Shown here piece after piece: positions 1-64,000 of a stretch of DNA of 64,000 nucleotides. Position 1 is the stretch's first letter. Each line of letters starts with the position of its first letter. The stretch lies in assembly GCA_004211785.1 (NCBI GenBank), contig SHBX01000001.1, positions 186,001-250,000 on the forward strand, read 5' to 3'. The translations under genes and the position numbers were made by a program. The notes below the pieces were generated by a model that was given only the letters and a program-made list of their open reading frames with translations, ran no database searches and was not told the DNA's origin. This stretch comes from Winogradskyella sp. (GTDB lineage: Bacteria; Bacteroidota; Bacteroidia; Flavobacteriales; Flavobacteriaceae).

Positions 1-683
1 AGTGCTCTTCTTACATAGCCTTCAAAGTCAGGACCTGTACCAGTTCTTCCTCCAAAACCAATCATACCTAATCCATGCCCTAACTCATGCAATACTACAG
101 TAACAAAATCATATTGGGTTACAGTTGGATTTCCATCAGTACCAAAATACCAGTTCGAATACTGAGAATTAAGGTTACAGTTAATATCTATGGAGTTGGA
201 GCCATTAAGTTCTGTGCCTACAATAGATTCTGCTAATGCTGCTGGATATAGTGTATTTGCACCACCACTTGGGATTTCTGTAAAAAATGCTGGGCCAGCA
301 CTACCTAATGATAGACCTAAATCAGTCCAATTGGCATTTACTCGTATAGTAACAGGTGAGTCTAAAAGTGACTCCCAAATATCTACAGCAAACTGAAATG
401 CTTGTTGTTCTGGTCCATTAACCGGAAAACCATTGTATGTTACTTCAATTGAAGAACATGGGTTTACTCTATTTTGAAGTCGCTCTTGTACCCATTCTCT
501 TGGAGGGATATAAACTCTATTTTGATAGTTGGAAATTGGTAATGTACAGCCAATCATGTTATGATCGTGGTCATTATTTTCTATAACAGTTAGTTGACCA
601 TTATTATTTTGACTATATGATAGATTAAAAACAAAAAATACAATTAGAGTTGCTAGGTGAGTTTTAATGTAATTTTTCTTCAT
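1..683 (-). CDS. secreted zinc metalloprotease-like protein, 3' part cut by window edge
   Basis: Reading the minus strand from the ATG at 683 gives an open frame to the window edge (227 codons), so it is absent from the ORF track. It starts with a signal peptide (MKKNYIKTHLATLIVFF...SYSQ), followed by a domain closely related to the two proteins downstream on the strand, including FQFAVDIWESLL and the zinc motif HELGHGLGM. The HExxHxxG motif lacks a nearby third ligand, as in leishmanolysin-type (M8-like) enzymes where the third His lies far downstream; that part is outside the window here. It is the third of three tandem paralogues and probably also a T9SS substrate, by analogy with its neighbours. 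Protease activity is inferred, not shown. Confidence 0.8.
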   Translation of the reverse strand, partial: MKKNYIKTHLATLIVFFVFNLSYSQNNNGQLTVIENNDHDHNMIGCTLPISNYQNRVYIPPREWVQERLQNRVNPCSSIEVTYNGFPVNGPEQQAFQFAVDIWESLLDSPVTIRVNANWTDLGLSLGSAGPAFFTEIPSGGANTLYPAALAESIVGTELNGSNSIDINCNLNSQYSNWYFGTDGNPTVTQYDFVTVVLHELGHGLGMIGFGGRTGTGPDFEGYVRRA

Positions 684-803
684 GCATGCAAAGGCTTGAT
701 TATCAATATAAAAATAGTGAAACATTATGATTTAAGAGAAACTTTTTGTAAGTAATTTCTGTTTTTTTGCTCAAGCTTATGTTTATCCCTTAATGATATA
801 TAG

Positions 804-836
804 TAAAAAAGGGAAGCAAAATTTGCTCCCCTTTTC
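804..836 (-). terminator. rho-independent terminator after the metalloprotease pair
   Basis: A hairpin built on AAAAGGGGAGCAAA and TTTGCTTCCCTTTT is followed by a T-run on the minus strand. It sits just past the stop of the gene at 855-2198 and would end the two-gene metalloprotease transcript before the third paralogue. Confidence 0.7.
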
Positions 837-854
837 TTTATTACATTGAATATT

Positions 855-2198
855 CTAATTCTTAATTATCTTTTTTGTAATACTTAAATCTGATGTTTTA
901 CTTTCTATAGTTAAAAAGTAAAGTGCATTTTTAAGATTGCTTAAGTTAGATATTGTTATTTCTCCACTTATAGCATTTGCAGCTTGATTAAAAACAACAC
1001 GACCATTGATATCAACTATAGATATACCAAATTCTTGGTTTACTATGTTAGAAGTCAAATCCAAAGTTAAAGTATCCGTAAAAGGATTAGGGCTAATTTT
1101 AATGCTGTCTAAGGCAAAATCTTCAGTACTTAATAATGAGCCTTGGCATAATGACCATCCCATATCTTCCATAAAACCTAAGGTTACATTGCCTGGGTCA
1201 TATACATCTTCGCCAGGACCTAAAAACGGAGTCATTAAAGCTGTTTCAGTACCGTTAAATGTACCTTCATCCCAGTGACTATAACTTGTCCCAGCCACAA
1301 AATTGTTAGGCGCGTATGTTCTTGGAAGCGTACCTCCATTTTGTGCTACAGCTATTGGACTATTACTATTTAAATTTCCGCTAGTAAATGCGTTAAGCAT
1401 TGTTGTTGACGGATCAGGGAAAGTCCCTTCATCTAATATAGATGTGCCAGAAGATTCTATAAATGTATCCCAAGGTGAAGTATGAATAGCTAAAGGGTCA
1501 TTTTCTAGTAAAGTAGTATTACCATTAGCGTCTCGTCTAATATATCCGCCTGTTCCAAAAATTGTACCTCTTGTTCTGCCAAAACCAGCCATACCTAGCC
1601 CGTGACCAATCTCATGCAATACAACAGCAGTAAAATTAAACATTCCAGGAGGCGCATCACCATTTATGTCTTGAGGAAAAAACCAATCCGTTCTAGAAGA
1701 GTTAAACTGGCAAAAGATGTCATCACCAGAGTTAGTTGTATTTGTAAGTTTTTCAAATAAAGCAGCAGGATATACAATATTATCTGTACTACCTGGGATG
1801 CCTGCAAAATAAGAAGCAGCTGCTCCACCAAGGTTATTTGGGTTACCGGTATCTACCCAGTTAGCATCAATATATATAGTCTGGTCAGATTCTATAAGTG
1901 TTGCCCATATATCAACTGCCAATTGAAAAGCAATCTGTTCAGTTCCAGGACCAGCTGGTATTCCAGAAGGAAACCCAGTATAATTGACAACAAAATTTGT
2001 ACATGGTGTCGAACGATTTTCTAATCTCTCTTTTGCAGCCTCTCTTAAAGCTATAAATGTATCGTTAGGATTTCCTGTGTCAGGCATCTCACATGATAAT
2101 TTGATAGTACCAGGGCTTTCTAATGTTTGAGAATAACTTATCAGACTTGAGAAAAAAACGAAACAAGTTAAATAAGTTATAAAAGCATTCTTTTTCAT
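855..2198 (-). CDS. secreted zinc metalloprotease-like protein with T9SS sorting domain
   Basis: This 447-residue protein has a signal peptide ending near SYSQ. Its catalytic-type domain carries HEIGHGLGM near residue 195. Around residue 306, SHWDE followed by ALMTP resembles the distal third zinc ligand and Met-turn of leishmanolysin-like (M8) metzincins; the usual close third His of HExxHxxGxxH is a Gly here. The last ~80 residues (SPNPFTD... to ITKKIIKN) form a type A T9SS C-terminal sorting domain, so the protein is probably exported through the outer membrane and cleaved. It lies 7 bases from its upstream paralogue and is probably cotranscribed with it. Its substrate is unknown. Confidence 0.85.
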   Translation of the reverse strand: MKKNAFITYLTCFVFFSSLISYSQTLESPGTIKLSCEMPDTGNPNDTFIALREAAKERLENRSTPCTNFVVNYTGFPSGIPAGPGTEQIAFQLAVDIWATLIESDQTIYIDANWVDTGNPNNLGGAAASYFAGIPGSTDNIVYPAALFEKLTNTTNSGDDIFCQFNSSRTDWFFPQDINGDAPPGMFNFTAVVLHEIGHGLGMAGFGRTRGTIFGTGGYIRRDANGNTTLLENDPLAIHTSPWDTFIESSGTSILDEGTFPDPSTTMLNAFTSGNLNSNSPIAVAQNGGTLPRTYAPNNFVAGTSYSHWDEGTFNGTETALMTPFLGPGEDVYDPGNVTLGFMEDMGWSLCQGSLLSTEDFALDSIKISPNPFTDTLTLDLTSNIVNQEFGISIVDINGRVVFNQAANAISGEITISNLSNLKNALYFLTIESKTSDLSITKKIIKN

Positions 2199-2205
2199 AA
2201 TTTAA

Positions 2206-3540
2206 TTATTGCTTAATAATCTTCTTGGTAATTTTTAAATCTGAAGTTTTACTTTCTATAGTTAAAAAGTAAAGTGCATTTTTAAGGTTACTAAGGTTAT
2301 GGATTTTTATTTCTCCACTTATAGCATTTGCAAATTGATTATACACTATACGACCATTAATATCAACTATAGATATGTCAAACTCTTGGCTAGCAATGTT
2401 AGAAGTTAAATCTAATGTTATAGTATCCGTAAAAGGATTAGGGCTTAATTGAATGTTATTTAATAAAAAATCTTCAGTACTGAATGTGTTATCGCATAAT
2501 GGCCATCCCATATCTTCCATAAAAGCCAGTATAACATCACCTGGGTCATGATTAGCTTCTCCAGGTGCAGAAAAAGGTGTCATTAAAGCATGTGGAGTAC
2601 CGTTAAAGGTGTCTTCATCTAAATGACTGTAACTAGAACCAGAATTAAATGTATTCGGAGCATATGTTTGAGGTGGAACTCCACCATTTTGCATAACGGC
2701 TAAAGTAGAATTAATAGTAAGGTTTCCACCCTGAAATTGAGCTAATAGTTGTGACGATGGGTCTGGAAAACCAAAAGGTGCAGACGTATCAAGTATTGAA
2801 ACTGGATTTGCAAATATATCTGCTCCATCTATAAAATTATCCCATATACTTGCATCACCACTAAATCGGATTGCACCTAAATTGGGGTCAGAGGTGAGTT
2901 GTCTTCCAAAACCTAAGACTCCTAATCCATGACCTAATTCATGTAAAACAACGGTTACAAAATCAAATTGACCAGCTGGCGGATTGGCATCGGTTCCAAA
3001 ATACCAATCGCTTCTATTACTATTAAAATTAGCATTGATATCATTAGATGTTCCACCGGGACCATCAACATCTTCTCCTAATAATACCTCAGTCAGTGCT
3101 GCTGGGTACAATGTATTTGCAGGTATTCCAGGACCAGTTAGCGTGAAAAAACCATCAGAATTAGCACTACCTAAATTGCCTGGTGCAGCTGGATCAAAGT
3201 TAGCAGTTACTGTAATGTCTACAGGTGAGCTTAATAAGTTTGACCATATGTCTACGGCAAATTGAAAAGCTGCCTGAGCTTGAGGAAAACTGGCAAACCC
3301 AGAGCCATAATTTACATTAAATGTTGAGCAAGGGGCAATTCTATTCTCCATCCTGTCTTTTACAAATTCTCGTCTGGCATTATTAATTAATGCAGCTTCA
3401 TCAGTTGGAGTATATATACATATATCCCAATCAATTTGATGTCTTTCAGGGCTAGCTAATCTTGTTTGTTGGGCAAAGCCTATAAATGTAAATAGGATTA
3501 ATGTGCTAGTGAATAATAGATTAGTGTAATTTCTTTTCAT
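2206..3540 (-). CDS. secreted zinc metalloprotease-like protein with T9SS sorting domain (paralogue)
   Basis: The track begins this ORF at 3588, but the signal peptide starts at the internal Met MKRNYTNLLFTSTLIL, placing the ATG at 3540 and giving 444 residues. It has the motif HELGHGLGV near residue 199, a later SHLDE/ALMTP segment likely to hold the third ligand and Met-turn, and a C-terminal sorting domain ending ITKKIIKQ. Its sorting domain is far closer to that of the 855-2198 paralogue than the catalytic domains are to each other. It is the promoter-proximal gene of the pair. Function as a secreted protease is inferred from family motifs. Confidence 0.85.
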   Translation of the reverse strand: MKRNYTNLLFTSTLILFTFIGFAQQTRLASPERHQIDWDICIYTPTDEAALINNARREFVKDRMENRIAPCSTFNVNYGSGFASFPQAQAAFQFAVDIWSNLLSSPVDITVTANFDPAAPGNLGSANSDGFFTLTGPGIPANTLYPAALTEVLLGEDVDGPGGTSNDINANFNSNRSDWYFGTDANPPAGQFDFVTVVLHELGHGLGVLGFGRQLTSDPNLGAIRFSGDASIWDNFIDGADIFANPVSILDTSAPFGFPDPSSQLLAQFQGGNLTINSTLAVMQNGGVPPQTYAPNTFNSGSSYSHLDEDTFNGTPHALMTPFSAPGEANHDPGDVILAFMEDMGWPLCDNTFSTEDFLLNNIQLSPNPFTDTITLDLTSNIASQEFDISIVDINGRIVYNQFANAISGEIKIHNLSNLKNALYFLTIESKTSDLKITKKIIKQ

Positions 3541-3565
3541 AAGTGTAATTTTTCTTTTTGAGACG

Positions 3566-3573
3566 CAAAAGTA
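3566..3573 (-). promoter_or_regulatory. -7 box for the metalloprotease pair
   Basis: TACTTTTG on the minus strand matches TAnnTTTG and lies 25 bases upstream of the ATG at 3540. No clear -33 TTTG is visible, so the call rests on the -7 box alone. Confidence 0.45.
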
Positions 3574-3606
3574 ATGAAAGACTAACATTTTTTCTTTTCA
3601 TTTAAC

Positions 3607-3646
3607 AAAAAAGGAGGCTTTTTATAGAAAAAACCTCCTTTTTTTT
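3607..3646. terminator. hairpin terminator between cupredoxin operon and metalloprotease genes
   Basis: AAAAAAGGAGG pairs with CCTCCTTTTTT around a loop, with T-runs on both strands. It follows the stop of the minus-strand cupredoxin gene (3662), so it most likely ends that operon. Confidence 0.75.
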
Positions 3647-3661
3647 AATTTTATTTCAATA

Positions 3662-4054
3662 TTATTTTACAATCAATGTGTATTGTGGTGTTGGGTTTAG
3701 TGGACAAAAATAAATATACTCTCCTTTTGCTAAGGTAGTTGTATTCGATATACCTTTTGTATTGTTTTCCACGGCTTTTGTTACATAAGCTGTTTTAATA
3801 TGTGCATCTGGATTAGCTTTTGGAGCTAAAACAAAACCTACCTTATGACCAACATTATTGTTAGATATCTCAAAGACATAAGAACCTTCTTTTAGCGTTA
3901 GTGTCTTTTGAGTAAACTCACCTTTGGTTTGCTCTAAAGAAACAATTTGAGCTTTTTCACCCTTCATCATTGCTTCTTTTTTCATATTTTCTTGAGCATT
4001 ACCTGCGACTGTAAATGTTAGTGCGATTACTAAAATTGAAATTACTTTTTTCAT
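3662..4054 (-). CDS. exported cupredoxin-like protein with incomplete copper site
   Basis: This 130-residue protein starts with a signal peptide (MKKVISILVIALTFTVAGNAQ). Its C-terminal ~85 residues look like a small cupredoxin fold: a beta-rich segment (GSYVFEISNNNVGHKVGF) and a terminal strand with YFCPLNPTPQYTLIV. A His and a Cys are in place for two copper ligands, but the Cys is followed by PLNPTPQ and not by the usual spaced His and Met, so blue-copper binding is doubtful. It is the last gene of a three-gene minus-strand operon with a SnoaL-like and an AhpD-like gene, followed by a strong terminator. A periplasmic redox or binding role is an inference. Confidence 0.7.
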   Translation of the reverse strand: MKKVISILVIALTFTVAGNAQENMKKEAMMKGEKAQIVSLEQTKGEFTQKTLTLKEGSYVFEISNNNVGHKVGFVLAPKANPDAHIKTAYVTKAVENNTKGISNTTTLAKGEYIYFCPLNPTPQYTLIVK

Positions 4055-4093
4055 GATATTTGTTTTTAAATGTTTATTATTTGTTTTAATGAC

Positions 4094-4447
4094 TTAAGCG
4101 TGGTAATAACGTTCGTTAATGATTTTACCATTTTTCCACTCAGTTCTATTGACTTGTTCAAACCTGTGGTGTTGACCATCATTTGTTTTAAATTCCATAA
4201 TTGCCTCGTAATACGATGTGTTTCCAGAAATCGAAATATTTTTTATATCATATTTAATAAATTCTGTTACAGTATCCAGTAATTCTTTTTCTGCATTTAA
4301 GGCCACTTCTTTACCAATTTTTGGGGTATTATTGGCCTCCTGCAGAATAACATTATCGTCTAAATACTTTTCCATTGCTTCTATGAACTTGCCTTTTCCA
4401 AGCAGTTCTTTTAAGTCTATAAGTGCATTTTCTATTGAATTATTCAT
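4094..4447 (-). CDS. SnoaL-like / NTF2-fold protein
   Basis: The 117-residue cytoplasmic-looking protein has the helix-rich N-terminus (FIEAMEKYLDDNVILQE), a central GKEVALNAEKELL and a beta-rich C-terminus (YEAIMEFKTNDGQ, FEQVNRTEWKNGKI) typical of the SnoaL/NTF2-like superfamily. Members are small cone-shaped ligand-binding proteins or isomerases, and this one cannot be assigned a substrate. It sits between the AhpD-like and cupredoxin genes in one minus-strand operon (gaps of 23 and 39 bases). Confidence 0.7.
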   Translation of the reverse strand: MNNSIENALIDLKELLGKGKFIEAMEKYLDDNVILQEANNTPKIGKEVALNAEKELLDTVTEFIKYDIKNISISGNTSYYEAIMEFKTNDGQHHRFEQVNRTEWKNGKIINERYYHA

Positions 4448-4470
4448 TTTTTTGTTATTGAGATTAATTG

Positions 4471-5019
4471 TTAAGCTGTTTCTAATTCTAATGGTTGTGC
4501 TAAAGGGAAATCTACAGGTACTTTTGTTGTATTATGGATATAGTTGGATATAGTTTTGTCCCCAACTAATGAAATTGTATCTATAAGATTTGCTTTTGTA
4601 TAGCCTGCATTAAAGAAGTTCTCTAAAACAGCTTCATTAGTTTTTCCTCTATTTTCAGTAATATTTTTAGCAAGTTTTGCTAAAGCATCTAATTTGTCAT
4701 TAACTGAAGAATAGCCTGCTCTTAACTCTAGTATTTGTTCATCTGTAAAACCGTTCATTTTACCAATAGCTGTGTGAGCAGACAAACAATACATACATTC
4801 GTTAACTTGGCTTACCGCAAGATTAACTACTTCTTTTTCTTTTGCAGAAAGGGATGTTTTTGCGTTAGCAAAATTCAAATAGTTTTCTAAGGCGGTATCA
4901 CTATATGCATAGGTTGCAAATAGGTTAGGGACAAAGCCAAGACCTTTGTTTAGATTGTCAAAAATAGCTTGGTTATTTGTGCTTACGTCTTCTCGTTTTG
5001 GAACATTAAATGTGCTCAT
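4471..5019 (-). CDS. carboxymuconolactone decarboxylase / AhpD-like peroxidase-related protein
   Basis: This 182-residue protein contains the AhpD-type redox motif NECMYCLSAHTAIGK (CxxC plus a downstream His), preceded by LSAKEKEVVNLAVSQ. This is the usual layout of CMD/AhpD-family alkylhydroperoxidase-like proteins. The cysteines suggest thiol-dependent peroxide reduction, although many members have no proven substrate. It is the first gene of the AhpD-SnoaL-cupredoxin operon. Its promoter region (5090-5154) carries an operator and -7 box arranged exactly like those in front of the 53-residue gene upstream, which points to control by the adjacent AraC protein. Confidence 0.85.
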   Translation of the reverse strand: MSTFNVPKREDVSTNNQAIFDNLNKGLGFVPNLFATYAYSDTALENYLNFANAKTSLSAKEKEVVNLAVSQVNECMYCLSAHTAIGKMNGFTDEQILELRAGYSSVNDKLDALAKLAKNITENRGKTNEAVLENFFNAGYTKANLIDTISLVGDKTISNYIHNTTKVPVDFPLAQPLELETA

Positions 5020-5055
5020 AATTTTATTTTTTATTGTTGTTATTTATTTTTTAAA

Positions 5056-5072
5056 ACTGAAACGATTTCAGT
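5056..5072. repeat. 17-base perfect palindrome in the leader of the AhpD-like gene
   Basis: ACTGAAA-cga-TTTCAGT lies between the -7 box at 5090 and the ATG at 5019, inside the predicted 5' UTR. It could form an RNA hairpin (attenuator) or bind a dimeric repressor. A short T-run follows on the minus strand. Confidence 0.5.
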
Positions 5073-5089
5073 ATTACTTTTTGTTGGTA

Positions 5090-5154
5090 CAAAGTTGCTA
5101 CCATTTTGGGTATCGAGGAATGTTTGTTTTTCCTTTTAACTTGTCAATTATTCC
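5090..5154 (-). promoter_or_regulatory. promoter P2 of the AhpD-SnoaL-cupredoxin operon with AraC-type operator
   Basis: On the minus strand, GGAATAATTGACAAGTTA begins at 5154 and a -7-like CAACTTTG occupies 5097-5090. The distance from the first base of the operator to the first base of the -7 box is 57, identical to promoter P1 at 5346-5410. The operator matches P1 at 17 of 18 bases. Binding by the adjacent AraC regulator is inferred from this arrangement. Confidence 0.6.
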
Positions 5155-5157
5155 CTT

Positions 5158-5319
5158 TTATTTTTTACTACTTATATAAGGTTTTTCAGAATCACAATAG
5201 TAATCATGTATAGATTTGTGCTCACAATGTGTTGCTGCACTTATTGTATTAAGAATTCTTTTAGGAGTGCTTCTGAATATTTCTATTAAATTAAATATAG
5301 ATTTGTGTGTCTTTTTCAT
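5158..5319 (-). CDS. 53-residue Cys/His-containing peptide (small gene, not in ORF track)
   Basis: The minus strand reads ATG at 5319 to TAA at 5158, giving a basic 53-residue peptide that starts MKKTHKSIFNLIEIFRS and contains HCEHKSIHDYYCDSE. There is no signal peptide or membrane segment. Coding is supported by its own promoter (operator at 5410 and CATCTTTG at 5353), which is a twin of the promoter of the next operon, and by the gap it fills between the AraC gene and that operon. The Cys and His residues could bind metal. No family is recognised. Confidence 0.55.
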   Translation of the reverse strand: MKKTHKSIFNLIEIFRSTPKRILNTISAATHCEHKSIHDYYCDSEKPYISSKK

Positions 5320-5345
5320 CTTATTGTTGTTTTATAATTACAATG

Positions 5346-5410
5346 CAAAGATGCAATAGGAAGTAATTCTAAAAAATGAACAAATTGCCCAGTAACTTGT
5401 CAATTTTTCC
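5346..5410 (-). promoter_or_regulatory. promoter P1 of the 53-residue gene with AraC-type operator
   Basis: On the minus strand, GGAAAAATTGACAAGTTA begins at 5410, only 4 bases past the AraC stop codon, and a -7-like CATCTTTG occupies 5353-5346. It shares operator sequence and the exact 57-base spacing with P2. The -7 box departs from TAnnTTTG only in its first base, as P2 also does, which fits activator dependence. Confidence 0.6.
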
Positions 5411-5413
5411 TAA

Positions 5414-6253
5414 CTAAGAAATTTTTAATTGTTTTTTAAATTCAGAAGGTGATTGTGATGTGTGTTTTTTAAACAATCTACTTAAATGTGAAGCGTCGTC
5501 AAAGCCAACTTCGTAGGCAATCTCTTTGGCAGTTTTATCTGTATAAATCAAAAGTCGTTTTGCTTCTAAAACAATTCGCTCATGTATAATTTGGAGAGGG
5601 CTTTGATTAAGTTTTGCAAAGTTATTGGACAAAGTTTTTGGAGATTTAAAAAGCATATCGGCATAAAAACCAACACTATGTTCTTTTCTAAAATGCTGCT
5701 CTACTAAAAAATTGAATGAACGAAGTAAATCTACTTTAGAGCTTTTAGGAGTTTCTACAATACCGCTTTTTGCTTTTAATAAACGTGTACTTTTTATAAT
5801 AAACCGTGCCATGAGCATACGCAGCATTTCGGCTTGTATATTGTCTTTAGTCTCTAGTTCATCAATAAATACTTCGTGAAGTATCTCAAACTTACGTTGC
5901 TCAGTTTTATTAAGTGTAATAACAGGTATATTAGTATTACCAAAAAATAAAATACCAACACAGCTTACTTCTTGGTCATGATCTTTAATACAATAAAACT
6001 CACGATTGAATTGATAGATAATCGCTTCAGAATTATTAACAACCTGAAGGTATTGAATAGGTGTCAATGCCAAAATACTTTGAGGTTTTAAGGTAAAAGG
6101 AACACTATCTATAATTAATTCAATAGGCTCAGATTTTGCCCATATAAAAGTATAAAGCTCTGTTTGTTTTGGAGTTTCAAATGATTTTAGAACCTTTTGG
6201 TCATTAAGATAAAAGATGGCGTCAGTAGAAAATTCTTTAAATTGATATTGCAT
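5414..6253 (-). CDS. AraC family transcriptional regulator
   Basis: This 279-residue protein has a cupin-like N-terminal effector region and a C-terminal AraC helix-turn-helix pair: the first helix pair is around VGFYADMLFKSPKTLSNNF, and the second around TAKEIAYEVGFDDASHLSRLF with the signature KKHTSQSPSEFKK. It is cytoplasmic, with no membrane segment. Immediately downstream on the same strand lie two promoters with matching operators (5410 and 5154), so it is the obvious candidate activator of the 53-residue gene and the AhpD-SnoaL-cupredoxin operon. The effector is unknown. Confidence 0.92.
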   Translation of the reverse strand: MQYQFKEFSTDAIFYLNDQKVLKSFETPKQTELYTFIWAKSEPIELIIDSVPFTLKPQSILALTPIQYLQVVNNSEAIIYQFNREFYCIKDHDQEVSCVGILFFGNTNIPVITLNKTEQRKFEILHEVFIDELETKDNIQAEMLRMLMARFIIKSTRLLKAKSGIVETPKSSKVDLLRSFNFLVEQHFRKEHSVGFYADMLFKSPKTLSNNFAKLNQSPLQIIHERIVLEAKRLLIYTDKTAKEIAYEVGFDDASHLSRLFKKHTSQSPSEFKKQLKIS

Positions 6254-6332
6254 TACTGCTTAGTCTAAAAGCTTTGCCAAAAATTACGAATTATTATAAT
6301 TAAAAAGAGACAAAACAAAAAAAGCAACTTTA

Positions 6333-6506
6333 TTAAGCCACTTTTTTAAGTAAGTCAAAGCAAGGACACTTTTTGCAACGTTTGTGTTCTGCCTTTTTAT
6401 ATTTCTTGCAACATTTAGATTTGATTTTACCTAAAGCATCTAAACCAGAAGTCTCAAGTACTTTGATTCGCTCTTTCTTGAGTTTTTTATCTTTCTTTTT
6501 GCCCAC
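6333..6506 (-). CDS. 57-residue basic Cys-rich protein (small gene, GTG start, not in ORF track)
   Basis: The minus strand reads GTG at 6506 to TAA at 6333. The product starts (M)GKKKDKKLKKERIKVLE and ends in a Cys-rich, Lys-rich stretch (KCCKKYKKAEHKRCKKCPCF) with five cysteines and a His, suggesting a small zinc-binding or nucleic-acid-binding protein. A good -7 box TACTTTTG lies at 6530-6537, 23 bases upstream of the start. Position between the AraC gene and ferritin, together with the Cys pattern, argues for a real gene, but no family name can be given. Confidence 0.6.
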   Translation of the reverse strand: MGKKKDKKLKKERIKVLETSGLDALGKIKSKCCKKYKKAEHKRCKKCPCFDLLKKVA

Positions 6507-6529
6507 AATTATTTACTTAAATAACTGCG

Positions 6530-6537
6530 CAAAAGTA
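6530..6537 (-). promoter_or_regulatory. -7 box for the 57-residue gene
   Basis: TACTTTTG followed by CG on the minus strand matches TAnnTTTG and is the same ten bases as the box before the metalloprotease gene at 3566. Confidence 0.5.
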
Positions 6538-6571
6538 ATTATTTGTATTTAATCTAAATAAACTTTAACAT

Positions 6572-7093
6572 TTAAGCTCCCGTATTAGGTGTGGCAGAAC
6601 TAACTACAGTTAATTGTTGTATATCTCTATCAAATAAATAGAGACCGCCTTTGTCATCACCAATCATATTTATCTTATCTAGGATAGTTCTTGCAGTAGC
6701 TTCTTCTTCAATTTGCTCAGCAACATACCACTGTAAAAAGTTGTGTGTAGCATAGTCTTTCTCTTGGAGCGAAATATGTACCAATTCGTTAATACTCTCA
6801 GAAACAAAAATTTCATGTTCTAAAAGTTTTTCAAACATTTTTTTAAAAGAATCAAATGATACGTTAGGCGCATTAAGTTCACTTATATGAGCATGACCAC
6901 CACGTTCGTTTACGAACTTTACAAGTTTAAGCATATGCTCACGCTCTTCATCAGATTGATCGTACATAAAATTAGAAATTCCTTCTAATCCTTTCACTTC
7001 TGCCCATACAGCCATGGCCAAGTAGACTTGTGATGATTCTGCCTCTATTCTTATTTGCTTGTTTAATGCAGATTCTATAGTTTTTGAAAGCAT
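6572..7093 (-). CDS. ftnA: non-haem ferritin
   Basis: This 173-residue four-helix protein matches bacterial ferritin: N-terminal ALNKQIRIEAESSQVYLAMAVW, the ferroxidase EEREHMLK motif, and YVAEQIEEEATARTILDK in the fourth helix supply the Glu/His/Gln iron ligands. It oxidises Fe(II) and stores iron in a 24-subunit shell in the cytoplasm. It appears monocistronic, with a -7 box TATCTTTG 15 bases upstream of the ATG. The C-terminal ~25 residues after the fourth helix match the short fifth helix and tail of FtnA. Confidence 0.93.
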   Translation of the reverse strand: MLSKTIESALNKQIRIEAESSQVYLAMAVWAEVKGLEGISNFMYDQSDEEREHMLKLVKFVNERGGHAHISELNAPNVSFDSFKKMFEKLLEHEIFVSESINELVHISLQEKDYATHNFLQWYVAEQIEEEATARTILDKINMIGDDKGGLYLFDRDIQQLTVVSSATPNTGA

Positions 7094-7108
7094 AGTTTAC
7101 GTTTTTAT

Positions 7109-7116
7109 CAAAGATA
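7109..7116 (-). promoter_or_regulatory. -7 box for ferritin
   Basis: TATCTTTG on the minus strand matches TAnnTTTG; a TTTG lies upstream at 7131-7134, but with a 14-base spacer, which is shorter than usual for a -33 element. Confidence 0.5.
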
Positions 7117-7227
7117 CGCAGTAAAAAAGACAAATAAAATAATAGTGAAGCCTGTTAGGACTTTTTTCCGCTAATTCATAATTAGTCTAATTTCTCTTTA
7201 GTATTTTTAAAGGGAAAAATATGTGAA

Positions 7228-9807
7228 ATGTCTATAAAGCCTAGGTTATCAAGATTTAATACTCAAGTTTTACAAAAATACCAGATATACAACGGTATTT
7301 TTATGAACTTACCTTTTGACACACTTTCAAAAACTGTTGCACTATTGCCATTGTTTTATGAGACTTGTAAAAGAGGTTTTGATTCAGGTCAAGACCCAAC
7401 AACAATAGTAGATACTTTTTTTAAAAAATATCAAGCCAGACGTAGTGCTAAGAGTCAAATAAATTTATTGTTTAGATTTATTCAGTATATAGAACGGCAA
7501 GTTGTTTTATTTGATGCTGTAGAAGATGCAGCTTTTCCTGTGGTAAATAACATGGAGGGTATCGGTACACTCAGAAATCTAAAAGAAACTGCCGAGGCTG
7601 AAAATAAAAAACAGCTTTTGCAGGAATATCTTGAAACGTTTAAGGTCCGTATTGTGCTTACTGCGCACCCGACACAGTTTTATCCAGGTACAGTGCTTGG
7701 CATTATTACTGATTTGGCCAAAGCGGTCAAAGTAGATAATCTTCAGGAAATTAACAGCCTACTGGGTCAATTAGGAAAAACCCCTTTCTTTAAAGACAAA
7801 AAACCAACGCCTTATGATGAGGCTGTAAATCTTATCTGGTATTTAAAGAATGTGTTTTATCATTCATTTGGAAGTATTTACGATTATGCGCATCAAAATA
7901 TTTTTGATGAAAAAGAGATAGACAATTCAATTTTAAATATTGGTTTTTGGCCTGGAGGCGACAGAGATGGAAATCCATTTGTTACACCTCAAATAACACT
8001 TGATGTTGCCCAAAAGCTTAAAGAATCTATTATTAAAAAATACATAAAGGATATTAAGTATTTAAGACGTCGACTCACTTTCAAAGGTATTAGAGAACGA
8101 ATTATTGAGCTCAATCATCAGCTTCATAATACATTATTAGATAAAGAAAATCAGATTTCTTTAGAAGAATTTGTTGCCGGGCTAAAGACCATAAGAACGC
8201 TATTAATAACAGAGCATCAATCGCTTTACGTAAATAAAATAACATCTCTTATAAACAAAACAACATTGTTTGGGTATCACTTTGCGAGCCTAGACATACG
8301 TCAAGACAGTCGCGTGCATGATGCGATGTTTAGAAATTTAGTTGCAGAACTTATTGGCAGTGGAAGTGACTTATTTCCTAAAGACTTTTTTGATTTAGAA
8401 ATGTCAAAGCAGCTAAAACACCTTTCTGAGATAAAAGGTTCAATAGGTAATGTAGAATTTAAAGATGAATTGGTAATAAATATTGTTGAAACGATTAGAG
8501 CAATGAAAGCTATCCAAGAACAAAATGGAGAAGTGGCTTGCAATCGATATATTATAAGTAACAACCAAACAACTCTAAACGTATTGCAGCTTTTTGCAAT
8601 GCTTAAAATTATTGCTTTTAATGATAAACTTACAGCTGATGTTGTACCACTTTTTGAAACTGTTCCTGATTTAATAGCAGCTCCTAAAGTCATGGAAGAG
8701 TTATATACAGATTCTAACTATCGAGAACATTTAAAGGCTCGTGGTAATAGGCAAACCATTATGTTAGGCTTTAGTGATGGGACAAAAGATGGAGGTTATT
8801 TAATGGCCAATTGGGCTATTTTTAAAGCTAAAGAGGCTATGACGGAAATGTCTCGTAAATATAATATAGATGTTATTTTCTTTGATGGTCGTGGAGGGCC
8901 ACCAGCACGAGGTGGCGGAAAAACACATCAGTTTTATGCCTCGTTAGGACCAACAATTGAAGACAAAGAGATTCAATTAACCATTCAAGGGCAAACGATT
9001 AGTTCTAATTTTGGAACATTAGCTTCTTCTCAATACAACATGGAGCAATTAATAAGTTCTGGGATTTCAAATAGTCTTAATGATAAGAATCTTGAAATGT
9101 CTAAAGTCAATAAAACATTGATGGATGACCTAGCACAAATAAGCTACCAAGCATATGTGGCCTTTAAAAGTCACCCAAAATTCTTAGCGTATTTACAACA
9201 TATGAGTACACTTAAATATTATGCTAAAACTAATATTGGTAGTCGACCATCTAAGCGAGGGAAGTCAACAGAATTAGTGTTTTCGGACTTAAGAGCTATA
9301 CCTTTTGTTGGTAGTTGGAGTCAGTTAAAGCAAAATGTACCTGGCTTTTTTGGAGTAGGTACAGCACTAAAAGTTTATGAGGATAAAAATGAATTTGACA
9401 AAGTAAAACAGCTTTATAATGAGTCGAAATTTTTTAAAACATTAATTGAAAACAGTATGATGTCTTTAACCAAATCATTTTTTGATTTGACAAAGTACAT
9501 GCAAGAAAATAAAGAATTTGGCGAATTTTGGACTTTGATTTATGAAGAGTACAAAACATCAAAACGCTTAATTTTAAAGCTCTCTGGATACGACACATTA
9601 ATGGAAAATGAGCCAGTAGGAAAAGCGTCTATTGAGGTTAGAGAATCTATAGTATTGCCATTGCTAACCATACAACAATATGCATTGAAGAAAATTCAGA
9701 ATCTTGAAGATTCAGATGATAGAGATGAAGCACAAATAGCCATTTTTGAGAAAATTGTTACCCGAGCTATGTTTGGTAACATTAATGCGAGTCGTAATTC
9801 TGCTTAA
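7228..9807 (+). CDS. ppc: phosphoenolpyruvate carboxylase
   Basis: This 859-residue enzyme makes oxaloacetate from PEP and bicarbonate, refilling the TCA cycle. Diagnostic segments are VLTAHPTQ with the catalytic His near residue 147, GFWPGGDRDGNP near 240, LGFSDGTKDGGY, the PEPC signature FDGRGGPPARGGG near 554, and NIGSRPSKRG near 672. It departs from the textbook enzyme in two places: the first motif reads HPTQ where most have HPTE, and the C-terminus is RNSA where the family ends in (Q/R)NTG. It is a single-gene unit and overlaps the convergent HDAC-like gene by 4 bases. Confidence 0.93.
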   Translation: MSIKPRLSRFNTQVLQKYQIYNGIFMNLPFDTLSKTVALLPLFYETCKRGFDSGQDPTTIVDTFFKKYQARRSAKSQINLLFRFIQYIERQVVLFDAVEDAAFPVVNNMEGIGTLRNLKETAEAENKKQLLQEYLETFKVRIVLTAHPTQFYPGTVLGIITDLAKAVKVDNLQEINSLLGQLGKTPFFKDKKPTPYDEAVNLIWYLKNVFYHSFGSIYDYAHQNIFDEKEIDNSILNIGFWPGGDRDGNPFVTPQITLDVAQKLKESIIKKYIKDIKYLRRRLTFKGIRERIIELNHQLHNTLLDKENQISLEEFVAGLKTIRTLLITEHQSLYVNKITSLINKTTLFGYHFASLDIRQDSRVHDAMFRNLVAELIGSGSDLFPKDFFDLEMSKQLKHLSEIKGSIGNVEFKDELVINIVETIRAMKAIQEQNGEVACNRYIISNNQTTLNVLQLFAMLKIIAFNDKLTADVVPLFETVPDLIAAPKVMEELYTDSNYREHLKARGNRQTIMLGFSDGTKDGGYLMANWAIFKAKEAMTEMSRKYNIDVIFFDGRGGPPARGGGKTHQFYASLGPTIEDKEIQLTIQGQTISSNFGTLASSQYNMEQLISSGISNSLNDKNLEMSKVNKTLMDDLAQISYQAYVAFKSHPKFLAYLQHMSTLKYYAKTNIGSRPSKRGKSTELVFSDLRAIPFVGSWSQLKQNVPGFFGVGTALKVYEDKNEFDKVKQLYNESKFFKTLIENSMMSLTKSFFDLTKYMQENKEFGEFWTLIYEEYKTSKRLILKLSGYDTLMENEPVGKASIEVRESIVLPLLTIQQYALKKIQNLEDSDDRDEAQIAIFEKIVTRAMFGNINASRNSA

Positions 9808-10706
9808 AAAAAAATCTCTTGCGCTAATCGAAATGTATTCGCATGTGCATCTACTATGGTTTTGATGTCGGGAGAATATCCTCCACCCATGCTACACATT
9901 ATAGGAATATTATTTGTTTTACATTGTTCTAAAACAAATTGGTCTCTAGCTTTACAACCATTAATAGTCATAGCTAATTTGCCTAGTTTGTCACTAGCGA
10001 CAACATCAACACCAGATAAGTAGTAAATAAAATCTGGTTGTTGCTCATCTATTAGCCGAGGTAAAGTTTTCTTTAAAATTTTGAGATAGGTATTATCATC
10101 GGTATTGTTTTCTAGAGCAATATCTAAATTGCTTTGTTCTTTTTTAAAAGGATAATTACTAGCACCATGCATAGAAAATGTAAAAACAGAATCATCTTCT
10201 CGAAAAATTTCTGCAGTGCCATTACCTTGATGTACATCTAAATCAACAATAAGAATCTTTTTTGCTAGACCTTCATTTTGAAGAAATCTTGCGCCGACAG
10301 CTTGGTCATTAATCATACAGAATGCCTCTCCACGGTTGGTATAAGCATGATGTGTGCCGCCAGCAATATTCATAGCAATACCGTTTTTTAATGCAAACTC
10401 ACTGGCTTTAATTGTGCCGTCTGTTATAAAACGTTCACGTTCAACTAAAACTTCACTCAGCGGAAAGCCAATTTTTCTGGCAGCTCTTTGATTGAGTGTA
10501 ATATTTAGTAAATCATAAAAATAGTCTGGCTCATGTACAGCTAAAATATACTTATCATTAGGTCGAGTAGGTTCAAAAAAATTGTTACTACTACAAGTAC
10601 CTTCGTGAAGTAATTGCTGAGGCAACAATTCATATTTCTCCATAGGGAACCGATGTCCCAAAGGGAGTTGATGTCTATAAATAGGATGGTAGGCTATTTT
10701 GAGCAA
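9804..10706 (-). CDS. histone deacetylase family protein
   Basis: This 300-residue protein carries the zinc-dependent deacetylase signature: GGTHHAYTNRGEAFCMIND (tandem active-site His, near residue 115), VDLDVHQGNGTAEIF (Asp and His zinc ligands, near 154), SGVDVVASDKLG (third ligand Asp) and MGGGYS. Bacterial relatives deacetylate small amides or acetylated proteins; the substrate here is not determinable. The start is TTG at 10706, directly after the stop of the preceding gene, because MLKIAYHPIYRH matches the family N-terminus and the next ATG would remove it. It is the last gene of the metG operon and overlaps the convergent ppc stop. Confidence 0.88.
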   Translation of the reverse strand: MLKIAYHPIYRHQLPLGHRFPMEKYELLPQQLLHEGTCSSNNFFEPTRPNDKYILAVHEPDYFYDLLNITLNQRAARKIGFPLSEVLVERERFITDGTIKASEFALKNGIAMNIAGGTHHAYTNRGEAFCMINDQAVGARFLQNEGLAKKILIVDLDVHQGNGTAEIFREDDSVFTFSMHGASNYPFKKEQSNLDIALENNTDDNTYLKILKKTLPRLIDEQQPDFIYYLSGVDVVASDKLGKLAMTINGCKARDQFVLEQCKTNNIPIMCSMGGGYSPDIKTIVDAHANTFRLAQEIFF

Positions 10707-13121
10707 TTAGTTTTCTCTTTCAATTTTTATTTCTTGAGAAATATACTCGTTATCGTTTACAATGCCTTCTATAAATAGTGAAATATCTTTAGTTTTAGTA
10801 TCATAAAACTTAAAATTAGCTGTTCCAGCAGCATCTAATTTGATATTTGGATGCCAACCAATGGTGCCATATTCTATAAAAAAGTCGCTATTGTAATATT
10901 TGTACTTCGGAGTGTAAAATGTTTTTTCATTACTAAATCTTAGAGGGACATCATATGTTGTGACTTTATTCTTCTTCTTAATGGTTCTGCCATTTGGGTC
11001 AGAAAAAATTTTTATAAATCCTGCATTTCCTCTTATGCCTCCTCCAGAACCATAAAATTCGTATTCTATATAGTCAATATCACCCATGTTTAAAAAAGTT
11101 AAGAGGCTAAAATCTGAGTTTGTGCCTAGTCCAGAAAGAAGTGCATTATCTAAATAAACTAAAGGAACAGGATTTCCCCAATTTACCCTTGGATTAGTAA
11201 TACTAAGCGTCCCAGAAAAATAGTCAAACTGTGTTACCCAACCTAAACGTTGTAAATATAAATCGAGCCTAAGATTTCTAAGCTTAATGTTATCTGCTAT
11301 TAAATCTATTCTGGCATTAGTTGCTTTAGTTTCTAAAGTTTCAAGTCTAGTTTTCCTGCTTTCTGCTTTGATTAATACCTCATCAAGTTTGGTAACGTTA
11401 TCCTCTTTTTCTGTATTAATTTCCTGATTTGGATTAACTGATGTTTCATTAAGAGTATATGTTTCGTCAATTACATTTAGTTCATTTTTAAATTCAGGAA
11501 ATTTTGAAGGATAATACTGTAAATATAACGATGGTTTTTCTTTAAACTTTTTCTTTTTAGTACTTACATATCCAATCCTGAATAAATCATCATCAGTAGG
11601 GAAAGATTTTTTAATAGTAAAAACCTCTTCGTTCTGAGGTATATCAAAAATTTTAGTCTTATTACCTGCTAAAGGATATACAATATAAGTCCCTGGTTTT
11701 TCTTTATTAACATTAGCTACAATGTCAATACCACGCTCAAAAGGATAAATAAATGAGCGTTCACGTTCTTGGTTATTTAAAATGGTTTTCCAACTATAAC
11801 TGCTCCAGCCCTGTGTGAGCATTAACAAGTCAAGATTATATTGTGTTTTTCTATTATTAGATTTAAAATAGCTCGAGCCATTTTCAATCCGTCCTTTTAT
11901 GTAAGGCTGAATAAATAATTGGGTTAAAATATTATGATGATGATTGTAAGATTTAGTTTCGGATGGTAAAATAGAAACACTTAAATTAGATGATTTTAGA
12001 GCCTCGGTTAGGTCAAGGCCTAAATCAATACTTAAGCTGTCAGTTTCAGGCTTAACTTTTACTTTAGATATTTTGTTTTGTAAAATAGATGAATTGTTGA
12101 AGTATAAACGTTCTAAAAGCGGTTTTTCGTCATTACTGAAAACCGTAAAAATATTAACACCTCTAGATAACTCACTTTTAGGAAAACTTAGGACTACAGT
12201 CCCATTTTCATTAAGTTGAAAAGGGGACAAAACCATGTCACTGCCATTGTGTAATGCAACTTTGTAATCTCTATTTTTATTGCGTTGTAATGTTTCTGTA
12301 TTGGTTTTAACTTGAAGTCTTATAATGTCAGAAGTTGATGATAAACTCATAGCTATACCGTAAGATTCGATATTAAGTATTGGAGATGAGATTTCTTGTT
12401 CATTGATATTTATGTTTACCGAATATTTTTTTCCAGGAATAGGCGTTAATAGTGTTTTAGAAAGACCTACATCGTTTAATTGAAATTCAGAAACAATATT
12501 ACCAGAATCATCTTTTATAGAACCATAAGCATTGGCAATACCATAGCCAAACTGATTTTTAGCAATAATACCTATTGTGTTAGAGACATTATATATAATA
12601 TGCCCACCTTCACCTAGAGCTTGCAAATCTATTTGAACATCTTTAGGTGAAACAGGTTTAACTTCACCTAAATTATCTGCATCAATAACTTTAAAAGTTT
12701 GTTCATAATGGTTTTGCTCTTCAAAATTGCGCATCCAATTCGTATAAGCTTTAAAGGTAAAAATACCTGTAGACAGTGTACTATCGACATCAAATACATT
12801 TGCTGCAATACCTTTATCTACTCTGACCAGTTTTTTCTTAATCACCTTACCTTCTTCATTGCTTATGGTGCAATAAAGATTAGTGGTCATTTTAGATGGC
12901 TCTTTGGTGAATTTATCAAAAACGTAAGCCGTGAAGCCTAGCATTTCGCCTTCGATATAGGTTGATTTGTTAAGATGAGCATATGCTATTTCTCTGGGTG
13001 CTTCTGAGTAATCTTCATAAGCATCTACAATATCTGTAGATTGCGCATTAAGATTTGAAACGAATAAAAATGGTAATAGAAAAGAAGATAGTATAATCTG
13101 ATAGAAAGTAGTTTTGAGCAT
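10707..13121 (-). CDS. exported protein with MG2-type domains and a TonB-plug-like C-terminal domain
   Basis: This 804-residue protein has a signal peptide ending at LNAQS. An N-terminal macroglobulin-like (MG2) region follows (AHLNKSTYIEGEMLGFTAYV, TGIFTFKAYTNWM). After ~450 further beta-rich residues, the C-terminal part resembles a TonB-receptor plug without a barrel: PLVYLDNALL, MGDIDYIEYEFYGSGGGIRGNAGFIKIF. The layout is known in Bacteroidota proteins of unproven function, probably at the outer membrane. It is followed directly by the HDAC-like gene and preceded by an exported protein of unknown function, in the metG operon direction. Confidence 0.65.
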   Translation of the reverse strand: MLKTTFYQIILSSFLLPFLFVSNLNAQSTDIVDAYEDYSEAPREIAYAHLNKSTYIEGEMLGFTAYVFDKFTKEPSKMTTNLYCTISNEEGKVIKKKLVRVDKGIAANVFDVDSTLSTGIFTFKAYTNWMRNFEEQNHYEQTFKVIDADNLGEVKPVSPKDVQIDLQALGEGGHIIYNVSNTIGIIAKNQFGYGIANAYGSIKDDSGNIVSEFQLNDVGLSKTLLTPIPGKKYSVNININEQEISSPILNIESYGIAMSLSSTSDIIRLQVKTNTETLQRNKNRDYKVALHNGSDMVLSPFQLNENGTVVLSFPKSELSRGVNIFTVFSNDEKPLLERLYFNNSSILQNKISKVKVKPETDSLSIDLGLDLTEALKSSNLSVSILPSETKSYNHHHNILTQLFIQPYIKGRIENGSSYFKSNNRKTQYNLDLLMLTQGWSSYSWKTILNNQERERSFIYPFERGIDIVANVNKEKPGTYIVYPLAGNKTKIFDIPQNEEVFTIKKSFPTDDDLFRIGYVSTKKKKFKEKPSLYLQYYPSKFPEFKNELNVIDETYTLNETSVNPNQEINTEKEDNVTKLDEVLIKAESRKTRLETLETKATNARIDLIADNIKLRNLRLDLYLQRLGWVTQFDYFSGTLSITNPRVNWGNPVPLVYLDNALLSGLGTNSDFSLLTFLNMGDIDYIEYEFYGSGGGIRGNAGFIKIFSDPNGRTIKKKNKVTTYDVPLRFSNEKTFYTPKYKYYNSDFFIEYGTIGWHPNIKLDAAGTANFKFYDTKTKDISLFIEGIVNDNEYISQEIKIEREN

Positions 13122-13193
13122 AGTAAGAAATTTTATATAAATCTCATCAAAAACTATTCCTAAAGCTAGACTTTTAACTAATTTTTAATTAGT

Positions 13194-14672
13194 CTATTTG
13201 TTATTGTTTTGGCAAGTTTTGAACTTTACTAAGATAAATTCTTTTTTCTTCTGATTGATATATGCATAGTAAGGTGTATTATCTATAAAAAATAAATCCT
13301 CAGCAGTAATACCTTTGTAATCAACCATGTAATCATCTATACAATCATTTATGGTAGGCTCAAATTCTTTTTTGACATGCTCCAGGTTTTTTGTTAAAAC
13401 CGTATCAAAAAACGTGGCTTTTGTAGAAGTGTAAGAATTATAATTAAAAAACGTAGGATTAAAAACAGGAACAAATGTACCAGCACCTGTGTTAAAAGCC
13501 ATACTATTTACCCCAAAACCTGCACCAAAGCCACCACCAGATTGTATTTGCTTATATCCGCCAAGTGTTATTTCATAAAGATTATTGACTTTTACTATAG
13601 ATAATCCAATATCTCCGGAGCTTATTTTTCTGAGATATTTTGAAGCAGCTTCTAACTCTCTTCTTTTTTGAAATGGTAAAGCTGTTTGACCTTCTTGAAT
13701 AATTGGTCCATTTTTGAAGGTTATAGAATCTTCTTTTGTTATATAGAACTCTTTTAGAACTTTGTCATTAAAATCTTTAATCTGAAAACTCATTTCTTTT
13801 CTTGAACTGGCTAATTGAAAGATTTTGTCTTCGTGGATAAAGGAGTTATATTTTCTAAAATCATCAATTTTACCTTTTGGATACGTGAAAATTTGTTCAG
13901 TAATATCAAAAGTATTTAAATCAAAGGTATAAACCAATGTACCTTTGTCCTCTTCTTCATCTTCAAGAGAAATAATAAGTTGGTCGTTAAATTTGTAAAG
14001 TTTATTTGGTGTTGAAGCTTGCTCGATAGATATAGGAATACGATGATCTATTTTTGTAATATTTGATTCTGCAATTTGAAGCCAAAAGTATCCCCAGTAA
14101 TCGGGATTACTTTCGTATAATATATCATTTTTAGAATTTTCATTGACTTTAAATGATTTTACAGTCTCAAGATTTTTGTCATTTGATAGAGTTCTTATTA
14201 TAATAGATGTTTTATCACTTGTTAGCATAAACATCTCATTATTATGCACTATGGTATCAATATAAAGTTCTTTCCCAATTTCGAAATCAAGTTCTTTTGT
14301 TTTGGTTGTTTTTGTATTAAAATTTATAGATATGACTATAAGTTTTGAAAAATTTCTAGTTGCGTATAGTAAATTGTATATGCCATCATTTATTGAATAG
14401 GCAAGTGGGTCTAAAAACTTACGTTTTGGAGCTTCAAAGGAGAATTGAGAAATAACTTGAAAATCTGCATCAAAAAGATTAGCATGTATTTGTTTCCTGT
14501 CAGTGACTAAAAAAGCTAAATCATTTGTTTTACTGTTAACCAATGAATATGTAGTCTTTTTACTCCTAGTGTTTTTAGTGTTAATCTTAAAACGTAAAAC
14601 TTCGTTTTGACTATATGAAAATGTAGATATACTTATAAAGAATACTAAGAATAATGTAGAAGCCGATTTCAT
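13194..14672 (-). CDS. exported protein of unknown function
   Basis: This 492-residue protein starts with a signal peptide (MKSASTLFLVFFISISTFSYSQ). The remainder is beta-rich with repeated short motifs (FDADFQVISQF, YTFDLNTFDITEQIF, FNDKVLKEFYI) that suggest a beta-propeller-like fold, plus a glycine-rich stretch GGGFGAGFGVNSM near residue 370. No sorting domain is visible at its end. No family is recognised. The ATG directly abuts the stop of metG, so the two are translationally linked or at least cotranscribed. Confidence 0.6.
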   Translation of the reverse strand: MKSASTLFLVFFISISTFSYSQNEVLRFKINTKNTRSKKTTYSLVNSKTNDLAFLVTDRKQIHANLFDADFQVISQFSFEAPKRKFLDPLAYSINDGIYNLLYATRNFSKLIVISINFNTKTTKTKELDFEIGKELYIDTIVHNNEMFMLTSDKTSIIIRTLSNDKNLETVKSFKVNENSKNDILYESNPDYWGYFWLQIAESNITKIDHRIPISIEQASTPNKLYKFNDQLIISLEDEEEDKGTLVYTFDLNTFDITEQIFTYPKGKIDDFRKYNSFIHEDKIFQLASSRKEMSFQIKDFNDKVLKEFYITKEDSITFKNGPIIQEGQTALPFQKRRELEAASKYLRKISSGDIGLSIVKVNNLYEITLGGYKQIQSGGGFGAGFGVNSMAFNTGAGTFVPVFNPTFFNYNSYTSTKATFFDTVLTKNLEHVKKEFEPTINDCIDDYMVDYKGITAEDLFFIDNTPYYAYINQKKKEFILVKFKTCQNNNK

Positions 14673-16721
14673 TTAACTAATTTTTAATCCGTTTGCTGTT
14701 TCTTTAACGTCAGGATTCACAAAAACTAAGTTCCCGTCTTCATTTTCTGTCATTAAAATCATGCCTTGACTTTCAACGCCTCGTAAGTTTCTTGGTGCCA
14801 AATTGACCAAAACAGTTACTTTTTTACCAATAACATCTTCTGGTTTAAAGCTCTCTGCAATACCAGAAACTATTGTTCTAGTATCGATACCAGTATCTAC
14901 TTTAAGTACTAATAGCTTTTTGGTTTTAGGCATTTTTTCAGCCTCTAAGATAGTGCCAACTCTAATGTCTAGTTTAGTGAAATCATCAAAAGTAATTTCC
15001 TCTTTTTGAGGTTCTATGGCTTTATTTGCTGCCTCGTTAGCTTTTTTGCTAGCTTCTAGTTTGTCGAGTTGCACTTGGATTTGAGCATCTTCAATTTTAG
15101 AGAATAACAATTCGCCTTTACCAATTTGATGTTCAGCAGGTAATAAAATTTCTTTATTTGAAATATTATTCCATGAATTATCTCGGGAGTTTAATATGTT
15201 TTTCAACTTACCTGATGTAAATGGTAAAAATGGCTCACTTAAAACAGCTAAAGCAGATGCGATTTGTAAAGCTACATACATAATTGTTTTAGTACGTGTT
15301 TCATTTATTTTAATAACCTTCCAAGGTTCTTCATCAGCTAGATATTTATTACCTAATCGAGCTAAATTCATAAGTTCTTGGCTCGCTTCTCTAAAACGGT
15401 AACGTTCAATAGAGCTAGCAATAACAGATGGGTATGCTTTTACAGCAGCAAGTGTTTCTTGATCTACAGAAGATAAATCTGAAGGCTCCGGAATAATACC
15501 ATCATAATATTTATTAGTAAGAACGACCACTCGGTTTATAAAGTTACCAAATATGGCAACGAGTTCATTGTTGTTTCTGGCTTGAAAGTCTTTCCAAGTA
15601 AAGTCGTTATCCTTTGTTTCTGGAGCATTTGCAGTAAGTGCATAACGCAACACATCTTGTTGGTTTGGGAAATCTTGTAAATAATCCGGTAACCAAACTG
15701 CCCAATTTTTTGAGGTTGACAATTTATTGCCTTCAAGATTTAAAAACTCATTTGCAGGCACATTTTCTGGTAAAATATATGAGCCTTCTGCTTTAAGCAT
15801 GGCAGGAAAAATAATACAGTGAAAAACTATATTATCCTTACCAATAAAGTGTACTAAAGTGGTGTCGTCTTTTTTCCAATAGTCTTCCCAGTTTTTCCCC
15901 TCACGTGCAGCCCATTCCTTAGTTGCAGAGATATAACCAATTGGCGCATCAAACCATACGTAAAGTACTTTGCCTTGGCCACCTTCAACAGGTACTGGAA
16001 TTCCCCAATCTAAATCTCTGGTTACAGCACGCGGGCGTAAACCATCATCTATCCAAGATTTTACTTGTCCGTATACATTAGGTTTCCAATCTTTTTTATG
16101 ACCTTCAAGTATCCATTCTTTTAAGAAATTTTCATGCTTATTAAGAGGTAAAAACCAGTGTTTTGTTTCTTTTAAAGTTGGTACGTTTCCAGTTATTGCA
16201 GATTTAGGATTGATTAAATCTGTTGCATTATGACTTGTTCCACAGTTTTCGCATTGGTCGCCATAACTTTCTTCATTACCACACTTTGGGCATGTGCCAA
16301 TAATAAAACGATCCGCTAAAAATTGGTTTGCTTCAGCATCATATAATTGTTCTGAAACCTCTTCAACAAATTCATTTTTATCATATAGAGTTTTAAAAAA
16401 CTCTGATGCTGTGTCATGATGAATTTTAGCAGATGTACGCGAATAGTTATCAAACGTAATCCCAAAATCTTCGAAAGATTTTTTAATAATAGCGTGATAT
16501 TTATCTACAACATCTTGAGGAGTTACATCTTCTTTTTTAGCCTTAATTGTAATAGGAACACCATGCTCATCACTACCACAAATAAAAGCAACATCATTAC
16601 CTGTAAGTCTTAAATATCTTGAATATATATCTGCAGGAACATAAACACCAGCTAGGTGACCAATATGTATTGGCCCGTTAGTGTAAGGTAGTGCAGCTGT
16701 AATTGTATAGCGCTTAGACAT
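14673..16721 (-). CDS. metG: methionyl-tRNA synthetase with C-terminal tRNA-binding domain
   Basis: This 682-residue class I synthetase charges tRNA-Met. The HIGH motif appears as [11 protein letters not shown] near residue 15, a four-Cys zinc knuckle (CPKCGN...CENCG) sits near 143-160, and the KMSKS loop reads KLSTSKNW. The last ~110 residues ([20 protein letters not shown]...[10 protein letters not shown]) are the EMAP/Arc1p-like tRNA-binding domain that makes the dimeric long form. It heads an operon with three downstream genes. A -7 box TAATTTTG lies at 16747-16754. Confidence 0.97.
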
Positions 16722-16746
16722 GAAATTTCTAATTTTTACTGAAGCG

Positions 16747-16754
16747 CAAAATTA
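16747..16754 (-). promoter_or_regulatory. -7 box for metG operon
   Basis: TAATTTTG followed by CG on the minus strand matches TAnnTTTG, 25 bases upstream of the ATG. No clear -33 element is seen. Confidence 0.45.
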
Positions 16755-16779
16755 CGATTTTACTTGTAGTTATAAAACG

Positions 16780-16809
16780 AAAAGCCTTTAGTAATCACTA
16801 AAGGCTTTT
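16780..16809 (-). terminator. terminator after the DUF1501 gene
   Basis: AAAAGCCTTTAGT, loop AATC, ACTAAAGGCTTTT form a perfect 13-bp stem 22 bases past the stop of the DUF1501 gene. It separates that pair from the metG operon. Confidence 0.8.
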
Positions 16810-16830
16810 ATGAGGGATAAGCTTGTTGGA

Positions 16831-18435
16831 CTATCTAATAATTAAAGACTTGCTAAAATTTTGATTACCTACAGATATTCTGTAGATATATTGCCCAAGG
16901 CTAAGTTTGGTTTTTATTGTGTTTTTCACATTAATACTGTGCTCACCAGCAAATAACATTTCATTTTTAAGGGTAGCGATTTCTCGTCCCATTATGTCGT
17001 ATAGTTTAACGACTGTATGTTGTGTAAATGGATTTATAAATTTAATAATGGTTTCATTATTTGGATAAATAACAAAATGTTTAAAACGATCTCTATTAAA
17101 ATCATCAACACCTAAGGCACTGCAATTAAAACCTAAATCTACACGTTGGTAATTAACATTTAGCAAAGCTTCATTAACTAAGTTACTATTAACACAAAGC
17201 CAGTCTTCCATTATTGAAGCGTAAATGGCTCTAAAGTCTTGTTCATAATCTAAATTGTCGTCTACAAGTGCTGTTAAACTTGGGTGATTGCCAATAAAAC
17301 CATTGCCTTGAACTGCTGGACCAAATAACATTAATGGAGCAGCAGTACCATGATCAGTACCATTAGATCCATTTTCGTAAGTACGACGACCAAATTCGCT
17401 TATTGTCATAGATAATACTTTATCATCCATACCTACAGAAGCTAAATCTTCATAAAATTTATTAATGGAATGAGACAAATCTGTTAAAAGCTCTTGATGT
17501 TTTTCTGCTTGATTGGCATGTGTGTCAAAACCACCGAGAGTTACCATATATACTTTAGTGCCTAAATTACCTTTTATTAATCTTGCCACTATGGCTAATT
17601 GTTTACCTAACTTCTCATCTAAGTATTCTGAGGTATTTACACCATTTTCAAAAGCTTCATGAATAGTATTGGCATATTTATATGTAGTATTTGTTGTACC
17701 TCTTAAAAACTCTAATTGTTCTCCATAAATACAATCTGGTAGATTGTTCATGTCGTGAACTGTACCATTTTGAGCTATAGCTTCAAGTTGGTTAGGATTT
17801 GCAACAGAAAAAGCATAATTGTTTGAATCGCCTTCAAAGATTAAGTTTCCAATACTGCCAATTTGTACGGCAGCAGGAATTTCAGGGGGATTTAATATAT
17901 ATTCAGGGTAAAGCTCTTCAAAATAACGTCCTAACCATCCAGATTGCGTTGTATTATTTGCATCTGTTGATGCCCAAATATCTGAACTCGAGAAATGAGA
18001 TTGATTTGGGTTTTCGTAACCAACACCATGTACAACCTTCATGCCGCCATTATCCCATAAACTTTGTAAATCTCCCATATAATTAGGCATTCCAAAATCA
18101 GAGCCCAAGTTTATAAGATTATTTAAATCATGTTTTATAGAAGGTCTTGATATGGCATAGTTGTCATAATCATAAATAGGAACTATAGTGTTAAGCCCAT
18201 CATTACCACCTTTTAATCGTATAATTATTAATACTCTATCAGTTTCAGAGGCACTAATAGCAGCTGCAAGTTTTGTGTTTGTAGATGCAGATAAAGGAGC
18301 GCCACCAATCATCATGGTTCCTGCGCCGGCAAGCCCTAAAGCTTGTAAAAATGAGCGTCTATTCCATTTTTTATGCTCCATGTCATGAGCATTGGCGGCT
18401 TTTGTTTTATGTTTATTTAAATCGTGATTACACAT
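16831..18435 (-). CDS. DUF1501 family secreted protein with T9SS sorting domain
   Basis: This 534-residue protein has a twin-arginine-like leader (NRRSFLQALGLAGAGTMMIGG) and the DUF1501 body, an alkaline-phosphatase/sulfatase-superfamily relative (VLIIIRLKGGNDGLNTIVP, MSKVHGVGY-type segment, TISEFGRRTYENGSNGTDHG). The last ~75 residues (FVIYPNNETIIKF...SLIIR) look like a T9SS sorting domain. In many bacteria DUF1501 and DUF1800 proteins are encoded together, as here (9-base gap). The reaction is not known. Carrying both a Tat-type leader and a T9SS signal suggests folding before outer-membrane export. Confidence 0.85.
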   Translation of the reverse strand: MCNHDLNKHKTKAANAHDMEHKKWNRRSFLQALGLAGAGTMMIGGAPLSASTNTKLAAAISASETDRVLIIIRLKGGNDGLNTIVPIYDYDNYAISRPSIKHDLNNLINLGSDFGMPNYMGDLQSLWDNGGMKVVHGVGYENPNQSHFSSSDIWASTDANNTTQSGWLGRYFEELYPEYILNPPEIPAAVQIGSIGNLIFEGDSNNYAFSVANPNQLEAIAQNGTVHDMNNLPDCIYGEQLEFLRGTTNTTYKYANTIHEAFENGVNTSEYLDEKLGKQLAIVARLIKGNLGTKVYMVTLGGFDTHANQAEKHQELLTDLSHSINKFYEDLASVGMDDKVLSMTISEFGRRTYENGSNGTDHGTAAPLMLFGPAVQGNGFIGNHPSLTALVDDNLDYEQDFRAIYASIMEDWLCVNSNLVNEALLNVNYQRVDLGFNCSALGVDDFNRDRFKHFVIYPNNETIIKFINPFTQHTVVKLYDIMGREIATLKNEMLFAGEHSINVKNTIKTKLSLGQYIYRISVGNQNFSKSLIIR

Positions 18436-18444
18436 AGCAGTAGG

Positions 18445-19902
18445 TTATTTAAGTTGGAATTCTGGGATTTTTATAAGATGCAGTAACAAAAGAATAACTT
18501 GATAAGGAGCGGAGTCCCAATCTAAGTTCCAAATGCCATCTTCGTAATAATTTTCAGGCACATCATGTTTAAAGATGTCTGTAGCAGTCTGATAATCCTC
18601 TGTAGTATGAAGATTTAGGGGCATAAATCTGTCGATAATACTTTTTGCAACTATATATGGGTCATTACTGTTGTCAGAACTTCTTTTTGCAAAAATTCTT
18701 AATTCCTCGGGATAATTTTCCCAGGTATGCCATACGACCCATTCCAAAATTCGCCAACGGCCAGTTAGTGTACTCGAGTTAATCCAGTCTTTATCGCCTT
18801 GCCATCCTGCAACATCAATGGGCTCAAACATGGTTTGGCCTAATGTTGAGGTAAACCACTGAAAACCTTCGAAATAATCTGGTTCAATACTAAATCTTGT
18901 GATATTTAAGTACGACATAAACATATCGTAGGGGCTTTTAATCTGAACACCAATAGATTTTGAATCAAAAAAATGTTCGCTCTTAAATAGAGATTTTAAA
19001 ACAGTTGAAATATTAAAGTCAATTTCAAAAACACTAGCCATTTCAGAAATTACATCTTCATTAGGTGTTGGGCTAACAAAATAAGTATATAGTTTACGGC
19101 AAATGTGAGTTGCTATTAATGGACTTTTTTCTTCAAATAGAATACGTGTAACATCATCATAACCCCAGTTTCCTTCTTGAGTAAAAATAGTTTTAACGGA
19201 ATCGTCAAACTTATTAGGGTTAAATGTAATTGGAGCTGTCCAATGTTCTCTGTCATTATAGCCTGTTAATGCTTTTGCTGTTTCAGTAATATCAGTTTGA
19301 GTATAACCGTTATCAACACCTAAGGTAAACAATTCATAAAGCTCACGTGCATAATTTTCATTTGGGCTATTTTTTCTGTTCTGAAAACCATTTAAATAGA
19401 CGAGCATTGCACTTGTTAAACCGACATCGCTAGTAAGATCTTTAAAGTTGCCAAGAGCATGTTGTTCTAAAGTGGCATAATATTCATAAAGATGATTGCT
19501 AGTATAATAATCCTCTAGCCGTGTTACAAAATGGTTACTCCAAAACATCATCATCCTTGCTTTTAGACCAGTGGTTAGCATCAAATTTTTTAAGGCCATC
19601 CTTAATTCTTGATGATTAGCTTGTGTTTCGTCATCAAAATCGAGCCCCATATTTTCGTAATCAAAATATGTAAAATCTGCCCAAGGCGGTGTTGGTAGTG
19701 CAGGTGCGTCTTTAGATTCATCAACAAGTTGGTCAATAAGTTCGCTGGGAGAAAGTAATAATCCGTTGTCTATATCTGCTTTTGATGCGTCATAGCCAAG
19801 ACGTCTGTATACATGCCTTACGCGTTCTTTATTCCAAGGGCTTTCAGTGGAAGGAACGTAAGGTTGTAATGAACTTGTGATACATGAAGTAATAACAGCC
19901 AT
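18445..19902 (-). CDS. DUF1800 family protein
   Basis: This 485-residue protein matches DUF1800: RVRHVYRRLGYDASKADID near the N-terminus, MMMFWSNHFVTRLEDYY near residue 115, NENYARELYELFTLGVDNGYTQ (the most conserved family segment) and DVAGWQGDKDWINSSTLTGRW near 365. The N-terminus MAVITSCITSS may be a short lipoprotein-type leader. Members are exported helical proteins of unknown activity encoded next to DUF1501 proteins. It is the first gene of a two-gene operon. Confidence 0.88.
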   Translation of the reverse strand: MAVITSCITSSLQPYVPSTESPWNKERVRHVYRRLGYDASKADIDNGLLLSPSELIDQLVDESKDAPALPTPPWADFTYFDYENMGLDFDDETQANHQELRMALKNLMLTTGLKARMMMFWSNHFVTRLEDYYTSNHLYEYYATLEQHALGNFKDLTSDVGLTSAMLVYLNGFQNRKNSPNENYARELYELFTLGVDNGYTQTDITETAKALTGYNDREHWTAPITFNPNKFDDSVKTIFTQEGNWGYDDVTRILFEEKSPLIATHICRKLYTYFVSPTPNEDVISEMASVFEIDFNISTVLKSLFKSEHFFDSKSIGVQIKSPYDMFMSYLNITRFSIEPDYFEGFQWFTSTLGQTMFEPIDVAGWQGDKDWINSSTLTGRWRILEWVVWHTWENYPEELRIFAKRSSDNSNDPYIVAKSIIDRFMPLNLHTTEDYQTATDIFKHDVPENYYEDGIWNLDWDSAPYQVILLLLHLIKIPEFQLK

Positions 19903-20063
19903 AAGTAGAATTTTTTAATTAAAAAACAATTTGGGACACATAATATATTGAATATCTACGTATTACGTAGGAACTTTAGATGTTTTTCGTTAAAATAATA
20001 TTAAAATTAACATTTGTAGAGTCTCTTAGTTATACTTTTTATATTTACAGAAACCAGAATTAT

Positions 20064-21074
20064 ATGATTTTGAGAAACCCAATTAGATTAATTTGTTTGA
20101 CTATATTTATTACAGTGAGTTTAGGGGTTTATGCTCAAAATTCAGCAAAACAAAATTCAGAAATGATTCAACCTCCATATTTAAAAGCTGGTGATACTAT
20201 AGCAATAGTAGCACCTTCTGGGATATTAAAAAATAGAGAAGGAGAAGTACAACAAGCTATCTCATTACTAAGAAGTTGGGGTTTACATGCCGTAGTTGGC
20301 AAACATGTGTTTAGTAAGGATAACCACTTTGCTGGGACTGATGAGCAGAGATGCGAAGATTTTCAAAACGCCTTAGATAATCCACAAATAAGTGCTATTT
20401 GGTGTGCAAGAGGTGGTTACGGAACGGTAAGAATTTTAGACAAACTAGATTTTACTAAATTCAAAAAAAATCCAAAATGGCTGATCGGCTATTCAGATAT
20501 CACGGCATTGCATAACCAATTTCATAATCAGGGATTTCAATCGTTACACGCACTGATGTGCGTAAGCTTAACCAAGGATTTAAATGATATAAAAGAAGCA
20601 GTAGACACTTTTAAATCTAGTGTATTTGGTAATCCGGTAAACTATACATTAGAAGGTTCTAAATACAATAAAGCAGGCTCAGCATCTGGACAATTAGTAG
20701 GAGGAAACCTTACAATGTTACATACTATGCTGGGTTCTGAAACCAGCATAGATACTTCAGGAAAAATCTTGTTTATTGAAGAGATTGGAGAATATAAATA
20801 TCATATAGACCGCATGTTACAAAGTTTAAAACGTGCAGGTTATTTTGAAAATTGTAAAGGACTCATTGTTGGTGATATGTCAAAACTTAGAAAGAACACA
20901 ACACTTTGGGGCACTTCAGTTGAACAATTAATATTAGACGCTTTGTCAGAATATAACTTCCCAATAGTATTTAATATGCCTGCTGGTCATGAAAAAGACA
21001 ATCGCGCTATGATTTTTGGAAAAACTATTGAATTAAAAGTCGGAAAAGATAAATCTTCAGTTGTTTTTAATTAA
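20064..21074 (+). CDS. LD-carboxypeptidase (peptidase S66, MccF-like)
   Basis: The ORF track starts at 19980, but the signal peptide MILRNPIRLICLTIFITVSLGVYAQ begins at the ATG at 20064, giving 336 residues. S66 hallmarks are DTIAIVAPSG, the nucleophile elbow IGYSDITALHNQF, and FIEEIGEYKYHIDRMLQSLKRAG with the Glu and His of the catalytic triad. Such enzymes trim the terminal D-Ala from murein tetrapeptides during peptidoglycan recycling, or act on peptide toxins; the leader suggests periplasmic action. It is monocistronic and overlaps the convergent sigma-operon gene by 4 bases. Confidence 0.9.
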   Translation: MILRNPIRLICLTIFITVSLGVYAQNSAKQNSEMIQPPYLKAGDTIAIVAPSGILKNREGEVQQAISLLRSWGLHAVVGKHVFSKDNHFAGTDEQRCEDFQNALDNPQISAIWCARGGYGTVRILDKLDFTKFKKNPKWLIGYSDITALHNQFHNQGFQSLHALMCVSLTKDLNDIKEAVDTFKSSVFGNPVNYTLEGSKYNKAGSASGQLVGGNLTMLHTMLGSETSIDTSGKILFIEEIGEYKYHIDRMLQSLKRAGYFENCKGLIVGDMSKLRKNTTLWGTSVEQLILDALSEYNFPIVFNMPAGHEKDNRAMIFGKTIELKVGKDKSSVVFN

Positions 21075-21400
21075 ATCTTAATCGAATTCTCTTCGTTTAA
21101 TCTTATTAAATAATTAAGACCGAATAACAGAGATAAAGTTACTATTACCAATAATGGTATTTTAGGAATACTAATCATAAACTCCCAATAACTATTTTCT
21201 TTAGAGTCGGATTTAATAAATAAGAAAACCAGACAAGAAATGATAACTGATACTATTCCTAACACTAACCTAATAGCCTTAAATGAAGTTTTTTGAGTTT
21301 TCTTATGGATTTCAATAGACTCCATGAGGTTATTAATAAAATCTTCAGAAGTTTCTATTGAACTCTTTTTAATAATTTTTTTGAACTGCTCTTCTTTCAT
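21071..21400 (-). CDS. small membrane protein in sigma factor operon (possible anti-sigma role)
   Basis: This 109-residue protein has a soluble N-terminus (EEQFKKIIKKSSIETSEDFINNLMESI) and two membrane segments (AIRLVLGIVSVIISCLVFLFI, IPLLVIVTLSLLFGLNYLI). Its start overlaps the end of the sigma factor by 4 bases (ATGA). Genes in this place next to flavobacterial ECF sigma factors often encode membrane anti-sigma-like proteins, so that role is inferred; no zinc-binding anti-sigma motif is visible. Confidence 0.6.
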   Translation of the reverse strand: MKEEQFKKIIKKSSIETSEDFINNLMESIEIHKKTQKTSFKAIRLVLGIVSVIISCLVFLFIKSDSKENSYWEFMISIPKIPLLVIVTLSLLFGLNYLIRLNEENSIKI

Positions 21401-21972
21401 AATAAATAGTTTATATCGTCTCCTAGTAATTGTTTAAGCTGAAAGCTTAAATTATCTCTTCCACGATGCAAATCGACTTTAACTTTTGATGTTTTAAAAT
21501 TAGTCACCTTTTCTATTTCTTTAATACTTAACTCACACAAATAGAATAGCCTTAAGACTAAAGACTCATCAGGTTTTAGTTGCTTTAATGCTATATTAAT
21601 ATATCTCTTCTGGTCAGACTCTTTCATAAAATCTTTATCTTCAATAGGTGTTAAGAAATTGTCTTTGTTGTCTTCATCTAATGAGATATTTGTTTTTCGT
21701 TTTTTTAATTCATTATAAGACGTATTAACTATAATTCTGTAGAGCCAAGTAGAAAAAGAAGATTTAAAATTGAAAGTATTTAGTTTATGAAATACTTTAA
21801 TAAATGCATCTTGTAGAACATCTTCTGCAATTGTTCTGTCTTTTAAAACAGAATAAGCAAGCGAAAGTGATACATCCTTATGCTTGTAGACTAATTGTCT
21901 AAATGCATTTGTATCACCTTCATTTGCATTACGAATTAAATCGTAATCTTCTATTTGATTTTTAGTCTTCAA
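21397..21972 (-). CDS. ECF-type RNA polymerase sigma factor
   Basis: This 191-residue protein has sigma region 2 (FRQLVYKHKDVSLSLAYSVLKD, AEDVLQDAFIKVFHKLNTF, SFSTWLYRIIVNTSYNELKKRK) and region 4 (LKPDESLVLRLFYLCELSIKEIEKVTNFKTSKVKVDLHRGRDNL). It would direct RNA polymerase to a special promoter set. It overlaps a membrane protein gene upstream (11 bases) and another downstream (4 bases), so all are translationally coupled. Confidence 0.93.
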   Translation of the reverse strand: MKTKNQIEDYDLIRNANEGDTNAFRQLVYKHKDVSLSLAYSVLKDRTIAEDVLQDAFIKVFHKLNTFNFKSSFSTWLYRIIVNTSYNELKKRKTNISLDEDNKDNFLTPIEDKDFMKESDQKRYINIALKQLKPDESLVLRLFYLCELSIKEIEKVTNFKTSKVKVDLHRGRDNLSFQLKQLLGDDINYLL

Positions 21973-22291
21973 GCTTTTTTCTAATGAAATGTGCTGCTAC
22001 AAGTCCTGCTGCTCCAAAAATTAAAATCGTTCCCCAAACTAATAAGTCTGTTGTATCTTCTGTTAAGCTCATTGAAGCAAAAATAGATGAGACTAGTAGC
22101 CCAATACCCAATCCAAAAACAATGCAACCTATATCCAAATATTTATATTTTGCCTCTCTGTTTTCGAGATAAATTCCTTTGTTTATCATTTCTTTTTTTA
22201 TCAAGTAGGTATATCTAGCTATTATAAAAACTACTGATAGTAGACCTAATACAATTACTGAAAATGCTATGGCTTCGTTATAATCTTTCAT
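21962..22291 (-). CDS. small membrane protein in sigma factor operon (DUF6249-like)
   Basis: This 109-residue protein has three predicted membrane helices (AIAFSVIVLGLLSVVFIIA, YLDIGCIVFGLGIGLLVSSIF, DLLVWGTILIFGAAGLVAAHF) and a basic tail. The layout resembles DUF6249 proteins found with Bacteroidota sigma factors, a low-certainty family call. It lies 10 bases after the serine hydrolase gene and overlaps the sigma gene by 11 bases. Confidence 0.6.
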   Translation of the reverse strand: MKDYNEAIAFSVIVLGLLSVVFIIARYTYLIKKEMINKGIYLENREAKYKYLDIGCIVFGLGIGLLVSSIFASMSLTEDTTDLLVWGTILIFGAAGLVAAHFIRKKLED

Positions 22292-22301
22292 GTTTTAAAT
22301 T

Positions 22302-23402
22302 TTAAAAATGTTCTCCTAATAATTCTTCTAGTTTCTCCAAAAAAGGGAATAAGTTGTCTGAATTGGCAAACATAACAAAACCATAATTCTGCTCTGGTAT
22401 AAACATAGTATATGCTTGAAAATCTTGATTATTTCCTGTATGTAAGTGCATCAATCCGTTTGGGGTAGGTTTTTGAGCAAAGCCTAAACCCCAACCAGTT
22501 TGTCCAGTTTCTTTATAGAGTTTATTATCTTTTTTAAAGTGATTATGCTCTCTAAGCATTTCATCTCTTGTAGAAACTGAAATGTTCTTTGGGCTCATCA
22601 TTTCTATTAGAAATAATGCGTAATCTTCAGCGTCAGAATGTAAGCTAAAGCCTGGACCAACTTTTTTATATCGATTTATTTTTGGGTTTACTTTACCTTT
22701 TATATGACCTCTTGCTATAGTGTTTTCATATTTTTTATCCCATGTATAGATTGTTCTATCCATACCAATTGGTAATGCCGCTTCTTTAATAAAAAGTGAA
22801 TCTAGTTTTGTTCCCCAAGCTATACCTAGTTTAGTGCCAAAAGCAGCGCCTAAATGTTGGTAAGCTTCTCCTGAATAAGAAAAATCTGTGCCAGGCTTAA
22901 ATGCTATTTCAATAGGTTTTCCTTTAACCCAATTAGGGATACCAGTTCCATGTGATAAAATAATTCTAGGTGTTAAAGTTTTATAGTATTCGAACGAGTC
23001 AGGAGCTATAGTTCCTTCTGGGAAAATTGGTTTTAGATATGGATAAATAGGTTTGTCTAAATCTAGTTTGCCGTCTTCAGCCATTTTCATTAAAAAATAA
23101 GCGAACAATGGCTTGGATAATGAAGCTCCTTCAAAAATGGTTTTTGCAGTTACAGGCTCTTCTGTTTTTATGTTTTTAATGCCAAATGTATCGTGGTAAG
23201 CAATTTTATTATCGTTGACTATTGCAATAGAAAGTCCAGGTAAGCCAATAGAATCCATAGCTTTCTGAATATAATTGCTTAAGTACTCTGTTGAGATTTT
23301 ACTTCCATCTGGTTTTTGTATTAATTTTTGATTGTTTTGCCCATGTCCAACTAAGAATAAACCTGCGCAAATAATTAAAAAGTATTGTCTTAAAGAATTC
23401 AT
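22302..23402 (-). CDS. exported serine hydrolase, beta-lactamase/class C family
   Basis: This 366-residue protein has a signal peptide (MNSLRQYFLIICAGLFLVGHGQ). Its beta-lactamase-fold motifs are GASLSKPLF (SxxK nucleophile, near residue 95), FSYSGEAYQHLG (YxN-like, with Gly in place of Asn) and LHTGNNQDFQ (KTG-like). The family includes D-Ala-D-Ala peptidases and esterases, so antibiotic resistance should not be assumed. It is the first gene of the sigma factor operon (10-base gap), an unusual partner for an ECF sigma factor. Confidence 0.85.
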   Translation of the reverse strand: MNSLRQYFLIICAGLFLVGHGQNNQKLIQKPDGSKISTEYLSNYIQKAMDSIGLPGLSIAIVNDNKIAYHDTFGIKNIKTEEPVTAKTIFEGASLSKPLFAYFLMKMAEDGKLDLDKPIYPYLKPIFPEGTIAPDSFEYYKTLTPRIILSHGTGIPNWVKGKPIEIAFKPGTDFSYSGEAYQHLGAAFGTKLGIAWGTKLDSLFIKEAALPIGMDRTIYTWDKKYENTIARGHIKGKVNPKINRYKKVGPGFSLHSDAEDYALFLIEMMSPKNISVSTRDEMLREHNHFKKDNKLYKETGQTGWGLGFAQKPTPNGLMHLHTGNNQDFQAYTMFIPEQNYGFVMFANSDNLFPFLEKLEELLGEHF

Positions 23403-23502
23403 TTTTTGATGACTTTTAAAATGTTTATAAATGTGTTATTGCGAATTCACACTTATTGGACAAGACAACAAAAAGAAAGGTTACAAAATAATTTTTTAAG
23501 GC

Positions 23503-24075
23503 TTAATCATCACAAACATCGTCACTAAGCTTTACTTCGTTAAACTTATCCCAAACATTATGATTAAAGGGTTGTAGTGAAAACCGGAATAAAACAGTAG
23601 TGGTGTTTTTTGTGTTGCAATAAAAGGCTTTAACCGTGCAGTTTAAGATAATAGTAGTTCTGGAATGAAACTTATCATAGGTTTTTATTGTTCCCGTAAA
23701 ATGAGATTCTTTATTTTTACTGAAAGATATAGTTGCTCCTGGGATTTTCTGTTTATCGTTATCGTTGGGCAGCATTAAACCATCAAAGTAGGCTTTAAGG
23801 TGTGAGGCTAAATTTTCTTCGGTTTGTTTTTGTATGCCTTTTACATGCCAAGCAAAGGTATAAGCCCAAAACTCAGGACTTTCTTTTTTTGACCAACCAC
23901 TTGCAAATCTAATATCTTCAAAACCTTCGTAATTGATTTCTCTAGCAAAGCCTAAAGGCATTTTAATAAGTTCTTTTTTCCAAGTGCTATCTGATTCTAA
24001 AACACCTTGATTTTCTTCTTGACCATACAGTCCTGCAAATAGCAGAAGCGCAATAATTGATAAGTATTTTTTCAT
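23503..24075 (-). CDS. exported protein of unknown function
   Basis: This 190-residue protein has a signal peptide (MKKYLSIIALLLFAGLYGQ). The mature part contains FASGWSKKESPEFWAYTFAWHVKG and FHSRTTIILNCTVKAFYCNTK, features seen in small secreted flavobacterial proteins of no known role. It follows the YceI gene by 3 bases on the same strand and is probably cotranscribed, so it may act with YceI in the periplasm. Confidence 0.65.
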   Translation of the reverse strand: MKKYLSIIALLLFAGLYGQEENQGVLESDSTWKKELIKMPLGFAREINYEGFEDIRFASGWSKKESPEFWAYTFAWHVKGIQKQTEENLASHLKAYFDGLMLPNDNDKQKIPGATISFSKNKESHFTGTIKTYDKFHSRTTIILNCTVKAFYCNTKNTTTVLFRFSLQPFNHNVWDKFNEVKLSDDVCDD

Positions 24076-24078
24076 AGT

Positions 24079-24675
24079 TTATAAACTGAGTTTTACTTCA
24101 AAACCAATAGCATCAGAGATAAGGCCATCTTTTAATTTACCTTCAACCTCTTTAGAATTATAAGTAACGCCCCAAAGTGTGCGATCTATTTTAAATCTAG
24201 CAGTCATCTCTTTTTTTTGATAATCAACTTCGGCTTGAAAATTTACTGGTAAGGTAATATCTTTTATCTTAAGATTAGCTTCCATACGCATATGTGTTGC
24301 ATCATGATAGGTAACTTTGGTTATGACCAATTTTGATTTTGGAAATTTTTTCACATCAAAGAAGTCTTCATTTTTAAGATGCTCTACCAAGCCTGCATTA
24401 GCTTCGACATTTTTTATGTCTGCATTTTTAATAGAATTCATATCTATAGTAAATGCACCACCAGTGATAGCTCCATTTTGTTTTAAAAAATAACCGTCTT
24501 TAAAATTTATTGTGCCGTCGTGACCTCCAAAATAGAAAGCATACTCGCAGGACCATTTGAGTTCGCTTTTTGACGTATTGATGTCTAATTTTTCTATTAA
24601 ATTAGAAGCTGTTGTCTGAGCGTGAGCAAAAGCTGTAAAAAGTGTAATTGCGATAAATAATGTTTGTTTTTTCAT
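24079..24675 (-). CDS. YceI family periplasmic lipid-binding protein
   Basis: This 198-residue protein has a signal peptide (MKKQTLFIAITLFTAFAHAQ) and the YceI lipocalin-like barrel: LDINTSKSELKWSCEYAF, ITGGAFTIDMNSIKN, LKNEDFFDVKKFPKSKLVI and ARFKIDRTLWGVTYNSKEVEG near the end. The family binds isoprenoid or amphiphilic lipids. It is first in a two-gene unit with the 190-residue exported protein, and divergent from the winged-helix regulator gene that starts 120 bases away. Confidence 0.9.
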   Translation of the reverse strand: MKKQTLFIAITLFTAFAHAQTTASNLIEKLDINTSKSELKWSCEYAFYFGGHDGTINFKDGYFLKQNGAITGGAFTIDMNSIKNADIKNVEANAGLVEHLKNEDFFDVKKFPKSKLVITKVTYHDATHMRMEANLKIKDITLPVNFQAEVDYQKKEMTARFKIDRTLWGVTYNSKEVEGKLKDGLISDAIGFEVKLSL

Positions 24676-24795
24676 GATTCTGATTTTTTGTTTTGATAAA
24701 ACTAGAGGCAGATAAAAACAAGAGTGTCAAAAAAATGTAAAAGAAGTGTCAACAGTTGTAAAATGTCATGAAATTGTGTGTTATTTACAGTAATT

Positions 24796-25656
24796 ATGAA
24801 GATAAAGGCCATTAAGACAAGTTTTAGTTTTTTATTTTTCGTCTTAATCTTATCATGCTCAGGGATTGAAAATGATAAGTTTTCAGAGCGTGTTAAGATT
24901 TCCTTTCGAGAAGTTGGTAATCAGCTGCTGCTTTCAAATCAAGATTCTACATCATTAATATTGCCAGTTATAGCCTTAAAACAATCCAAGTACAGATTGT
25001 CTTTTCAAGAAGAGTTGTCCTTTGAGCCTTCTAATCTGGTTTCGCTTATTCAAACTAATTTTAAGAAAGCAAATTTGCCTAGACATTACCTCGTTGAGGT
25101 GATTCAGTGTGCAGATAATGAGGTTGCCTACAGTTATGAGATGAGTATTGATGAAGAAAATACAATTATTCCATGTATTAGTAGAGACTTACCATTAAAC
25201 TGTTATCATATTGAAGTGCGGTTTACTAAAAGAGTCGCATCATTGATTAGTGGAAAAACAATACTATATATAGGTGTTTTAATAGGCGCTGTTCTATTAG
25301 TGTTTTTTGCTTACAGAAGAGAAAAGACACTCAAAAACAAAACACCAAATAAGGATTATATTAAGATTGGGAGCTTTCAGTTTTATGAAAATGAAAATAA
25401 ACTCATAAAAGAGGCGATTGAAATAGCATTGTCTAAAAAAGAATGCGAGTTATTAGCCATTTTTGTTGCTAATCCTAATCAAATTATTACTAGAGACGAA
25501 TTAACAAAAAGAGTTTGGGAAGACAACGGTGTCATAGTAGGAAGAAGCCTGGATACCTTTATTTCAAAACTAAGAAAAAAATTATCTGCGGATAATTCTA
25601 TAAATATTGAAAATGTTCACGGTGTAGGTTATAAACTTGTGGTTATAAATAAATGA
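24796..25656 (+). CDS. membrane-bound winged-helix regulator (ToxR-like layout, reversed)
   Basis: The track uses GTG at 24778, but the ATG at 24796 starts a typical leader (MKIKAIKTSFSFLFFVLILSC), giving 286 residues. A lipobox-like ILSC near residue 23 suggests that the N-terminus may be lipidated outside the inner membrane. A periplasmic domain of ~130 residues follows, then one membrane helix (TILYIGVLIGAVLLVFFAY), then a cytoplasmic OmpR/PhoB-type winged helix (ALSKKECELLAIFVANPNQIITRDELTKRVW, VHGVGYKLV). So sensing outside and DNA binding inside are joined in one protein. It is followed by a HEAT-repeat gene (1-base gap). Target genes may include the divergent yceI unit. Confidence 0.8.
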   Translation: MKIKAIKTSFSFLFFVLILSCSGIENDKFSERVKISFREVGNQLLLSNQDSTSLILPVIALKQSKYRLSFQEELSFEPSNLVSLIQTNFKKANLPRHYLVEVIQCADNEVAYSYEMSIDEENTIIPCISRDLPLNCYHIEVRFTKRVASLISGKTILYIGVLIGAVLLVFFAYRREKTLKNKTPNKDYIKIGSFQFYENENKLIKEAIEIALSKKECELLAIFVANPNQIITRDELTKRVWEDNGVIVGRSLDTFISKLRKKLSADNSINIENVHGVGYKLVVINK

Positions 25657-25657
25657 T

Positions 25658-26422
25658 ATGGCATTTTACGATTTGTCCAAAGAAGATAGAAACTCACTTG
25701 TAGAGAAAATTAATCAAGAAATCACTCTTGATTTACAACTTGGAAATACTCAAAACATAACATCTTACTTTTCGGACGAGGACACATATATTCGTAAAAC
25801 AGCATATTTGGCAATAGGCAAAATTTTTTATGCTAAGCCTCTATTGCAAACGCATGTATTTTCGATTTTAAATGAGTTAATAATATCAGAAGATGAATTA
25901 ATAAGGCAAACAGTTATTAATGCAGCTGGAGAGGTTGGGAAGTTTCATTTTGATAAGATTCAGCATTTCATGGATACTGGTCTATTTGATAAACATCACC
26001 GTGTGCGAAATGCAGTTATTGGCTCCATAAAGAAGATGGGCGAGCGAAATCCCGAACCTGTCTTACTTTGGGCTAAAACTTACTTAAAACATCCAGATAA
26101 AGAGATTCGACGAGAGATTTGTCATGGTATTGAATTGAGAGGACGCACACATCCACAAGATATTTTGCCCTTGTTAAAAGAACTAGAGTTTGATGAAACA
26201 AGGCGCGTAACAGATACATTAATTCATGTGTTAGGCCAAATAGCATACAAAAAGGGTTGTTTAAAGACGGTTGTTAATCATCTAAATACATGGAAAAATA
26301 AAGGCCTCGTTGAAAAGGCCTTAGATGAAATTGTAGATGTGCATAACCGTTATAAAAAGTTTGCTGTTTTAACTCAGCAAGAGGCTATTGACTATATTGA
26401 TGCTAATTATAATCCTTATTAA
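25658..26422 (+). CDS. HEAT-repeat protein
   Basis: This 254-residue protein has helical HEAT-type repeats: YIRKTAYLAIGKIF, LIRQTVINAAGEVGKF, HRVRNAVIGSIKKMG, KEIRREICHGIELRG, RRVTDTLIHVLGQIAYK, in a regular spacing of ~35-40 residues. It resembles the DNA-alkylation-repair/HEAT superfamily, but no catalytic signature is evident. It has no leader. It is the second gene of a pair with the winged-helix membrane regulator and overlaps the convergent serine hydrolase gene by 20 bases. Confidence 0.75.
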   Translation: MAFYDLSKEDRNSLVEKINQEITLDLQLGNTQNITSYFSDEDTYIRKTAYLAIGKIFYAKPLLQTHVFSILNELIISEDELIRQTVINAAGEVGKFHFDKIQHFMDTGLFDKHHRVRNAVIGSIKKMGERNPEPVLLWAKTYLKHPDKEIRREICHGIELRGRTHPQDILPLLKELEFDETRRVTDTLIHVLGQIAYKKGCLKTVVNHLNTWKNKGLVEKALDEIVDVHNRYKKFAVLTQQEAIDYIDANYNPY

Positions 26423-28523
26423 TTTCTTCCAAAACTTTATTCGACAATTCTTTTCCATTTTCATCAATAGATACAAACCAAACATTTGTTGTACAGGTTC
26501 TATTAAAAACATCTGTATTGGATGTGCAATTTTGAATGGTTCCTTTTATTAAATACCCATTATCCGTTTTTTCTGCTGAATAGCCATACTCGTTGTAAAA
26601 ATCGCCATAGGTGTTTTGCCATTGCTTATTTCCTTTTTTATCCGTTTTAATAACAAACATATCGTAGTTGCCATTACCATAAGAGCTTGTAGAACCAATG
26701 ATTAAATATCCATCTTCAGTTGCTAAAATAGAACTTGCTTTATCATAGCTTTTTCCACCAAATTGTTGTGACCAGATTTCGTTTCCGTTTGGGTAGTTTT
26801 TAGTCAATAGAATATTCGAAGTTTCCCCATTTCTTGAGCCAATGGTTGTGACATTAATAGAGCCATTTTCGGTTTCAATTTTTGGTTGAAATTTTAGGTT
26901 CGTTTTTTTGATGAATCTAATATTTTTAGCTCTACCATAGGTAAGTATTATCTTTGTAACTCTATCAAATTGATCTTTTTTTACTTTCAAAAAAAAGTTA
27001 TTCGCCTGCAAATATCTTTTATTATATACTTTTACATCGTTAAACTCTTTATCAGTTGATAGTTTCAATTGTAAGTTATTTTCTTTAGTTAATTTTAAAT
27101 CAAAGTTTACATCTAATTCTTTGTTATCATATGTGCCAACTAAGGCCTCTAAATCGGCTAAGGAACTTGGTGATTCTTTAATTCTTTTATAAATCATAGT
27201 TTTACCTGAAGTATAATATTCTGTCATTTTATTCTCATAAAAAACCACTTTCAATTTTGGATTGTTTGTGAATGAAAACACATTTTTATCTTCAGAAACC
27301 ATTCCTACTGTAAAGTTTCGCTCTTTCCAAAATATTTTTCCTTCTTTATCTATTATTTCAACGATTTTATCTTGATTTGGATAAATGTATTTCCCTAAAA
27401 TAGTCAATTTACCTACATTGTTTTTTTGATAAAATTGTTCATTATATGCTATCTTTTTGTTCGATTTTGGTAGAAGAATTTCAGCAATTTGTTTTGCAAT
27501 TAAGTTGCTACTTATATTCCCATTATTACTCATAATAAAAACGGTTAGTTTTTCTTCAGGAAAACGATATGTTTGCGAGTGAAAACCATATGTTCCTCCA
27601 GAATGATGTACAGCCGTTCTACCCAATCTATTTTCCAATTCCAACCCAAATCCATAGGTTTTGATTTCACTATTGGGTATTGGTTTTTGACTTTCAATTA
27701 AAAGAAGATTTTTATCTTTTAAAGCGTTTTGAACAGCCATCTCATAAGTTAATTGGTCTTTTAATGTCGTATACAAAAAACCTTCGCCATTAGTTTTGGT
27801 TACTGTTGGTACTTCCCACCATTCTCCTCTTCCCCAATCTGAATAAGGGTTTGCTCTATTAGGAATTACTTTCATATATCTTTCTACAAAAGAGGTTTCA
27901 TTCATTCCTAAGTTGTCAAAGAACGTTTTAGAATAATCATTAAATGTTTCATCTGTTATTTTTTCAATAATTTTGGTCAGTACATTGTAGTTGGAATTAC
28001 TGTAAGAGTATTTTGAACCTGGTTTAAACCCTAAATCTTCTTGATTTTCTAACAACTCTAAAACATCATTATTATCATATCCAAACCTTCTCCACCAAAC
28101 ATCACCTTCTAAATCTAATAGTTCTACATAATCACGGATGCCACTTGTGTGATTTAAGAGATGTCTTATTCTGATTTTATCAGTGGCATTTTCATAAAGT
28201 TTTGGAAGGTATTTTCGAATATCATCATCTAAATTAAGTTTGTTATTTAAAGACAAATCTAAAATCATTAATGCCGTAAACTGTTTTGCAGTTGATGCAA
28301 TATTTGACCTTGTCTTTTCATAAAACTTTACTTTATGTTGAAGGTTAGCTAAACCAAGATATTTTTCATAAACAATGATTCCATCTTTTATAATACCGAC
28401 AGCAATGCCTGGATCGTTTTCTGCTACTTTAGAGTTAACTATAGAATCAATTTTTTTCACTTCATTTTGTGCGAAGCATAAAACCGAAATAATAAAGGCA
28501 AATAAGGTGATTACTTTTTTCAT
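26403..28523 (-). CDS. exported serine hydrolase (beta-lactamase family) with C-terminal propeller-like extension
   Basis: This 706-residue protein has a signal peptide (MKKVITLFAFIISVLCFAQ). The first ~350 residues form the class C beta-lactamase fold: IASTAKQFTALM (SxxK), KYSYSNSNYNVL (YxN) and VHHSGGTYGFHSQ (HSG/KTG equivalent). A middle beta domain follows. The last ~140 residues carry repeats of the type EDGYLIIGSTSSYGNGNYD with W.N.YG segments that look like propeller blades. This two-part layout is uncommon. The gene lies downstream of the membrane AraC gene on the same strand, with a palindrome between them that could serve as operator. Confidence 0.8.
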   Translation of the reverse strand: MKKVITLFAFIISVLCFAQNEVKKIDSIVNSKVAENDPGIAVGIIKDGIIVYEKYLGLANLQHKVKFYEKTRSNIASTAKQFTALMILDLSLNNKLNLDDDIRKYLPKLYENATDKIRIRHLLNHTSGIRDYVELLDLEGDVWWRRFGYDNNDVLELLENQEDLGFKPGSKYSYSNSNYNVLTKIIEKITDETFNDYSKTFFDNLGMNETSFVERYMKVIPNRANPYSDWGRGEWWEVPTVTKTNGEGFLYTTLKDQLTYEMAVQNALKDKNLLLIESQKPIPNSEIKTYGFGLELENRLGRTAVHHSGGTYGFHSQTYRFPEEKLTVFIMSNNGNISSNLIAKQIAEILLPKSNKKIAYNEQFYQKNNVGKLTILGKYIYPNQDKIVEIIDKEGKIFWKERNFTVGMVSEDKNVFSFTNNPKLKVVFYENKMTEYYTSGKTMIYKRIKESPSSLADLEALVGTYDNKELDVNFDLKLTKENNLQLKLSTDKEFNDVKVYNKRYLQANNFFLKVKKDQFDRVTKIILTYGRAKNIRFIKKTNLKFQPKIETENGSINVTTIGSRNGETSNILLTKNYPNGNEIWSQQFGGKSYDKASSILATEDGYLIIGSTSSYGNGNYDMFVIKTDKKGNKQWQNTYGDFYNEYGYSAEKTDNGYLIKGTIQNCTSNTDVFNRTCTTNVWFVSIDENGKELSNKVLEEINKDYN

Positions 28524-28574
28524 GACTAAAATTTATTTGAAGCAAAAATCTAGTAAAAAAGCATACCAAACGCT

Positions 28575-28590
28575 TCAAATCTTGATTTGA
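28575..28590. repeat. 16-base perfect palindrome between AraC and serine hydrolase genes
   Basis: TCAAATCTTGATTTGA lies 52 to 67 bases upstream of the hydrolase ATG and 9 bases after the stop of the AraC gene. It fits a dimer-binding operator; a T-run follows on the minus strand only weakly, so a terminator is less likely. Confidence 0.4.
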
Positions 28591-28598
28591 GACCTCTT

Positions 28599-29666
28599 TT
28601 AAGATAATTTTTCGATATAATCTTTTGGAGATAAAGATGTACTTTTTTTGAATGCTCTATTAAATGTAGCTTTACTGTTAAACCCACAATCTAACGCAAT
28701 TCCAAGAAGTGTTGAAGTAGTATGTTCTCCTTTATCAAGTTTGGTTTTAACGGCTTCAATTCTATGATGATTGACAAAGTCATTAAAATTCATATTGAAC
28801 CCAGAATTTACAACCGAAGATATGGTCTTTGTAGTCGTGCTTAATTCATTAGCCACATCCGAAAGGGTTAAACGCGGATTTTCAAATAGTTTTTTTTGAA
28901 ACATTAAATTAGAAAGTTCGTCTTTCCATTTTAAAGCATTTGATTCTTTGGAAGTTCCTTTAGTCTCAGTTTTTACAACTGAATTTTCGTCATCAAAAAC
29001 ATTAATCACTTTTAGATTTTCATTTCTTAATGTTGTTTGTTTTATAATGTTGCTATATCCAGTAACCGCTATGTAATAAAAAACAAATGAAAATGCAATG
29101 TAGTGCCAAAATTGACTTCCAAAATTTCCCCATTCAGGATTAGTGATAAAAAATACTACTCTAAGAATTAAAATTGCTAGAAAAGCAATCATAAAATTTC
29201 GAATCCACTTGAAAAGTAATGTGTCTGCATAACTTACTTTTTCGAAAACCAGTTTTTTATAGTCTGAATAGTACCGAAGGCTTAAAACGAGATAAAACAT
29301 CATTGAAATAAGACCAACAACTTGATACCAATTGGCTAAATCTTTATCTCTACCATCGGCATAAAAATAGTAGTCATCTAAAATTAATTTGTCTGTAACA
29401 AAAATTATTAAACTATAAATGCCATATAAGACAGCAGGTATAAAGTGGATATAATCGTTTTTCGAAATCTTAAAACTTGTATTTAATAGGCTTTTGGTGT
29501 AGAAATAGACTACAGGTCCAATCAATAACACCTGCATGAATGGTACAAAAAATAAAATGTTTGCAGTATATAGTTTAAATGAAAGTATTGTTATGGAAGT
29601 CCCATCAGAATACCAATTTGCATAACCTAACATGTAAGGTGTAATATACATGGCATACAAAAACAA
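28599..29666 (-). CDS. membrane-bound AraC family regulator (start uncertain)
   Basis: The 355-residue frame has several N-terminal membrane helices (for example LLIGPVVYFYTKSLL, FIPAVLYGIYSLIIFV, MIAFLAILILRVVFFI) and a C-terminal AraC helix-turn-helix domain (LTLSDVANELSTTTKTISSVV, LGIALDCGFNSKATFNRAF, KKSTSLSPKDYIE). The track start is TTG at 29666, inside a probable helix. The same frame stays open back to 29828 and encodes FDFPFSFGQKSSLLLIF and a further helix (HGIVFSFLLLKKG), which looks like the true N-terminus of this family, but no ATG, GTG or TTG precedes it. The start is therefore a rare codon, or it is lost. Confidence 0.8.
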   Translation of the reverse strand: MFLYAMYITPYMLGYANWYSDGTSITILSFKLYTANILFFVPFMQVLLIGPVVYFYTKSLLNTSFKISKNDYIHFIPAVLYGIYSLIIFVTDKLILDDYYFYADGRDKDLANWYQVVGLISMMFYLVLSLRYYSDYKKLVFEKVSYADTLLFKWIRNFMIAFLAILILRVVFFITNPEWGNFGSQFWHYIAFSFVFYYIAVTGYSNIIKQTTLRNENLKVINVFDDENSVVKTETKGTSKESNALKWKDELSNLMFQKKLFENPRLTLSDVANELSTTTKTISSVVNSGFNMNFNDFVNHHRIEAVKTKLDKGEHTTSTLLGIALDCGFNSKATFNRAFKKSTSLSPKDYIEKLS

Positions 29667-29874
29667 TAAAAGACTAAGCCATTTACTCGCTCTGTTATTG
29701 TGAACGATTCCTTTTTTTAATAATAAAAACGAAAAAACAATCCCATGAAAAAAGAATATTAATAATAAAGAGCTTTTTTGTCCAAAGCTAAACGGAAAGT
29801 CAAATAGTGAATTGATGAATTGATGCTTTTAAATTGACAAATTAAAAGTAATACAATTTTTCTATTTTAGTAAT

Positions 29875-30234
29875 ATGGCGCAGCATAATGAACTCGGAAA
29901 AAAAGGCGAACAACTTGCAGTAGATTTTCTTATTGAAAGCAATTACAATATTGTTGCCCGAAATTATCGCTTTGAAAAAGCCGAAGTTGATATTATTGCT
30001 CAAAAGAAAGATATTCTTGCCATTGTTGAGGTTAAAACACGTTCTACAACAGATTTTGGTAACCCACAAGATTTTGTAAAACCTAAACAAATAAAAAATC
30101 TAGTTAAAGCAGTAGATGAATATGTTAACGCAAATGACTTAGATGTCGAAGTTAGGTTTGATATTATTGCCATTGTAAAAGAACAAGGTAAGTTTAAGAT
30201 AGAGCATTTAGAAAATGCGTTTTATCATTTCTAA
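29875..30234 (+). CDS. yraN: YraN family (UPF0102) nuclease-like protein
   Basis: This 119-residue protein shows the UPF0102 pattern: LGKKGEQLAVDFLIESNYNIVARNYRF followed by the PD-(D/E)xK-like core AEVDIIAQKKDILAIVEVKTRS. Its precise role, possibly linked to Holliday junctions or recombination, is not settled. It stands alone, divergent from the membrane AraC gene and convergent with nadD. Confidence 0.92.
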   Translation: MAQHNELGKKGEQLAVDFLIESNYNIVARNYRFEKAEVDIIAQKKDILAIVEVKTRSTTDFGNPQDFVKPKQIKNLVKAVDEYVNANDLDVEVRFDIIAIVKEQGKFKIEHLENAFYHF

Positions 30235-30254
30235 TTTCCGTGAAGACAGAAATC

Positions 30255-30833
30255 TTATTTGTAGAAATTCATCTCATCTACGTATTCCCAAACATGTTCA
30301 GGTAAAAGAGGTCTTATGTTTTTACCATTTTTAATGCTCTTTCTAATAAATGTTGAAGAAATCTCCATGATTGGGGCATCTATATGGTGTATTTTTGGAT
30401 GCTCGTCCAACTGTGTTTCAGTTTTTCCTTCAGAAATTCTAGGGTAGACATGGATACTATGGTTTTCTAATATAAGCTCATAGTTTTTCCACTTGTGGAA
30501 ACTCTTTAAATTATCTTCTCCCATGATTAAAGCAAACTCATGTTCTGGAAACTTTTCGAGTAAATATGTTAGTGTATCAATAGTATAATTTGGTTCAGGC
30601 AGACTAAACTCTATATCACTTGGTCTTAATTTATTGTAATCTTTTGTAGCTCTGTAAACCATCTCTAAACGCTGATGATTATCTAGCAAACTACTTTTCT
30701 TTTTAAACGGACTTAAAGGTGTAACCACAAACCAAACTTGCTCCAAATTGCTATGTTCTGCTAAATGGTTAGCAATGGTTAAATGCCCAACATGAATAGG
30801 ATTAAAGGTACCGAAATACAAACCAATTTTCAT
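30255..30833 (-). CDS. nadD: nicotinate-nucleotide adenylyltransferase
   Basis: This 192-residue enzyme transfers AMP to nicotinate mononucleotide in NAD synthesis. GLYFGTFNPIHVGHLTIA contains the nucleotidyltransferase HxGH motif near residue 18, and MEISSTFIRKSIKNGKNIRPLLPEHVWEY carries the ISSTxIR motif near the C-terminus. It follows gmk by 3 bases and is the last gene of the yicC-gmk-nadD operon, a common flavobacterial arrangement. Confidence 0.96.
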   Translation of the reverse strand: MKIGLYFGTFNPIHVGHLTIANHLAEHSNLEQVWFVVTPLSPFKKKSSLLDNHQRLEMVYRATKDYNKLRPSDIEFSLPEPNYTIDTLTYLLEKFPEHEFALIMGEDNLKSFHKWKNYELILENHSIHVYPRISEGKTETQLDEHPKIHHIDAPIMEISSTFIRKSIKNGKNIRPLLPEHVWEYVDEMNFYK

Positions 30834-30836
30834 AAG

Positions 30837-31418
30837 TTAACTTTTAACAAATTCTGAAACTAAATTATAAGCATTTTTCAATGCTGTATCTAAATCTGAA
30901 TTTACTACAATCTCATCAAACAAAGGCGCAGTAGCCAGTTCAGCGGGTGCTTTAGAAACGCGCATGCTGATTTTTTCTTCACTTTCTTCACCTCGCTCTT
31001 TTAGACGTTTTACAAGTTCATTTAAGTCTGGTGGCTTAACAAAAACAGCAAGTGTTTGCTCAGGGAACTTACGCTTTATACGCAATCCTCCAGAGACATC
31101 AATATCAAAAATAACATGTTTTCCTTTTGCCCAGATGCGCTCTACTTCGGTTTTTAAAGTGCCGTAAAAGTTGTCGCGATACACTTCTTCCCATTCTAGA
31201 AATTCATCGCCTTTTATTTTGTTTTTAAACGCTGCAAGCGATAAATAATAATAGTCTTTACCATGCTTTTCTTTTCCACGTTTTTCTCGAGAGGTTGCAG
31301 AAATAGAAAACTCTAGATTAAGTTCTTCCTGTTTTAATAAATGACGTACAATTGTTGTTTTTCCTGAGCCTGATGGCGCTGAGAATACAATAAGTTTACC
31401 TTGTCTTTTGTCGCTCAT
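30837..31418 (-). CDS. gmk: guanylate kinase
   Basis: This 193-residue enzyme phosphorylates GMP to GDP with ATP. It has the P-loop SAPSGSGKTTIV near residue 14, the GMP-binding ISATSREKRGKEKHGKDYYYLS segment and VIFDIDVSGGLRIKRKFP. It lies 3 bases from both neighbours in the yicC-gmk-nadD operon. Confidence 0.97.
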   Translation of the reverse strand: MSDKRQGKLIVFSAPSGSGKTTIVRHLLKQEELNLEFSISATSREKRGKEKHGKDYYYLSLAAFKNKIKGDEFLEWEEVYRDNFYGTLKTEVERIWAKGKHVIFDIDVSGGLRIKRKFPEQTLAVFVKPPDLNELVKRLKERGEESEEKISMRVSKAPAELATAPLFDEIVVNSDLDTALKNAYNLVSEFVKS

Positions 31419-31421
31419 AAC

Positions 31422-32279
31422 TTATAAAGCATTAAGCATTTGTTCTTTAATCTTTTCAAGTTCATCCTTCATTTGTACGACCAATTTTTGCATTGGTGCA
31501 TAGTTAGATTTTGAGCCAATTGTGTTTATTTCTCTTCCTATTTCTTGAGAAATAAATCCTAATTTTTTCCCGTTAGAATCTTTTGAATTTAATGAGGAAA
31601 CAAAATAATCCAAGTGGTTATCAAGCCTTACTTTCTCTTCAGTAATATCAAATTTTTCGATGTAGTAAACGAGCTCTTGCTCAAAACGGTTTTCGTCCAC
31701 TTTTTCTTTAATATCCGCAATGCCTTTTTCAAGTCTTGCGCGAACACCGTCAATTCGTTCAGGGTCCATTTTTATGACTTGATTAAGTAAGTCGCGTAAT
31801 GTTGCGATACGAGATTCAAAATCTTGTTTTAAGCTAGCACCTTCATCTTCACGATAACTTTTTATATGGTCGAGTGCTTTATTTATTTCAGATTGAATAG
31901 AAGACCATTCATTTTCATCAATTTCATCTCGCTCGGTAATAATGGCATCAGGTAATCTTACAGCCATTTTTAATAGTTCTGTAGCATCACCATCAACAAC
32001 TTCTTTAAGTTGTTTGATGTATTCTTTTACAATGGTTTTATTGATTTTTGAGCTAGTGTCTTCGCCAGTAACTTCAACATAGAGTGAAAAATCTACCTTG
32101 CCTCTTACCAAATGCTTCGCAATAAGCTTACGTATATCTAGTTCTTTTGCACGATACATTGAAGGCATACGTACATTGAGGTCAAGATTTTTACTATTAA
32201 GAGATTTTAATTCTATTGTTATTTTTTTGGTAGGAAGCTGAAGCACAGATTTCCCATAGCCAGTCATGGATTGTATCAT
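31422..32279 (-). CDS. yicC: YicC family endoribonuclease-like protein
   Basis: The ORF track starts at 32360, but the family N-terminus MIQSMTGYGKS begins at the ATG at 32279, giving 285 residues. Typical segments are ELKSLNSKNLDLNVRMPSMY and the C-terminal LGFISQEIGREINTIGSKSNYA. YicC proteins are associated with RNA processing and stress. It is the first gene of the operon with gmk and nadD. Confidence 0.95.
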   Translation of the reverse strand: MIQSMTGYGKSVLQLPTKKITIELKSLNSKNLDLNVRMPSMYRAKELDIRKLIAKHLVRGKVDFSLYVEVTGEDTSSKINKTIVKEYIKQLKEVVDGDATELLKMAVRLPDAIITERDEIDENEWSSIQSEINKALDHIKSYREDEGASLKQDFESRIATLRDLLNQVIKMDPERIDGVRARLEKGIADIKEKVDENRFEQELVYYIEKFDITEEKVRLDNHLDYFVSSLNSKDSNGKKLGFISQEIGREINTIGSKSNYAPMQKLVVQMKDELEKIKEQMLNAL

Positions 32280-32379
32280 ATAATACAGAACTTTAAAGTT
32301 GGCCAAAGGTACAAAATAGAACGGTTTTATTTGAGAAAAGAATTCTGAGATGCTAAGCATCGAAGTTTCCTAAAAATTG

Positions 32380-32406
32380 TCATTCCGAACTTGTTTCGGA
32401 ATCTTC
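32380..32406. repeat. dispersed palindromic repeat element, intergenic copy
   Basis: The + strand reads ATTCCGAA, loop CTTGT, TTCGGAAT, within GTCATTCCGAACTTG and flanking bases. A second copy, inverted and with both stem arms changed at one paired position, lies inside bioF at 60276-60302. The two share GTCATTC.GAACTTG.TTC.GAATCT. Confidence 0.7.
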
Positions 32407-32467
32407 ACTAAAGTAAATTTTAAAGACTTTAGTGTATCTTTACAGCTTGATTATAACGAAAGTAAAT

Positions 32468-32950
32468 ATGTACAAAAAACAATTTGAAATCCGTTGGAGC
32501 GATGTTGATGCTAATGGGCACTTAGCAAATTCTGCATATACTAATTTTATGAGCCATGCTCGTATGTCTTTTTTTGCAGAACAAGGTTTTTCGATGCCAG
32601 AAATCATGAAACACGGTATAGGTCCTGTAGTTTTCTACGAGCATATGTTTTACTTTAAAGAATCCTTTATTGGAGCACCAATAACAGTTACTATAGAGGT
32701 TTCTGGTTTAAGTGAAGATGGTATGTTTTTTATGTTTGAACATAACTTTTATAACCATAAAGGCGAAAACTTGGCACATTGTGAAATGCAAGGTGGATGG
32801 ATTGATTTAAAAGCTAGAAAGCTCTGTGAGTTGCCAGAAAATTTATTGCAGCTGGCAGACAAATTTCCTAAATCTGAAAGCTTTAAAATATTAACCAGAG
32901 AAGATACGCGTAAGCATGGTGTGAAGCCAAAACACCTAAACCAAGAATAA
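32468..32950 (+). CDS. acyl-CoA thioesterase, 4HBT hotdog family
   Basis: The ORF track starts at 32432; the ATG at 32468 (MYKKQFEIRWSDVDANGHLANSAY) matches the family N-terminus, giving 160 residues. The segment WSDVDANGHLANSAYTNFM carries the active-site Asp of 4-hydroxybenzoyl-CoA-thioesterase-like hotdog enzymes, followed by MSHARMSFFAEQGF. It probably hydrolyses acyl-CoA thioesters; the acyl chain is unknown. It is single, with the palindromic repeat element at 32380 in its upstream region. Confidence 0.88.
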   Translation: MYKKQFEIRWSDVDANGHLANSAYTNFMSHARMSFFAEQGFSMPEIMKHGIGPVVFYEHMFYFKESFIGAPITVTIEVSGLSEDGMFFMFEHNFYNHKGENLAHCEMQGGWIDLKARKLCELPENLLQLADKFPKSESFKILTREDTRKHGVKPKHLNQE

Positions 32951-32959
32951 GTTTTAGAC

Positions 32960-34093
32960 TTATTTAAAAGGCTTATGCTGTTTAAACGTTTTAATGGTTA
33001 CATTCTTTACAAAGGGCTTTATTATTGCGTTGGGAAAAGCTCTTTTGTGTTTAAAATAGCAGGTTAAAGTTTCTGGTTCTGCACCAAGTGTGCTTTTTAT
33101 TTCTGATGCTGTACGCCCTAAATTAATACGTTTGGCACTAGTAGATAAGCCTAGTCTGACGTAGTCGTTAAGTATTCTAGGATAAATAGCAAATTCTTTG
33201 TTATTATTATAATCTATGCCAATAAAATGAGCATCTAAATTATCTTCGTTTTTCATTGCAGATAAAAACCCAACAAGTCTATTATCTAAAAAATAACCTA
33301 TTACTGTAAATGCCTCTGGAAAGCTTTCTTTTAAAAAAGTATAGGTGTTTAAGTTTAGTATTTGTGCATTAAAATCTGCATTGTCAATAGTATTTTGATA
33401 CAACTCCTGTAGCTCAGGTTTATAAGCTTCAATATCTTGAGTATTAAATGTTTTAGAAATTAAAATGGCACTTTTAGAATCTGCTTTATTTGCTTTTACA
33501 CGGTATTTAGATTTCAGCGCAGCTTTGTAATCATCAAAAGTCTGCCATTCGGGCTTAAGAGTAATAATCATATTTGGTTCTACTTGCATAGGTGTATAAC
33601 CAAATTTATCGAGATGTTTTGTAATATAAAGCGACTCATTTTTAAAATCCTTGACAAAAAGACCATTTAGTTTTTTTAATGATTTTGAAAGGCGTTTGAT
33701 GCCTTCGGCTAGTGTTTCAAAGGCTTTAGTTTTTTCTTCACCTTCTTTTAGAAATGTGCCATACTCGCCACTTAAAAAAACATTGCCGCAGAAGAGAATT
33801 CTTATATGGTTATCACAAAACAAACGATTAATATTTCGTTTTACCCAAGCATTCATCTTAATGTTTTGAGTAATAGTTTCAACACCAATGGTCACTAATT
33901 GCGTGTTAGCAAAAGTAATAGCTTCACCATTTCTAGTAACAAAGACATAATTAAAAGCAATATCTGTATTTGCTTCTTCGAAAGCTTTTAAAAATTCTGG
34001 AGAATAATAGATGTTTGTACAACAGTCTAAACTATCCCAATAAGCTTTAGGAATAGACTTTACGCTTGAGAATATTTCTGTTTTTAATGACAA
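32960..34093 (-). CDS. GNAT/FemAB-like acyltransferase (BioF2-like)
   Basis: This 377-residue protein resembles the FemAB/GNAT-like group: ALKSKYRVKANKADSKSAILI in the middle, FPEAFTVIGYFLDNRLVGFLSAM and HFIGIDYNNNKEFAIYPRILNDYVRLGL in the C-terminal acetyltransferase-like half, and INLGRTASEIKSTLGAEP near the end. The substrate is unknown; relatives have been linked to peptide or amino-acid transfer to cell-wall or lipid acceptors. It follows the DMT transporter gene by one base and is probably cotranscribed with it. Confidence 0.65.
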   Translation of the reverse strand: MSLKTEIFSSVKSIPKAYWDSLDCCTNIYYSPEFLKAFEEANTDIAFNYVFVTRNGEAITFANTQLVTIGVETITQNIKMNAWVKRNINRLFCDNHIRILFCGNVFLSGEYGTFLKEGEEKTKAFETLAEGIKRLSKSLKKLNGLFVKDFKNESLYITKHLDKFGYTPMQVEPNMIITLKPEWQTFDDYKAALKSKYRVKANKADSKSAILISKTFNTQDIEAYKPELQELYQNTIDNADFNAQILNLNTYTFLKESFPEAFTVIGYFLDNRLVGFLSAMKNEDNLDAHFIGIDYNNNKEFAIYPRILNDYVRLGLSTSAKRINLGRTASEIKSTLGAEPETLTCYFKHKRAFPNAIIKPFVKNVTIKTFKQHKPFK

Positions 34094-34094
34094 A

Positions 34095-34988
34095 CTATGA
34101 TGTTACTTTTGGTTTTTTGGTAACGAAATATACGCCTAAAAATATAAGAAGCATAGCTGAAATTTTTATAGCATCAATAAAATCTGCTCCAGAAGCTATA
34201 GCAAAAAGACCAGCGATTACAGGTTGTAGATAAATAAAAATACCAACAGTTGATGCTTTAAGCTTACTTATTGCCCAAGGGTTTAAAAGGTAAGTTAGAA
34301 ATGTAGCTCCAATAACCACAAAAGCGACTGCAAATATTATGTATGGCGTAAAACTAGTCCATTTTACAGATGATAACTCACTATAGCCAAATGGTGTTAC
34401 TAGGATTAACCCAAATAAGAATAACCATTTTATGAAGGCAAAAGGATGGTATTTATCCGTAAGTTTTTTAACTAAAATCACATAGATACTATATGAGATT
34501 GCATTAAGAAAAATCATTAAGTTTCCTAAAGGAATGTTATCTGCTACACGAGCCGACTTACCGTAAAGAGTTAATATTAATGCACCAATAAATCCAATAA
34601 CAATTCCTATAACTTTGAGTTGAGTTATGCGTTCTTTTAAGATAAATACGGACAAGACTAATATAACAATTGGAGTTATAGTCATTATGGTTGAAGCATG
34701 TATTGGTGTAGTAAACTCCAAACCTTTTAAGAAGAATAGCATATTAATAAATACACCAAAAACTGAAGCAAAAAAGATAGTTTTAAAATCTTTTCGTTCA
34801 ATTTTTTCTTTTGGTAAGAAGACACTCATTAACCAAAATAACGCTGTAGCACCTATAACACGGAGCAATACAAAACCAAAAGGTTTTATATAGTTCTCGT
34901 TCATAACAGTTTTAGCAAAAGTGTAGTTAAAACCATATAACAATTGAACCATAAACAGTGCAATTATAGCCTTAATCCTACTATTCAT
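34095..34988 (-). CDS. EamA/DMT family transporter
   Basis: This 297-residue membrane protein has about ten helices in two EamA repeats, for example IIALFMVQLLYGFNYTFAKTVM, HASTIMTITPIVILVLSVFILKERI and the second-repeat LKASTVGIFIYLQPVIAGLFAI. Such proteins export metabolites or amino acids; the substrate cannot be told. Its start overlaps the end of the ArsC-like gene by 8 bases, and it runs into the GNAT-like gene, suggesting one three-gene operon. Confidence 0.9.
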   Translation of the reverse strand: MNSRIKAIIALFMVQLLYGFNYTFAKTVMNENYIKPFGFVLLRVIGATALFWLMSVFLPKEKIERKDFKTIFFASVFGVFINMLFFLKGLEFTTPIHASTIMTITPIVILVLSVFILKERITQLKVIGIVIGFIGALILTLYGKSARVADNIPLGNLMIFLNAISYSIYVILVKKLTDKYHPFAFIKWLFLFGLILVTPFGYSELSSVKWTSFTPYIIFAVAFVVIGATFLTYLLNPWAISKLKASTVGIFIYLQPVIAGLFAIASGADFIDAIKISAMLLIFLGVYFVTKKPKVTS

Positions 34989-35334
34989 GTATAGCTGTTT
35001 TAGCTGCTTCTACTACTTTTTTGGAATTACCAATAAAAATCTGATTGTTATAGATTAATACTGGGCGTTTTAAAAACGTATAATGCTTTAATATGTAGTT
35101 TTTATAGTCCTCTTCAGAAAGTGTCTTCTCTTTTAAACCCAATTCTTTGTATAAACGAGCACGCTTACTAAATAATACCTCATAACTCTGAGTTAAAGAA
35201 TGCATTTCCTCAATTTGCTTTACTGTTATAGAATCAGTTTTTATGTCTTGTAGACTAAAACCCGAAGGTAAATTCCACTCATTTATAATACGTTTGCAAG
35301 TATCACAAGTGCTGAGGTAATATATTTTTTTCAT
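34981..35334 (-). CDS. ArsC/Spx family thioredoxin-fold protein
   Basis: The ORF track starts at 35421, but the family N-terminus MKKIYYLSTCDTCKRIINEW begins at the ATG at 35334, giving 117 residues. It has the CxxC motif near residue 10, and ALYKELGLKEKTLSEEDYKNYILKHYTFLKRPVLI matches the ArsC-like/YffB/Spx group with the RP-V motif that contacts the substrate or glutathione. An arsenate-reducing role is possible but not shown, since no ars genes are near. Confidence 0.88.
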   Translation of the reverse strand: MKKIYYLSTCDTCKRIINEWNLPSGFSLQDIKTDSITVKQIEEMHSLTQSYEVLFSKRARLYKELGLKEKTLSEEDYKNYILKHYTFLKRPVLIYNNQIFIGNSKKVVEAAKTAIHE

Positions 35335-35415
35335 CTTTAAAGAATCACGTAATTTGCAATTGCAAAGAAACTCCATTTCAAGGTAAAATACTGTACTTTT
35401 AATAAAAATATAAGA

Positions 35416-35871
35416 ATGCATTACGACATCGATATCACCAGAAAAAATAGAATTCTGTTAGAGGGCTTTCTAGACACGCTGACTTTAGAGCAGTTGAACA
35501 AAGTGCCTGAAGGGTTTAAAAATAATATCATCTGGAATATCGCGCATTGTATTGTTACCCAACAATTACTAGTTTATAAATTATCAGGCTTAGAGGGCGT
35601 TTTGTCTGATGAAATGATTGCTCAGTTTAGAAAAGGCACAAAAACCGAGAGAGATTTGTCTCAATCTGAAGTTGACAAAATTAGAAGCTTATTGTATTCG
35701 CCTATAGACCACACAGAAGAAGATTATAATGATGGAGTTTTTAAAGATTATAAAGAATACACAGTTTCTACAGCAAGCATATTAACAAATGTTGACGAAG
35801 CTCTGGCATTTAATAATTTTCATGAAGGTATTCACTACGGTTATATTTTAGCATTAATAAAAGCACTTTAA
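35416..35871 (+). CDS. DinB-like metal-dependent protein
   Basis: This 151-residue four-helix protein matches DinB/YfiT-like: IIWNIAHCIVTQQLLVYKLSGL with one His near residue 44 and FNNFHEGIHYGYILALI with the others near 136-140, suitable for a three-His metal site. Functions range from bacillithiol-dependent transfer to unknown. It precedes the Na+/H+ antiporter gene by 4 bases, same strand. Confidence 0.85.
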   Translation: MHYDIDITRKNRILLEGFLDTLTLEQLNKVPEGFKNNIIWNIAHCIVTQQLLVYKLSGLEGVLSDEMIAQFRKGTKTERDLSQSEVDKIRSLLYSPIDHTEEDYNDGVFKDYKEYTVSTASILTNVDEALAFNNFHEGIHYGYILALIKAL

Positions 35872-35875
35872 GATT

Positions 35876-37126
35876 ATGGACTATTTTGGCATAGCATCAA
35901 TACTAATAGTGATATCAGCACTTTTTGGGTACATAAACGTTAGGTTTTTAAAGTTGCCGATTACTATTGGGTTAATGCTTATTACTATTGTGTTTACTTT
36001 AGTAGCGGTCGTTATTGGTCAGTTTGATGATACCATTTTACAAACCGAGCGAGACTTTATTTCAAATATTAATTTTGAAACCCTATTGCTAGACGTTATG
36101 TTAAGTTTCTTGCTATTTGCAGGTGCCTTGCATACCAATTTTGACCAACTTAAAGTTCAGCGCTGGCCAATTTTGGCTTTTGCAACCGTTGGTGTTTTAG
36201 GATCTACATTATTAGTTGGAGTTATTATGTATCCGCTTTTAACTACTATGGGTTTTAACGTAACTTTTATTCATTGTCTGCTTTTTGGAGCATTAATATC
36301 TCCAACAGACCCTATTGCTGTTTTGGGGATTCTTAAAAAAGTAGGAGCTCCTAAAAAGTTAGAAACAAAAATTGTTGGAGAGTCTTTATTTAATGATGGT
36401 GTTGGTGTTGTAATATTTTTAACCATTTATGCTATTGCAAAAAAACCTAATGCTGCTATAGAAATTTCTGAAATTGCCACACTTTTTATTCAAGAAGTTG
36501 GTGGAGGAATTTTGCTTGGAGGTTTGTTAGGATGGATTACATATAGACTTATGAAATCTATTGACAATTATGAAGTAGAAGTTATTATAACACTTGCAGC
36601 TGTAATGGGAGGAACCCTTTTGGCACACCAATTACATTTGTCAGCACCATTAGCAATGGTAACAGCAGGTTTAATTGTAGGTAATGATACTATTAGAGAA
36701 ACATCAATGTCTGAAGTCACAGAAGCTTATGTCGATAAGTTTTGGGAACTTATAGATGTACTATTAAATACCATTTTGTTTGTAATGATAGGTATGGAAA
36801 TATTAGTTTTAACATTAGAAGTGAACTATGTTTATGCAGGATTGTTAGCAATCCCAATATTATTAATGTGTAGATATGTGTCACTTTTTGTGCCAGTAAA
36901 AATCTTTGCCAAACGTTTAGATTTTGTACCTAAAACAACATTAATTATGACTTGGGGAGGCTTACGTGGAGGTATATCTATTGCATTAGCACTAAGCTTA
37001 ACAGCAGATATGAACAAAGACTTATTTTTGGTGATGACCTACATCGTCGTCATTGTCTCTATTCTAGGGCAAGGACTAACGGTCGGTCCAGTAATTAAGA
37101 GTATTACTAAAAGGTATTCTAATTAG
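35876..37126 (+). CDS. CPA1-family Na+/H+ antiporter
   Basis: This 416-residue membrane protein has about twelve helices. The ion-binding motif SPTDPIAVLGILKKVGAPKKLETKIVGESLFNDGVGVVIFL carries paired Asp residues, as in NhaP/NHE (CPA1) antiporters, and WGGLRGGISIALALSL near the end holds another conserved charged site. It exchanges Na+ or K+ for H+ across the inner membrane. It is cotranscribed with the DinB-like gene and overlaps the convergent DUF3298 gene by 4 bases. Confidence 0.92.
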   Translation: MDYFGIASILIVISALFGYINVRFLKLPITIGLMLITIVFTLVAVVIGQFDDTILQTERDFISNINFETLLLDVMLSFLLFAGALHTNFDQLKVQRWPILAFATVGVLGSTLLVGVIMYPLLTTMGFNVTFIHCLLFGALISPTDPIAVLGILKKVGAPKKLETKIVGESLFNDGVGVVIFLTIYAIAKKPNAAIEISEIATLFIQEVGGGILLGGLLGWITYRLMKSIDNYEVEVIITLAAVMGGTLLAHQLHLSAPLAMVTAGLIVGNDTIRETSMSEVTEAYVDKFWELIDVLLNTILFVMIGMEILVLTLEVNYVYAGLLAIPILLMCRYVSLFVPVKIFAKRLDFVPKTTLIMTWGGLRGGISIALALSLTADMNKDLFLVMTYIVVIVSILGQGLTVGPVIKSITKRYSN

Positions 37127-37854
37127 ATTTTCAAGAATTCTTGAACGTTTTCCATAGGAATTACAAATTCTGTATAACCTTGATTATAAGAAGCAATTTC
37201 GTATACATTATAAAGTAAAATAACACCTTCTTCATTAAAACCAATATTTTCAGGGAGTTGAAAAGATTTGCCGAAGAAAAATTCTGAAATATTAGAACCT
37301 TCATTTTTCATATGGTCTAAAAAATAGGTTTCAGCTAATTTTTTAAAACCTTCGATATCACTGAATAACTCTTCATTTGAATATAACTCCCCAGTTTCAG
37401 CATTAAAATTCAAAAACTGAATACTATCATTCCCGTGAGCGCCACCAGCATCGGAATATGCACTTAATCCCATTGTTATAATATTTTCAGTTTTATAAAG
37501 CACTTCCGTTTCTATGGCAAGTGCCCAAGTTTGCTCACTATCAGGGAATTCATTTTTAAAATTTGTAAAATCAGTATCAAAAGCTTTTAAGGCCTCTTCA
37601 ACAGTTTTATGAGTTTCAGAATTAGGTATAGATTTCATGATTTCTGAAGTGATTGCCGTATTCACTTTTTGGGCAATTTCAGAATTCGTTTTAGCCTTAT
37701 CAAAAGCCACCTCAATATCTGCTTTATAGCTGTTATCGATTACAGAGGTTTCAAATTCAAGAGGCTTAACTTCTTCGTTACAAGCAAAAAAGAAAAATAA
37801 AGAGACTAAAAGCGGGACTAATTTTTTCAAATTGAATGGACTTTTGTTTAACAT
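37123..37854 (-). CDS. DUF3298/RsiV-type lipoprotein
   Basis: This 243-residue protein has a lipoprotein signal (LVPLLVSLFFFFACNEE). The mature part contains DUF4163-like and DUF3298-like segments: MGLSAYSDAGGAHGNDSIQFLNFNAETGELYS and the terminal VILLYNVYEIASYNQGYTEFVIPMENV. The fold is related to the anti-sigma factor RsiV ectodomain. It lacks the anti-sigma domain, so its role is unknown. It is monocistronic, overlapping the convergent antiporter gene. Confidence 0.82.
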   Translation of the reverse strand: MLNKSPFNLKKLVPLLVSLFFFFACNEEVKPLEFETSVIDNSYKADIEVAFDKAKTNSEIAQKVNTAITSEIMKSIPNSETHKTVEEALKAFDTDFTNFKNEFPDSEQTWALAIETEVLYKTENIITMGLSAYSDAGGAHGNDSIQFLNFNAETGELYSNEELFSDIEGFKKLAETYFLDHMKNEGSNISEFFFGKSFQLPENIGFNEEGVILLYNVYEIASYNQGYTEFVIPMENVQEFLKI

Positions 37855-37929
37855 TGAATAAAGGTATACTATACATTTGAATACAACGAATTAAGCTTTA
37901 AATTTGTTATGCTTTGAAAATTATTTTTT

Positions 37930-39069
37930 ATGAAATTCAACACAAAAACAATTCATGGAGGCCAAAAAAATGATCCAGCTTATGGTTCTGTAATGCCTCC
38001 AATTTATCAAACGTCTACATACGCGCAATCTACACCTGGTGGACATAAAGGCTATGAGTATTCCCGCACGCATAATCCAACTCGTAATGCTTTAGAAAAT
38101 GCATTTGCCAGTATAGAAAATGGGAATTACGGCATGGCTTTTGGCTCTGGATTAGCTGCAATTGATGCTGTTTTAAAGTTGCTTCAACCAGGTGACGAGG
38201 TGGTTTCTACTAACGACTTGTATGGCGGGAGTTATCGTTTGTTTACCAAAATTTATAAAGATTTTGGAATCAAGTTTCATTTTGTTGGTATGGAAAATGC
38301 GGATAATATTGAAGGATATATAAATGAAAACACAAAACTCATTTGGGTAGAAACACCAACTAACCCAATGATGAATATTATAGATATTAAAACTATTGCT
38401 GAAGTTACAAAGCGCAAGAGTGTACTTCTGGCTGTGGATAATACATTTGCAACACCTTATTTACAACGACCATTAGATTTGGGAGCAGATATTGTAATGC
38501 ATTCTGCTACAAAATATATTGGTGGTCACAGTGATTTAGTTATGGGTGCTTTGGTGGTTAAGGACCAAGATTTAGCTAACCGTTTATATTTTATACAAAA
38601 TGCAAGTGGTGCAATTTGTGGGCCTCAGGATAGTTTTTTGGCTTTAAGAGGAATAAAGACATTGCACGTACGCATGCAAAGACATTGCGAAAATGGGAAA
38701 GCCGTAGCAGAATATTTGACAAAACATCCAAAGATTGAAAAAGTGTATTGGCCTGGATTTGAAAGTCATCCTAACCACGAGATTGCAAAATCTCAAATGA
38801 GTGATTTTGGAGGTATGGTATCTTTTGTTGCAAAAGGAAATAATTATGAGGAAGCCATTAAAATTGTAGAAAATTTAAAAGTCTTTACACTCGCTGAATC
38901 TCTAGGAGGTGTTGAGTCATTGGCAGGTCATCCAGCAAGTATGACACATGCTAGTATTCCAAAAGAAGAACGCGAAAAAACAGGTGTTGTAGATGCTTTA
39001 ATTAGGTTGAGTGTTGGTATTGAAGACAAAGTAGACTTAATTGCAGATTTAAGACAAGCAATAGGGTAA
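37930..39069 (+). CDS. metB: cystathionine gamma-synthase family PLP enzyme
   Basis: This 379-residue enzyme has the Cys/Met metabolism PLP fold: TIHGGQKNDPAYGSVMPPIYQTSTYAQ at the start, EYSRTHNPTRNALENAFASIENG, PLP-binding VDNTFATPYLQRPLDLGADIVMHSATKYIGGHSD with the Schiff-base Lys, and SLGGVESLAGHPASMTHASIP near the end. It joins cysteine with an activated homoserine, or cleaves cystathionine; the gamma-synthase versus gamma-lyase choice cannot be settled from sequence alone. It is single, with a bidirectional terminator after it. Confidence 0.88.
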   Translation: MKFNTKTIHGGQKNDPAYGSVMPPIYQTSTYAQSTPGGHKGYEYSRTHNPTRNALENAFASIENGNYGMAFGSGLAAIDAVLKLLQPGDEVVSTNDLYGGSYRLFTKIYKDFGIKFHFVGMENADNIEGYINENTKLIWVETPTNPMMNIIDIKTIAEVTKRKSVLLAVDNTFATPYLQRPLDLGADIVMHSATKYIGGHSDLVMGALVVKDQDLANRLYFIQNASGAICGPQDSFLALRGIKTLHVRMQRHCENGKAVAEYLTKHPKIEKVYWPGFESHPNHEIAKSQMSDFGGMVSFVAKGNNYEEAIKIVENLKVFTLAESLGGVESLAGHPASMTHASIPKEEREKTGVVDALIRLSVGIEDKVDLIADLRQAIG

Positions 39070-39087
39070 TTACCTATCTAAATAAAC

Positions 39088-39119
39088 AAAAAAGACCGAA
39101 TTCTCATTCGGTCTTTTTT
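39088..39119. terminator. bidirectional terminator between metB-like gene and OmpA-like protein gene
   Basis: Six As, GACCGAAT, loop TCTC, ATTCGGTC and six Ts make a strong hairpin with T-runs on both strands, between two convergent genes. Confidence 0.9.
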
Positions 39120-39135
39120 GTTTATTTCTTTAATT

Positions 39136-39957
39136 TTAATCGATGTAATAGATGTAACCAAAGTTTAGCCAAATCAATACATCATTAAACTTATTAGAAG
39201 GTAATTTATGGTTTAAACCATCAATCCAATCACTAAAATAATATTGAAACCTTAAATCTATCATCAAATCAGAAAGTATGGTCAATTTATAACGCGTACC
39301 TATACTAGAGACTACAGACCAAGCATTAATTTTATCTATGTCTATTGGATACTCTCCGTTACTAGCCTGTATCCATGGGCCGTAAATATTGTCAGGGTTA
39401 AAAATGTTATTATCAGAAGGTCCGCCATTACGCCCAAAAGTTGTAAACTGTTTTGGAGAAGACATGGTATAATGCGCACCTAAACTAATAAAAGGTGCCC
39501 AACCACCTGTATGAGATGAAAAAGCTCTAATGCTTAATGGAAAATACTCGAGCTGCATACCAATATCAAAATTATTGGCCTCACCAGAATGTGCTCTTAA
39601 TCGTTGCCCATCTATACCAAACTGGCTAGCATCGACCCAACGACCAAAATGGTCTAATTTAGTTTTGTTATATGAAATTTCACTCCTTAATTTAAAATGA
39701 TCATTAAAATAAGTATCAGATGTATAACAATTACAATCTGCTCGGTAAGAAAAATTTATATAATGAATAATTCCAATACCATAACCAGTATTACCAATAT
39801 TATTTTCTTCATTAAAGCGTTGTCCAAAATCTGAACGAAACTGTACCGGTCCAGTAATGACACCCACTTCGTGAGAAAAGCCTAGTTGTGCTTGGGTAAC
39901 TTGCATTGCAAATATTGCAGCACAAATAATGAGTAACTGCCTCAGGTTAATAGTCAT
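39136..39957 (-). CDS. outer-membrane beta-barrel protein (THC0290_0291-like)
   Basis: This 273-residue protein has a signal peptide (LLIICAAIFAMQVTQAQ) and alternating beta-strand pattern ending in an aromatic strand (DVLIWLNFGYIYYID), like an outer-membrane barrel. Segments such as GFSHEVGVITGPVQFRSDFG and YGIGIIHYINFSY recall the THC0290_0291 family of flavobacteria, offered with moderate certainty. It is divergent from gdhA across a 222-base gap. Confidence 0.7.
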   Translation of the reverse strand: MTINLRQLLIICAAIFAMQVTQAQLGFSHEVGVITGPVQFRSDFGQRFNEENNIGNTGYGIGIIHYINFSYRADCNCYTSDTYFNDHFKLRSEISYNKTKLDHFGRWVDASQFGIDGQRLRAHSGEANNFDIGMQLEYFPLSIRAFSSHTGGWAPFISLGAHYTMSSPKQFTTFGRNGGPSDNNIFNPDNIYGPWIQASNGEYPIDIDKINAWSVVSSIGTRYKLTILSDLMIDLRFQYYFSDWIDGLNHKLPSNKFNDVLIWLNFGYIYYID

Positions 39958-40135
39958 AGGTTTAGCTCTTTTTTGGGCTTAATCATGGACAAATATAAAA
40001 AATATCGATGAAATACAAAATAAAACGGACGAAATGCATATTTATTGTATATCAAGATTAGACGAAGCTAAAAATTAAATATTAAAAATATATTGATAAT
40101 ATTAAAAAAATAAATCGATTTTTTTACAGATAATG

Positions 40136-40143
40136 TATCTTTG
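40136..40143 (+). promoter_or_regulatory. -7 box for gdhA
   Basis: TATCTTTG matches TAnnTTTG and gives a 5' UTR of about 30 bases before the ATG at 40180. The rest of the 222-base gap upstream is very AT-rich with no other element seen. Confidence 0.55.
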
Positions 40144-40146
40144 TGA

Positions 40147-41523
<1,377 letters not shown>

Positions 41524-41540
41524 TTTATAGTTAGATATAT

Positions 41541-41576
41541 AAAAAAGCTCTTGCAAATCCTGCAGGAGCTTTTTTT
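41541..41576 (+). terminator. terminator after gdhA
   Basis: AAAAGCTC-t-TGCA, loop, TGCA-g-GAGCTTTT with a run of seven Ts follows the gdhA stop by 18 bases. Confidence 0.85.
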
Positions 41577-41637
41577 ATATATGATAACGCAAAAAATAAC
41601 GTTAGTAATAAATATATTTGAACAAACTTAAATTGAA

Positions 41638-44007
41638 ATGATAAAACGATACATTCTCGTTTTTTTTGTGATTTTCTGTGCGACATTAAAATCAGAAGCG
41701 CAAGACTTTACAGCACTTTGGCAAGACTACTTTTCTTATTACGACATTGTAGATATAACACGTAGTGAGTTTAAGATTTTTGCAGCTTCTGAAAATGTAG
41801 TTTTTAGTTATGATGTAAACTCTAATGAAGTTGAAAAGATTACAACCATTCAAGGACTTTCAGGAGAACTAATTTCTACTATAGAATATAGCGAGGAAAG
41901 TCAATTACTACTAATTGGGTATAAAACAGGTCTCATGGAAATTTATTTTGAGTCGGACCAAAGTGTACTAACCGTAGTAGATATTCTTGAAAAAGAAAGT
42001 ATTGATCCAAGCATAAAAACCATTAATGATTTTAATGAGCACGAAGGTCTGGCATATATATCTACAGATTTTGGAATTTCGGTTTATGATTTAGAACGCT
42101 TAGAGTTTGGCGATACTTATTTCATAGGAAATAACAACACACAAATACCTGTCGAAAAGACTACGGTTTTTAATGGTTTTATTTATGCCGCATGTAATGG
42201 TGGAAACGGCATTAGAAAAGGGTTGTTAACCAATCCAAATTTAATAGATGCTAATCAATGGCAAACAATTACTAATGGTAGTTACATATCAATAGAAACA
42301 TCAGATAACCGTTTATATGGTGTGCGTACAGATAGAAATCTGATTGAGTTTGTCAATGATGCATTAACCACTGTTTTTAATTTTGATGTGCTGCCACTAG
42401 ACTCAGAATCTGTCGACGGTCAGTTGTTATATACGAATAGTAATTCGGTTTATATCTTCAACTCTTCAGCGACCTTAACTACACAAATTAATCAAACAGT
42501 AGATTTTCAGACGGAATACTCATCTGCAATTAGTTTTGGTAATGATATTTATATTGGTACAAGTACATTTGGAGTATTAGTTACAAATATTAGCGATACC
42601 AGTAATTTTGTAGAAATAAGACCTGATGGTCCTTTAAGAAATAATGGTTTTAAAATTCAAGCTTTTAGAGAAGGCTTATGGGTGACATTTGGAGAACATG
42701 ATCAGTTCTTAAATCCATATCCATTAAATAGTCGAGGCATCAGTATTCTAAGAGAAGAACAATGGCAAAACATACCTTTTGACAGTCTTCTAGGGATGCG
42801 GGAATTGAATAAAATCTCAATTAATCCATTAAGCCCAAATCAAGTTTTTGTGAGCTCATTTATAGACGGCATGTTAGAGTTTAATAATTTTGAAGCTACT
42901 AATTTCTTTGATGAAACTAATAGTCCATTACAATCGGCATTTTCAACTTTTGTAGATATTAGGACTGGAGCTTCAGCTTTTGATGATGAAGGGAACCTAT
43001 GGAATCTTACGAGTAGAGTAGACTTAGCATTAAAATCTTATAATCCAGCGAGTAATCAATGGCGTACTTTTAGTTTTGCTTCATTTATAGAAAATGCTGT
43101 TGATGACGAAATAGGATTTTATGATATAGATATTGATGATAGTGGTACTAAATGGATTGGTTCTTTTAATAATGGCGTCATAGCTTATAACGAAAATCTA
43201 AGCCCTTCAATAAAACAAATAAAAGATGAAACTCAAGGAATGCCAACAACTTGGGTGAGAACCCTAGCTATAGATAATTCGGGTCTGTTATGGATTGGAA
43301 CAAATAATGGGCTTAGGGTATTGTTTAATACATCTGGTTTTTTTGAAGATGAAAACCCTGTTGCAGAACCTATAATTTTCCTTGAAGATGGATTAGCAAG
43401 AGAATTACTAGAAAACCAAGTGATTACAGATATAAAGGTTGATGGTTCTAATAATAAATGGATAGGGACATTAGACTCAGGTGTGTTTTATTTTACACCT
43501 AATGGCCAATCGACCATTTATCATTTTACTAGAGCGAATTCTCCATTGCCTACAAATTCAATTAATGATATATCTATTGATGAAAGTGACGGAACCGTTT
43601 ATTTCTCAACACCTAATGGTTTACTTTCATTTAAGGCAGGAGGTTCCTCTCCAGTAGAAGAATTAGACGATGCTTACGCGTACCCAAACCCAGTTAGACC
43701 TGAATATGACATTTTAGGGGCAAATGATTTGAATGATATTAATAAAGGCGTTAAAGTTGTTGGTCTAACCGATAATGTAAATATTAAAATTACAGATATA
43801 GAAGGTAATCTTGTGGCGGAGGCGCAATCACGAGTTAATAGGCGTAATTCTAACCTTAGAACTAATTTTGCTATTGATGGCGGAACCGCAATATGGAATG
43901 GCAAAAACTTGGCAAATAATGTTGTTGCTTCTGGAGTATATCTTATAATAATTAATGATTTAGACTCTTTTGAAAGCAAAATAATAAAACTTCTTATTAT
44001 TAGATAA
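41638..44007 (+). CDS. porZ: T9SS accessory protein PorZ (beta-propeller)
   Basis: This 789-residue protein has a signal peptide (MIKRYILVFFVIFCATLKSEAQ), a long propeller region with two-component-regulator-type blades (FNDEGNLWNLTSR, GTKWIGSFNNGVIAYNE, GLLWIGTNNGLRVLF, NNKWIGTLDSGVFYF) and a C-terminal sorting-like domain (YAYPNPVRPEYDILG to IIKLLIIR). The size, blade type and position beside recO match PorZ, which delivers anionic LPS to the T9SS sortase at the cell surface. It is upstream of recO and the TonB receptor gene on the same strand. Confidence 0.82.
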   Translation: MIKRYILVFFVIFCATLKSEAQDFTALWQDYFSYYDIVDITRSEFKIFAASENVVFSYDVNSNEVEKITTIQGLSGELISTIEYSEESQLLLIGYKTGLMEIYFESDQSVLTVVDILEKESIDPSIKTINDFNEHEGLAYISTDFGISVYDLERLEFGDTYFIGNNNTQIPVEKTTVFNGFIYAACNGGNGIRKGLLTNPNLIDANQWQTITNGSYISIETSDNRLYGVRTDRNLIEFVNDALTTVFNFDVLPLDSESVDGQLLYTNSNSVYIFNSSATLTTQINQTVDFQTEYSSAISFGNDIYIGTSTFGVLVTNISDTSNFVEIRPDGPLRNNGFKIQAFREGLWVTFGEHDQFLNPYPLNSRGISILREEQWQNIPFDSLLGMRELNKISINPLSPNQVFVSSFIDGMLEFNNFEATNFFDETNSPLQSAFSTFVDIRTGASAFDDEGNLWNLTSRVDLALKSYNPASNQWRTFSFASFIENAVDDEIGFYDIDIDDSGTKWIGSFNNGVIAYNENLSPSIKQIKDETQGMPTTWVRTLAIDNSGLLWIGTNNGLRVLFNTSGFFEDENPVAEPIIFLEDGLARELLENQVITDIKVDGSNNKWIGTLDSGVFYFTPNGQSTIYHFTRANSPLPTNSINDISIDESDGTVYFSTPNGLLSFKAGGSSPVEELDDAYAYPNPVRPEYDILGANDLNDINKGVKVVGLTDNVNIKITDIEGNLVAEAQSRVNRRNSNLRTNFAIDGGTAIWNGKNLANNVVASGVYLIIINDLDSFESKIIKLLIIR

Positions 44008-44018
44008 TCATTGTATTT

Positions 44019-44741
44019 ATGCTTATTAAATCCAATATTATTGTTCTCAGTAAAATAAAGTATAAAGACTACGATATAATTGTACGCGCATATACAAAGC
44101 ATAGAGGAACAGTTAGTTATCTCATAAAAGGCGGGTTAAAATCATCAAAAACCAACAGAGCAAAAAGTGTTTATTTTCAGCCTTTAATGCAACTGGCTGT
44201 TGAAGAAAACTTCAAACCCAACCAATCATTACACTACTTAAAAGATATAAAGTCTAATTACATTTATAAAACATTGTATAGCAACGTGTATAAGAGTGCT
44301 ATAGTTATGTTTTTATCAGAACTAATGGCAATGGTTTTAAAAGAAGAAGAAGAGAACGCAGATTTATTTCATTTTATAGAAACAGCGTTTCAGTATTTAG
44401 ATAACGAAGATAATTTTGCCAATTTTCATTTATTATTCCTTTTAAGGTTAAGTCGTTATCTAGGTTTTCAACCAGATGAATCAAAAGAGAGCACAAACTT
44501 TTTTAATTTAAGAACGGGTTATTTTGAAACTCAATCTGAAGGCCATTATTCTGTTTCTGGGAAGAATTTAACATTGTTAAAACAACTACTAGGCATAAAT
44601 TTTGATGCTGTTTCAATTATAAAAATTAATGCACTTGAAAGGCATAGCTTTTTAGATATGCTATTGTTATATTTTGAGTTACATTTGGAGGGTTTTAAAA
44701 AACCAAAATCATTAAAAATCTTAAGCGAGGTTTTTCGCTAA
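44019..44741 (+). CDS. recO: DNA repair protein RecO
   Basis: This 240-residue protein begins with an OB fold (IIVLSKIKYKDYDIIVRAYTKHRGTVSYLIKG), then SNYIYKTLYSNVYKSAIVMFLSELM and NFANFHLLFLLRLSRYLGFQPD, which match RecO of Bacteroidota. RecO loads RecA on SSB-coated single-stranded DNA in gap repair. There is no zinc-cysteine cluster. It lies 11 bases after porZ and 17 before the TonB receptor gene. Confidence 0.9.
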   Translation: MLIKSNIIVLSKIKYKDYDIIVRAYTKHRGTVSYLIKGGLKSSKTNRAKSVYFQPLMQLAVEENFKPNQSLHYLKDIKSNYIYKTLYSNVYKSAIVMFLSELMAMVLKEEEENADLFHFIETAFQYLDNEDNFANFHLLFLLRLSRYLGFQPDESKESTNFFNLRTGYFETQSEGHYSVSGKNLTLLKQLLGINFDAVSIIKINALERHSFLDMLLLYFELHLEGFKKPKSLKILSEVFR

Positions 44742-44758
44742 CAAATCATACATTTAGG

Positions 44759-47182
44759 TTGAATTTTATACGTGCAACGATTACCGTAGTTACCTTTTTA
44801 ATGTTAGGCATAATAGTCCAAGCACAAACTGTTATTGTAAAAGAAAAAGCTTCAAAAGAACCAATTCCAGGTGTGGTTCTTTACAATCTAAAAAAAACCA
44901 AATCTGTGATCACAGATATTGATGGTAAAGCAGAACTAAATGTGTTTTCTGAAAACGAAGTTATCTACTTTCAGAATTTTCTTTATACCAAACTACAACT
45001 CACTAAAAGTGCAATTGTGCAGAGCAATTTTGAAATTTTTATGACCTTAAGCGTAGAGGATTTAAATCAAGTAGTTATTTCGGCATCAAAGTTTGAACAA
45101 AGTAAGAGAGATATACCACAGTCTATAGTTAGCTTTAGCGCTAAGGACATTGCGTTAGCAAACCCGCAAACTAGTGCAGACGTTTTGGCTGCAACAGGAA
45201 ATATATTTGTGCAAAAAAGTCAACTAGGTGGAGGAAGCCCTATTATTAGAGGTTTTTCGACTAACAGATTGCTTATTGCTGTTGATGGTGTTCGAATGAA
45301 TAATGCCATATTTAGAGGCGGAAATTTGCAAAATGTCATTTCTATAGACCCATTTGCTATTCAGAATACTGAGGTAACACTTGGGGCAGGTTCCGTAGTT
45401 TATGGAAGTGATGCTATTGGTGGTGTCATGAGCTTTTACACTAAAAAACCTCAGTTATCTTATAAAGACGATGTATTCTTAAAAGCTAATGCCGTTACAC
45501 GATATGCAACGGCTAATAACGAAAAAACAATACACGCAGATGTTAATCTTGGCTATAATAAGTGGGGGTTTTTATCTAGTATAAGTTTTACAGATTTTGA
45601 TGATTTAAGAATGGGACGTCACGGACCAGACGAATATTTAAGAACACAGTTTGTAGAAACTGTAAATGGGACAGATATTTTAGTCAATAATTCTGATCCA
45701 TTAGTACAAAACCCAACAGGTTACAATCAGATAAATTTGATGCAAAAGGTACATTTTGAACCGGCGGATAATTTAAAATTCGATTTAGGATTGCATTATT
45801 CTGCTACATCTGACTTCGGAAGATATGATAGACTTATAAGACCTAGTGGTTCTGGATTGCGCTCTGCAGAATGGTACTATGGACCCCAAAAATGGTTTAT
45901 GAGTAACTTTACTGTAACTAAGTTAAGTAGTAGTTCTACATTTTATGATAAGATAAAAGCGACAGTAGCATATCAAAATTTTAAAGAAAGTAGAATCGAT
46001 AGAAATTTTCAGTCTGTAACTCGACGAACACGCTCTGAACAGGTAGATGCATTGTCATTTAATTTAGATTTAGAAAAGAAGTTAAGTAATACCTCAAGCT
46101 TATATTACGGATTGGAATATCTATATAATATTGTAGGTTCAGAAGGATTTGAGACCAATATAAATACGAACCAAAATACAGCATCATTATCAAGGTATCC
46201 AGATGGTGCTTCATGGCAATCTATTGCAGCTTATACAAGTTATAAGTATAAGCCAAATAAGAAGTTTGTGTTTCAGTCAGGAATACGATACAATCACATA
46301 ATATCTAATGCCAATTTTGAGGCTAATAATGCATTTTTAAGCCTTCCTTTTAACACCTCTGAAATAAACTCGGGAGCATTAACAGGAACAGCAGGAGTTA
46401 GATGGATACCTAATGATATAATTGAGTGGAACTTAAATGCTTCTACCGCCTTTAGAGCTCCAAATATAGATGACATAGGTAAGGTGTTTGACTCTGAACC
46501 AGGTTCTGTTGTTGTGCCTAATAATAATTTAAGACCCGAATATGCATATGGTGGTGAACTAGGTCTTAAACTTAACTTTAATGATAGAGTAAGACTTGAT
46601 TTAGCAACATATTACACATTCTTAGATAATGCTTTAATTCGCCGTAATTTTACACTTAATGGGCAAAGTGAAATTCTTTACGATGGTGAATTAAGTACTG
46701 TGCAAGCTATTCAAAATGCTTCCCAAGAATATATCTACGGTTTTGAAATTGGCGCTGAGGTTAATTTTTCTGAGAGATTACAACTAAGGTCGCAATACAA
46801 TATTATTGGTGGCACAGAAGAAGCTGATGGCTTAGAAGTTCCAGTGAGACATATTGCGCCGAGTTTTGGTCGTACACATTTAACTTACAAACTTAAGAAT
46901 TGGACTTTTGATGCTTTTGCGATATACAATAATGAGCTAACTTTTAATGAATTGGCACCATCAGAAATTAGTAAAGATTTTCTCTATGCTAAAGACCAGA
47001 ATGGGAATCCTTATTCGCCATCATGGTATACTTTAAATTTAAGAACACAATTTAAGATTAATGATAATTTTGAATTAACGACAAGTTTAGAAAATATAAC
47101 TGATCAACGTTACAGACCGTATTCTTCAGGCATTGCGGCAGCAGGACGAAATCTCATTGTCTCTCTTAAGTATAGTCTATAA
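44759..47182 (+). CDS. TonB-dependent outer-membrane receptor
   Basis: This 807-residue protein has a signal peptide (MNFIRATITVVTFLMLGIIVQAQ), read from a TTG at 44759 because the next ATG would remove half the leader. A carboxypeptidase-like regulatory segment follows (ITDIDGKAELNVFSENE), then the plug (SAKDIALANPQTSADVLAATGNIFVQKSQ, GGSPIIRGFSTNRLLIAVDGVRMNN, GSVVYGSDAIGGVMSFY) and a 22-strand barrel ending LIVSLKYSL. It imports iron chelates, cofactors or glycans with TonB energy; the substrate is unknown and no SusD partner is near. Confidence 0.92.
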   Translation: MNFIRATITVVTFLMLGIIVQAQTVIVKEKASKEPIPGVVLYNLKKTKSVITDIDGKAELNVFSENEVIYFQNFLYTKLQLTKSAIVQSNFEIFMTLSVEDLNQVVISASKFEQSKRDIPQSIVSFSAKDIALANPQTSADVLAATGNIFVQKSQLGGGSPIIRGFSTNRLLIAVDGVRMNNAIFRGGNLQNVISIDPFAIQNTEVTLGAGSVVYGSDAIGGVMSFYTKKPQLSYKDDVFLKANAVTRYATANNEKTIHADVNLGYNKWGFLSSISFTDFDDLRMGRHGPDEYLRTQFVETVNGTDILVNNSDPLVQNPTGYNQINLMQKVHFEPADNLKFDLGLHYSATSDFGRYDRLIRPSGSGLRSAEWYYGPQKWFMSNFTVTKLSSSSTFYDKIKATVAYQNFKESRIDRNFQSVTRRTRSEQVDALSFNLDLEKKLSNTSSLYYGLEYLYNIVGSEGFETNINTNQNTASLSRYPDGASWQSIAAYTSYKYKPNKKFVFQSGIRYNHIISNANFEANNAFLSLPFNTSEINSGALTGTAGVRWIPNDIIEWNLNASTAFRAPNIDDIGKVFDSEPGSVVVPNNNLRPEYAYGGELGLKLNFNDRVRLDLATYYTFLDNALIRRNFTLNGQSEILYDGELSTVQAIQNASQEYIYGFEIGAEVNFSERLQLRSQYNIIGGTEEADGLEVPVRHIAPSFGRTHLTYKLKNWTFDAFAIYNNELTFNELAPSEISKDFLYAKDQNGNPYSPSWYTLNLRTQFKINDNFELTTSLENITDQRYRPYSSGIAAAGRNLIVSLKYSL

Positions 47183-47214
47183 AAAAACTCCAAACAAATG
47201 TCTGGAGTTTTTTA
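47181..47214. terminator. bidirectional terminator after TonB receptor and lamin-tail gene
   Basis: AAAAAACTCCA and TGGAGTTTTTT pair around a loop, with T-runs on both strands, between two convergent genes. Confidence 0.85.
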
Positions 47215-47233
47215 TAATATATAATTATTGAGC

Positions 47234-50200
47234 TTATTTCTTTATTGACTTTTTAGTAATTGTTAGTCCATTTGCTAGTTCAACTTTTGCAATAAATATC
47301 TGAGATTTTAAGTTCGAAAGGTTATAAGTCTCAGAAGAAGAATCTCCATCTAAGTAGTAGACAAGTCTTCCTTGTAAATCATATATAGAAACATTTTCTA
47401 TAGAAAGAGAATTATTTTTTAATTCAAATTTTACGTTTCCGTCTGTAAGTTCTGTTATGATTAAATCATTTTCACCAAGAATATTGTCACCTGTAGAAAG
47501 CACCTGACTTTTAAATACAATTTCAAACCTATCGTTAAATGTGCCACCATCCGAAGTAAATGTGTAACCTGAGGACGTCAAATCATGAACAATATTTAAG
47601 TCATTATCTTTTATGTAAACAGGGTTGTTATTTAAAAAATCCCCTTCACGCCCAACGGCTTCTAAAGTGTATGTTTCGTTTGTAGTAATGTAAGCACCAA
47701 AACCTAATTTAATAACTTCATCTTCATTAAGACTACTCTTTGCCTTTCCTTGAATAACATAAAAACCATCACCATTATTATCTAAAGAATAAAGTACACC
47801 TGCATTACCTGCATAGTTTCTATTAGTGTCAATGGAATTTCCATCATATCCGTCAGTGGCGATGTCCGCATAAGCCACACAAATTTGACTAAAAATACCG
47901 ATATCAGAACTTAAGTTTATATGTAATTTTTCTATTGAATTAGAAACACTTGCAACACTTGAATTACTAGTCCTAAAGAATTCATCATTAACATTATTAC
48001 CACTTACACGCATGCTATTAGTAAAGACTACACCTCCACTAGATGCTGAAGGTATAAAAAATGCTTGTCCAGATGGAACTTGTCTAGATGGTGCTGCAGT
48101 AGTACCATTACCAGCTTCACCTAAAGTATTTACAGTGATATAATCGTTTTGGTTGTAGTTAAAAACTTCATTACCTGGATTAACGACATTTACATCACTA
48201 ACATTAGACCACATATAAATTACTTCATAAATGGTATTATTACCAGGTGCAACTGTCCCATTCTCAGCAAAAAAAGCATCAACATCTATTGCAGAAGGGT
48301 ATGGGTTTCCAATTAGGTTCCAGTGCAAACCATTTGTTGGGTCATTAACAACAGGGTAAGTTATATCTCCTGTATTGTATGCTCCTTCAAAAACGTAACT
48401 ATAAGCAAATCCAGCTCCAAGAAAACCAATTTGGTTGTGACTGCCAGCAAAACCTTGACCTGGCGTCATAGGGAAATCTCCTTGTTCTCTTGTCCATGCA
48501 TTTGCATCATCATCGATACCGTCTCCGTCAGTATCAACAAAGTTATTGGCATTAAACCAAAAGACGCGACTACTATCAAATAAAGCACCATCTGTACTTT
48601 CTCCCGCTACTGGAGAACTCCAATAGGTAACATCGTACCAATTAGTAAGAGGCGATGTTGTTTTGTTTACAACTGCAGTTGCATCAGTATTTAATGTAAA
48701 TGTTCCAGCTAAAGACCCATCGCCGCGTTGCACAAAACTTCCTTGAGTTTCTACGACAATTTCATTAGATGCTGTACCGTCATCAGTCACAGCTATGTTG
48801 TTGATAATCTCTACATAATAACCATTAGTGACTGTTAAGCTTCCACCAGAATTAATTATCAAGCTACATGCAGTAAAACTAGGGTTGGTTGCATTAACAG
48901 TATAGTTGCCATCAAGTATTGCCGCTGTAGAAGTATCTGGCACTCCAGCACTCCAAGCAGAACCATCCCATGTTGTTGTACTAGGACAAGAACAATCACT
49001 TATATGCATGTTAAAATCACTAGTGTCATTTGCAGGAGCAACTGTCCATTGAGAAGCATCATAGGCAACAGTAGGAATTAATACATCTTGATTTCTTCTT
49101 AAAACTGTATTTTGAGCAAAGTTCGAAGCATCACCAATAAAACCTAAAACATCAATGTTTTCTCCAGAGATTGTTTGTAATGCCATAACGTCATTTCCAG
49201 TAAAATTCATAGTATTACCTGTAACAGCAAAATCACCAGTGATGGCAGCTGTACTTCTGTAAATTAAAAATGTAGAATATGAATTTATTGTTCCTGATAA
49301 ATTAGCTATTGAAGGTAAAGTGCCTCCATTTCTATAACTAGCCAATCTGTATGCGCTAAGGTCTATTGCTCCATTTGTTGGGTTGTACAACTCAATATAT
49401 TTATTGTTTCCATTTCCTGCTCCACTTGGTTCATGATATTCACTTATAATCAACTCAGAGCAATCTGTTATTGGAGCTGTTACTTCGGCATCCGCATTTA
49501 TATTTATTGTTGTAACACCAGTGGTCGCAACGGTAACATTATCATTATACGTATTTTCAGTTAAGCCAGATATTAACCTGATGTAAATTGTAGTTAGAGC
49601 AACAGTTCCTGTAGTAGGAGTTAAATTAATACTATTTGTAAATCCTGCACCAGAAGTTGTTGATATTTCAAAGTTAGTAGGAGCGGTAATTACTATGTCA
49701 GTTGTTAATGTATAACCTTGCACTGTAAAAACAGCTTCTGTTAATGAAGCGTCTCCTTCAACATAACCCAATCCTGACACAGAAGTAGGGCTAATATTTA
49801 CAGTAGGCGTAGCAGGTGCAGTACCTTCTACCAAAATATTATCTAATAGAGGTCTCTCATTATTACCATTTACTGTCATTGTTACTCTAAGCTCTAAAGT
49901 AGAACCAGATAAACCAGTATCTGATACCACAGTAAGTGGGAAATCATTAATGATAGTGCCATTATTTGCAGCTAAAGTCCAGACGCCTCCATCAATTCTG
50001 TATTCAGTTACATATGTATCAGCGTCTTCAAGAGTATCTGTACTATCATTCTCTGATGCTTCAAGAGAGAATTGAACGTTAGTGAAATTTGTAATATCAA
50101 TTACTGGAGATAACCATGTAGCATTTGTATCAAGGTCTCTAGCTTCAAGCATTTCACTTCTTACTTGAAAATAATCATTTGTCGCAGTAAGAGAAGCATT

Positions 50201-50371
50201 ACTAATATCTACTGTCCACGAAACACCAGACACATCTGTAATTGGTCCAGGTCCTATAGCACCTTTACCATTTTGTCCTGTAAAGTCTTCTGAATATATA
50301 GTTGTTTGCCCAAACCCAATAAGAGAAAAAGAGAAAAAAGCAAGTATTAGAATAGGTAATTTTTTAAACAT
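47234..50371 (-). CDS. large T9SS-exported protein with lamin-tail domain
   Basis: This 1045-residue protein has a signal peptide (LILAFFSFSLIGFGQ). An N-terminal region with beta-sandwich features follows, then a lamin-tail domain near residue 310 (LIISEYHEPSGAGNGNNKYIELYNPT), a segment with HLSGG-like strand repeats, a Thr/Ser-rich middle part, a jelly-roll-like zone and a type A T9SS sorting domain at the end (VSIYDLQGRLVYYLDG to TITKKSIKK). It is likely a cell-surface protein, perhaps binding DNA or sugar. No enzyme motif is seen. Confidence 0.85.
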   Translation of the reverse strand: MFKKLPILILAFFSFSLIGFGQTTIYSEDFTGQNGKGAIGPGPITDVSGVSWTVDISNASLTATNDYFQVRSEMLEARDLDTNATWLSPVIDITNFTNVQFSLEASENDSTDTLEDADTYVTEYRIDGGVWTLAANNGTIINDFPLTVVSDTGLSGSTLELRVTMTVNGNNERPLLDNILVEGTAPATPTVNISPTSVSGLGYVEGDASLTEAVFTVQGYTLTTDIVITAPTNFEISTTSGAGFTNSINLTPTTGTVALTTIYIRLISGLTENTYNDNVTVATTGVTTININADAEVTAPITDCSELIISEYHEPSGAGNGNNKYIELYNPTNGAIDLSAYRLASYRNGGTLPSIANLSGTINSYSTFLIYRSTAAITGDFAVTGNTMNFTGNDVMALQTISGENIDVLGFIGDASNFAQNTVLRRNQDVLIPTVAYDASQWTVAPANDTSDFNMHISDCSCPSTTTWDGSAWSAGVPDTSTAAILDGNYTVNATNPSFTACSLIINSGGSLTVTNGYYVEIINNIAVTDDGTASNEIVVETQGSFVQRGDGSLAGTFTLNTDATAVVNKTTSPLTNWYDVTYWSSPVAGESTDGALFDSSRVFWFNANNFVDTDGDGIDDDANAWTREQGDFPMTPGQGFAGSHNQIGFLGAGFAYSYVFEGAYNTGDITYPVVNDPTNGLHWNLIGNPYPSAIDVDAFFAENGTVAPGNNTIYEVIYMWSNVSDVNVVNPGNEVFNYNQNDYITVNTLGEAGNGTTAAPSRQVPSGQAFFIPSASSGGVVFTNSMRVSGNNVNDEFFRTSNSSVASVSNSIEKLHINLSSDIGIFSQICVAYADIATDGYDGNSIDTNRNYAGNAGVLYSLDNNGDGFYVIQGKAKSSLNEDEVIKLGFGAYITTNETYTLEAVGREGDFLNNNPVYIKDNDLNIVHDLTSSGYTFTSDGGTFNDRFEIVFKSQVLSTGDNILGENDLIITELTDGNVKFELKNNSLSIENVSIYDLQGRLVYYLDGDSSSETYNLSNLKSQIFIAKVELANGLTITKKSIKK

Positions 50372-50434
50372 AACGATTTGGTTTTTTTGTCACATTAGAC
50401 ACAAAGTAAGGGAATTAGAACTTATTTTTGTGTT

Positions 50435-50908
50435 ATGAACCCTCAAAAAACCTATTCTCTCGATGAAGCGCAGAAAATTCTAGAAAATTACTGTGCATAC
50501 CAAGAGCGTTGCCATAAAGATGTTACCGATAAACTACGAAATATGCGGATGATACCTGAGGTAATAGATACTATTGTAGTACATCTTATTCAAAATAATT
50601 ACCTAAATGAAGAGCGTTTTGCTAAAGCTTTTGCAAGAGGAAAATTTAGAATAAAAAAATGGGGGAAGAATAAAATAGTAAGAGAATTAAAGTATAGGCA
50701 AATTTCTGATTATGCGATTAAAAGTGCTTTAACCGAAATTGATTTAGATGATTATTATAAAACACTTCAAGAATTAACCGAAAAAAGAATTACTCAAGTC
50801 AAAGAAAAGAATATTTACAAAAAAAAGAAAAAAGTAGCTGATTATTTACTCTATCGTGGTTGGGAATCTAACTTAATTTATGAAAAAATTAATGAATTAA
50901 TAAAGTAG
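50435..50908 (+). CDS. recX: regulatory protein RecX
   Basis: This 157-residue helical protein matches RecX: KILENYCAYQERCHKDVTDKLRNM, LIQNNYLNEERFAKAFARGKFRIKKWGKNKIVRELKYRQIS and VADYLLYRGWESNLIYEKINEL. It binds RecA filaments and limits recombination. It is single, divergent from the lamin-tail gene (63-base gap) and convergent with the cupin gene. Confidence 0.92.
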   Translation: MNPQKTYSLDEAQKILENYCAYQERCHKDVTDKLRNMRMIPEVIDTIVVHLIQNNYLNEERFAKAFARGKFRIKKWGKNKIVRELKYRQISDYAIKSALTEIDLDDYYKTLQELTEKRITQVKEKNIYKKKKKVADYLLYRGWESNLIYEKINELIK

Positions 50909-50912
50909 AGAA

Positions 50913-51770
50913 CTAAGTTCTATTAGTTCTTGTAATAGCTTGCTCATTTTTCCAATCAATCCATTTTTGTCCCTTGATTCTTCGCATTATATTATCATAA
51001 CTACGCATTACAAAAAGATTATAAATGGCTTTGCCTAGGTTTTTAGGATTACGAGCTATGGCTCGTAAACTCATTGAAAAGCCAGGTGTTATATACCTCA
51101 TGTGATGCCAATAACCTTCAGGCATGTATAAAACTTCACCGTGATTAAGATTACAAACCCAGCCTTTTGCATTTTTAAGAGCAGGCCATTTATTAAAATC
51201 AGGATTTGAAAAATCAATGTCTTCTCGCGTAATCAGAGAATGTGGAATTTTATAAAGATGCTTGTTCTGTTTTTGGTCAAATAAAATACATTGCTTTTCA
51301 CCTTCAAAATGAAAATGAAAAATATTTGCTAAATCAATATCGTAATGCATAAAGGTATGCGAATCTCTACCTCCAAAAAACAGCATTGGTAAACCTTTCA
51401 TAAGGCGCAAACCAAAGTCGGGATAGCTAAAATCTTTTTGCAGTTGAGGCACTTCTTTTAATATGTTCCAAAGAAAAATCCGATATTTTGTAGGCTCTTT
51501 TTTGAGTAGGTCTACGTAATCATTCATCTTCATTGTGGCATGTGCTTCATTAAAACCATCTTTATAGTCTACAGGCCTATCATCGTAAAGAGGTACTGTA
51601 ATATCTCCAGCTACTTTTTTCATGTAATCAAGATTCCATTTGGCGTAAGCTGGCCAGTCTTCGACAAAACGCTCAATAACCACAGGTTTTTGTGGTTTAA
51701 AGTAATTTTTAATAAAATCCTCTTTTGTAATTGTTTCTACACGAGGAATATCTTGAAGATTTAATTGCAA
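50913..51770 (-). CDS. cupin-like (JmjC-type) Fe(II)/2-oxoglutarate-dependent protein
   Basis: This 285-residue protein matches the cupin_8/JmjC-like group: KPVVIERFVEDWPAYAKWNLDYM near the N-terminus, FMHYDIDLANIFHFHFEGEKQCILFDQ with the HxD iron motif near residue 142, and VLYMPEGYWHHMRYITPGFSMSLRA with the distal His. It may hydroxylate an amino-acid side chain; the substrate is unknown. It has no signal peptide and is single. Confidence 0.85.
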   Translation of the reverse strand: MQLNLQDIPRVETITKEDFIKNYFKPQKPVVIERFVEDWPAYAKWNLDYMKKVAGDITVPLYDDRPVDYKDGFNEAHATMKMNDYVDLLKKEPTKYRIFLWNILKEVPQLQKDFSYPDFGLRLMKGLPMLFFGGRDSHTFMHYDIDLANIFHFHFEGEKQCILFDQKQNKHLYKIPHSLITREDIDFSNPDFNKWPALKNAKGWVCNLNHGEVLYMPEGYWHHMRYITPGFSMSLRAIARNPKNLGKAIYNLFVMRSYDNIMRRIKGQKWIDWKNEQAITRTNRT

Positions 51771-51846
51771 TGTTGATTGATTTTAATAACTCAAAGTTAA
51801 TAAAACGTTACTAAAATTAGAAAATTGTAAAATGAAGTTTAACGTA

Positions 51847-52941
51847 TTATTTTAAAACTTTAGCTTTCTGCTTTGCTTCTTCATTACGCCCAATCTTGTG
51901 TTCTGGCCTTGACCATTTAGGTTTCTCACCTAAAGACTCGTACTCAGAATCACTAGCTTCAACTGTCTGCGGCTGTGTTTTTTTAGTGAATGGTTTTTGC
52001 GGATTAAGACCTAAAAGCTTAAACATTTCCATATCCTCGTTAACATCTGGATTAGGTGTAGTCAATAATTTATCACCAGCAAAAATGGAGTTTGCTCCAG
52101 CAAAGAAACACATGGCTTGACCTTCGCGAGTCATTTGCGTACGACCTGCACTTAAACGTACCTGAGTTTCTGGTAATACTATACGTGTAGTTGCAACCAT
52201 ACGTACCATATCCCAAATAGAGACAGGAGTTTGGTCTTCTAGTGGTGTACCGTCAACCGCTACTAAAGCGTTAATTGGTGTTGATTCTGGTTGTGGGTCT
52301 AAAGTAGAAAGCGCTACTAACATTCCTGCACGATCTTCGGTTTTTTCTCCCATACCAATAATACCACCAGAACATACTGTAACATTTGTTTTACGAACGT
52401 TATCTATAGTTTCTAGACGGTCTTCAAAACCACGAGTAGAAATCACTTCTTTATAATACTCTTCAGACGAATCTAAATTATGATTGTAAGCATATAAACC
52501 TGCTTCAGCTAGCCGTTGTGCTTGATTTTCGGTAACCATGCCTAGTGTACAGCAAACCTCCATATCTAGTTTGTTAATGGTACGTACCATTTCTAAAACT
52601 TGATCAAACTCTGGACCATCTTTAACGTTTCGCCATGCAGCTCCCATACATACACGAGAACTTCCAGAAGATTTTGCACGCAAGGCTTGGGCTTTTACTT
52701 GTTGTACAGACATTAAATCGTTACCCTCAATGTCGGTATGGTAACGAGCTGCTTGAGGACAATACCCACAATCTTCTGGACATCCACCTGTTTTAATAGA
52801 TAACAACGTAGAAACCTGAACCGTATTTGGGTCATGATTTAAGCGATGTATTGTAGCCGCATCATAAAGCAGCTCCATTAATGGCTTGTTATATATATCA
52901 AGGATTTCTTCTTTAGTCCAATTGTGTCTTACTGTACTCAT
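51847..52941 (-). CDS. bioB: biotin synthase
   Basis: The ORF track starts at 52965; the ATG at 52941 (MSTVRHNWTKEEILDIYNKPL) matches the family start and gives 364 residues. It has the radical-SAM motif CPEDCGYCPQ near residue 55, then CMGAAWRN, VCSGGIIGMGE and TRIVLPETQVRLSAGR, which bind the iron-sulphur clusters and substrate. It converts dethiobiotin to biotin. It is separate from the bioF-bioD-bioA operon by ~4.5 kb. A low-scoring -7-like TATTTTTG lies at 52963-52970. Confidence 0.95.
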   Translation of the reverse strand: MSTVRHNWTKEEILDIYNKPLMELLYDAATIHRLNHDPNTVQVSTLLSIKTGGCPEDCGYCPQAARYHTDIEGNDLMSVQQVKAQALRAKSSGSSRVCMGAAWRNVKDGPEFDQVLEMVRTINKLDMEVCCTLGMVTENQAQRLAEAGLYAYNHNLDSSEEYYKEVISTRGFEDRLETIDNVRKTNVTVCSGGIIGMGEKTEDRAGMLVALSTLDPQPESTPINALVAVDGTPLEDQTPVSIWDMVRMVATTRIVLPETQVRLSAGRTQMTREGQAMCFFAGANSIFAGDKLLTTPNPDVNEDMEMFKLLGLNPQKPFTKKTQPQTVEASDSEYESLGEKPKWSRPEHKIGRNEEAKQKAKVLK

Positions 52942-52971
52942 AAATTCACATCTTTTACAAAACAAAAATAA

Positions 52972-53445
52972 CTATATCCATTTAGATTCTCGCTCGGTAG
53001 CATCTAAAATATCAACATTTAATAAAGATGCTATTTCCTTTGCTTTATTAAAAGCATCATCAATGTTATAAGTCCTGTATGCTTCAATTCTTTTACTCGT
53101 GTTATAAAACAAATTAAGTTTAATAACTTCGTTTTTTACATTGGCTTCCGCGGATCTAGAACGTAATGTCGTTAATTCATTTGTTTTAAAAACTGACACA
53201 TATTCAATATCTGGAAGCGGTTCCCATTTTCCTATAGAAATTCCTAGTATTGACTTAATCTTTCTGTACTTATGATGTTCAAAATCGAATTCAGAGCCAT
53301 TTATTAGAAGCAGAAAAATCCCCATACCTATAATAATAAACCCTGTAAAATCAGTAAATAGAGAAACAATGCCTACAATTAAAGCTAAGGTGCCTAAAAT
53401 TAGTTTCCATAAAGGAAGCTGTCTTTTAAAAGTGAATTTGTTCAT
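52972..53445 (-). CDS. membrane protein of unknown function
   Basis: The ATG at 53445 (MNKFTFKRQLPLWKLILG) is preferred to the track start at 53472, giving 157 residues. Two adjacent membrane helices (ILGTLALIVGIVSLFTD, GFIIIGMGIFLLLIN) precede a soluble part (ISIGKWEPLPDIEYVSVF, RTYNIDDAFNKAKEIASLLNV) that resembles a PH-like domain. No family is recognised. It lies between bioB and a terminator that ends the flotillin gene. Confidence 0.6.
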   Translation of the reverse strand: MNKFTFKRQLPLWKLILGTLALIVGIVSLFTDFTGFIIIGMGIFLLLINGSEFDFEHHKYRKIKSILGISIGKWEPLPDIEYVSVFKTNELTTLRSRSAEANVKNEVIKLNLFYNTSKRIEAYRTYNIDDAFNKAKEIASLLNVDILDATERESKWI

Positions 53446-53459
53446 GAATATATAATTAA

Positions 53460-53485
53460 AAATTCCACCCAATCGGGTGGAATTT
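53460..53485 (-). terminator. terminator after the flotillin gene
   Basis: AAATTCCACCC, loop AATC, GGGTGGAATTT form a perfect 11-bp stem 14 bases past the stop of the flotillin gene. Confidence 0.75.
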
Positions 53486-53499
53486 ATTAAAAGTGGTTA

Positions 53500-54933
53500 C
53501 TAATCTTCAGATGCTTCAACTTCAGCATCATTTGCTTCAATTTCTTTTTTGTCTTTACCTTTTAAATACTCTGGCAAATCCATACCAGCCATATTAAACA
53601 TTTCTTGTAAAGGTGGTACCGATTTGTACATTCCGGATAAGAAATTAGCAGTCGATGATTTTCCATCTTTACCATTTCCACCATTATCCCAAACGGTTAC
53701 TTTATCAATTTTAATGTTTTTGATAGCTTCAGCCTGAGTCTTAACTAATTCAGGTAATTTATCAGCGATGAGTAATAATACAGCATCTCTACTATTATTA
53801 CCAGCTGCCTTTACAATTTCATCTAAACCTGCTGCTTGCTTGGTTAAGACTTCATATAAACCTTTTGCTTCGGCTTGTGCTTTAAATAATATTGCATCTG
53901 CTTCACCTTTTGCACGTCTTCTAATACGTTCAGCTTCCGCTTCGGCATCAATTTCAACTTTACGTTTATCAATTTCAGCAGGCACAATAACATCTGCCAT
54001 TTGAGACGAACGCTCACGTTCAGCTCTAGCAGCTTCAGCTTGTTGTTCAGCAGCATAAGACTCTTCTAATGCTTTTGCTGATTGTACTTTCTCAGCAGCT
54101 ATTGCCACACGCTCAGCTTCAGCTTCACGTTGACGACGTAACGAATCTGAATTTGCTACAGAAATCTTAGCCGAGTTTTCACCTTCAACAGCTTGTGCAT
54201 TTGCAGCTGCTACTTGAGTACGCTCATCTTGTACGGCGTTTGCTTCACCAATAGAACCATCTCTAGTTTTCTCAGCAACCGATTTACGAGCTGCGTTAAT
54301 TGCGTGAGCCGCAGCTTCTTTACCAAGTGCTTCGATATAGCCAGATTCATCAACGATATCAGTAATATTTACGTTGATTAATTTAAGCCCTACTTTCTTT
54401 AATTCCGACTCTACACTTGCAGAAATATTAGTTAAAAATTTGTCACGATCGTTATTAATTTCTTCAATATCCATTGAAGCTACAACCAAACGTAGTTGCC
54501 CAAAAATAATTTCTTGAGCTAATTCTTGAATTTCATTCTGCCCTAATCCCAATAGACGTTCTGCAGCATTCTGCATGATACCAGGTTCTGTAGAGATACC
54601 AATGGTAAAGCGCGATGGTACATTAACACGAATGTTTTGTTTTGATAAGGCATTAACGAGATTAACTTCTATAGAAATAGGTGTCAAATCTAAAAACTCA
54701 TAATCCTGAATTACAGGGATTATAAACGCTGCACCACCATGAATACATTTGGCAGATTGTCCGCCACCAACTTTACCATATACTACAAGAATTCTGTCCG
54801 AAGGACAACGCTTGTAGCGTTTTATTAATACGATTAATATGAGTACAATAAATAATACGCCAAAAATTAGCGCCATTGGTCCGCCAATGCCTTCTAATGG
54901 ATTATCTTGTATAAGTATGTTTAGTAATTTCAT
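53500..54933 (-). CDS. flotillin-like SPFH/band 7 protein
   Basis: This 477-residue protein has one N-terminal membrane helix (IGGPMALIFGVLFIVLILIVLI), the SPFH domain (residues ~50-220) and a long Ala/Glu-rich coiled coil (KISVANSDSLRRQREAEAER, IRRRAKGEADAILFKAQAEAK), the layout of flotillin. Such proteins organise membrane microdomains. It is cotranscribed with the NfeD-like gene upstream (40-base gap), the standard pairing of the two families. Confidence 0.93.
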   Translation of the reverse strand: MKLLNILIQDNPLEGIGGPMALIFGVLFIVLILIVLIKRYKRCPSDRILVVYGKVGGGQSAKCIHGGAAFIIPVIQDYEFLDLTPISIEVNLVNALSKQNIRVNVPSRFTIGISTEPGIMQNAAERLLGLGQNEIQELAQEIIFGQLRLVVASMDIEEINNDRDKFLTNISASVESELKKVGLKLINVNITDIVDESGYIEALGKEAAAHAINAARKSVAEKTRDGSIGEANAVQDERTQVAAANAQAVEGENSAKISVANSDSLRRQREAEAERVAIAAEKVQSAKALEESYAAEQQAEAARAERERSSQMADVIVPAEIDKRKVEIDAEAEAERIRRRAKGEADAILFKAQAEAKGLYEVLTKQAAGLDEIVKAAGNNSRDAVLLLIADKLPELVKTQAEAIKNIKIDKVTVWDNGGNGKDGKSSTANFLSGMYKSVPPLQEMFNMAGMDLPEYLKGKDKKEIEANDAEVEASED

Positions 54934-54973
54934 ATAATTATTTTTAGTTGTTATTAATGTTATTTATAATGTT

Positions 54974-55591
54974 CTATTCAATTAGATGAGATTCATCTAA
55001 TTGTGAAACCTCAATAGGTTTACGGGTTTGATCTACAATTAAAATACCGTTTTGCGTGACGTCAACGACTTTAATTACTGTTCCAGTTTTTAAGTCTGTT
55101 AGTGCATCTGTCATAGCCTCTAATTCACGAGTTGTACCTTGAACTCTAATTGACACTTTCCCGATTTTAGAACGATCTGCACCAATGGTTAAGTAAACTT
55201 CACCAATGGCATCAATAGCATTTTTAAAATTTAATGTGCCGCTATCTGTAAGCTTACTCATAAAATAGAATAAAGCAGCCATAATCATCATCATTAGTAA
55301 TCCGCACAATACCGAAATAATAATTGTAATTGGTTTTGATAAACCAGCATCTATACATGCAATGCCCGTCCATCCAAAGATGGTAAAGAAGCCTACAAGA
55401 TTTTTGAAGGTTAAAAACTGAAATCCAATCCCAGCATCGCTCTCAATTTCTGTATCGACGTCTTCAATATCGTCTGCATCACCACCAGTGAACGCCATAA
55501 TCATTACAACTGTAAATATTAATGAGCCAATAAGCGCAATAGACCAATACAATTTTGGAAAGAATTCTAAATTTGAAAACCATTCAATCAT
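54974..55591 (-). CDS. NfeD-like membrane protein
   Basis: This 205-residue protein has three membrane helices (LYWSIALIGSLIFTVVMIMAF, FFTIFGWTGIACIDAGLS region, ITIIISVLCGLLMMMIMAALF) and a C-terminal OB-fold domain (GEVYLTIGADRSKIGKVSIRV, GTVIKVVDVTQNGILIVD). It matches the long NfeD-like proteins that partner flotillin, and it is next to that gene here. Confidence 0.88.
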   Translation of the reverse strand: MIEWFSNLEFFPKLYWSIALIGSLIFTVVMIMAFTGGDADDIEDVDTEIESDAGIGFQFLTFKNLVGFFTIFGWTGIACIDAGLSKPITIIISVLCGLLMMMIMAALFYFMSKLTDSGTLNFKNAIDAIGEVYLTIGADRSKIGKVSIRVQGTTRELEAMTDALTDLKTGTVIKVVDVTQNGILIVDQTRKPIEVSQLDESHLIE

Positions 55592-55647
55592 AATTCGAAG
55601 ATTTAAAAAAGGTTAGTAAATATGACCTTGCATAAGATGACTTCATC

Positions 55648-56787
55648 TTATTTTGAAAGTAAAATAGATACTGCGTTACCACCAAAGCCTACAGCATTGA
55701 TCATAATTTTTGAAATCTTTTTTGGATGCGATTGCTCCAAGTAAGGAATGTCAATAAAGGTTTGATGGTTAAGCATAAGTATGGCCATTTCTATACTTAA
55801 TAATCCAGAAGCACCTAGACTATGACCTACTTTCAATTTATTAGTAGTCAATGCAGGAATTTTGTTACAAAAAATCGATTGTATTGCATTAAATTCTGCT
55901 AGATCGCCTTTAATTGTACCTGGTGTATGTGTTACGATAATATCAATGTCACCAGGATTTAAATCACCCAAGGCCATAGCCATAGAACGTTGAAAGCAGT
56001 CTGCATTTGTAGATAACGACGCATTGTGCTCTAACAATTCTGTACCGTAACCAATGCCAATAATTTGTGCTAAAGCATTGTCAGATTTGCCTGATTCTAA
56101 GCAAGCTGTAGCTGCAGCTTCACTAAGAATCATTGTATTTTTGGTTTTGTTAAAATCTAAAGCTTTGCAAGGTGTATTGTCTGTCTCTTCTGAGTATATT
56201 TTTAAAGCTTTCATCTGAGCAATAGTAAAAGGCGTCAAAGGGGCTTCGCTACCACCAACCAAAAACTTATCTGTTAGCCCAGATTGTAACCATGCTACAC
56301 CATTAATTATAGCATGTAAGGCTGTAGAGCAGGTAATTGAATGCGATATTTCAGGACCTTTAGTTTGCAAATCGTGGGCAATCCATGAAGAAATATTGCC
56401 GAGAGTAGTTGTCGGAGAACTTAGAGTTTTAGCTTTATTTCTTTTTAAAAAATCTTTAAAATAAGTTTCAAACAAACCTGTTGCTCCGCGTGAAGACCCA
56501 ATATTAATCCCGAAGTTATCTTCAGTATTCCAACTTGCAGATTTTACAGCTTTTCTTGCAGAATAAATTCCAAATAAAACAGAGTCGTCTAATTGCTTAT
56601 ACTTAGAATTCGAGTTTCTAAGTGTTTCAATTTCTTTTTTAGCATCTTTAGGCAGTTGTGCCACTAAACTTCCGTCTAACTCTGAGAAAAAATGATGACC
56701 AGATAAATAGTTTTTCCAGATGGTTTCAGAATCATATCCAAGTGGAGAAATAGATGAAATTGCAGTTATAGAAATTGGTTGTTTCAA
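55648..56787 (-). CDS. beta-ketoacyl synthase-like enzyme
   Basis: This 379-residue thiolase-fold protein has the ketosynthase active-site Cys in ITCSTALHAIINGVAWLQ near residue 155, the His of IVTHTPGTIKGD near 287 and the His of VGHSLGASGLLSIEMA near 323, so the C-H-H triad is complete. It is shorter than FabF (~410 residues). No acyl carrier protein, reductase or thioesterase is beside it. It may serve a secondary fatty-acid or pigment route; its product is not determined. A -7 box TATTTTTG lies at 56806-56813. Confidence 0.85.
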   Translation of the reverse strand: MKQPISITAISSISPLGYDSETIWKNYLSGHHFFSELDGSLVAQLPKDAKKEIETLRNSNSKYKQLDDSVLFGIYSARKAVKSASWNTEDNFGINIGSSRGATGLFETYFKDFLKRNKAKTLSSPTTTLGNISSWIAHDLQTKGPEISHSITCSTALHAIINGVAWLQSGLTDKFLVGGSEAPLTPFTIAQMKALKIYSEETDNTPCKALDFNKTKNTMILSEAAATACLESGKSDNALAQIIGIGYGTELLEHNASLSTNADCFQRSMAMALGDLNPGDIDIIVTHTPGTIKGDLAEFNAIQSIFCNKIPALTTNKLKVGHSLGASGLLSIEMAILMLNHQTFIDIPYLEQSHPKKISKIMINAVGFGGNAVSILLSK

Positions 56788-56805
56788 GTAAAATTTGATT
56801 TAAAG

Positions 56806-56813
56806 CAAAAATA
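56806..56813 (-). promoter_or_regulatory. -7 box for the ketosynthase gene
   Basis: TATTTTTG on the minus strand matches TAnnTTTG, 18 bases upstream of the ATG. Confidence 0.45.
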
Positions 56814-56937
56814 GATGTTATCATTTTTAACTCCTAAATTATCCTCTATTAACACAAAAAAACTTTTGTAACAAATTCTATTAATTGAACACCTATATTT
56901 GGAATAATATTTAACAAAAATAGTAACAGCAATACAT

Positions 56938-57360
56938 ATGGAAACAGTAAAACAAAAAAGTTGGTTTAGTAGAAATTGGGGTTGGGTACTTGGAGGTGGC
57001 TGTCTAACAATTATAATCGTTGTTGTTTTAGGTATTGGAGGTATTATCTATAAAGTGTCTGACGCTGTTACAAACTCTGAACCGTATACATATGCCTTAA
57101 CCAAAGCAATTGAAAACAAAAAAGTAATTAACTTCTTAGGTGAACCTATTGAGACTAATGGTATGGGAAGTACTAATTATAATTATAAAAACGGAACCAC
57201 TACAACGAGTCTTACTATTCCTATAAGAGGGCCAAAAGATGAAGGAAGTATTGTCGTTAATGCAGAAAAAATTAGTGATGAATGGTCTTATCATGACCTT
57301 TATGTAAAAATTGATGGCGAAACTGAAGCAATTGATTTGAAAGAAGTTAAAGACGAATAA
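56938..57360 (+). CDS. Coa1-family protein
   Basis: This 140-residue protein has an N-terminal membrane helix (WGWVLGGGCLTIIIVVVLGIGGIIY) and a C-terminal segment AIENKKVINFLGEPIETNGMG followed by TTSLTIPIRGPKDEGSIVVNAEK, as in Coa1 (cytochrome oxidase assembly factor 1-like) proteins. No oxidase genes are near, and bacterial members have no firm role. It is single, convergent with bioA. Confidence 0.75.
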   Translation: METVKQKSWFSRNWGWVLGGGCLTIIIVVVLGIGGIIYKVSDAVTNSEPYTYALTKAIENKKVINFLGEPIETNGMGSTNYNYKNGTTTTSLTIPIRGPKDEGSIVVNAEKISDEWSYHDLYVKIDGETEAIDLKEVKDE

Positions 57361-57376
57361 TAAACACTTTTTATTT

Positions 57377-58642
57377 TCAGAGAATCTCTAAAGAATTTTC
57401 AATAATTGCATAAACTTTATTTAATTGCTGGTCTGAAATTATGTAAGGCGGTTGAATGTAAATGGTATTGCCAAGAGGTCTTAAGAACACGCCATTACTC
57501 ATAAAGAATTTTAGAAGTTTGTCTCGTAAATCTCCGTAACGCGGAACTTCAATATCTAAGTCCAAAGCAAAAATAACACCGATATGTCTTGTGGATTTTA
57601 CTTTAGGATGTGTTTTTATGCGTTCAGAAAATTGTTGATGTGATTCAGAAATACGGTTAATATTTTGTTGTGTCTCTTCAGAAGTTAATAACTCAATTAC
57701 AGCTAATGAGGCTGAGCATGCAATAGGGTTTGCGGAATAGGTATGGCAATGAAAAAAGCCTTTTGCCATCTCGTTACTCAAAAACGCATCATAAATATCT
57801 TCTGTACAAGAGGTAATTGCCATAGGTAATAATCCTGCTGTTAATGCTTTACTTAGACATATAATATCTGGTTTTGTTTCAATATAATCGGAAGCAAAAT
57901 ATTGTCCTGTTTTTCCAAAACCAGTCATAACTTCGTCAGCAATGGTAAGAATATGATTGGATTTGCAGAACTTTAATATCTCATTTAGACCTTCAGTATT
58001 ATGAATTTTCATTCCGGCTGCGCCTTGAACCAAAGGTTCGTAAATGAATCCAGCGATGTCCAAATTAGAGCTATACTCTTTAAGCTGATTTAAAATGAAT
58101 TCATGATTATTCCCATCAGGAACAGGAATGCGCTTTACATCAATTAAAAATTCTTCGAAAGGGCCATTGTAAACAGAAAGTCCCGAAACACTCATAGCAC
58201 CAAATGTATCGCCATGAAAACCATTTTTGAAAGCTATAAAGATTGAACGTTTTTGACCTCGATTATAATAATACTGCAAAGCCATTTTAATTCCTGCTTC
58301 TACTGCTGTAGAACCATTATCGTTAAAGAAAATTCTGTTTTGATTCTGCGGTAAAATCTTAATGAGTTCTTCAGATAGTTTTACGGCAGGTTCATGGGTA
58401 AAATCACTAAACATAATTTGGTCTAGCTGTCGCATTTGTTGCGATACTTTATTTACGATATAGTCATTACAATGCCCAAATATGCAGGTGTACCATGAGG
58501 AGATTGCATCGATATACTCGTTGCCATCTTCATCTGTTAGTGTGCAGCCTTTTGCTTTTACAATGGCCAAACTCTCAGGATGCGTTTGGTGTTGTTTTAG
58601 TGGATGCCAGAGATGCTTTTTATCACGTTCTTTTAAACTCAT
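57377..58642 (-). CDS. bioA: adenosylmethionine-8-amino-7-oxononanoate aminotransferase
   Basis: This 421-residue PLP enzyme converts KAPA to DAPA in biotin synthesis. It has KHLWHPLKQHQTHPESLAIV at the start, SSWYTCIFGHCNDYI, FFNDNGSTAVEAGIKMALQYY, GFHGDTFGAMSVSG, ADEVMTGFGKTGQYFASDYI and the PLP Lys in LSKALTAGLLPMAIT near residue 265. Its start overlaps the bioD stop by 4 bases (ATGA). It is the last gene of the bioF-x-bioD-bioA operon. Confidence 0.96.
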   Translation of the reverse strand: MSLKERDKKHLWHPLKQHQTHPESLAIVKAKGCTLTDEDGNEYIDAISSWYTCIFGHCNDYIVNKVSQQMRQLDQIMFSDFTHEPAVKLSEELIKILPQNQNRIFFNDNGSTAVEAGIKMALQYYYNRGQKRSIFIAFKNGFHGDTFGAMSVSGLSVYNGPFEEFLIDVKRIPVPDGNNHEFILNQLKEYSSNLDIAGFIYEPLVQGAAGMKIHNTEGLNEILKFCKSNHILTIADEVMTGFGKTGQYFASDYIETKPDIICLSKALTAGLLPMAITSCTEDIYDAFLSNEMAKGFFHCHTYSANPIACSASLAVIELLTSEETQQNINRISESHQQFSERIKTHPKVKSTRHIGVIFALDLDIEVPRYGDLRDKLLKFFMSNGVFLRPLGNTIYIQPPYIISDQQLNKVYAIIENSLEIL

Positions 58643-59247
58643 AGTGCATTCTTAAACTTATTGGCATATTCTCTAATGACATTTTTGTCAAAATAAGGTT
58701 CGTCTTCAATTCTCCCAATGATATTAACTCCTGTCATTTTTTCGATAATGCTTTCAGTAGATTTATACTCATTTCCACTATAAATTAAACTGATATCAAA
58801 GCCTTTTTCTTTCAATGTGTTTATAGTCAAAAGCGTATGATTAATACTCCCTAAATAATGACGCGAAACCACAATGACTTTATAATTGGGTTGAATAATA
58901 TTTAAAATAGTTTCGTTGTCATTAAGCGGCACCATCAATCCACCAGCACCCTCAATAACCAGATTGTTTTTAGTATTTGGTACTTTGATTTTTTTTAAAT
59001 CTATGTTTACGCCATCAATTTCTGCGGCACCATGAGGGCTCATAGGTGTTTGTAATGCATAGCTATTGGGATGAAGAACTGATTTTTTGTTCGAGATTAA
59101 TTGCTGAATTTTATGTGTATCACTATTGTCAAGTTCTCCAGCCTGCACGGGTTTCCAATAATCAGCTTCTAAGGCTTCAACCAATATAGCTGAAGCAATA
59201 GTTTTGCCTACATCTGTAGATATTCCGGTTACGAAGTAGCTAGACAT
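58639..59247 (-). CDS. bioD: dethiobiotin synthetase
   Basis: This 202-residue enzyme closes the ureido ring of DAPA with CO2 and ATP. It has the P-loop FVTGISTDVGKTIASA at residue 5 on, YWKPVQAG, and LVIEGAGGLMVPLN near residue 96. Its start shares one base with the stop of the upstream gene (TAATG), and its end overlaps bioA by 4 bases, so all three are translationally coupled. Confidence 0.95.
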   Translation of the reverse strand: MSSYFVTGISTDVGKTIASAILVEALEADYWKPVQAGELDNSDTHKIQQLISNKKSVLHPNSYALQTPMSPHGAAEIDGVNIDLKKIKVPNTKNNLVIEGAGGLMVPLNDNETILNIIQPNYKVIVVSRHYLGSINHTLLTINTLKEKGFDISLIYSGNEYKSTESIIEKMTGVNIIGRIEDEPYFDKNVIREYANKFKNAL

Positions 59248-59624
59248 TAAAAGATTGTTTTACAATTATTACAAATGTGTTTTGTCTTTTCAAAAAAAGG
59301 AAAAAGCATATAAAAAATGTTCTTTCGTTCTAAAGGCGCTATGAGAATTCTTGTAGAATTGCAGTTAGGACAATTTATAGAATTACCATTTTTATCCTTG
59401 ACATATGCTCTAATAGTATTGTAAATACCTAATGCTATTTCTGCATCCTCATTAAGTACTAATAGTTTTACACCGCCAATGGCTTGACTTATTAACGGGT
59501 CAGAGTCAATTGTTTTTTCATCCATTAGCATTGTTGAGATATTTTGAGAATCTAGCTTTGATTTTATGAGCTGAGCTTCTGTAGAAAACTCAAAAGTATC
59601 TAATAGTGTGTAGTTTTCATTCAT
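59247..59624 (-). CDS. DUF2007-like small protein with C-terminal zinc ribbon
   Basis: The ORF track starts at 59654, within bioF; the ATG at 59624 (MNENYTLLDTFEFSTEAQLIKSKL) matches the DUF2007-type N-terminus (DTFEFSTEAQLIKSKLDSQNI, followed by IGGVKLLVLNEDAEIALGIY) and gives 125 residues. The C-terminus has four cysteines in two CxxC pairs (CPNCNS and CNNC), a likely zinc ribbon. The gene sits between bioF and bioD and is coupled to bioD by TAATG overlap, so it is part of the biotin operon although no biotin role is known. Confidence 0.8.
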   Translation of the reverse strand: MNENYTLLDTFEFSTEAQLIKSKLDSQNISTMLMDEKTIDSDPLISQAIGGVKLLVLNEDAEIALGIYNTIRAYVKDKNGNSINCPNCNSTRILIAPLERKNIFYMLFPFFEKTKHICNNCKTIF

Positions 59625-59634
59625 GCTATGAATT

Positions 59635-60762
59635 TTATAAAACAAAGGTAACAAGTAACTCTAAGATTTGAGTAATTTCCTGTTCTGAATTATAACTATG
59701 TAGACAAAAACGCAAACGTTCCTCACCAATTGGAATAGTAGGAGAGAGGATAGGTTTTACATCAAATCCATTATTTTGAAGTTCTGTTGCTATATTTTTT
59801 ACCTTTTTATTTCCTTGAACAATACAAGATTGAATTGCAGAATGACTTGATATAAAACTATTTTGAAGATTCAAGCGTTCTACTTCGGTATTAAAAAACG
59901 TAATATTTTCTTTTAATTTTTCTTGCGGCAAATTTGAAGCGAATAAATGCTCATAGGCACATTGAATTGTCGCTACGGAATGCGGTGACAAACTTGTAGT
60001 GTAAATCAATGCTCTTGAAAAATTAACGAGGTAGTCTTTTAAATCTTGAGACCCAAAAATTGCCGCACCATGGCAACCCATTGCCTTACCAAAAGTGACA
60101 ATACGTGCAAAAATAGGAATGTTGACTAATCCTTGCCCAAAAACACCAATAGCGTGTGCTTCATCTATGATAAGATGTGCGTTATGTTTTTCGCATAGTT
60201 TTGAAAGCGCATCAATATTTGGAGAATCGCCATCCATGGAAAATACAGATTCTGTCACTATGTAAATGACTTGATGAGATTCTGAATCAAGTTCAGAATG
60301 ACGACGGATGATTAGTTCTAAATCATCTAAATCATTATGCTTAAACTTATAAGCCTTTGCATTACTTAATTGTATGCCATCACGGATTGAAGCATGACTA
60401 TATTCGTCATACAAAATTACATCACCACGTTGAGGTACTGCAGAAAAGAACCCTAAATTGGCATCATAACCAGAGTTATAAACTAAGGTAGCTTCCGTAT
60501 TATGAAAACTGCAAAGTGTTTTTTCTAAATGGATATATAGTTCATGATTACCTGAGAGAAGACGAGAACCCGTTGCACCGTTCACCTTGAAATCATTTTT
60601 AATTAGAGCGTTGTGTGCGTTGTTAAAAATAGTTTCAGATTTGGCAAACCCTAGATAATCGTTTGAAGAAAAATCAATCAGTTTAGAGCTTGAATTTAAT
60701 TCCCGAAAGGAATTTCTATTCTTTCTATCAGTGAGTTTTTTATGTAATTTTTTTGGTAACAC
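59635..60762 (-). CDS. bioF: 8-amino-7-oxononanoate synthase
   Basis: This 375-residue PLP enzyme makes KAPA from pimeloyl thioester and alanine. It has KLIDFSSNDYLGFAKS, GATGSRLLSGNHELY, EYSHASIRDG, VTESVFSMDGDSPNIDALSKLC, IIDEAHAIGVFGQG and IVTFGKAMGCHGAAI with the PLP Lys. The first start codon after an in-frame stop is GTG at 60762. Relative to the E. coli enzyme, about six to eight residues are added between HND and VTES (RRHSELDSESHQ), exactly where a palindromic repeat lies. It is first in the biotin operon; a -7 box ends only 4 bases upstream. Confidence 0.94.
   Translation of the reverse strand: MLPKKLHKKLTDRKNRNSFRELNSSSKLIDFSSNDYLGFAKSETIFNNAHNALIKNDFKVNGATGSRLLSGNHELYIHLEKTLCSFHNTEATLVYNSGYDANLGFFSAVPQRGDVILYDEYSHASIRDGIQLSNAKAYKFKHNDLDDLELIIRRHSELDSESHQVIYIVTESVFSMDGDSPNIDALSKLCEKHNAHLIIDEAHAIGVFGQGLVNIPIFARIVTFGKAMGCHGAAIFGSQDLKDYLVNFSRALIYTTSLSPHSVATIQCAYEHLFASNLPQEKLKENITFFNTEVERLNLQNSFISSHSAIQSCIVQGNKKVKNIATELQNNGFDVKPILSPTIPIGEERLRFCLHSYNSEQEITQILELLVTFVL
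60276..60302. repeat. dispersed palindromic repeat element inside bioF, in frame
   Basis: ATTCTGAA, loop, TTCAGAAT occupy 60279-60299; on the minus strand the sequence reads GTCATTCTGAACTTG onward, as in the copy at 32380-32406. It encodes the HSELDSES part of the BioF insertion without breaking the frame. Confidence 0.7.
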
Positions 60763-60766
60763 GAGT

Positions 60767-60774
60767 CAAAGATA
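60767..60774 (-). promoter_or_regulatory. -7 box for bioF operon, nearly at the start codon
   Basis: TATCTTTG on the minus strand matches TAnnTTTG and ends 4 bases before the GTG start, so transcripts would have little or no leader. No clear -33 element was found. Confidence 0.4.
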
Positions 60775-60815
60775 CAAACTGCTCAACGACTTTAAAATTA
60801 TCTTTTCTTAATTAA

Positions 60816-60840
60816 AAAATTATTGTTTATCAATAATTTT
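60816..60840. promoter_or_regulatory. operator-like palindrome A upstream of the DUF2975-HTH operon
   Basis: AAAATTATTG, loop TTTAT, CAATAATTTT form a perfect 10-base inverted repeat upstream of the -7 box at 60843. The TTG within it could also act as the -33 element. Confidence 0.6.
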
Positions 60841-60842
60841 TA

Positions 60843-60850
60843 TATATTTG
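60843..60850 (+). promoter_or_regulatory. -7 box for the DUF2975-HTH operon
   Basis: TATATTTG matches TAnnTTTG; TTG at 60823-60825 lies 17 bases upstream. Palindrome A covers the upstream side and palindrome B the downstream side. Confidence 0.6.
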
Positions 60851-60867
60851 TTATTGTTAAACAATAA
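60851..60867. promoter_or_regulatory. operator-like palindrome B at the transcription start region
   Basis: TTATTGTTAAACAATAA is a perfect 17-base palindrome directly after the -7 box and 3 bases before the ATG. It shares the half-sites TTATTG/CAATAA with palindrome A. Confidence 0.6.
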
Positions 60868-60870
60868 TTT

Positions 60871-61380
60871 ATGAACTCTGCAAGAACACTTTATTCTATA
60901 TTAAATGTTATTATTTTCCTTCTTCTAATCGGTATTGGTTTGGGAGTTTTCTTTTATGTAATGATGCTCTTTGGTGTAAAACAAGATTTTGTCGGCATAA
61001 GAATGGATGTCATCAATTTTAAAACTCAAGTAATGCATACTTTTTATACAATTTTAGGACTTGGAGTTTACGCTATTTTTATTAAGGCACTTTTGAAATT
61101 GAGAACCGCTACAAAATTGTTTTTAAAAAAAGATTTTTACAACAACGAACTTATAAGATTACTATTAATATCTGGAAAACTTATGGTTATTTCTGGAGTT
61201 TCTGCATGGAGTATTAATGTTATAGGTAATGTGTTTTTTAAATTCAGATTTGTAATTGGTTTAAGTGAAAAAACATTAATCTATTTATTTATTATAGCCA
61301 TAGGATTGTTTTTAATGCTAATGAGTACGGTTCTTGGAGATACTAAAGCCATAAAAGAAGAAAATGACTTAACTATTTAA
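60871..61380 (+). CDS. DUF2975 membrane protein
   Basis: This 169-residue protein has four predicted membrane helices (LYSILNVIIFLLLIGIGLGVFFYVM, TFYTILGLGVYAIFIKALLKL, LLLISGKLMVISGVSAW, LIYLFIIAIGLFLMLMSTVLG) and a short acidic tail ending ENDLTI. It matches DUF2975, a family found next to small Cro-like regulators. The role is unknown. It is the first gene of the operon with another DUF2975-like gene and an HTH gene. Confidence 0.85.
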   Translation: MNSARTLYSILNVIIFLLLIGIGLGVFFYVMMLFGVKQDFVGIRMDVINFKTQVMHTFYTILGLGVYAIFIKALLKLRTATKLFLKKDFYNNELIRLLLISGKLMVISGVSAWSINVIGNVFFKFRFVIGLSEKTLIYLFIIAIGLFLMLMSTVLGDTKAIKEENDLTI

Positions 61381-61383
61381 GCT

Positions 61384-61908
61384 ATGAAAGATAATACTAT
61401 AATATTAACCTTAATCACATATGGCGTTTTATTAGGAGCGATTTCAGTACTCTTAAATGATATACGAGAGTTTGATTTTAATCAGTTTGAAAAATTCACA
61501 AACTGGGCAAAAACAGCAGATAAAAGTGAATCATGGTTTACATCAAAGAATGCCATTCAATGGAGTTATTATACTATTAGTGCTGGGTTATTCTTTTGGA
61601 GAGGTTACCTTATTTATGGATTCAGTTATTTCTTGTCTATTCTAAAAGAGATTGAAGCTGGAAACTATTTTAGTGATAAGAATATTAAACACTTCAAAAA
61701 GATAGGAAGTATCTTCATCTGGTATACTGTCAATGTTTTGGTACTAAGGTTTCTATTAACGGCAATTAATGGTTCTACGTTTAAATTTTTTAATGAACTT
61801 AAGGCAGAGTTTACATTTTTAATTCCAGCGGGGTTGGCGTTCTATATTTTGGCAGAGATTTTTAAGCGAGGCAAAGAAGCAGAAGAGGATAACGAGTTAA
61901 CCATATAA
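61384..61908 (+). CDS. DUF2975-like membrane protein (second copy)
   Basis: This 174-residue protein has four predicted helices (IILTLITYGVLLGAISVLL, AIQWSYYTISAGLFFWRGYLIYG, FIWYTVNVLVLRFLLTAI, FTFLIPAGLAFYILAEIF) and, like the gene before it, ends in an acidic tail (EDNELTI). LKEIEAGNYFSDKNIKHFKKIG resembles the conserved DUF2975 loop. It follows 3 bases after the first gene, and its 3' junction (GTTAACCATATAAGCCATG) echoes that of the first gene, indicating tandem duplication. Confidence 0.75.
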   Translation: MKDNTIILTLITYGVLLGAISVLLNDIREFDFNQFEKFTNWAKTADKSESWFTSKNAIQWSYYTISAGLFFWRGYLIYGFSYFLSILKEIEAGNYFSDKNIKHFKKIGSIFIWYTVNVLVLRFLLTAINGSTFKFFNELKAEFTFLIPAGLAFYILAEIFKRGKEAEEDNELTI

Positions 61909-61911
61909 GCC

Positions 61912-62118
61912 ATGTCCATAAAAGTAAACTTAGATATTATGTTGGTAAAGCGAGGCATGAAAAGCAAAGAGCTTGCAGAAATTATAGGCATTACTACGGC
62001 AAATCTATCTATCTTAAAGTCGGGTAAAGCAAAAGCTATCAGATTTTCTACATTAGAAGCCATTTGCAACGCACTAGATTGCCAACCAAGTGATATTTTA
62101 GAGTATGTTGAAGTATAG
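61912..62118 (+). CDS. small Cro/C1-type helix-turn-helix regulator (YozG-like)
   Basis: This 68-residue protein is one HTH domain: IMLVKRGMKSKELAEIIGITTANLSILKSGKAKAIRFSTLEAICNALDCQPSDILEYV. The size and sequence match the YozG-type regulators paired with DUF2975. It lies 3 bases after the second membrane gene. Given the two palindromes at the operon promoter, autoregulation is likely but inferred. Confidence 0.92.
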   Translation: MSIKVNLDIMLVKRGMKSKELAEIIGITTANLSILKSGKAKAIRFSTLEAICNALDCQPSDILEYVEV

Positions 62119-62148
62119 TTGCCGTTTAAAACTATACAAAAACTATAC
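62113..62148. repeat. GTATAGTT/AACTATAC repeat cluster
   Basis: GTATAGTT (62113-62120, across the HTH stop codon) forms an inverted repeat with AACTATAC (62130-62137), which repeats in direct orientation at 62141-62148, 11 bases away. A further GGTATAAT follows. It could be a set of protein-binding sites for the downstream gene or a weak terminator hairpin. Confidence 0.5.
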
Positions 62149-62209
62149 AACGGTATAATTCTATTGTGCATCAGTATATTGTTTAATATCTTAATACACT
62201 AAACCATAA

Positions 62210-64000
62210 ATGTTGAGTGTAAAAGATTATATAGCCTTAATATTCTTATATTTTTCGTGTTCTGTATTACATGCACAACTTAACGCAACAACGATAGGAG
62301 ATGCGCAAAGTCTAGGTAATAATTGTTTTATTATTACTCAAGACATATTAAGTCAGGTTGGTGGTGTTTGGTATGATAATGCCATAGATTTTGATCAAGA
62401 CTTCACTATAAATTATCAAAATAATTTTGGAAGTAAAGATGGAAATGGTGCAGACGGCATGGCCTTAGTTTTTAAAGATAATTCAACGCCTCAGTTAGGA
62501 AACGCTGGTGGTGGTATGGGATACCAAAATATAGGTTCACTCACAGATCCAATATCAGAGGCATCATTAACGATAGAGTTTGATACTTATTTAAATAACA
62601 CACCTCAAGAAGGGCTTTTAGCTGATCCGTTTTTTGATCATATTGCAATAATGCGTAATGGTAATCCAAATCATAATAGTACTGATAATTTAGCAGGTCC
62701 AGTACAAGCTAGTAATACATCTCAAAATATTGAAGATGGGAATACGCATGAAATAAAAATTGATTGGAATGCTTCTACTCAAATACTAAGTGTATTTTTT
62801 GATTGCGAATTAAGGTTGTCTCTAAACTTAGACGTAAAAAACACTATTTTTTCTGGTGATGATACTGTCTTTTTTGGCTTTGTAGGATCAACAGGAGGTT
62901 TATCTAATTTACATCAAGTCTGTTTTAATAGTATTTCATTTATAGATAATTTACAATTACAAGATGAAACTATATGTGAGAATGATGACATTCAAGTAGA
63001 CGCTACTATTCCAAGTGGTGTTACATATGTCTGGACACCAACTAATGGTGTTAGTGACCCCAATATTGCTAATCCATCATTTTTTCCAAATACTACCACG
63101 ACATACACTGTTACTATAAGTGATATTTGTGGAGACACGACTGTAGACGATTTTATGTTAACGGTCTTACCAGTCGAGACACCTACTTTTAATACTGTTC
63201 CTCCAATTTGTGTAGGAGGTTCTTTGACGTCATTACCAACAACTTCTCTTGAGGGTATAACAGGAACTTGGTCACCGACTTTAACCAATACACAAACTAC
63301 GACCTATACATTTACGCCAGATGGAGGTTGCGCCAATTCTACGACTTTAGACATTGTTGTTATTCCTCTTGCGTTACCCACATTTAATTCTGTAGCTCCC
63401 ATTTGTCAGGGAGAAACACTTGCTCCATTACCAACGACTTCTAATAACGGAATTACAGGAACATGGTCTCCAGCTCTAAATAATACGAGTACAACCATAT
63501 ACACATTTATGCCAGACACTGGACAAGGTTGCGTGGACACAGCCACGCTACAAATTGATGTTATAGCTCCAATTACTCCCAGTTTTGATAATGTGACATC
63601 TATTTGTGAAGGTGAAACTTTAGCGCCATTACCAACGACGTCTAATAATGGAATTACAGGAACGTGGTCTCCAGCTTTAAATAATACCACTACAACAACC
63701 TATACTTTTACCCCAAGTATTGGAGAATGTGCGATATCTACAACACTTGATGTTATAGTCAATCCTCCAGTGTTACCTGTGTTTGATGCTATTGATTCTA
63801 TTTGCGAAGGAGAAGCTCTTGCTCCATTACCAACGACTTCTAATAATGGGATATCAGGAACATGGTCTCCAGCTTTAAATAATACCACTACAACCACGTA
63901 TACTTTTACGCCAAATGCTGGAGAATGTGCTATCACAACTACACTAGATATTGTAGTGGACATACCTGTTACTCCGATTTTTAATTCATTAGGTTCTTTC
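62210..64000 (+). CDS. secreted lectin-domain adhesin-like protein with tandem repeats, 3' part cut by window edge
   Basis: The + strand is open from ATG at 62210 to the window edge (597 codons), so it is absent from the ORF track. A leader (MLSVKDYIALIFLYFSCSVLHAQ) precedes an L-type (legume-like) lectin domain: DNAIDFDQDFTINYQNNFG, GADGMALVFK, SLTIEFDTYLN, DGNTHEIKIDW and VFFGFVGSTGG. Next come a PKD/Ig-like stretch (DETICENDDIQVDATIPSG, TTTYTVTISDICGD) and at least four ~66-residue repeats (CEGETLAPLPTTSNNGITG). It is probably a large T9SS surface adhesin, though the C-terminal sorting domain is not in the window. Confidence 0.85.
   Translation, partial: MLSVKDYIALIFLYFSCSVLHAQLNATTIGDAQSLGNNCFIITQDILSQVGGVWYDNAIDFDQDFTINYQNNFGSKDGNGADGMALVFKDNSTPQLGNAGGGMGYQNIGSLTDPISEASLTIEFDTYLNNTPQEGLLADPFFDHIAIMRNGNPNHNSTDNLAGPVQASNTSQNIEDGNTHEIKIDWNASTQILSVFFDCELRLSLNLDVKNTIFSGDDTVFFGFVGSTGGLSNLHQVCFNSISFIDNLQLQDETICENDDIQVDATIPSGVTYVWTPTNGVSDPNIANPSFFPNTTTTYTVTISDICGDTTVDDFMLTVLPVETPTFNTVPPICVGGSLTSLPTTSLEGITGTWSPTLTNTQTTTYTFTPDGGCANSTTLDIVVIPLALPTFNSVAPICQGETLAPLPTTSNNGITGTWSPALNNTSTTIYTFMPDTGQGCVDTATLQIDVIAPITPSFDNVTSICEGETLAPLPTTSNNGITGTWSPALNNTTTTTYTFTPSIGECAISTTLDVIVNPPVLPVFDAIDSICEGEALAPLPTTSNNGISGTWSPALNNTTTTTYTFTPNAGECAITTTLDIVVDIPVTPIFNSLGSF
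63179..64000 (+). repeat. tandem ~198-base coding repeats in the adhesin gene
   Basis: Units begin at 63179, 63374, 63575, 63773 and 63971 (lengths 195, 201, 198, 198). Each encodes a TP.FN start, an IC.GE segment, LPTTS.NGI.GTWSP and a YTF.P end. Units 2 to 4 are nearly identical at DNA level over the CCATTACCAACGACTTCTAA region, indicating recent expansion; the array continues beyond the window. Confidence 0.85.

Follow-up and report, generated by a model that had tools for sequence, protein, structure and literature searches.

A conserved two-promoter module with a predicted AraC-family activator and a new small protein in Winogradskyella and other Flavobacteriaceae

Gene organization of the locus

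The stretch of 64,000 nucleotides of the Winogradskyella sp. genome that was analyzed here (the window) carries, on the minus strand, genes for an AraC-family regulator, a miniprotein, and AhpD-, SnoaL-, and cupredoxin-like proteins, along with two predicted promoters, P1 and P2:

3662..4054, minus strand: cupredoxin-like protein, 130 aa, with export predicted from a signal-like N-terminus; H85 and C117 invariant
4094..4447, minus strand: SnoaL-like protein, 117 aa; weak match to Pfam SnoaL, below the cut-off
4471..5019, minus strand: AhpD-like peroxidase-related protein, 182 aa, with an invariant CxxC-x3-H motif (C75, C78, H82)
5090..5097, minus strand: P2 -7 box, CAACTTTG; 57-base spacing in 75 of 75 loci, predicted transcription start at ~5085
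5119..5133, minus strand: P2 downstream half-site, GGAAAAACAAACATT, placed by the repeat register across loci
5142..5154, minus strand: P2 upstream half-site, GGAATAATTGACA, placed by pattern search and locus comparison
5158..5319, minus strand: miniprotein gene, 53 aa, with the conserved motifs SIFNLIEIF and HC-x5-HD[YF]YCDxExP
5346..5353, minus strand: P1 -7 box, CATCTTTG; 57-base spacing in 75 of 75 loci, predicted transcription start at ~5341
5375..5389, minus strand: P1 downstream half-site, GGCAATTTGTTCATT, at -48 to -34, 21 bp after the upstream half and overlooked in the earlier note
5398..5410, minus strand: P1 upstream half-site, GGAAAAATTGACA, at -69 to -57
5414..6253, minus strand: AraC-family regulator, 279 aa, with an N-terminal cupin-like domain and a C-terminal HTH_18 domain

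The HTH_18 domain of the regulator matches its Pfam family at 9e-23 (80.8 bits; cut-off, 33.6), which places the protein in the AraC/XylS family. Its N-terminal domain contains a C88-x3-H92-x5-C98 motif that is invariant among 89 aligned sequences. In the AF2 model (pLDDT of 84.6 overall), confidence is weak at residues 91-96, the loop with H92; the nearest folds are those of ToxT, Rns, and RhaR, and AdpA was also matched. Next to the ferritin gene at this locus, positions 6333-6506 contain a Lys- and Cys-rich open reading frame of 57 aa (KCCKKYKKAEHKRCKKCPC) that is conserved in many relatives.

The AhpD-like protein matches Pfam CMD (1e-15) and the AhpD structure 6e8l in PDB (1e-19); with 54.7 bits against a cut-off of 27.8 for TIGR00778 (ahpD_dom), it belongs to the AhpD family, and it reaches 70 bits with TIGR01926 (peroxid_rel), just under the cut-off of 81.8. 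The cupredoxin-like protein scores just below the Pfam Cupredoxin_1 cut-off (1.8e-05, 25.1 bits against 27), and its H70 is kept in only 35% of the sequences. The SnoaL-like gene, which had been taken for a regular member of the operon, is missing in 23 relatives and present in 1 of 80 loci, and appears to be an occasional insertion or passenger. A close relative of this gene is found in another species, divergent to a gene for a paralogous AraC protein (L066:5894-7278), which suggests that the SnoaL gene moved between regulons. Related loci add other redox-type genes, including those for DoxX, thioredoxin, OsmC, and MsrA/MsrB. In three species (L049, L050, and L056), four conserved genes in a row, encoding proteins of ~502, 500, 314, and 471 aa, take the place of the cupredoxin gene downstream of AhpD.

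Relatives of the cysteine-rich miniprotein are encoded at 212 loci in the GTDB genome collection. The median dN/dS of 0.155 over 142 pairs indicates that it is under purifying selection, and the residues kept are C32, H38, D39, Y41, C42, D43, E45, and P47. Searches of Pfam, NCBIfam, and PDB returned no family match, a search of PLSDB found no copies on plasmids, and AF2 gave no reliable fold (pLDDT of 59).

Operator and promoter architecture

The earlier note described two nearly identical 18-mers as operators, each followed at the same distance by a -7 box. Both are found on the minus strand, GGAAAAATTGACAAGTTA at 5393-5410 for P1 and GGAATAATTGACAAGTTA at 5137-5154 for P2, identical at 17 of 18 bases, and the spacing of 57 bases from operator start to -7 box is exact for both promoters. 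The twin sites are thus real, but the 18-mer covers only the upstream half of a 21-bp tandem repeat. The full operator unit is a direct repeat, GGAAAAATTGACA-N8-GGnAAnnnnnnCATT, that spans positions -69 to -34 and whose downstream half-site follows the pattern GG-A------CATT. The 21-bp register gives 7.99 matches out of 13, compared to 6.07 for the neighboring register of 20 bp and 4.66 for the best non-adjacent shift. Since the flavobacterial -7 box lies at -12 to -5 (PMC9723704), the two halves of the repeat occupy -69 to -57 and -48 to -34, with predicted transcription starts at ~5341 and ~5085. The AraC gene does adjoin the first operator, with three bases (TTA) between its stop codon (ending at 5414) and the operator; in most relatives, its TAG stop codon overlaps the first G of the P1 operator.

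In a pattern search against shuffled sequences, the window contained only these two operator sites, even with 3 mismatches allowed; 0.34 sites are expected in a shuffled window, and two or more were seen in 6 of 100 shuffles. A genome-wide search for the tandem pattern gave two perfect matches, both at this locus; the closest others carry 3 mismatches. Taken by itself, the window would leave room for chance or a small duplication as the source of the likeness between the 18-mers.

Both -7 boxes read CA(T/A)CTTTG, so that the standard Bacteroidota sigma-A promoter (TAnnTTTG with a TTG at -33) is not matched, while its AnnTTTG part is kept. The mismatch at the first position of the -7 box, which the earlier note read as a sign of activator dependence, is conserved: this base is C or G, and never T, in all 152 promoters compared. 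It is nevertheless a weak argument and a weak case for an unusual base as such, because C is common among the background NAnnTTTG matches in these genomes (T, 90; A, 79; C, 45; G, 18). Better arguments for the predicted activator dependence are the position of the operator and the absence of the -33 element: a TTG at -33 (spacing of 17 to 23) is found in 1 of the 152 promoters, against 15.9 +/- 3.8 in shuffled sequence.

AraC/XylS-family activators, such as AraC at araI, recognize 21-bp direct repeats that adjoin the -35 element. Judged by its sequence, the operator layout described here would be that of an AraC-family activator binding beside RNA polymerase. The AraC family includes both repressing and activating modes, and a conserved operator is silent on the sign of regulation, so the AraC protein might bind both sites and mostly repress, or switch from repressor to activator like AraC itself. 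This is unlikely, however, as each site ends before its -7 box and, with the -33 element missing, basal promoter strength should be low, leaving little to repress.

The P2 leader contains an inverted repeat (ACTGAAATCGTTTCAGT, 5058-5074), and many relatives, though not all, have hairpins of unlike sequence near the corresponding position. A riboregulator at this position was considered and dropped, since the hairpin is without a counterpart in many relatives.

Conservation of the module

Orthologs of the AraC protein (76-99% identical) are encoded in 23 genomes of the genus, and in 22 of these relatives the order is the same: AraC, operator, -7 box, miniprotein, second operator, -7 box, and AhpD. 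Of the 24 genus genomes with the AraC ortholog (that of the window included), 23 contain exactly two matches to a 65-bp pattern that combines operator, spacing, and -7 box, and the remaining one contains a single match; among the 23 close relatives, 22 have exactly two sites per genome and no others. The reversed pattern, used as a control, had no matches in 60 genomes. Close relatives, to which the earlier note had looked for a possible refutation, thus retain the twin sites, and because operator, spacing, and -7 box are all kept, chance is excluded. Two genomes show single-site variants. G012 lacks the miniprotein and AhpD genes, and its single site precedes the cupredoxin gene with the 57-base spacing kept; in G059, a member of another family, the one site lies in the order AraC, operator, AhpD, isochorismatase-like gene, and thioredoxin.

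A wider comparison used the best 80 of the 212 miniprotein loci in GTDB genomes, which were therefore picked for carrying the miniprotein. These loci come from Winogradskyella, Psychroserpens, Aquimarina, Algibacter, Hyunsoonleella, Tamlana, Bizionia, Muricauda, and other Flavobacteriaceae. In an operator search without a spacing rule, P1 operators were detected in 75 of the 80 loci and P2 operators also in 75, and the distance from operator to -7 box was 57 in all 150 of them. In Muricauda-type loci (L131, L151, L164, and L167), the AraC protein is diverged (43-50%) and the upstream operator is altered, the 57-base spacing is kept, and no second promoter was found.

Linkage of the operators to the AraC-family regulator

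Co-occurrence was evaluated in 201 genomes from 200 genera, with AraC orthologs defined by a score of >400 bits: 27 genomes had both site and AraC ortholog, 1 the site alone, 1 the AraC protein alone, and 172 neither (Fisher 3e-31, uncorrected for relatedness; as the species are related, the counts are not independent events). Most sites adjoin the AraC gene, and co-occurrence is partly a matter of linkage. In the site-only genome, G195, a more diverged AraC protein (368 bits) is encoded 208 kb from the site, so the link between site and regulator there would be in trans.

The linker bases of P1 and P2 are more alike within than between genomes (z of 6.9; 2.3 inside one clade). No such within-genome likeness is seen for the spacer to the -7 box (z of 0.9). 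Agreement in the linker but not in the spacer favors a shared protein over gene conversion and points to one protein that reads both sites. It also weighs against the view that the twin sites arose simply by a recent tandem duplication, that gene conversion has maintained them, and that two promoters are not needed. P1 and P2 are indeed alike in sequence and plan, and some genomes (G012 and G059) have a single site, but the pair has been kept over many genera with differing downstream halves, which makes this explanation the least credible of those considered.

Paralogous AraC proteins with the Cx3Hx5C motif are associated with similar tandem sites, again 57 bases from a -7 box, before genes for MsrB, SnoaL, or AraC-like proteins. 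In two instances (G000:C53:48611-49432 and L063:898-5436), the paralogous AraC gene lies beside genes for MsrB, MsrA, and thioredoxin-like, glutaredoxin-like, and FAD disulfide reductase proteins; such a locus is likely a second module for oxidative stress and has a tandem site of its own at the 57-base spacing. Such similar sites of proteins with the same sensor motif, and several Aquimarina loci where an AraC gene next to the operators was not detected, would fit the idea that another protein, such as a paralogous AraC protein encoded elsewhere, is what mainly binds the twin sites. This is quite improbable given the nearly one-to-one co-occurrence with the orthologous AraC protein, and the paralog sites differ in core (ATGTATA-type versus TTGACA) and use the canonical TAnnTTTG as -7 box. 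Predicted regulation by the local AraC protein is well supported by the comparative data. The earlier proposal of one regulator and two promoters in a redox module gains support from the conserved sites and spacing, the co-occurrence with AraC, the within-genome likeness of the operators, and the redox-type targets.

Proposed mechanism

The AraC protein (5414-6253) is most likely a dedicated local activator of both P1 and P2 that acts through the 21-bp repeat in an antioxidant module. An AraC dimer would bind the direct repeat, from -69 to -34, at both promoters, P1 driving the miniprotein gene and P2 the AhpD-(SnoaL)-cupredoxin operon. With the downstream half-site in the place of the missing -33 element, bound AraC would be able to contact the sigma-A polymerase, and the fixed 57-base spacing would hold the two in register. 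Residues C88, H92, and C98 are a probable sensor of an oxidant or a thiol-reactive metal. The targets may repair or clear damage, with AhpD providing thiol peroxidase chemistry inside the cell and the cupredoxin acting in the periplasm; the miniprotein could be a Cys/His redox or metal-binding partner. That the AraC protein binds, that it activates rather than represses, what it responds to, and what the proteins do are all inferred; for an oxidant or metal as the signal, the grounds are the redox-type neighboring genes and the analogy with RclR (PMC7464077).

Comparison with known systems

The module resembles those of AraC/XylS activators in having an HTH_18 domain, an N-terminal cupin-like domain, a tandem repeat by the core promoter, and adjacent targets. 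It differs from AraC at araI in its Bacteroidota -7/-33 type of promoter, in having two promoters of identical fixed geometry, in the 3' end of the regulator gene that abuts or overlaps the first operator, and in the lack of sugar-type targets.

RclR of E. coli is an AraC-family HOCl sensor with N-terminal Cys21 and Cys89 (PMC7464077). The AraC family, N-terminal cysteines, and a dedicated local redox operon are common to both systems, but the motif here is C88-x3-H92-x5-C98 and the targets are AhpD and a cupredoxin rather than RclABC. The NCBIfam RclR equivalog model did not match the AraC protein of the window at E of 0.01, and the paralog from L063 scored 17 bits with that model, against a cut-off of 400. 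The AhpD-like protein shares with the AhpD/carboxymuconolactone decarboxylase family the CxxCxxxH core and an AhpD core domain above the cut-off; unlike in that family, its gene does not lie beside AhpC. In the literature searched, no paper on an AraC-miniprotein-AhpD module was found, and none that directly assigns an operator to an AraC activator of flavobacteria.

A more tentative possibility, which we put somewhat below even chances, is that these AraC proteins are thiol- or metal-sensing activators that form a flavobacterial subfamily not described before (defined by FYCIxDHDxEVSC), each paralog running its own antioxidant operon (AhpD-cupredoxin, Msr, or OsmC), at least two of them via a tandem operator exactly 57 bases from the -7 box, and that the 50- to 58-residue proteins with HC-x5-HD[YF]YCDxExP are miniproteins of a new type that have a redox or metal function and act together with AhpD.

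As far as sequence comparison can tell, the locus represents a real, strongly conserved two-promoter module of marine flavobacteria, predicted to be activator controlled, with a new small protein. It brings to light a conserved miniprotein family that is missing from the family libraries searched. With its precise operator consensus, its fixed geometry, and a regulator linked to it nearly one to one, the module also makes activator-dependent transcription at the -7/-33 promoters of this phylum directly testable.
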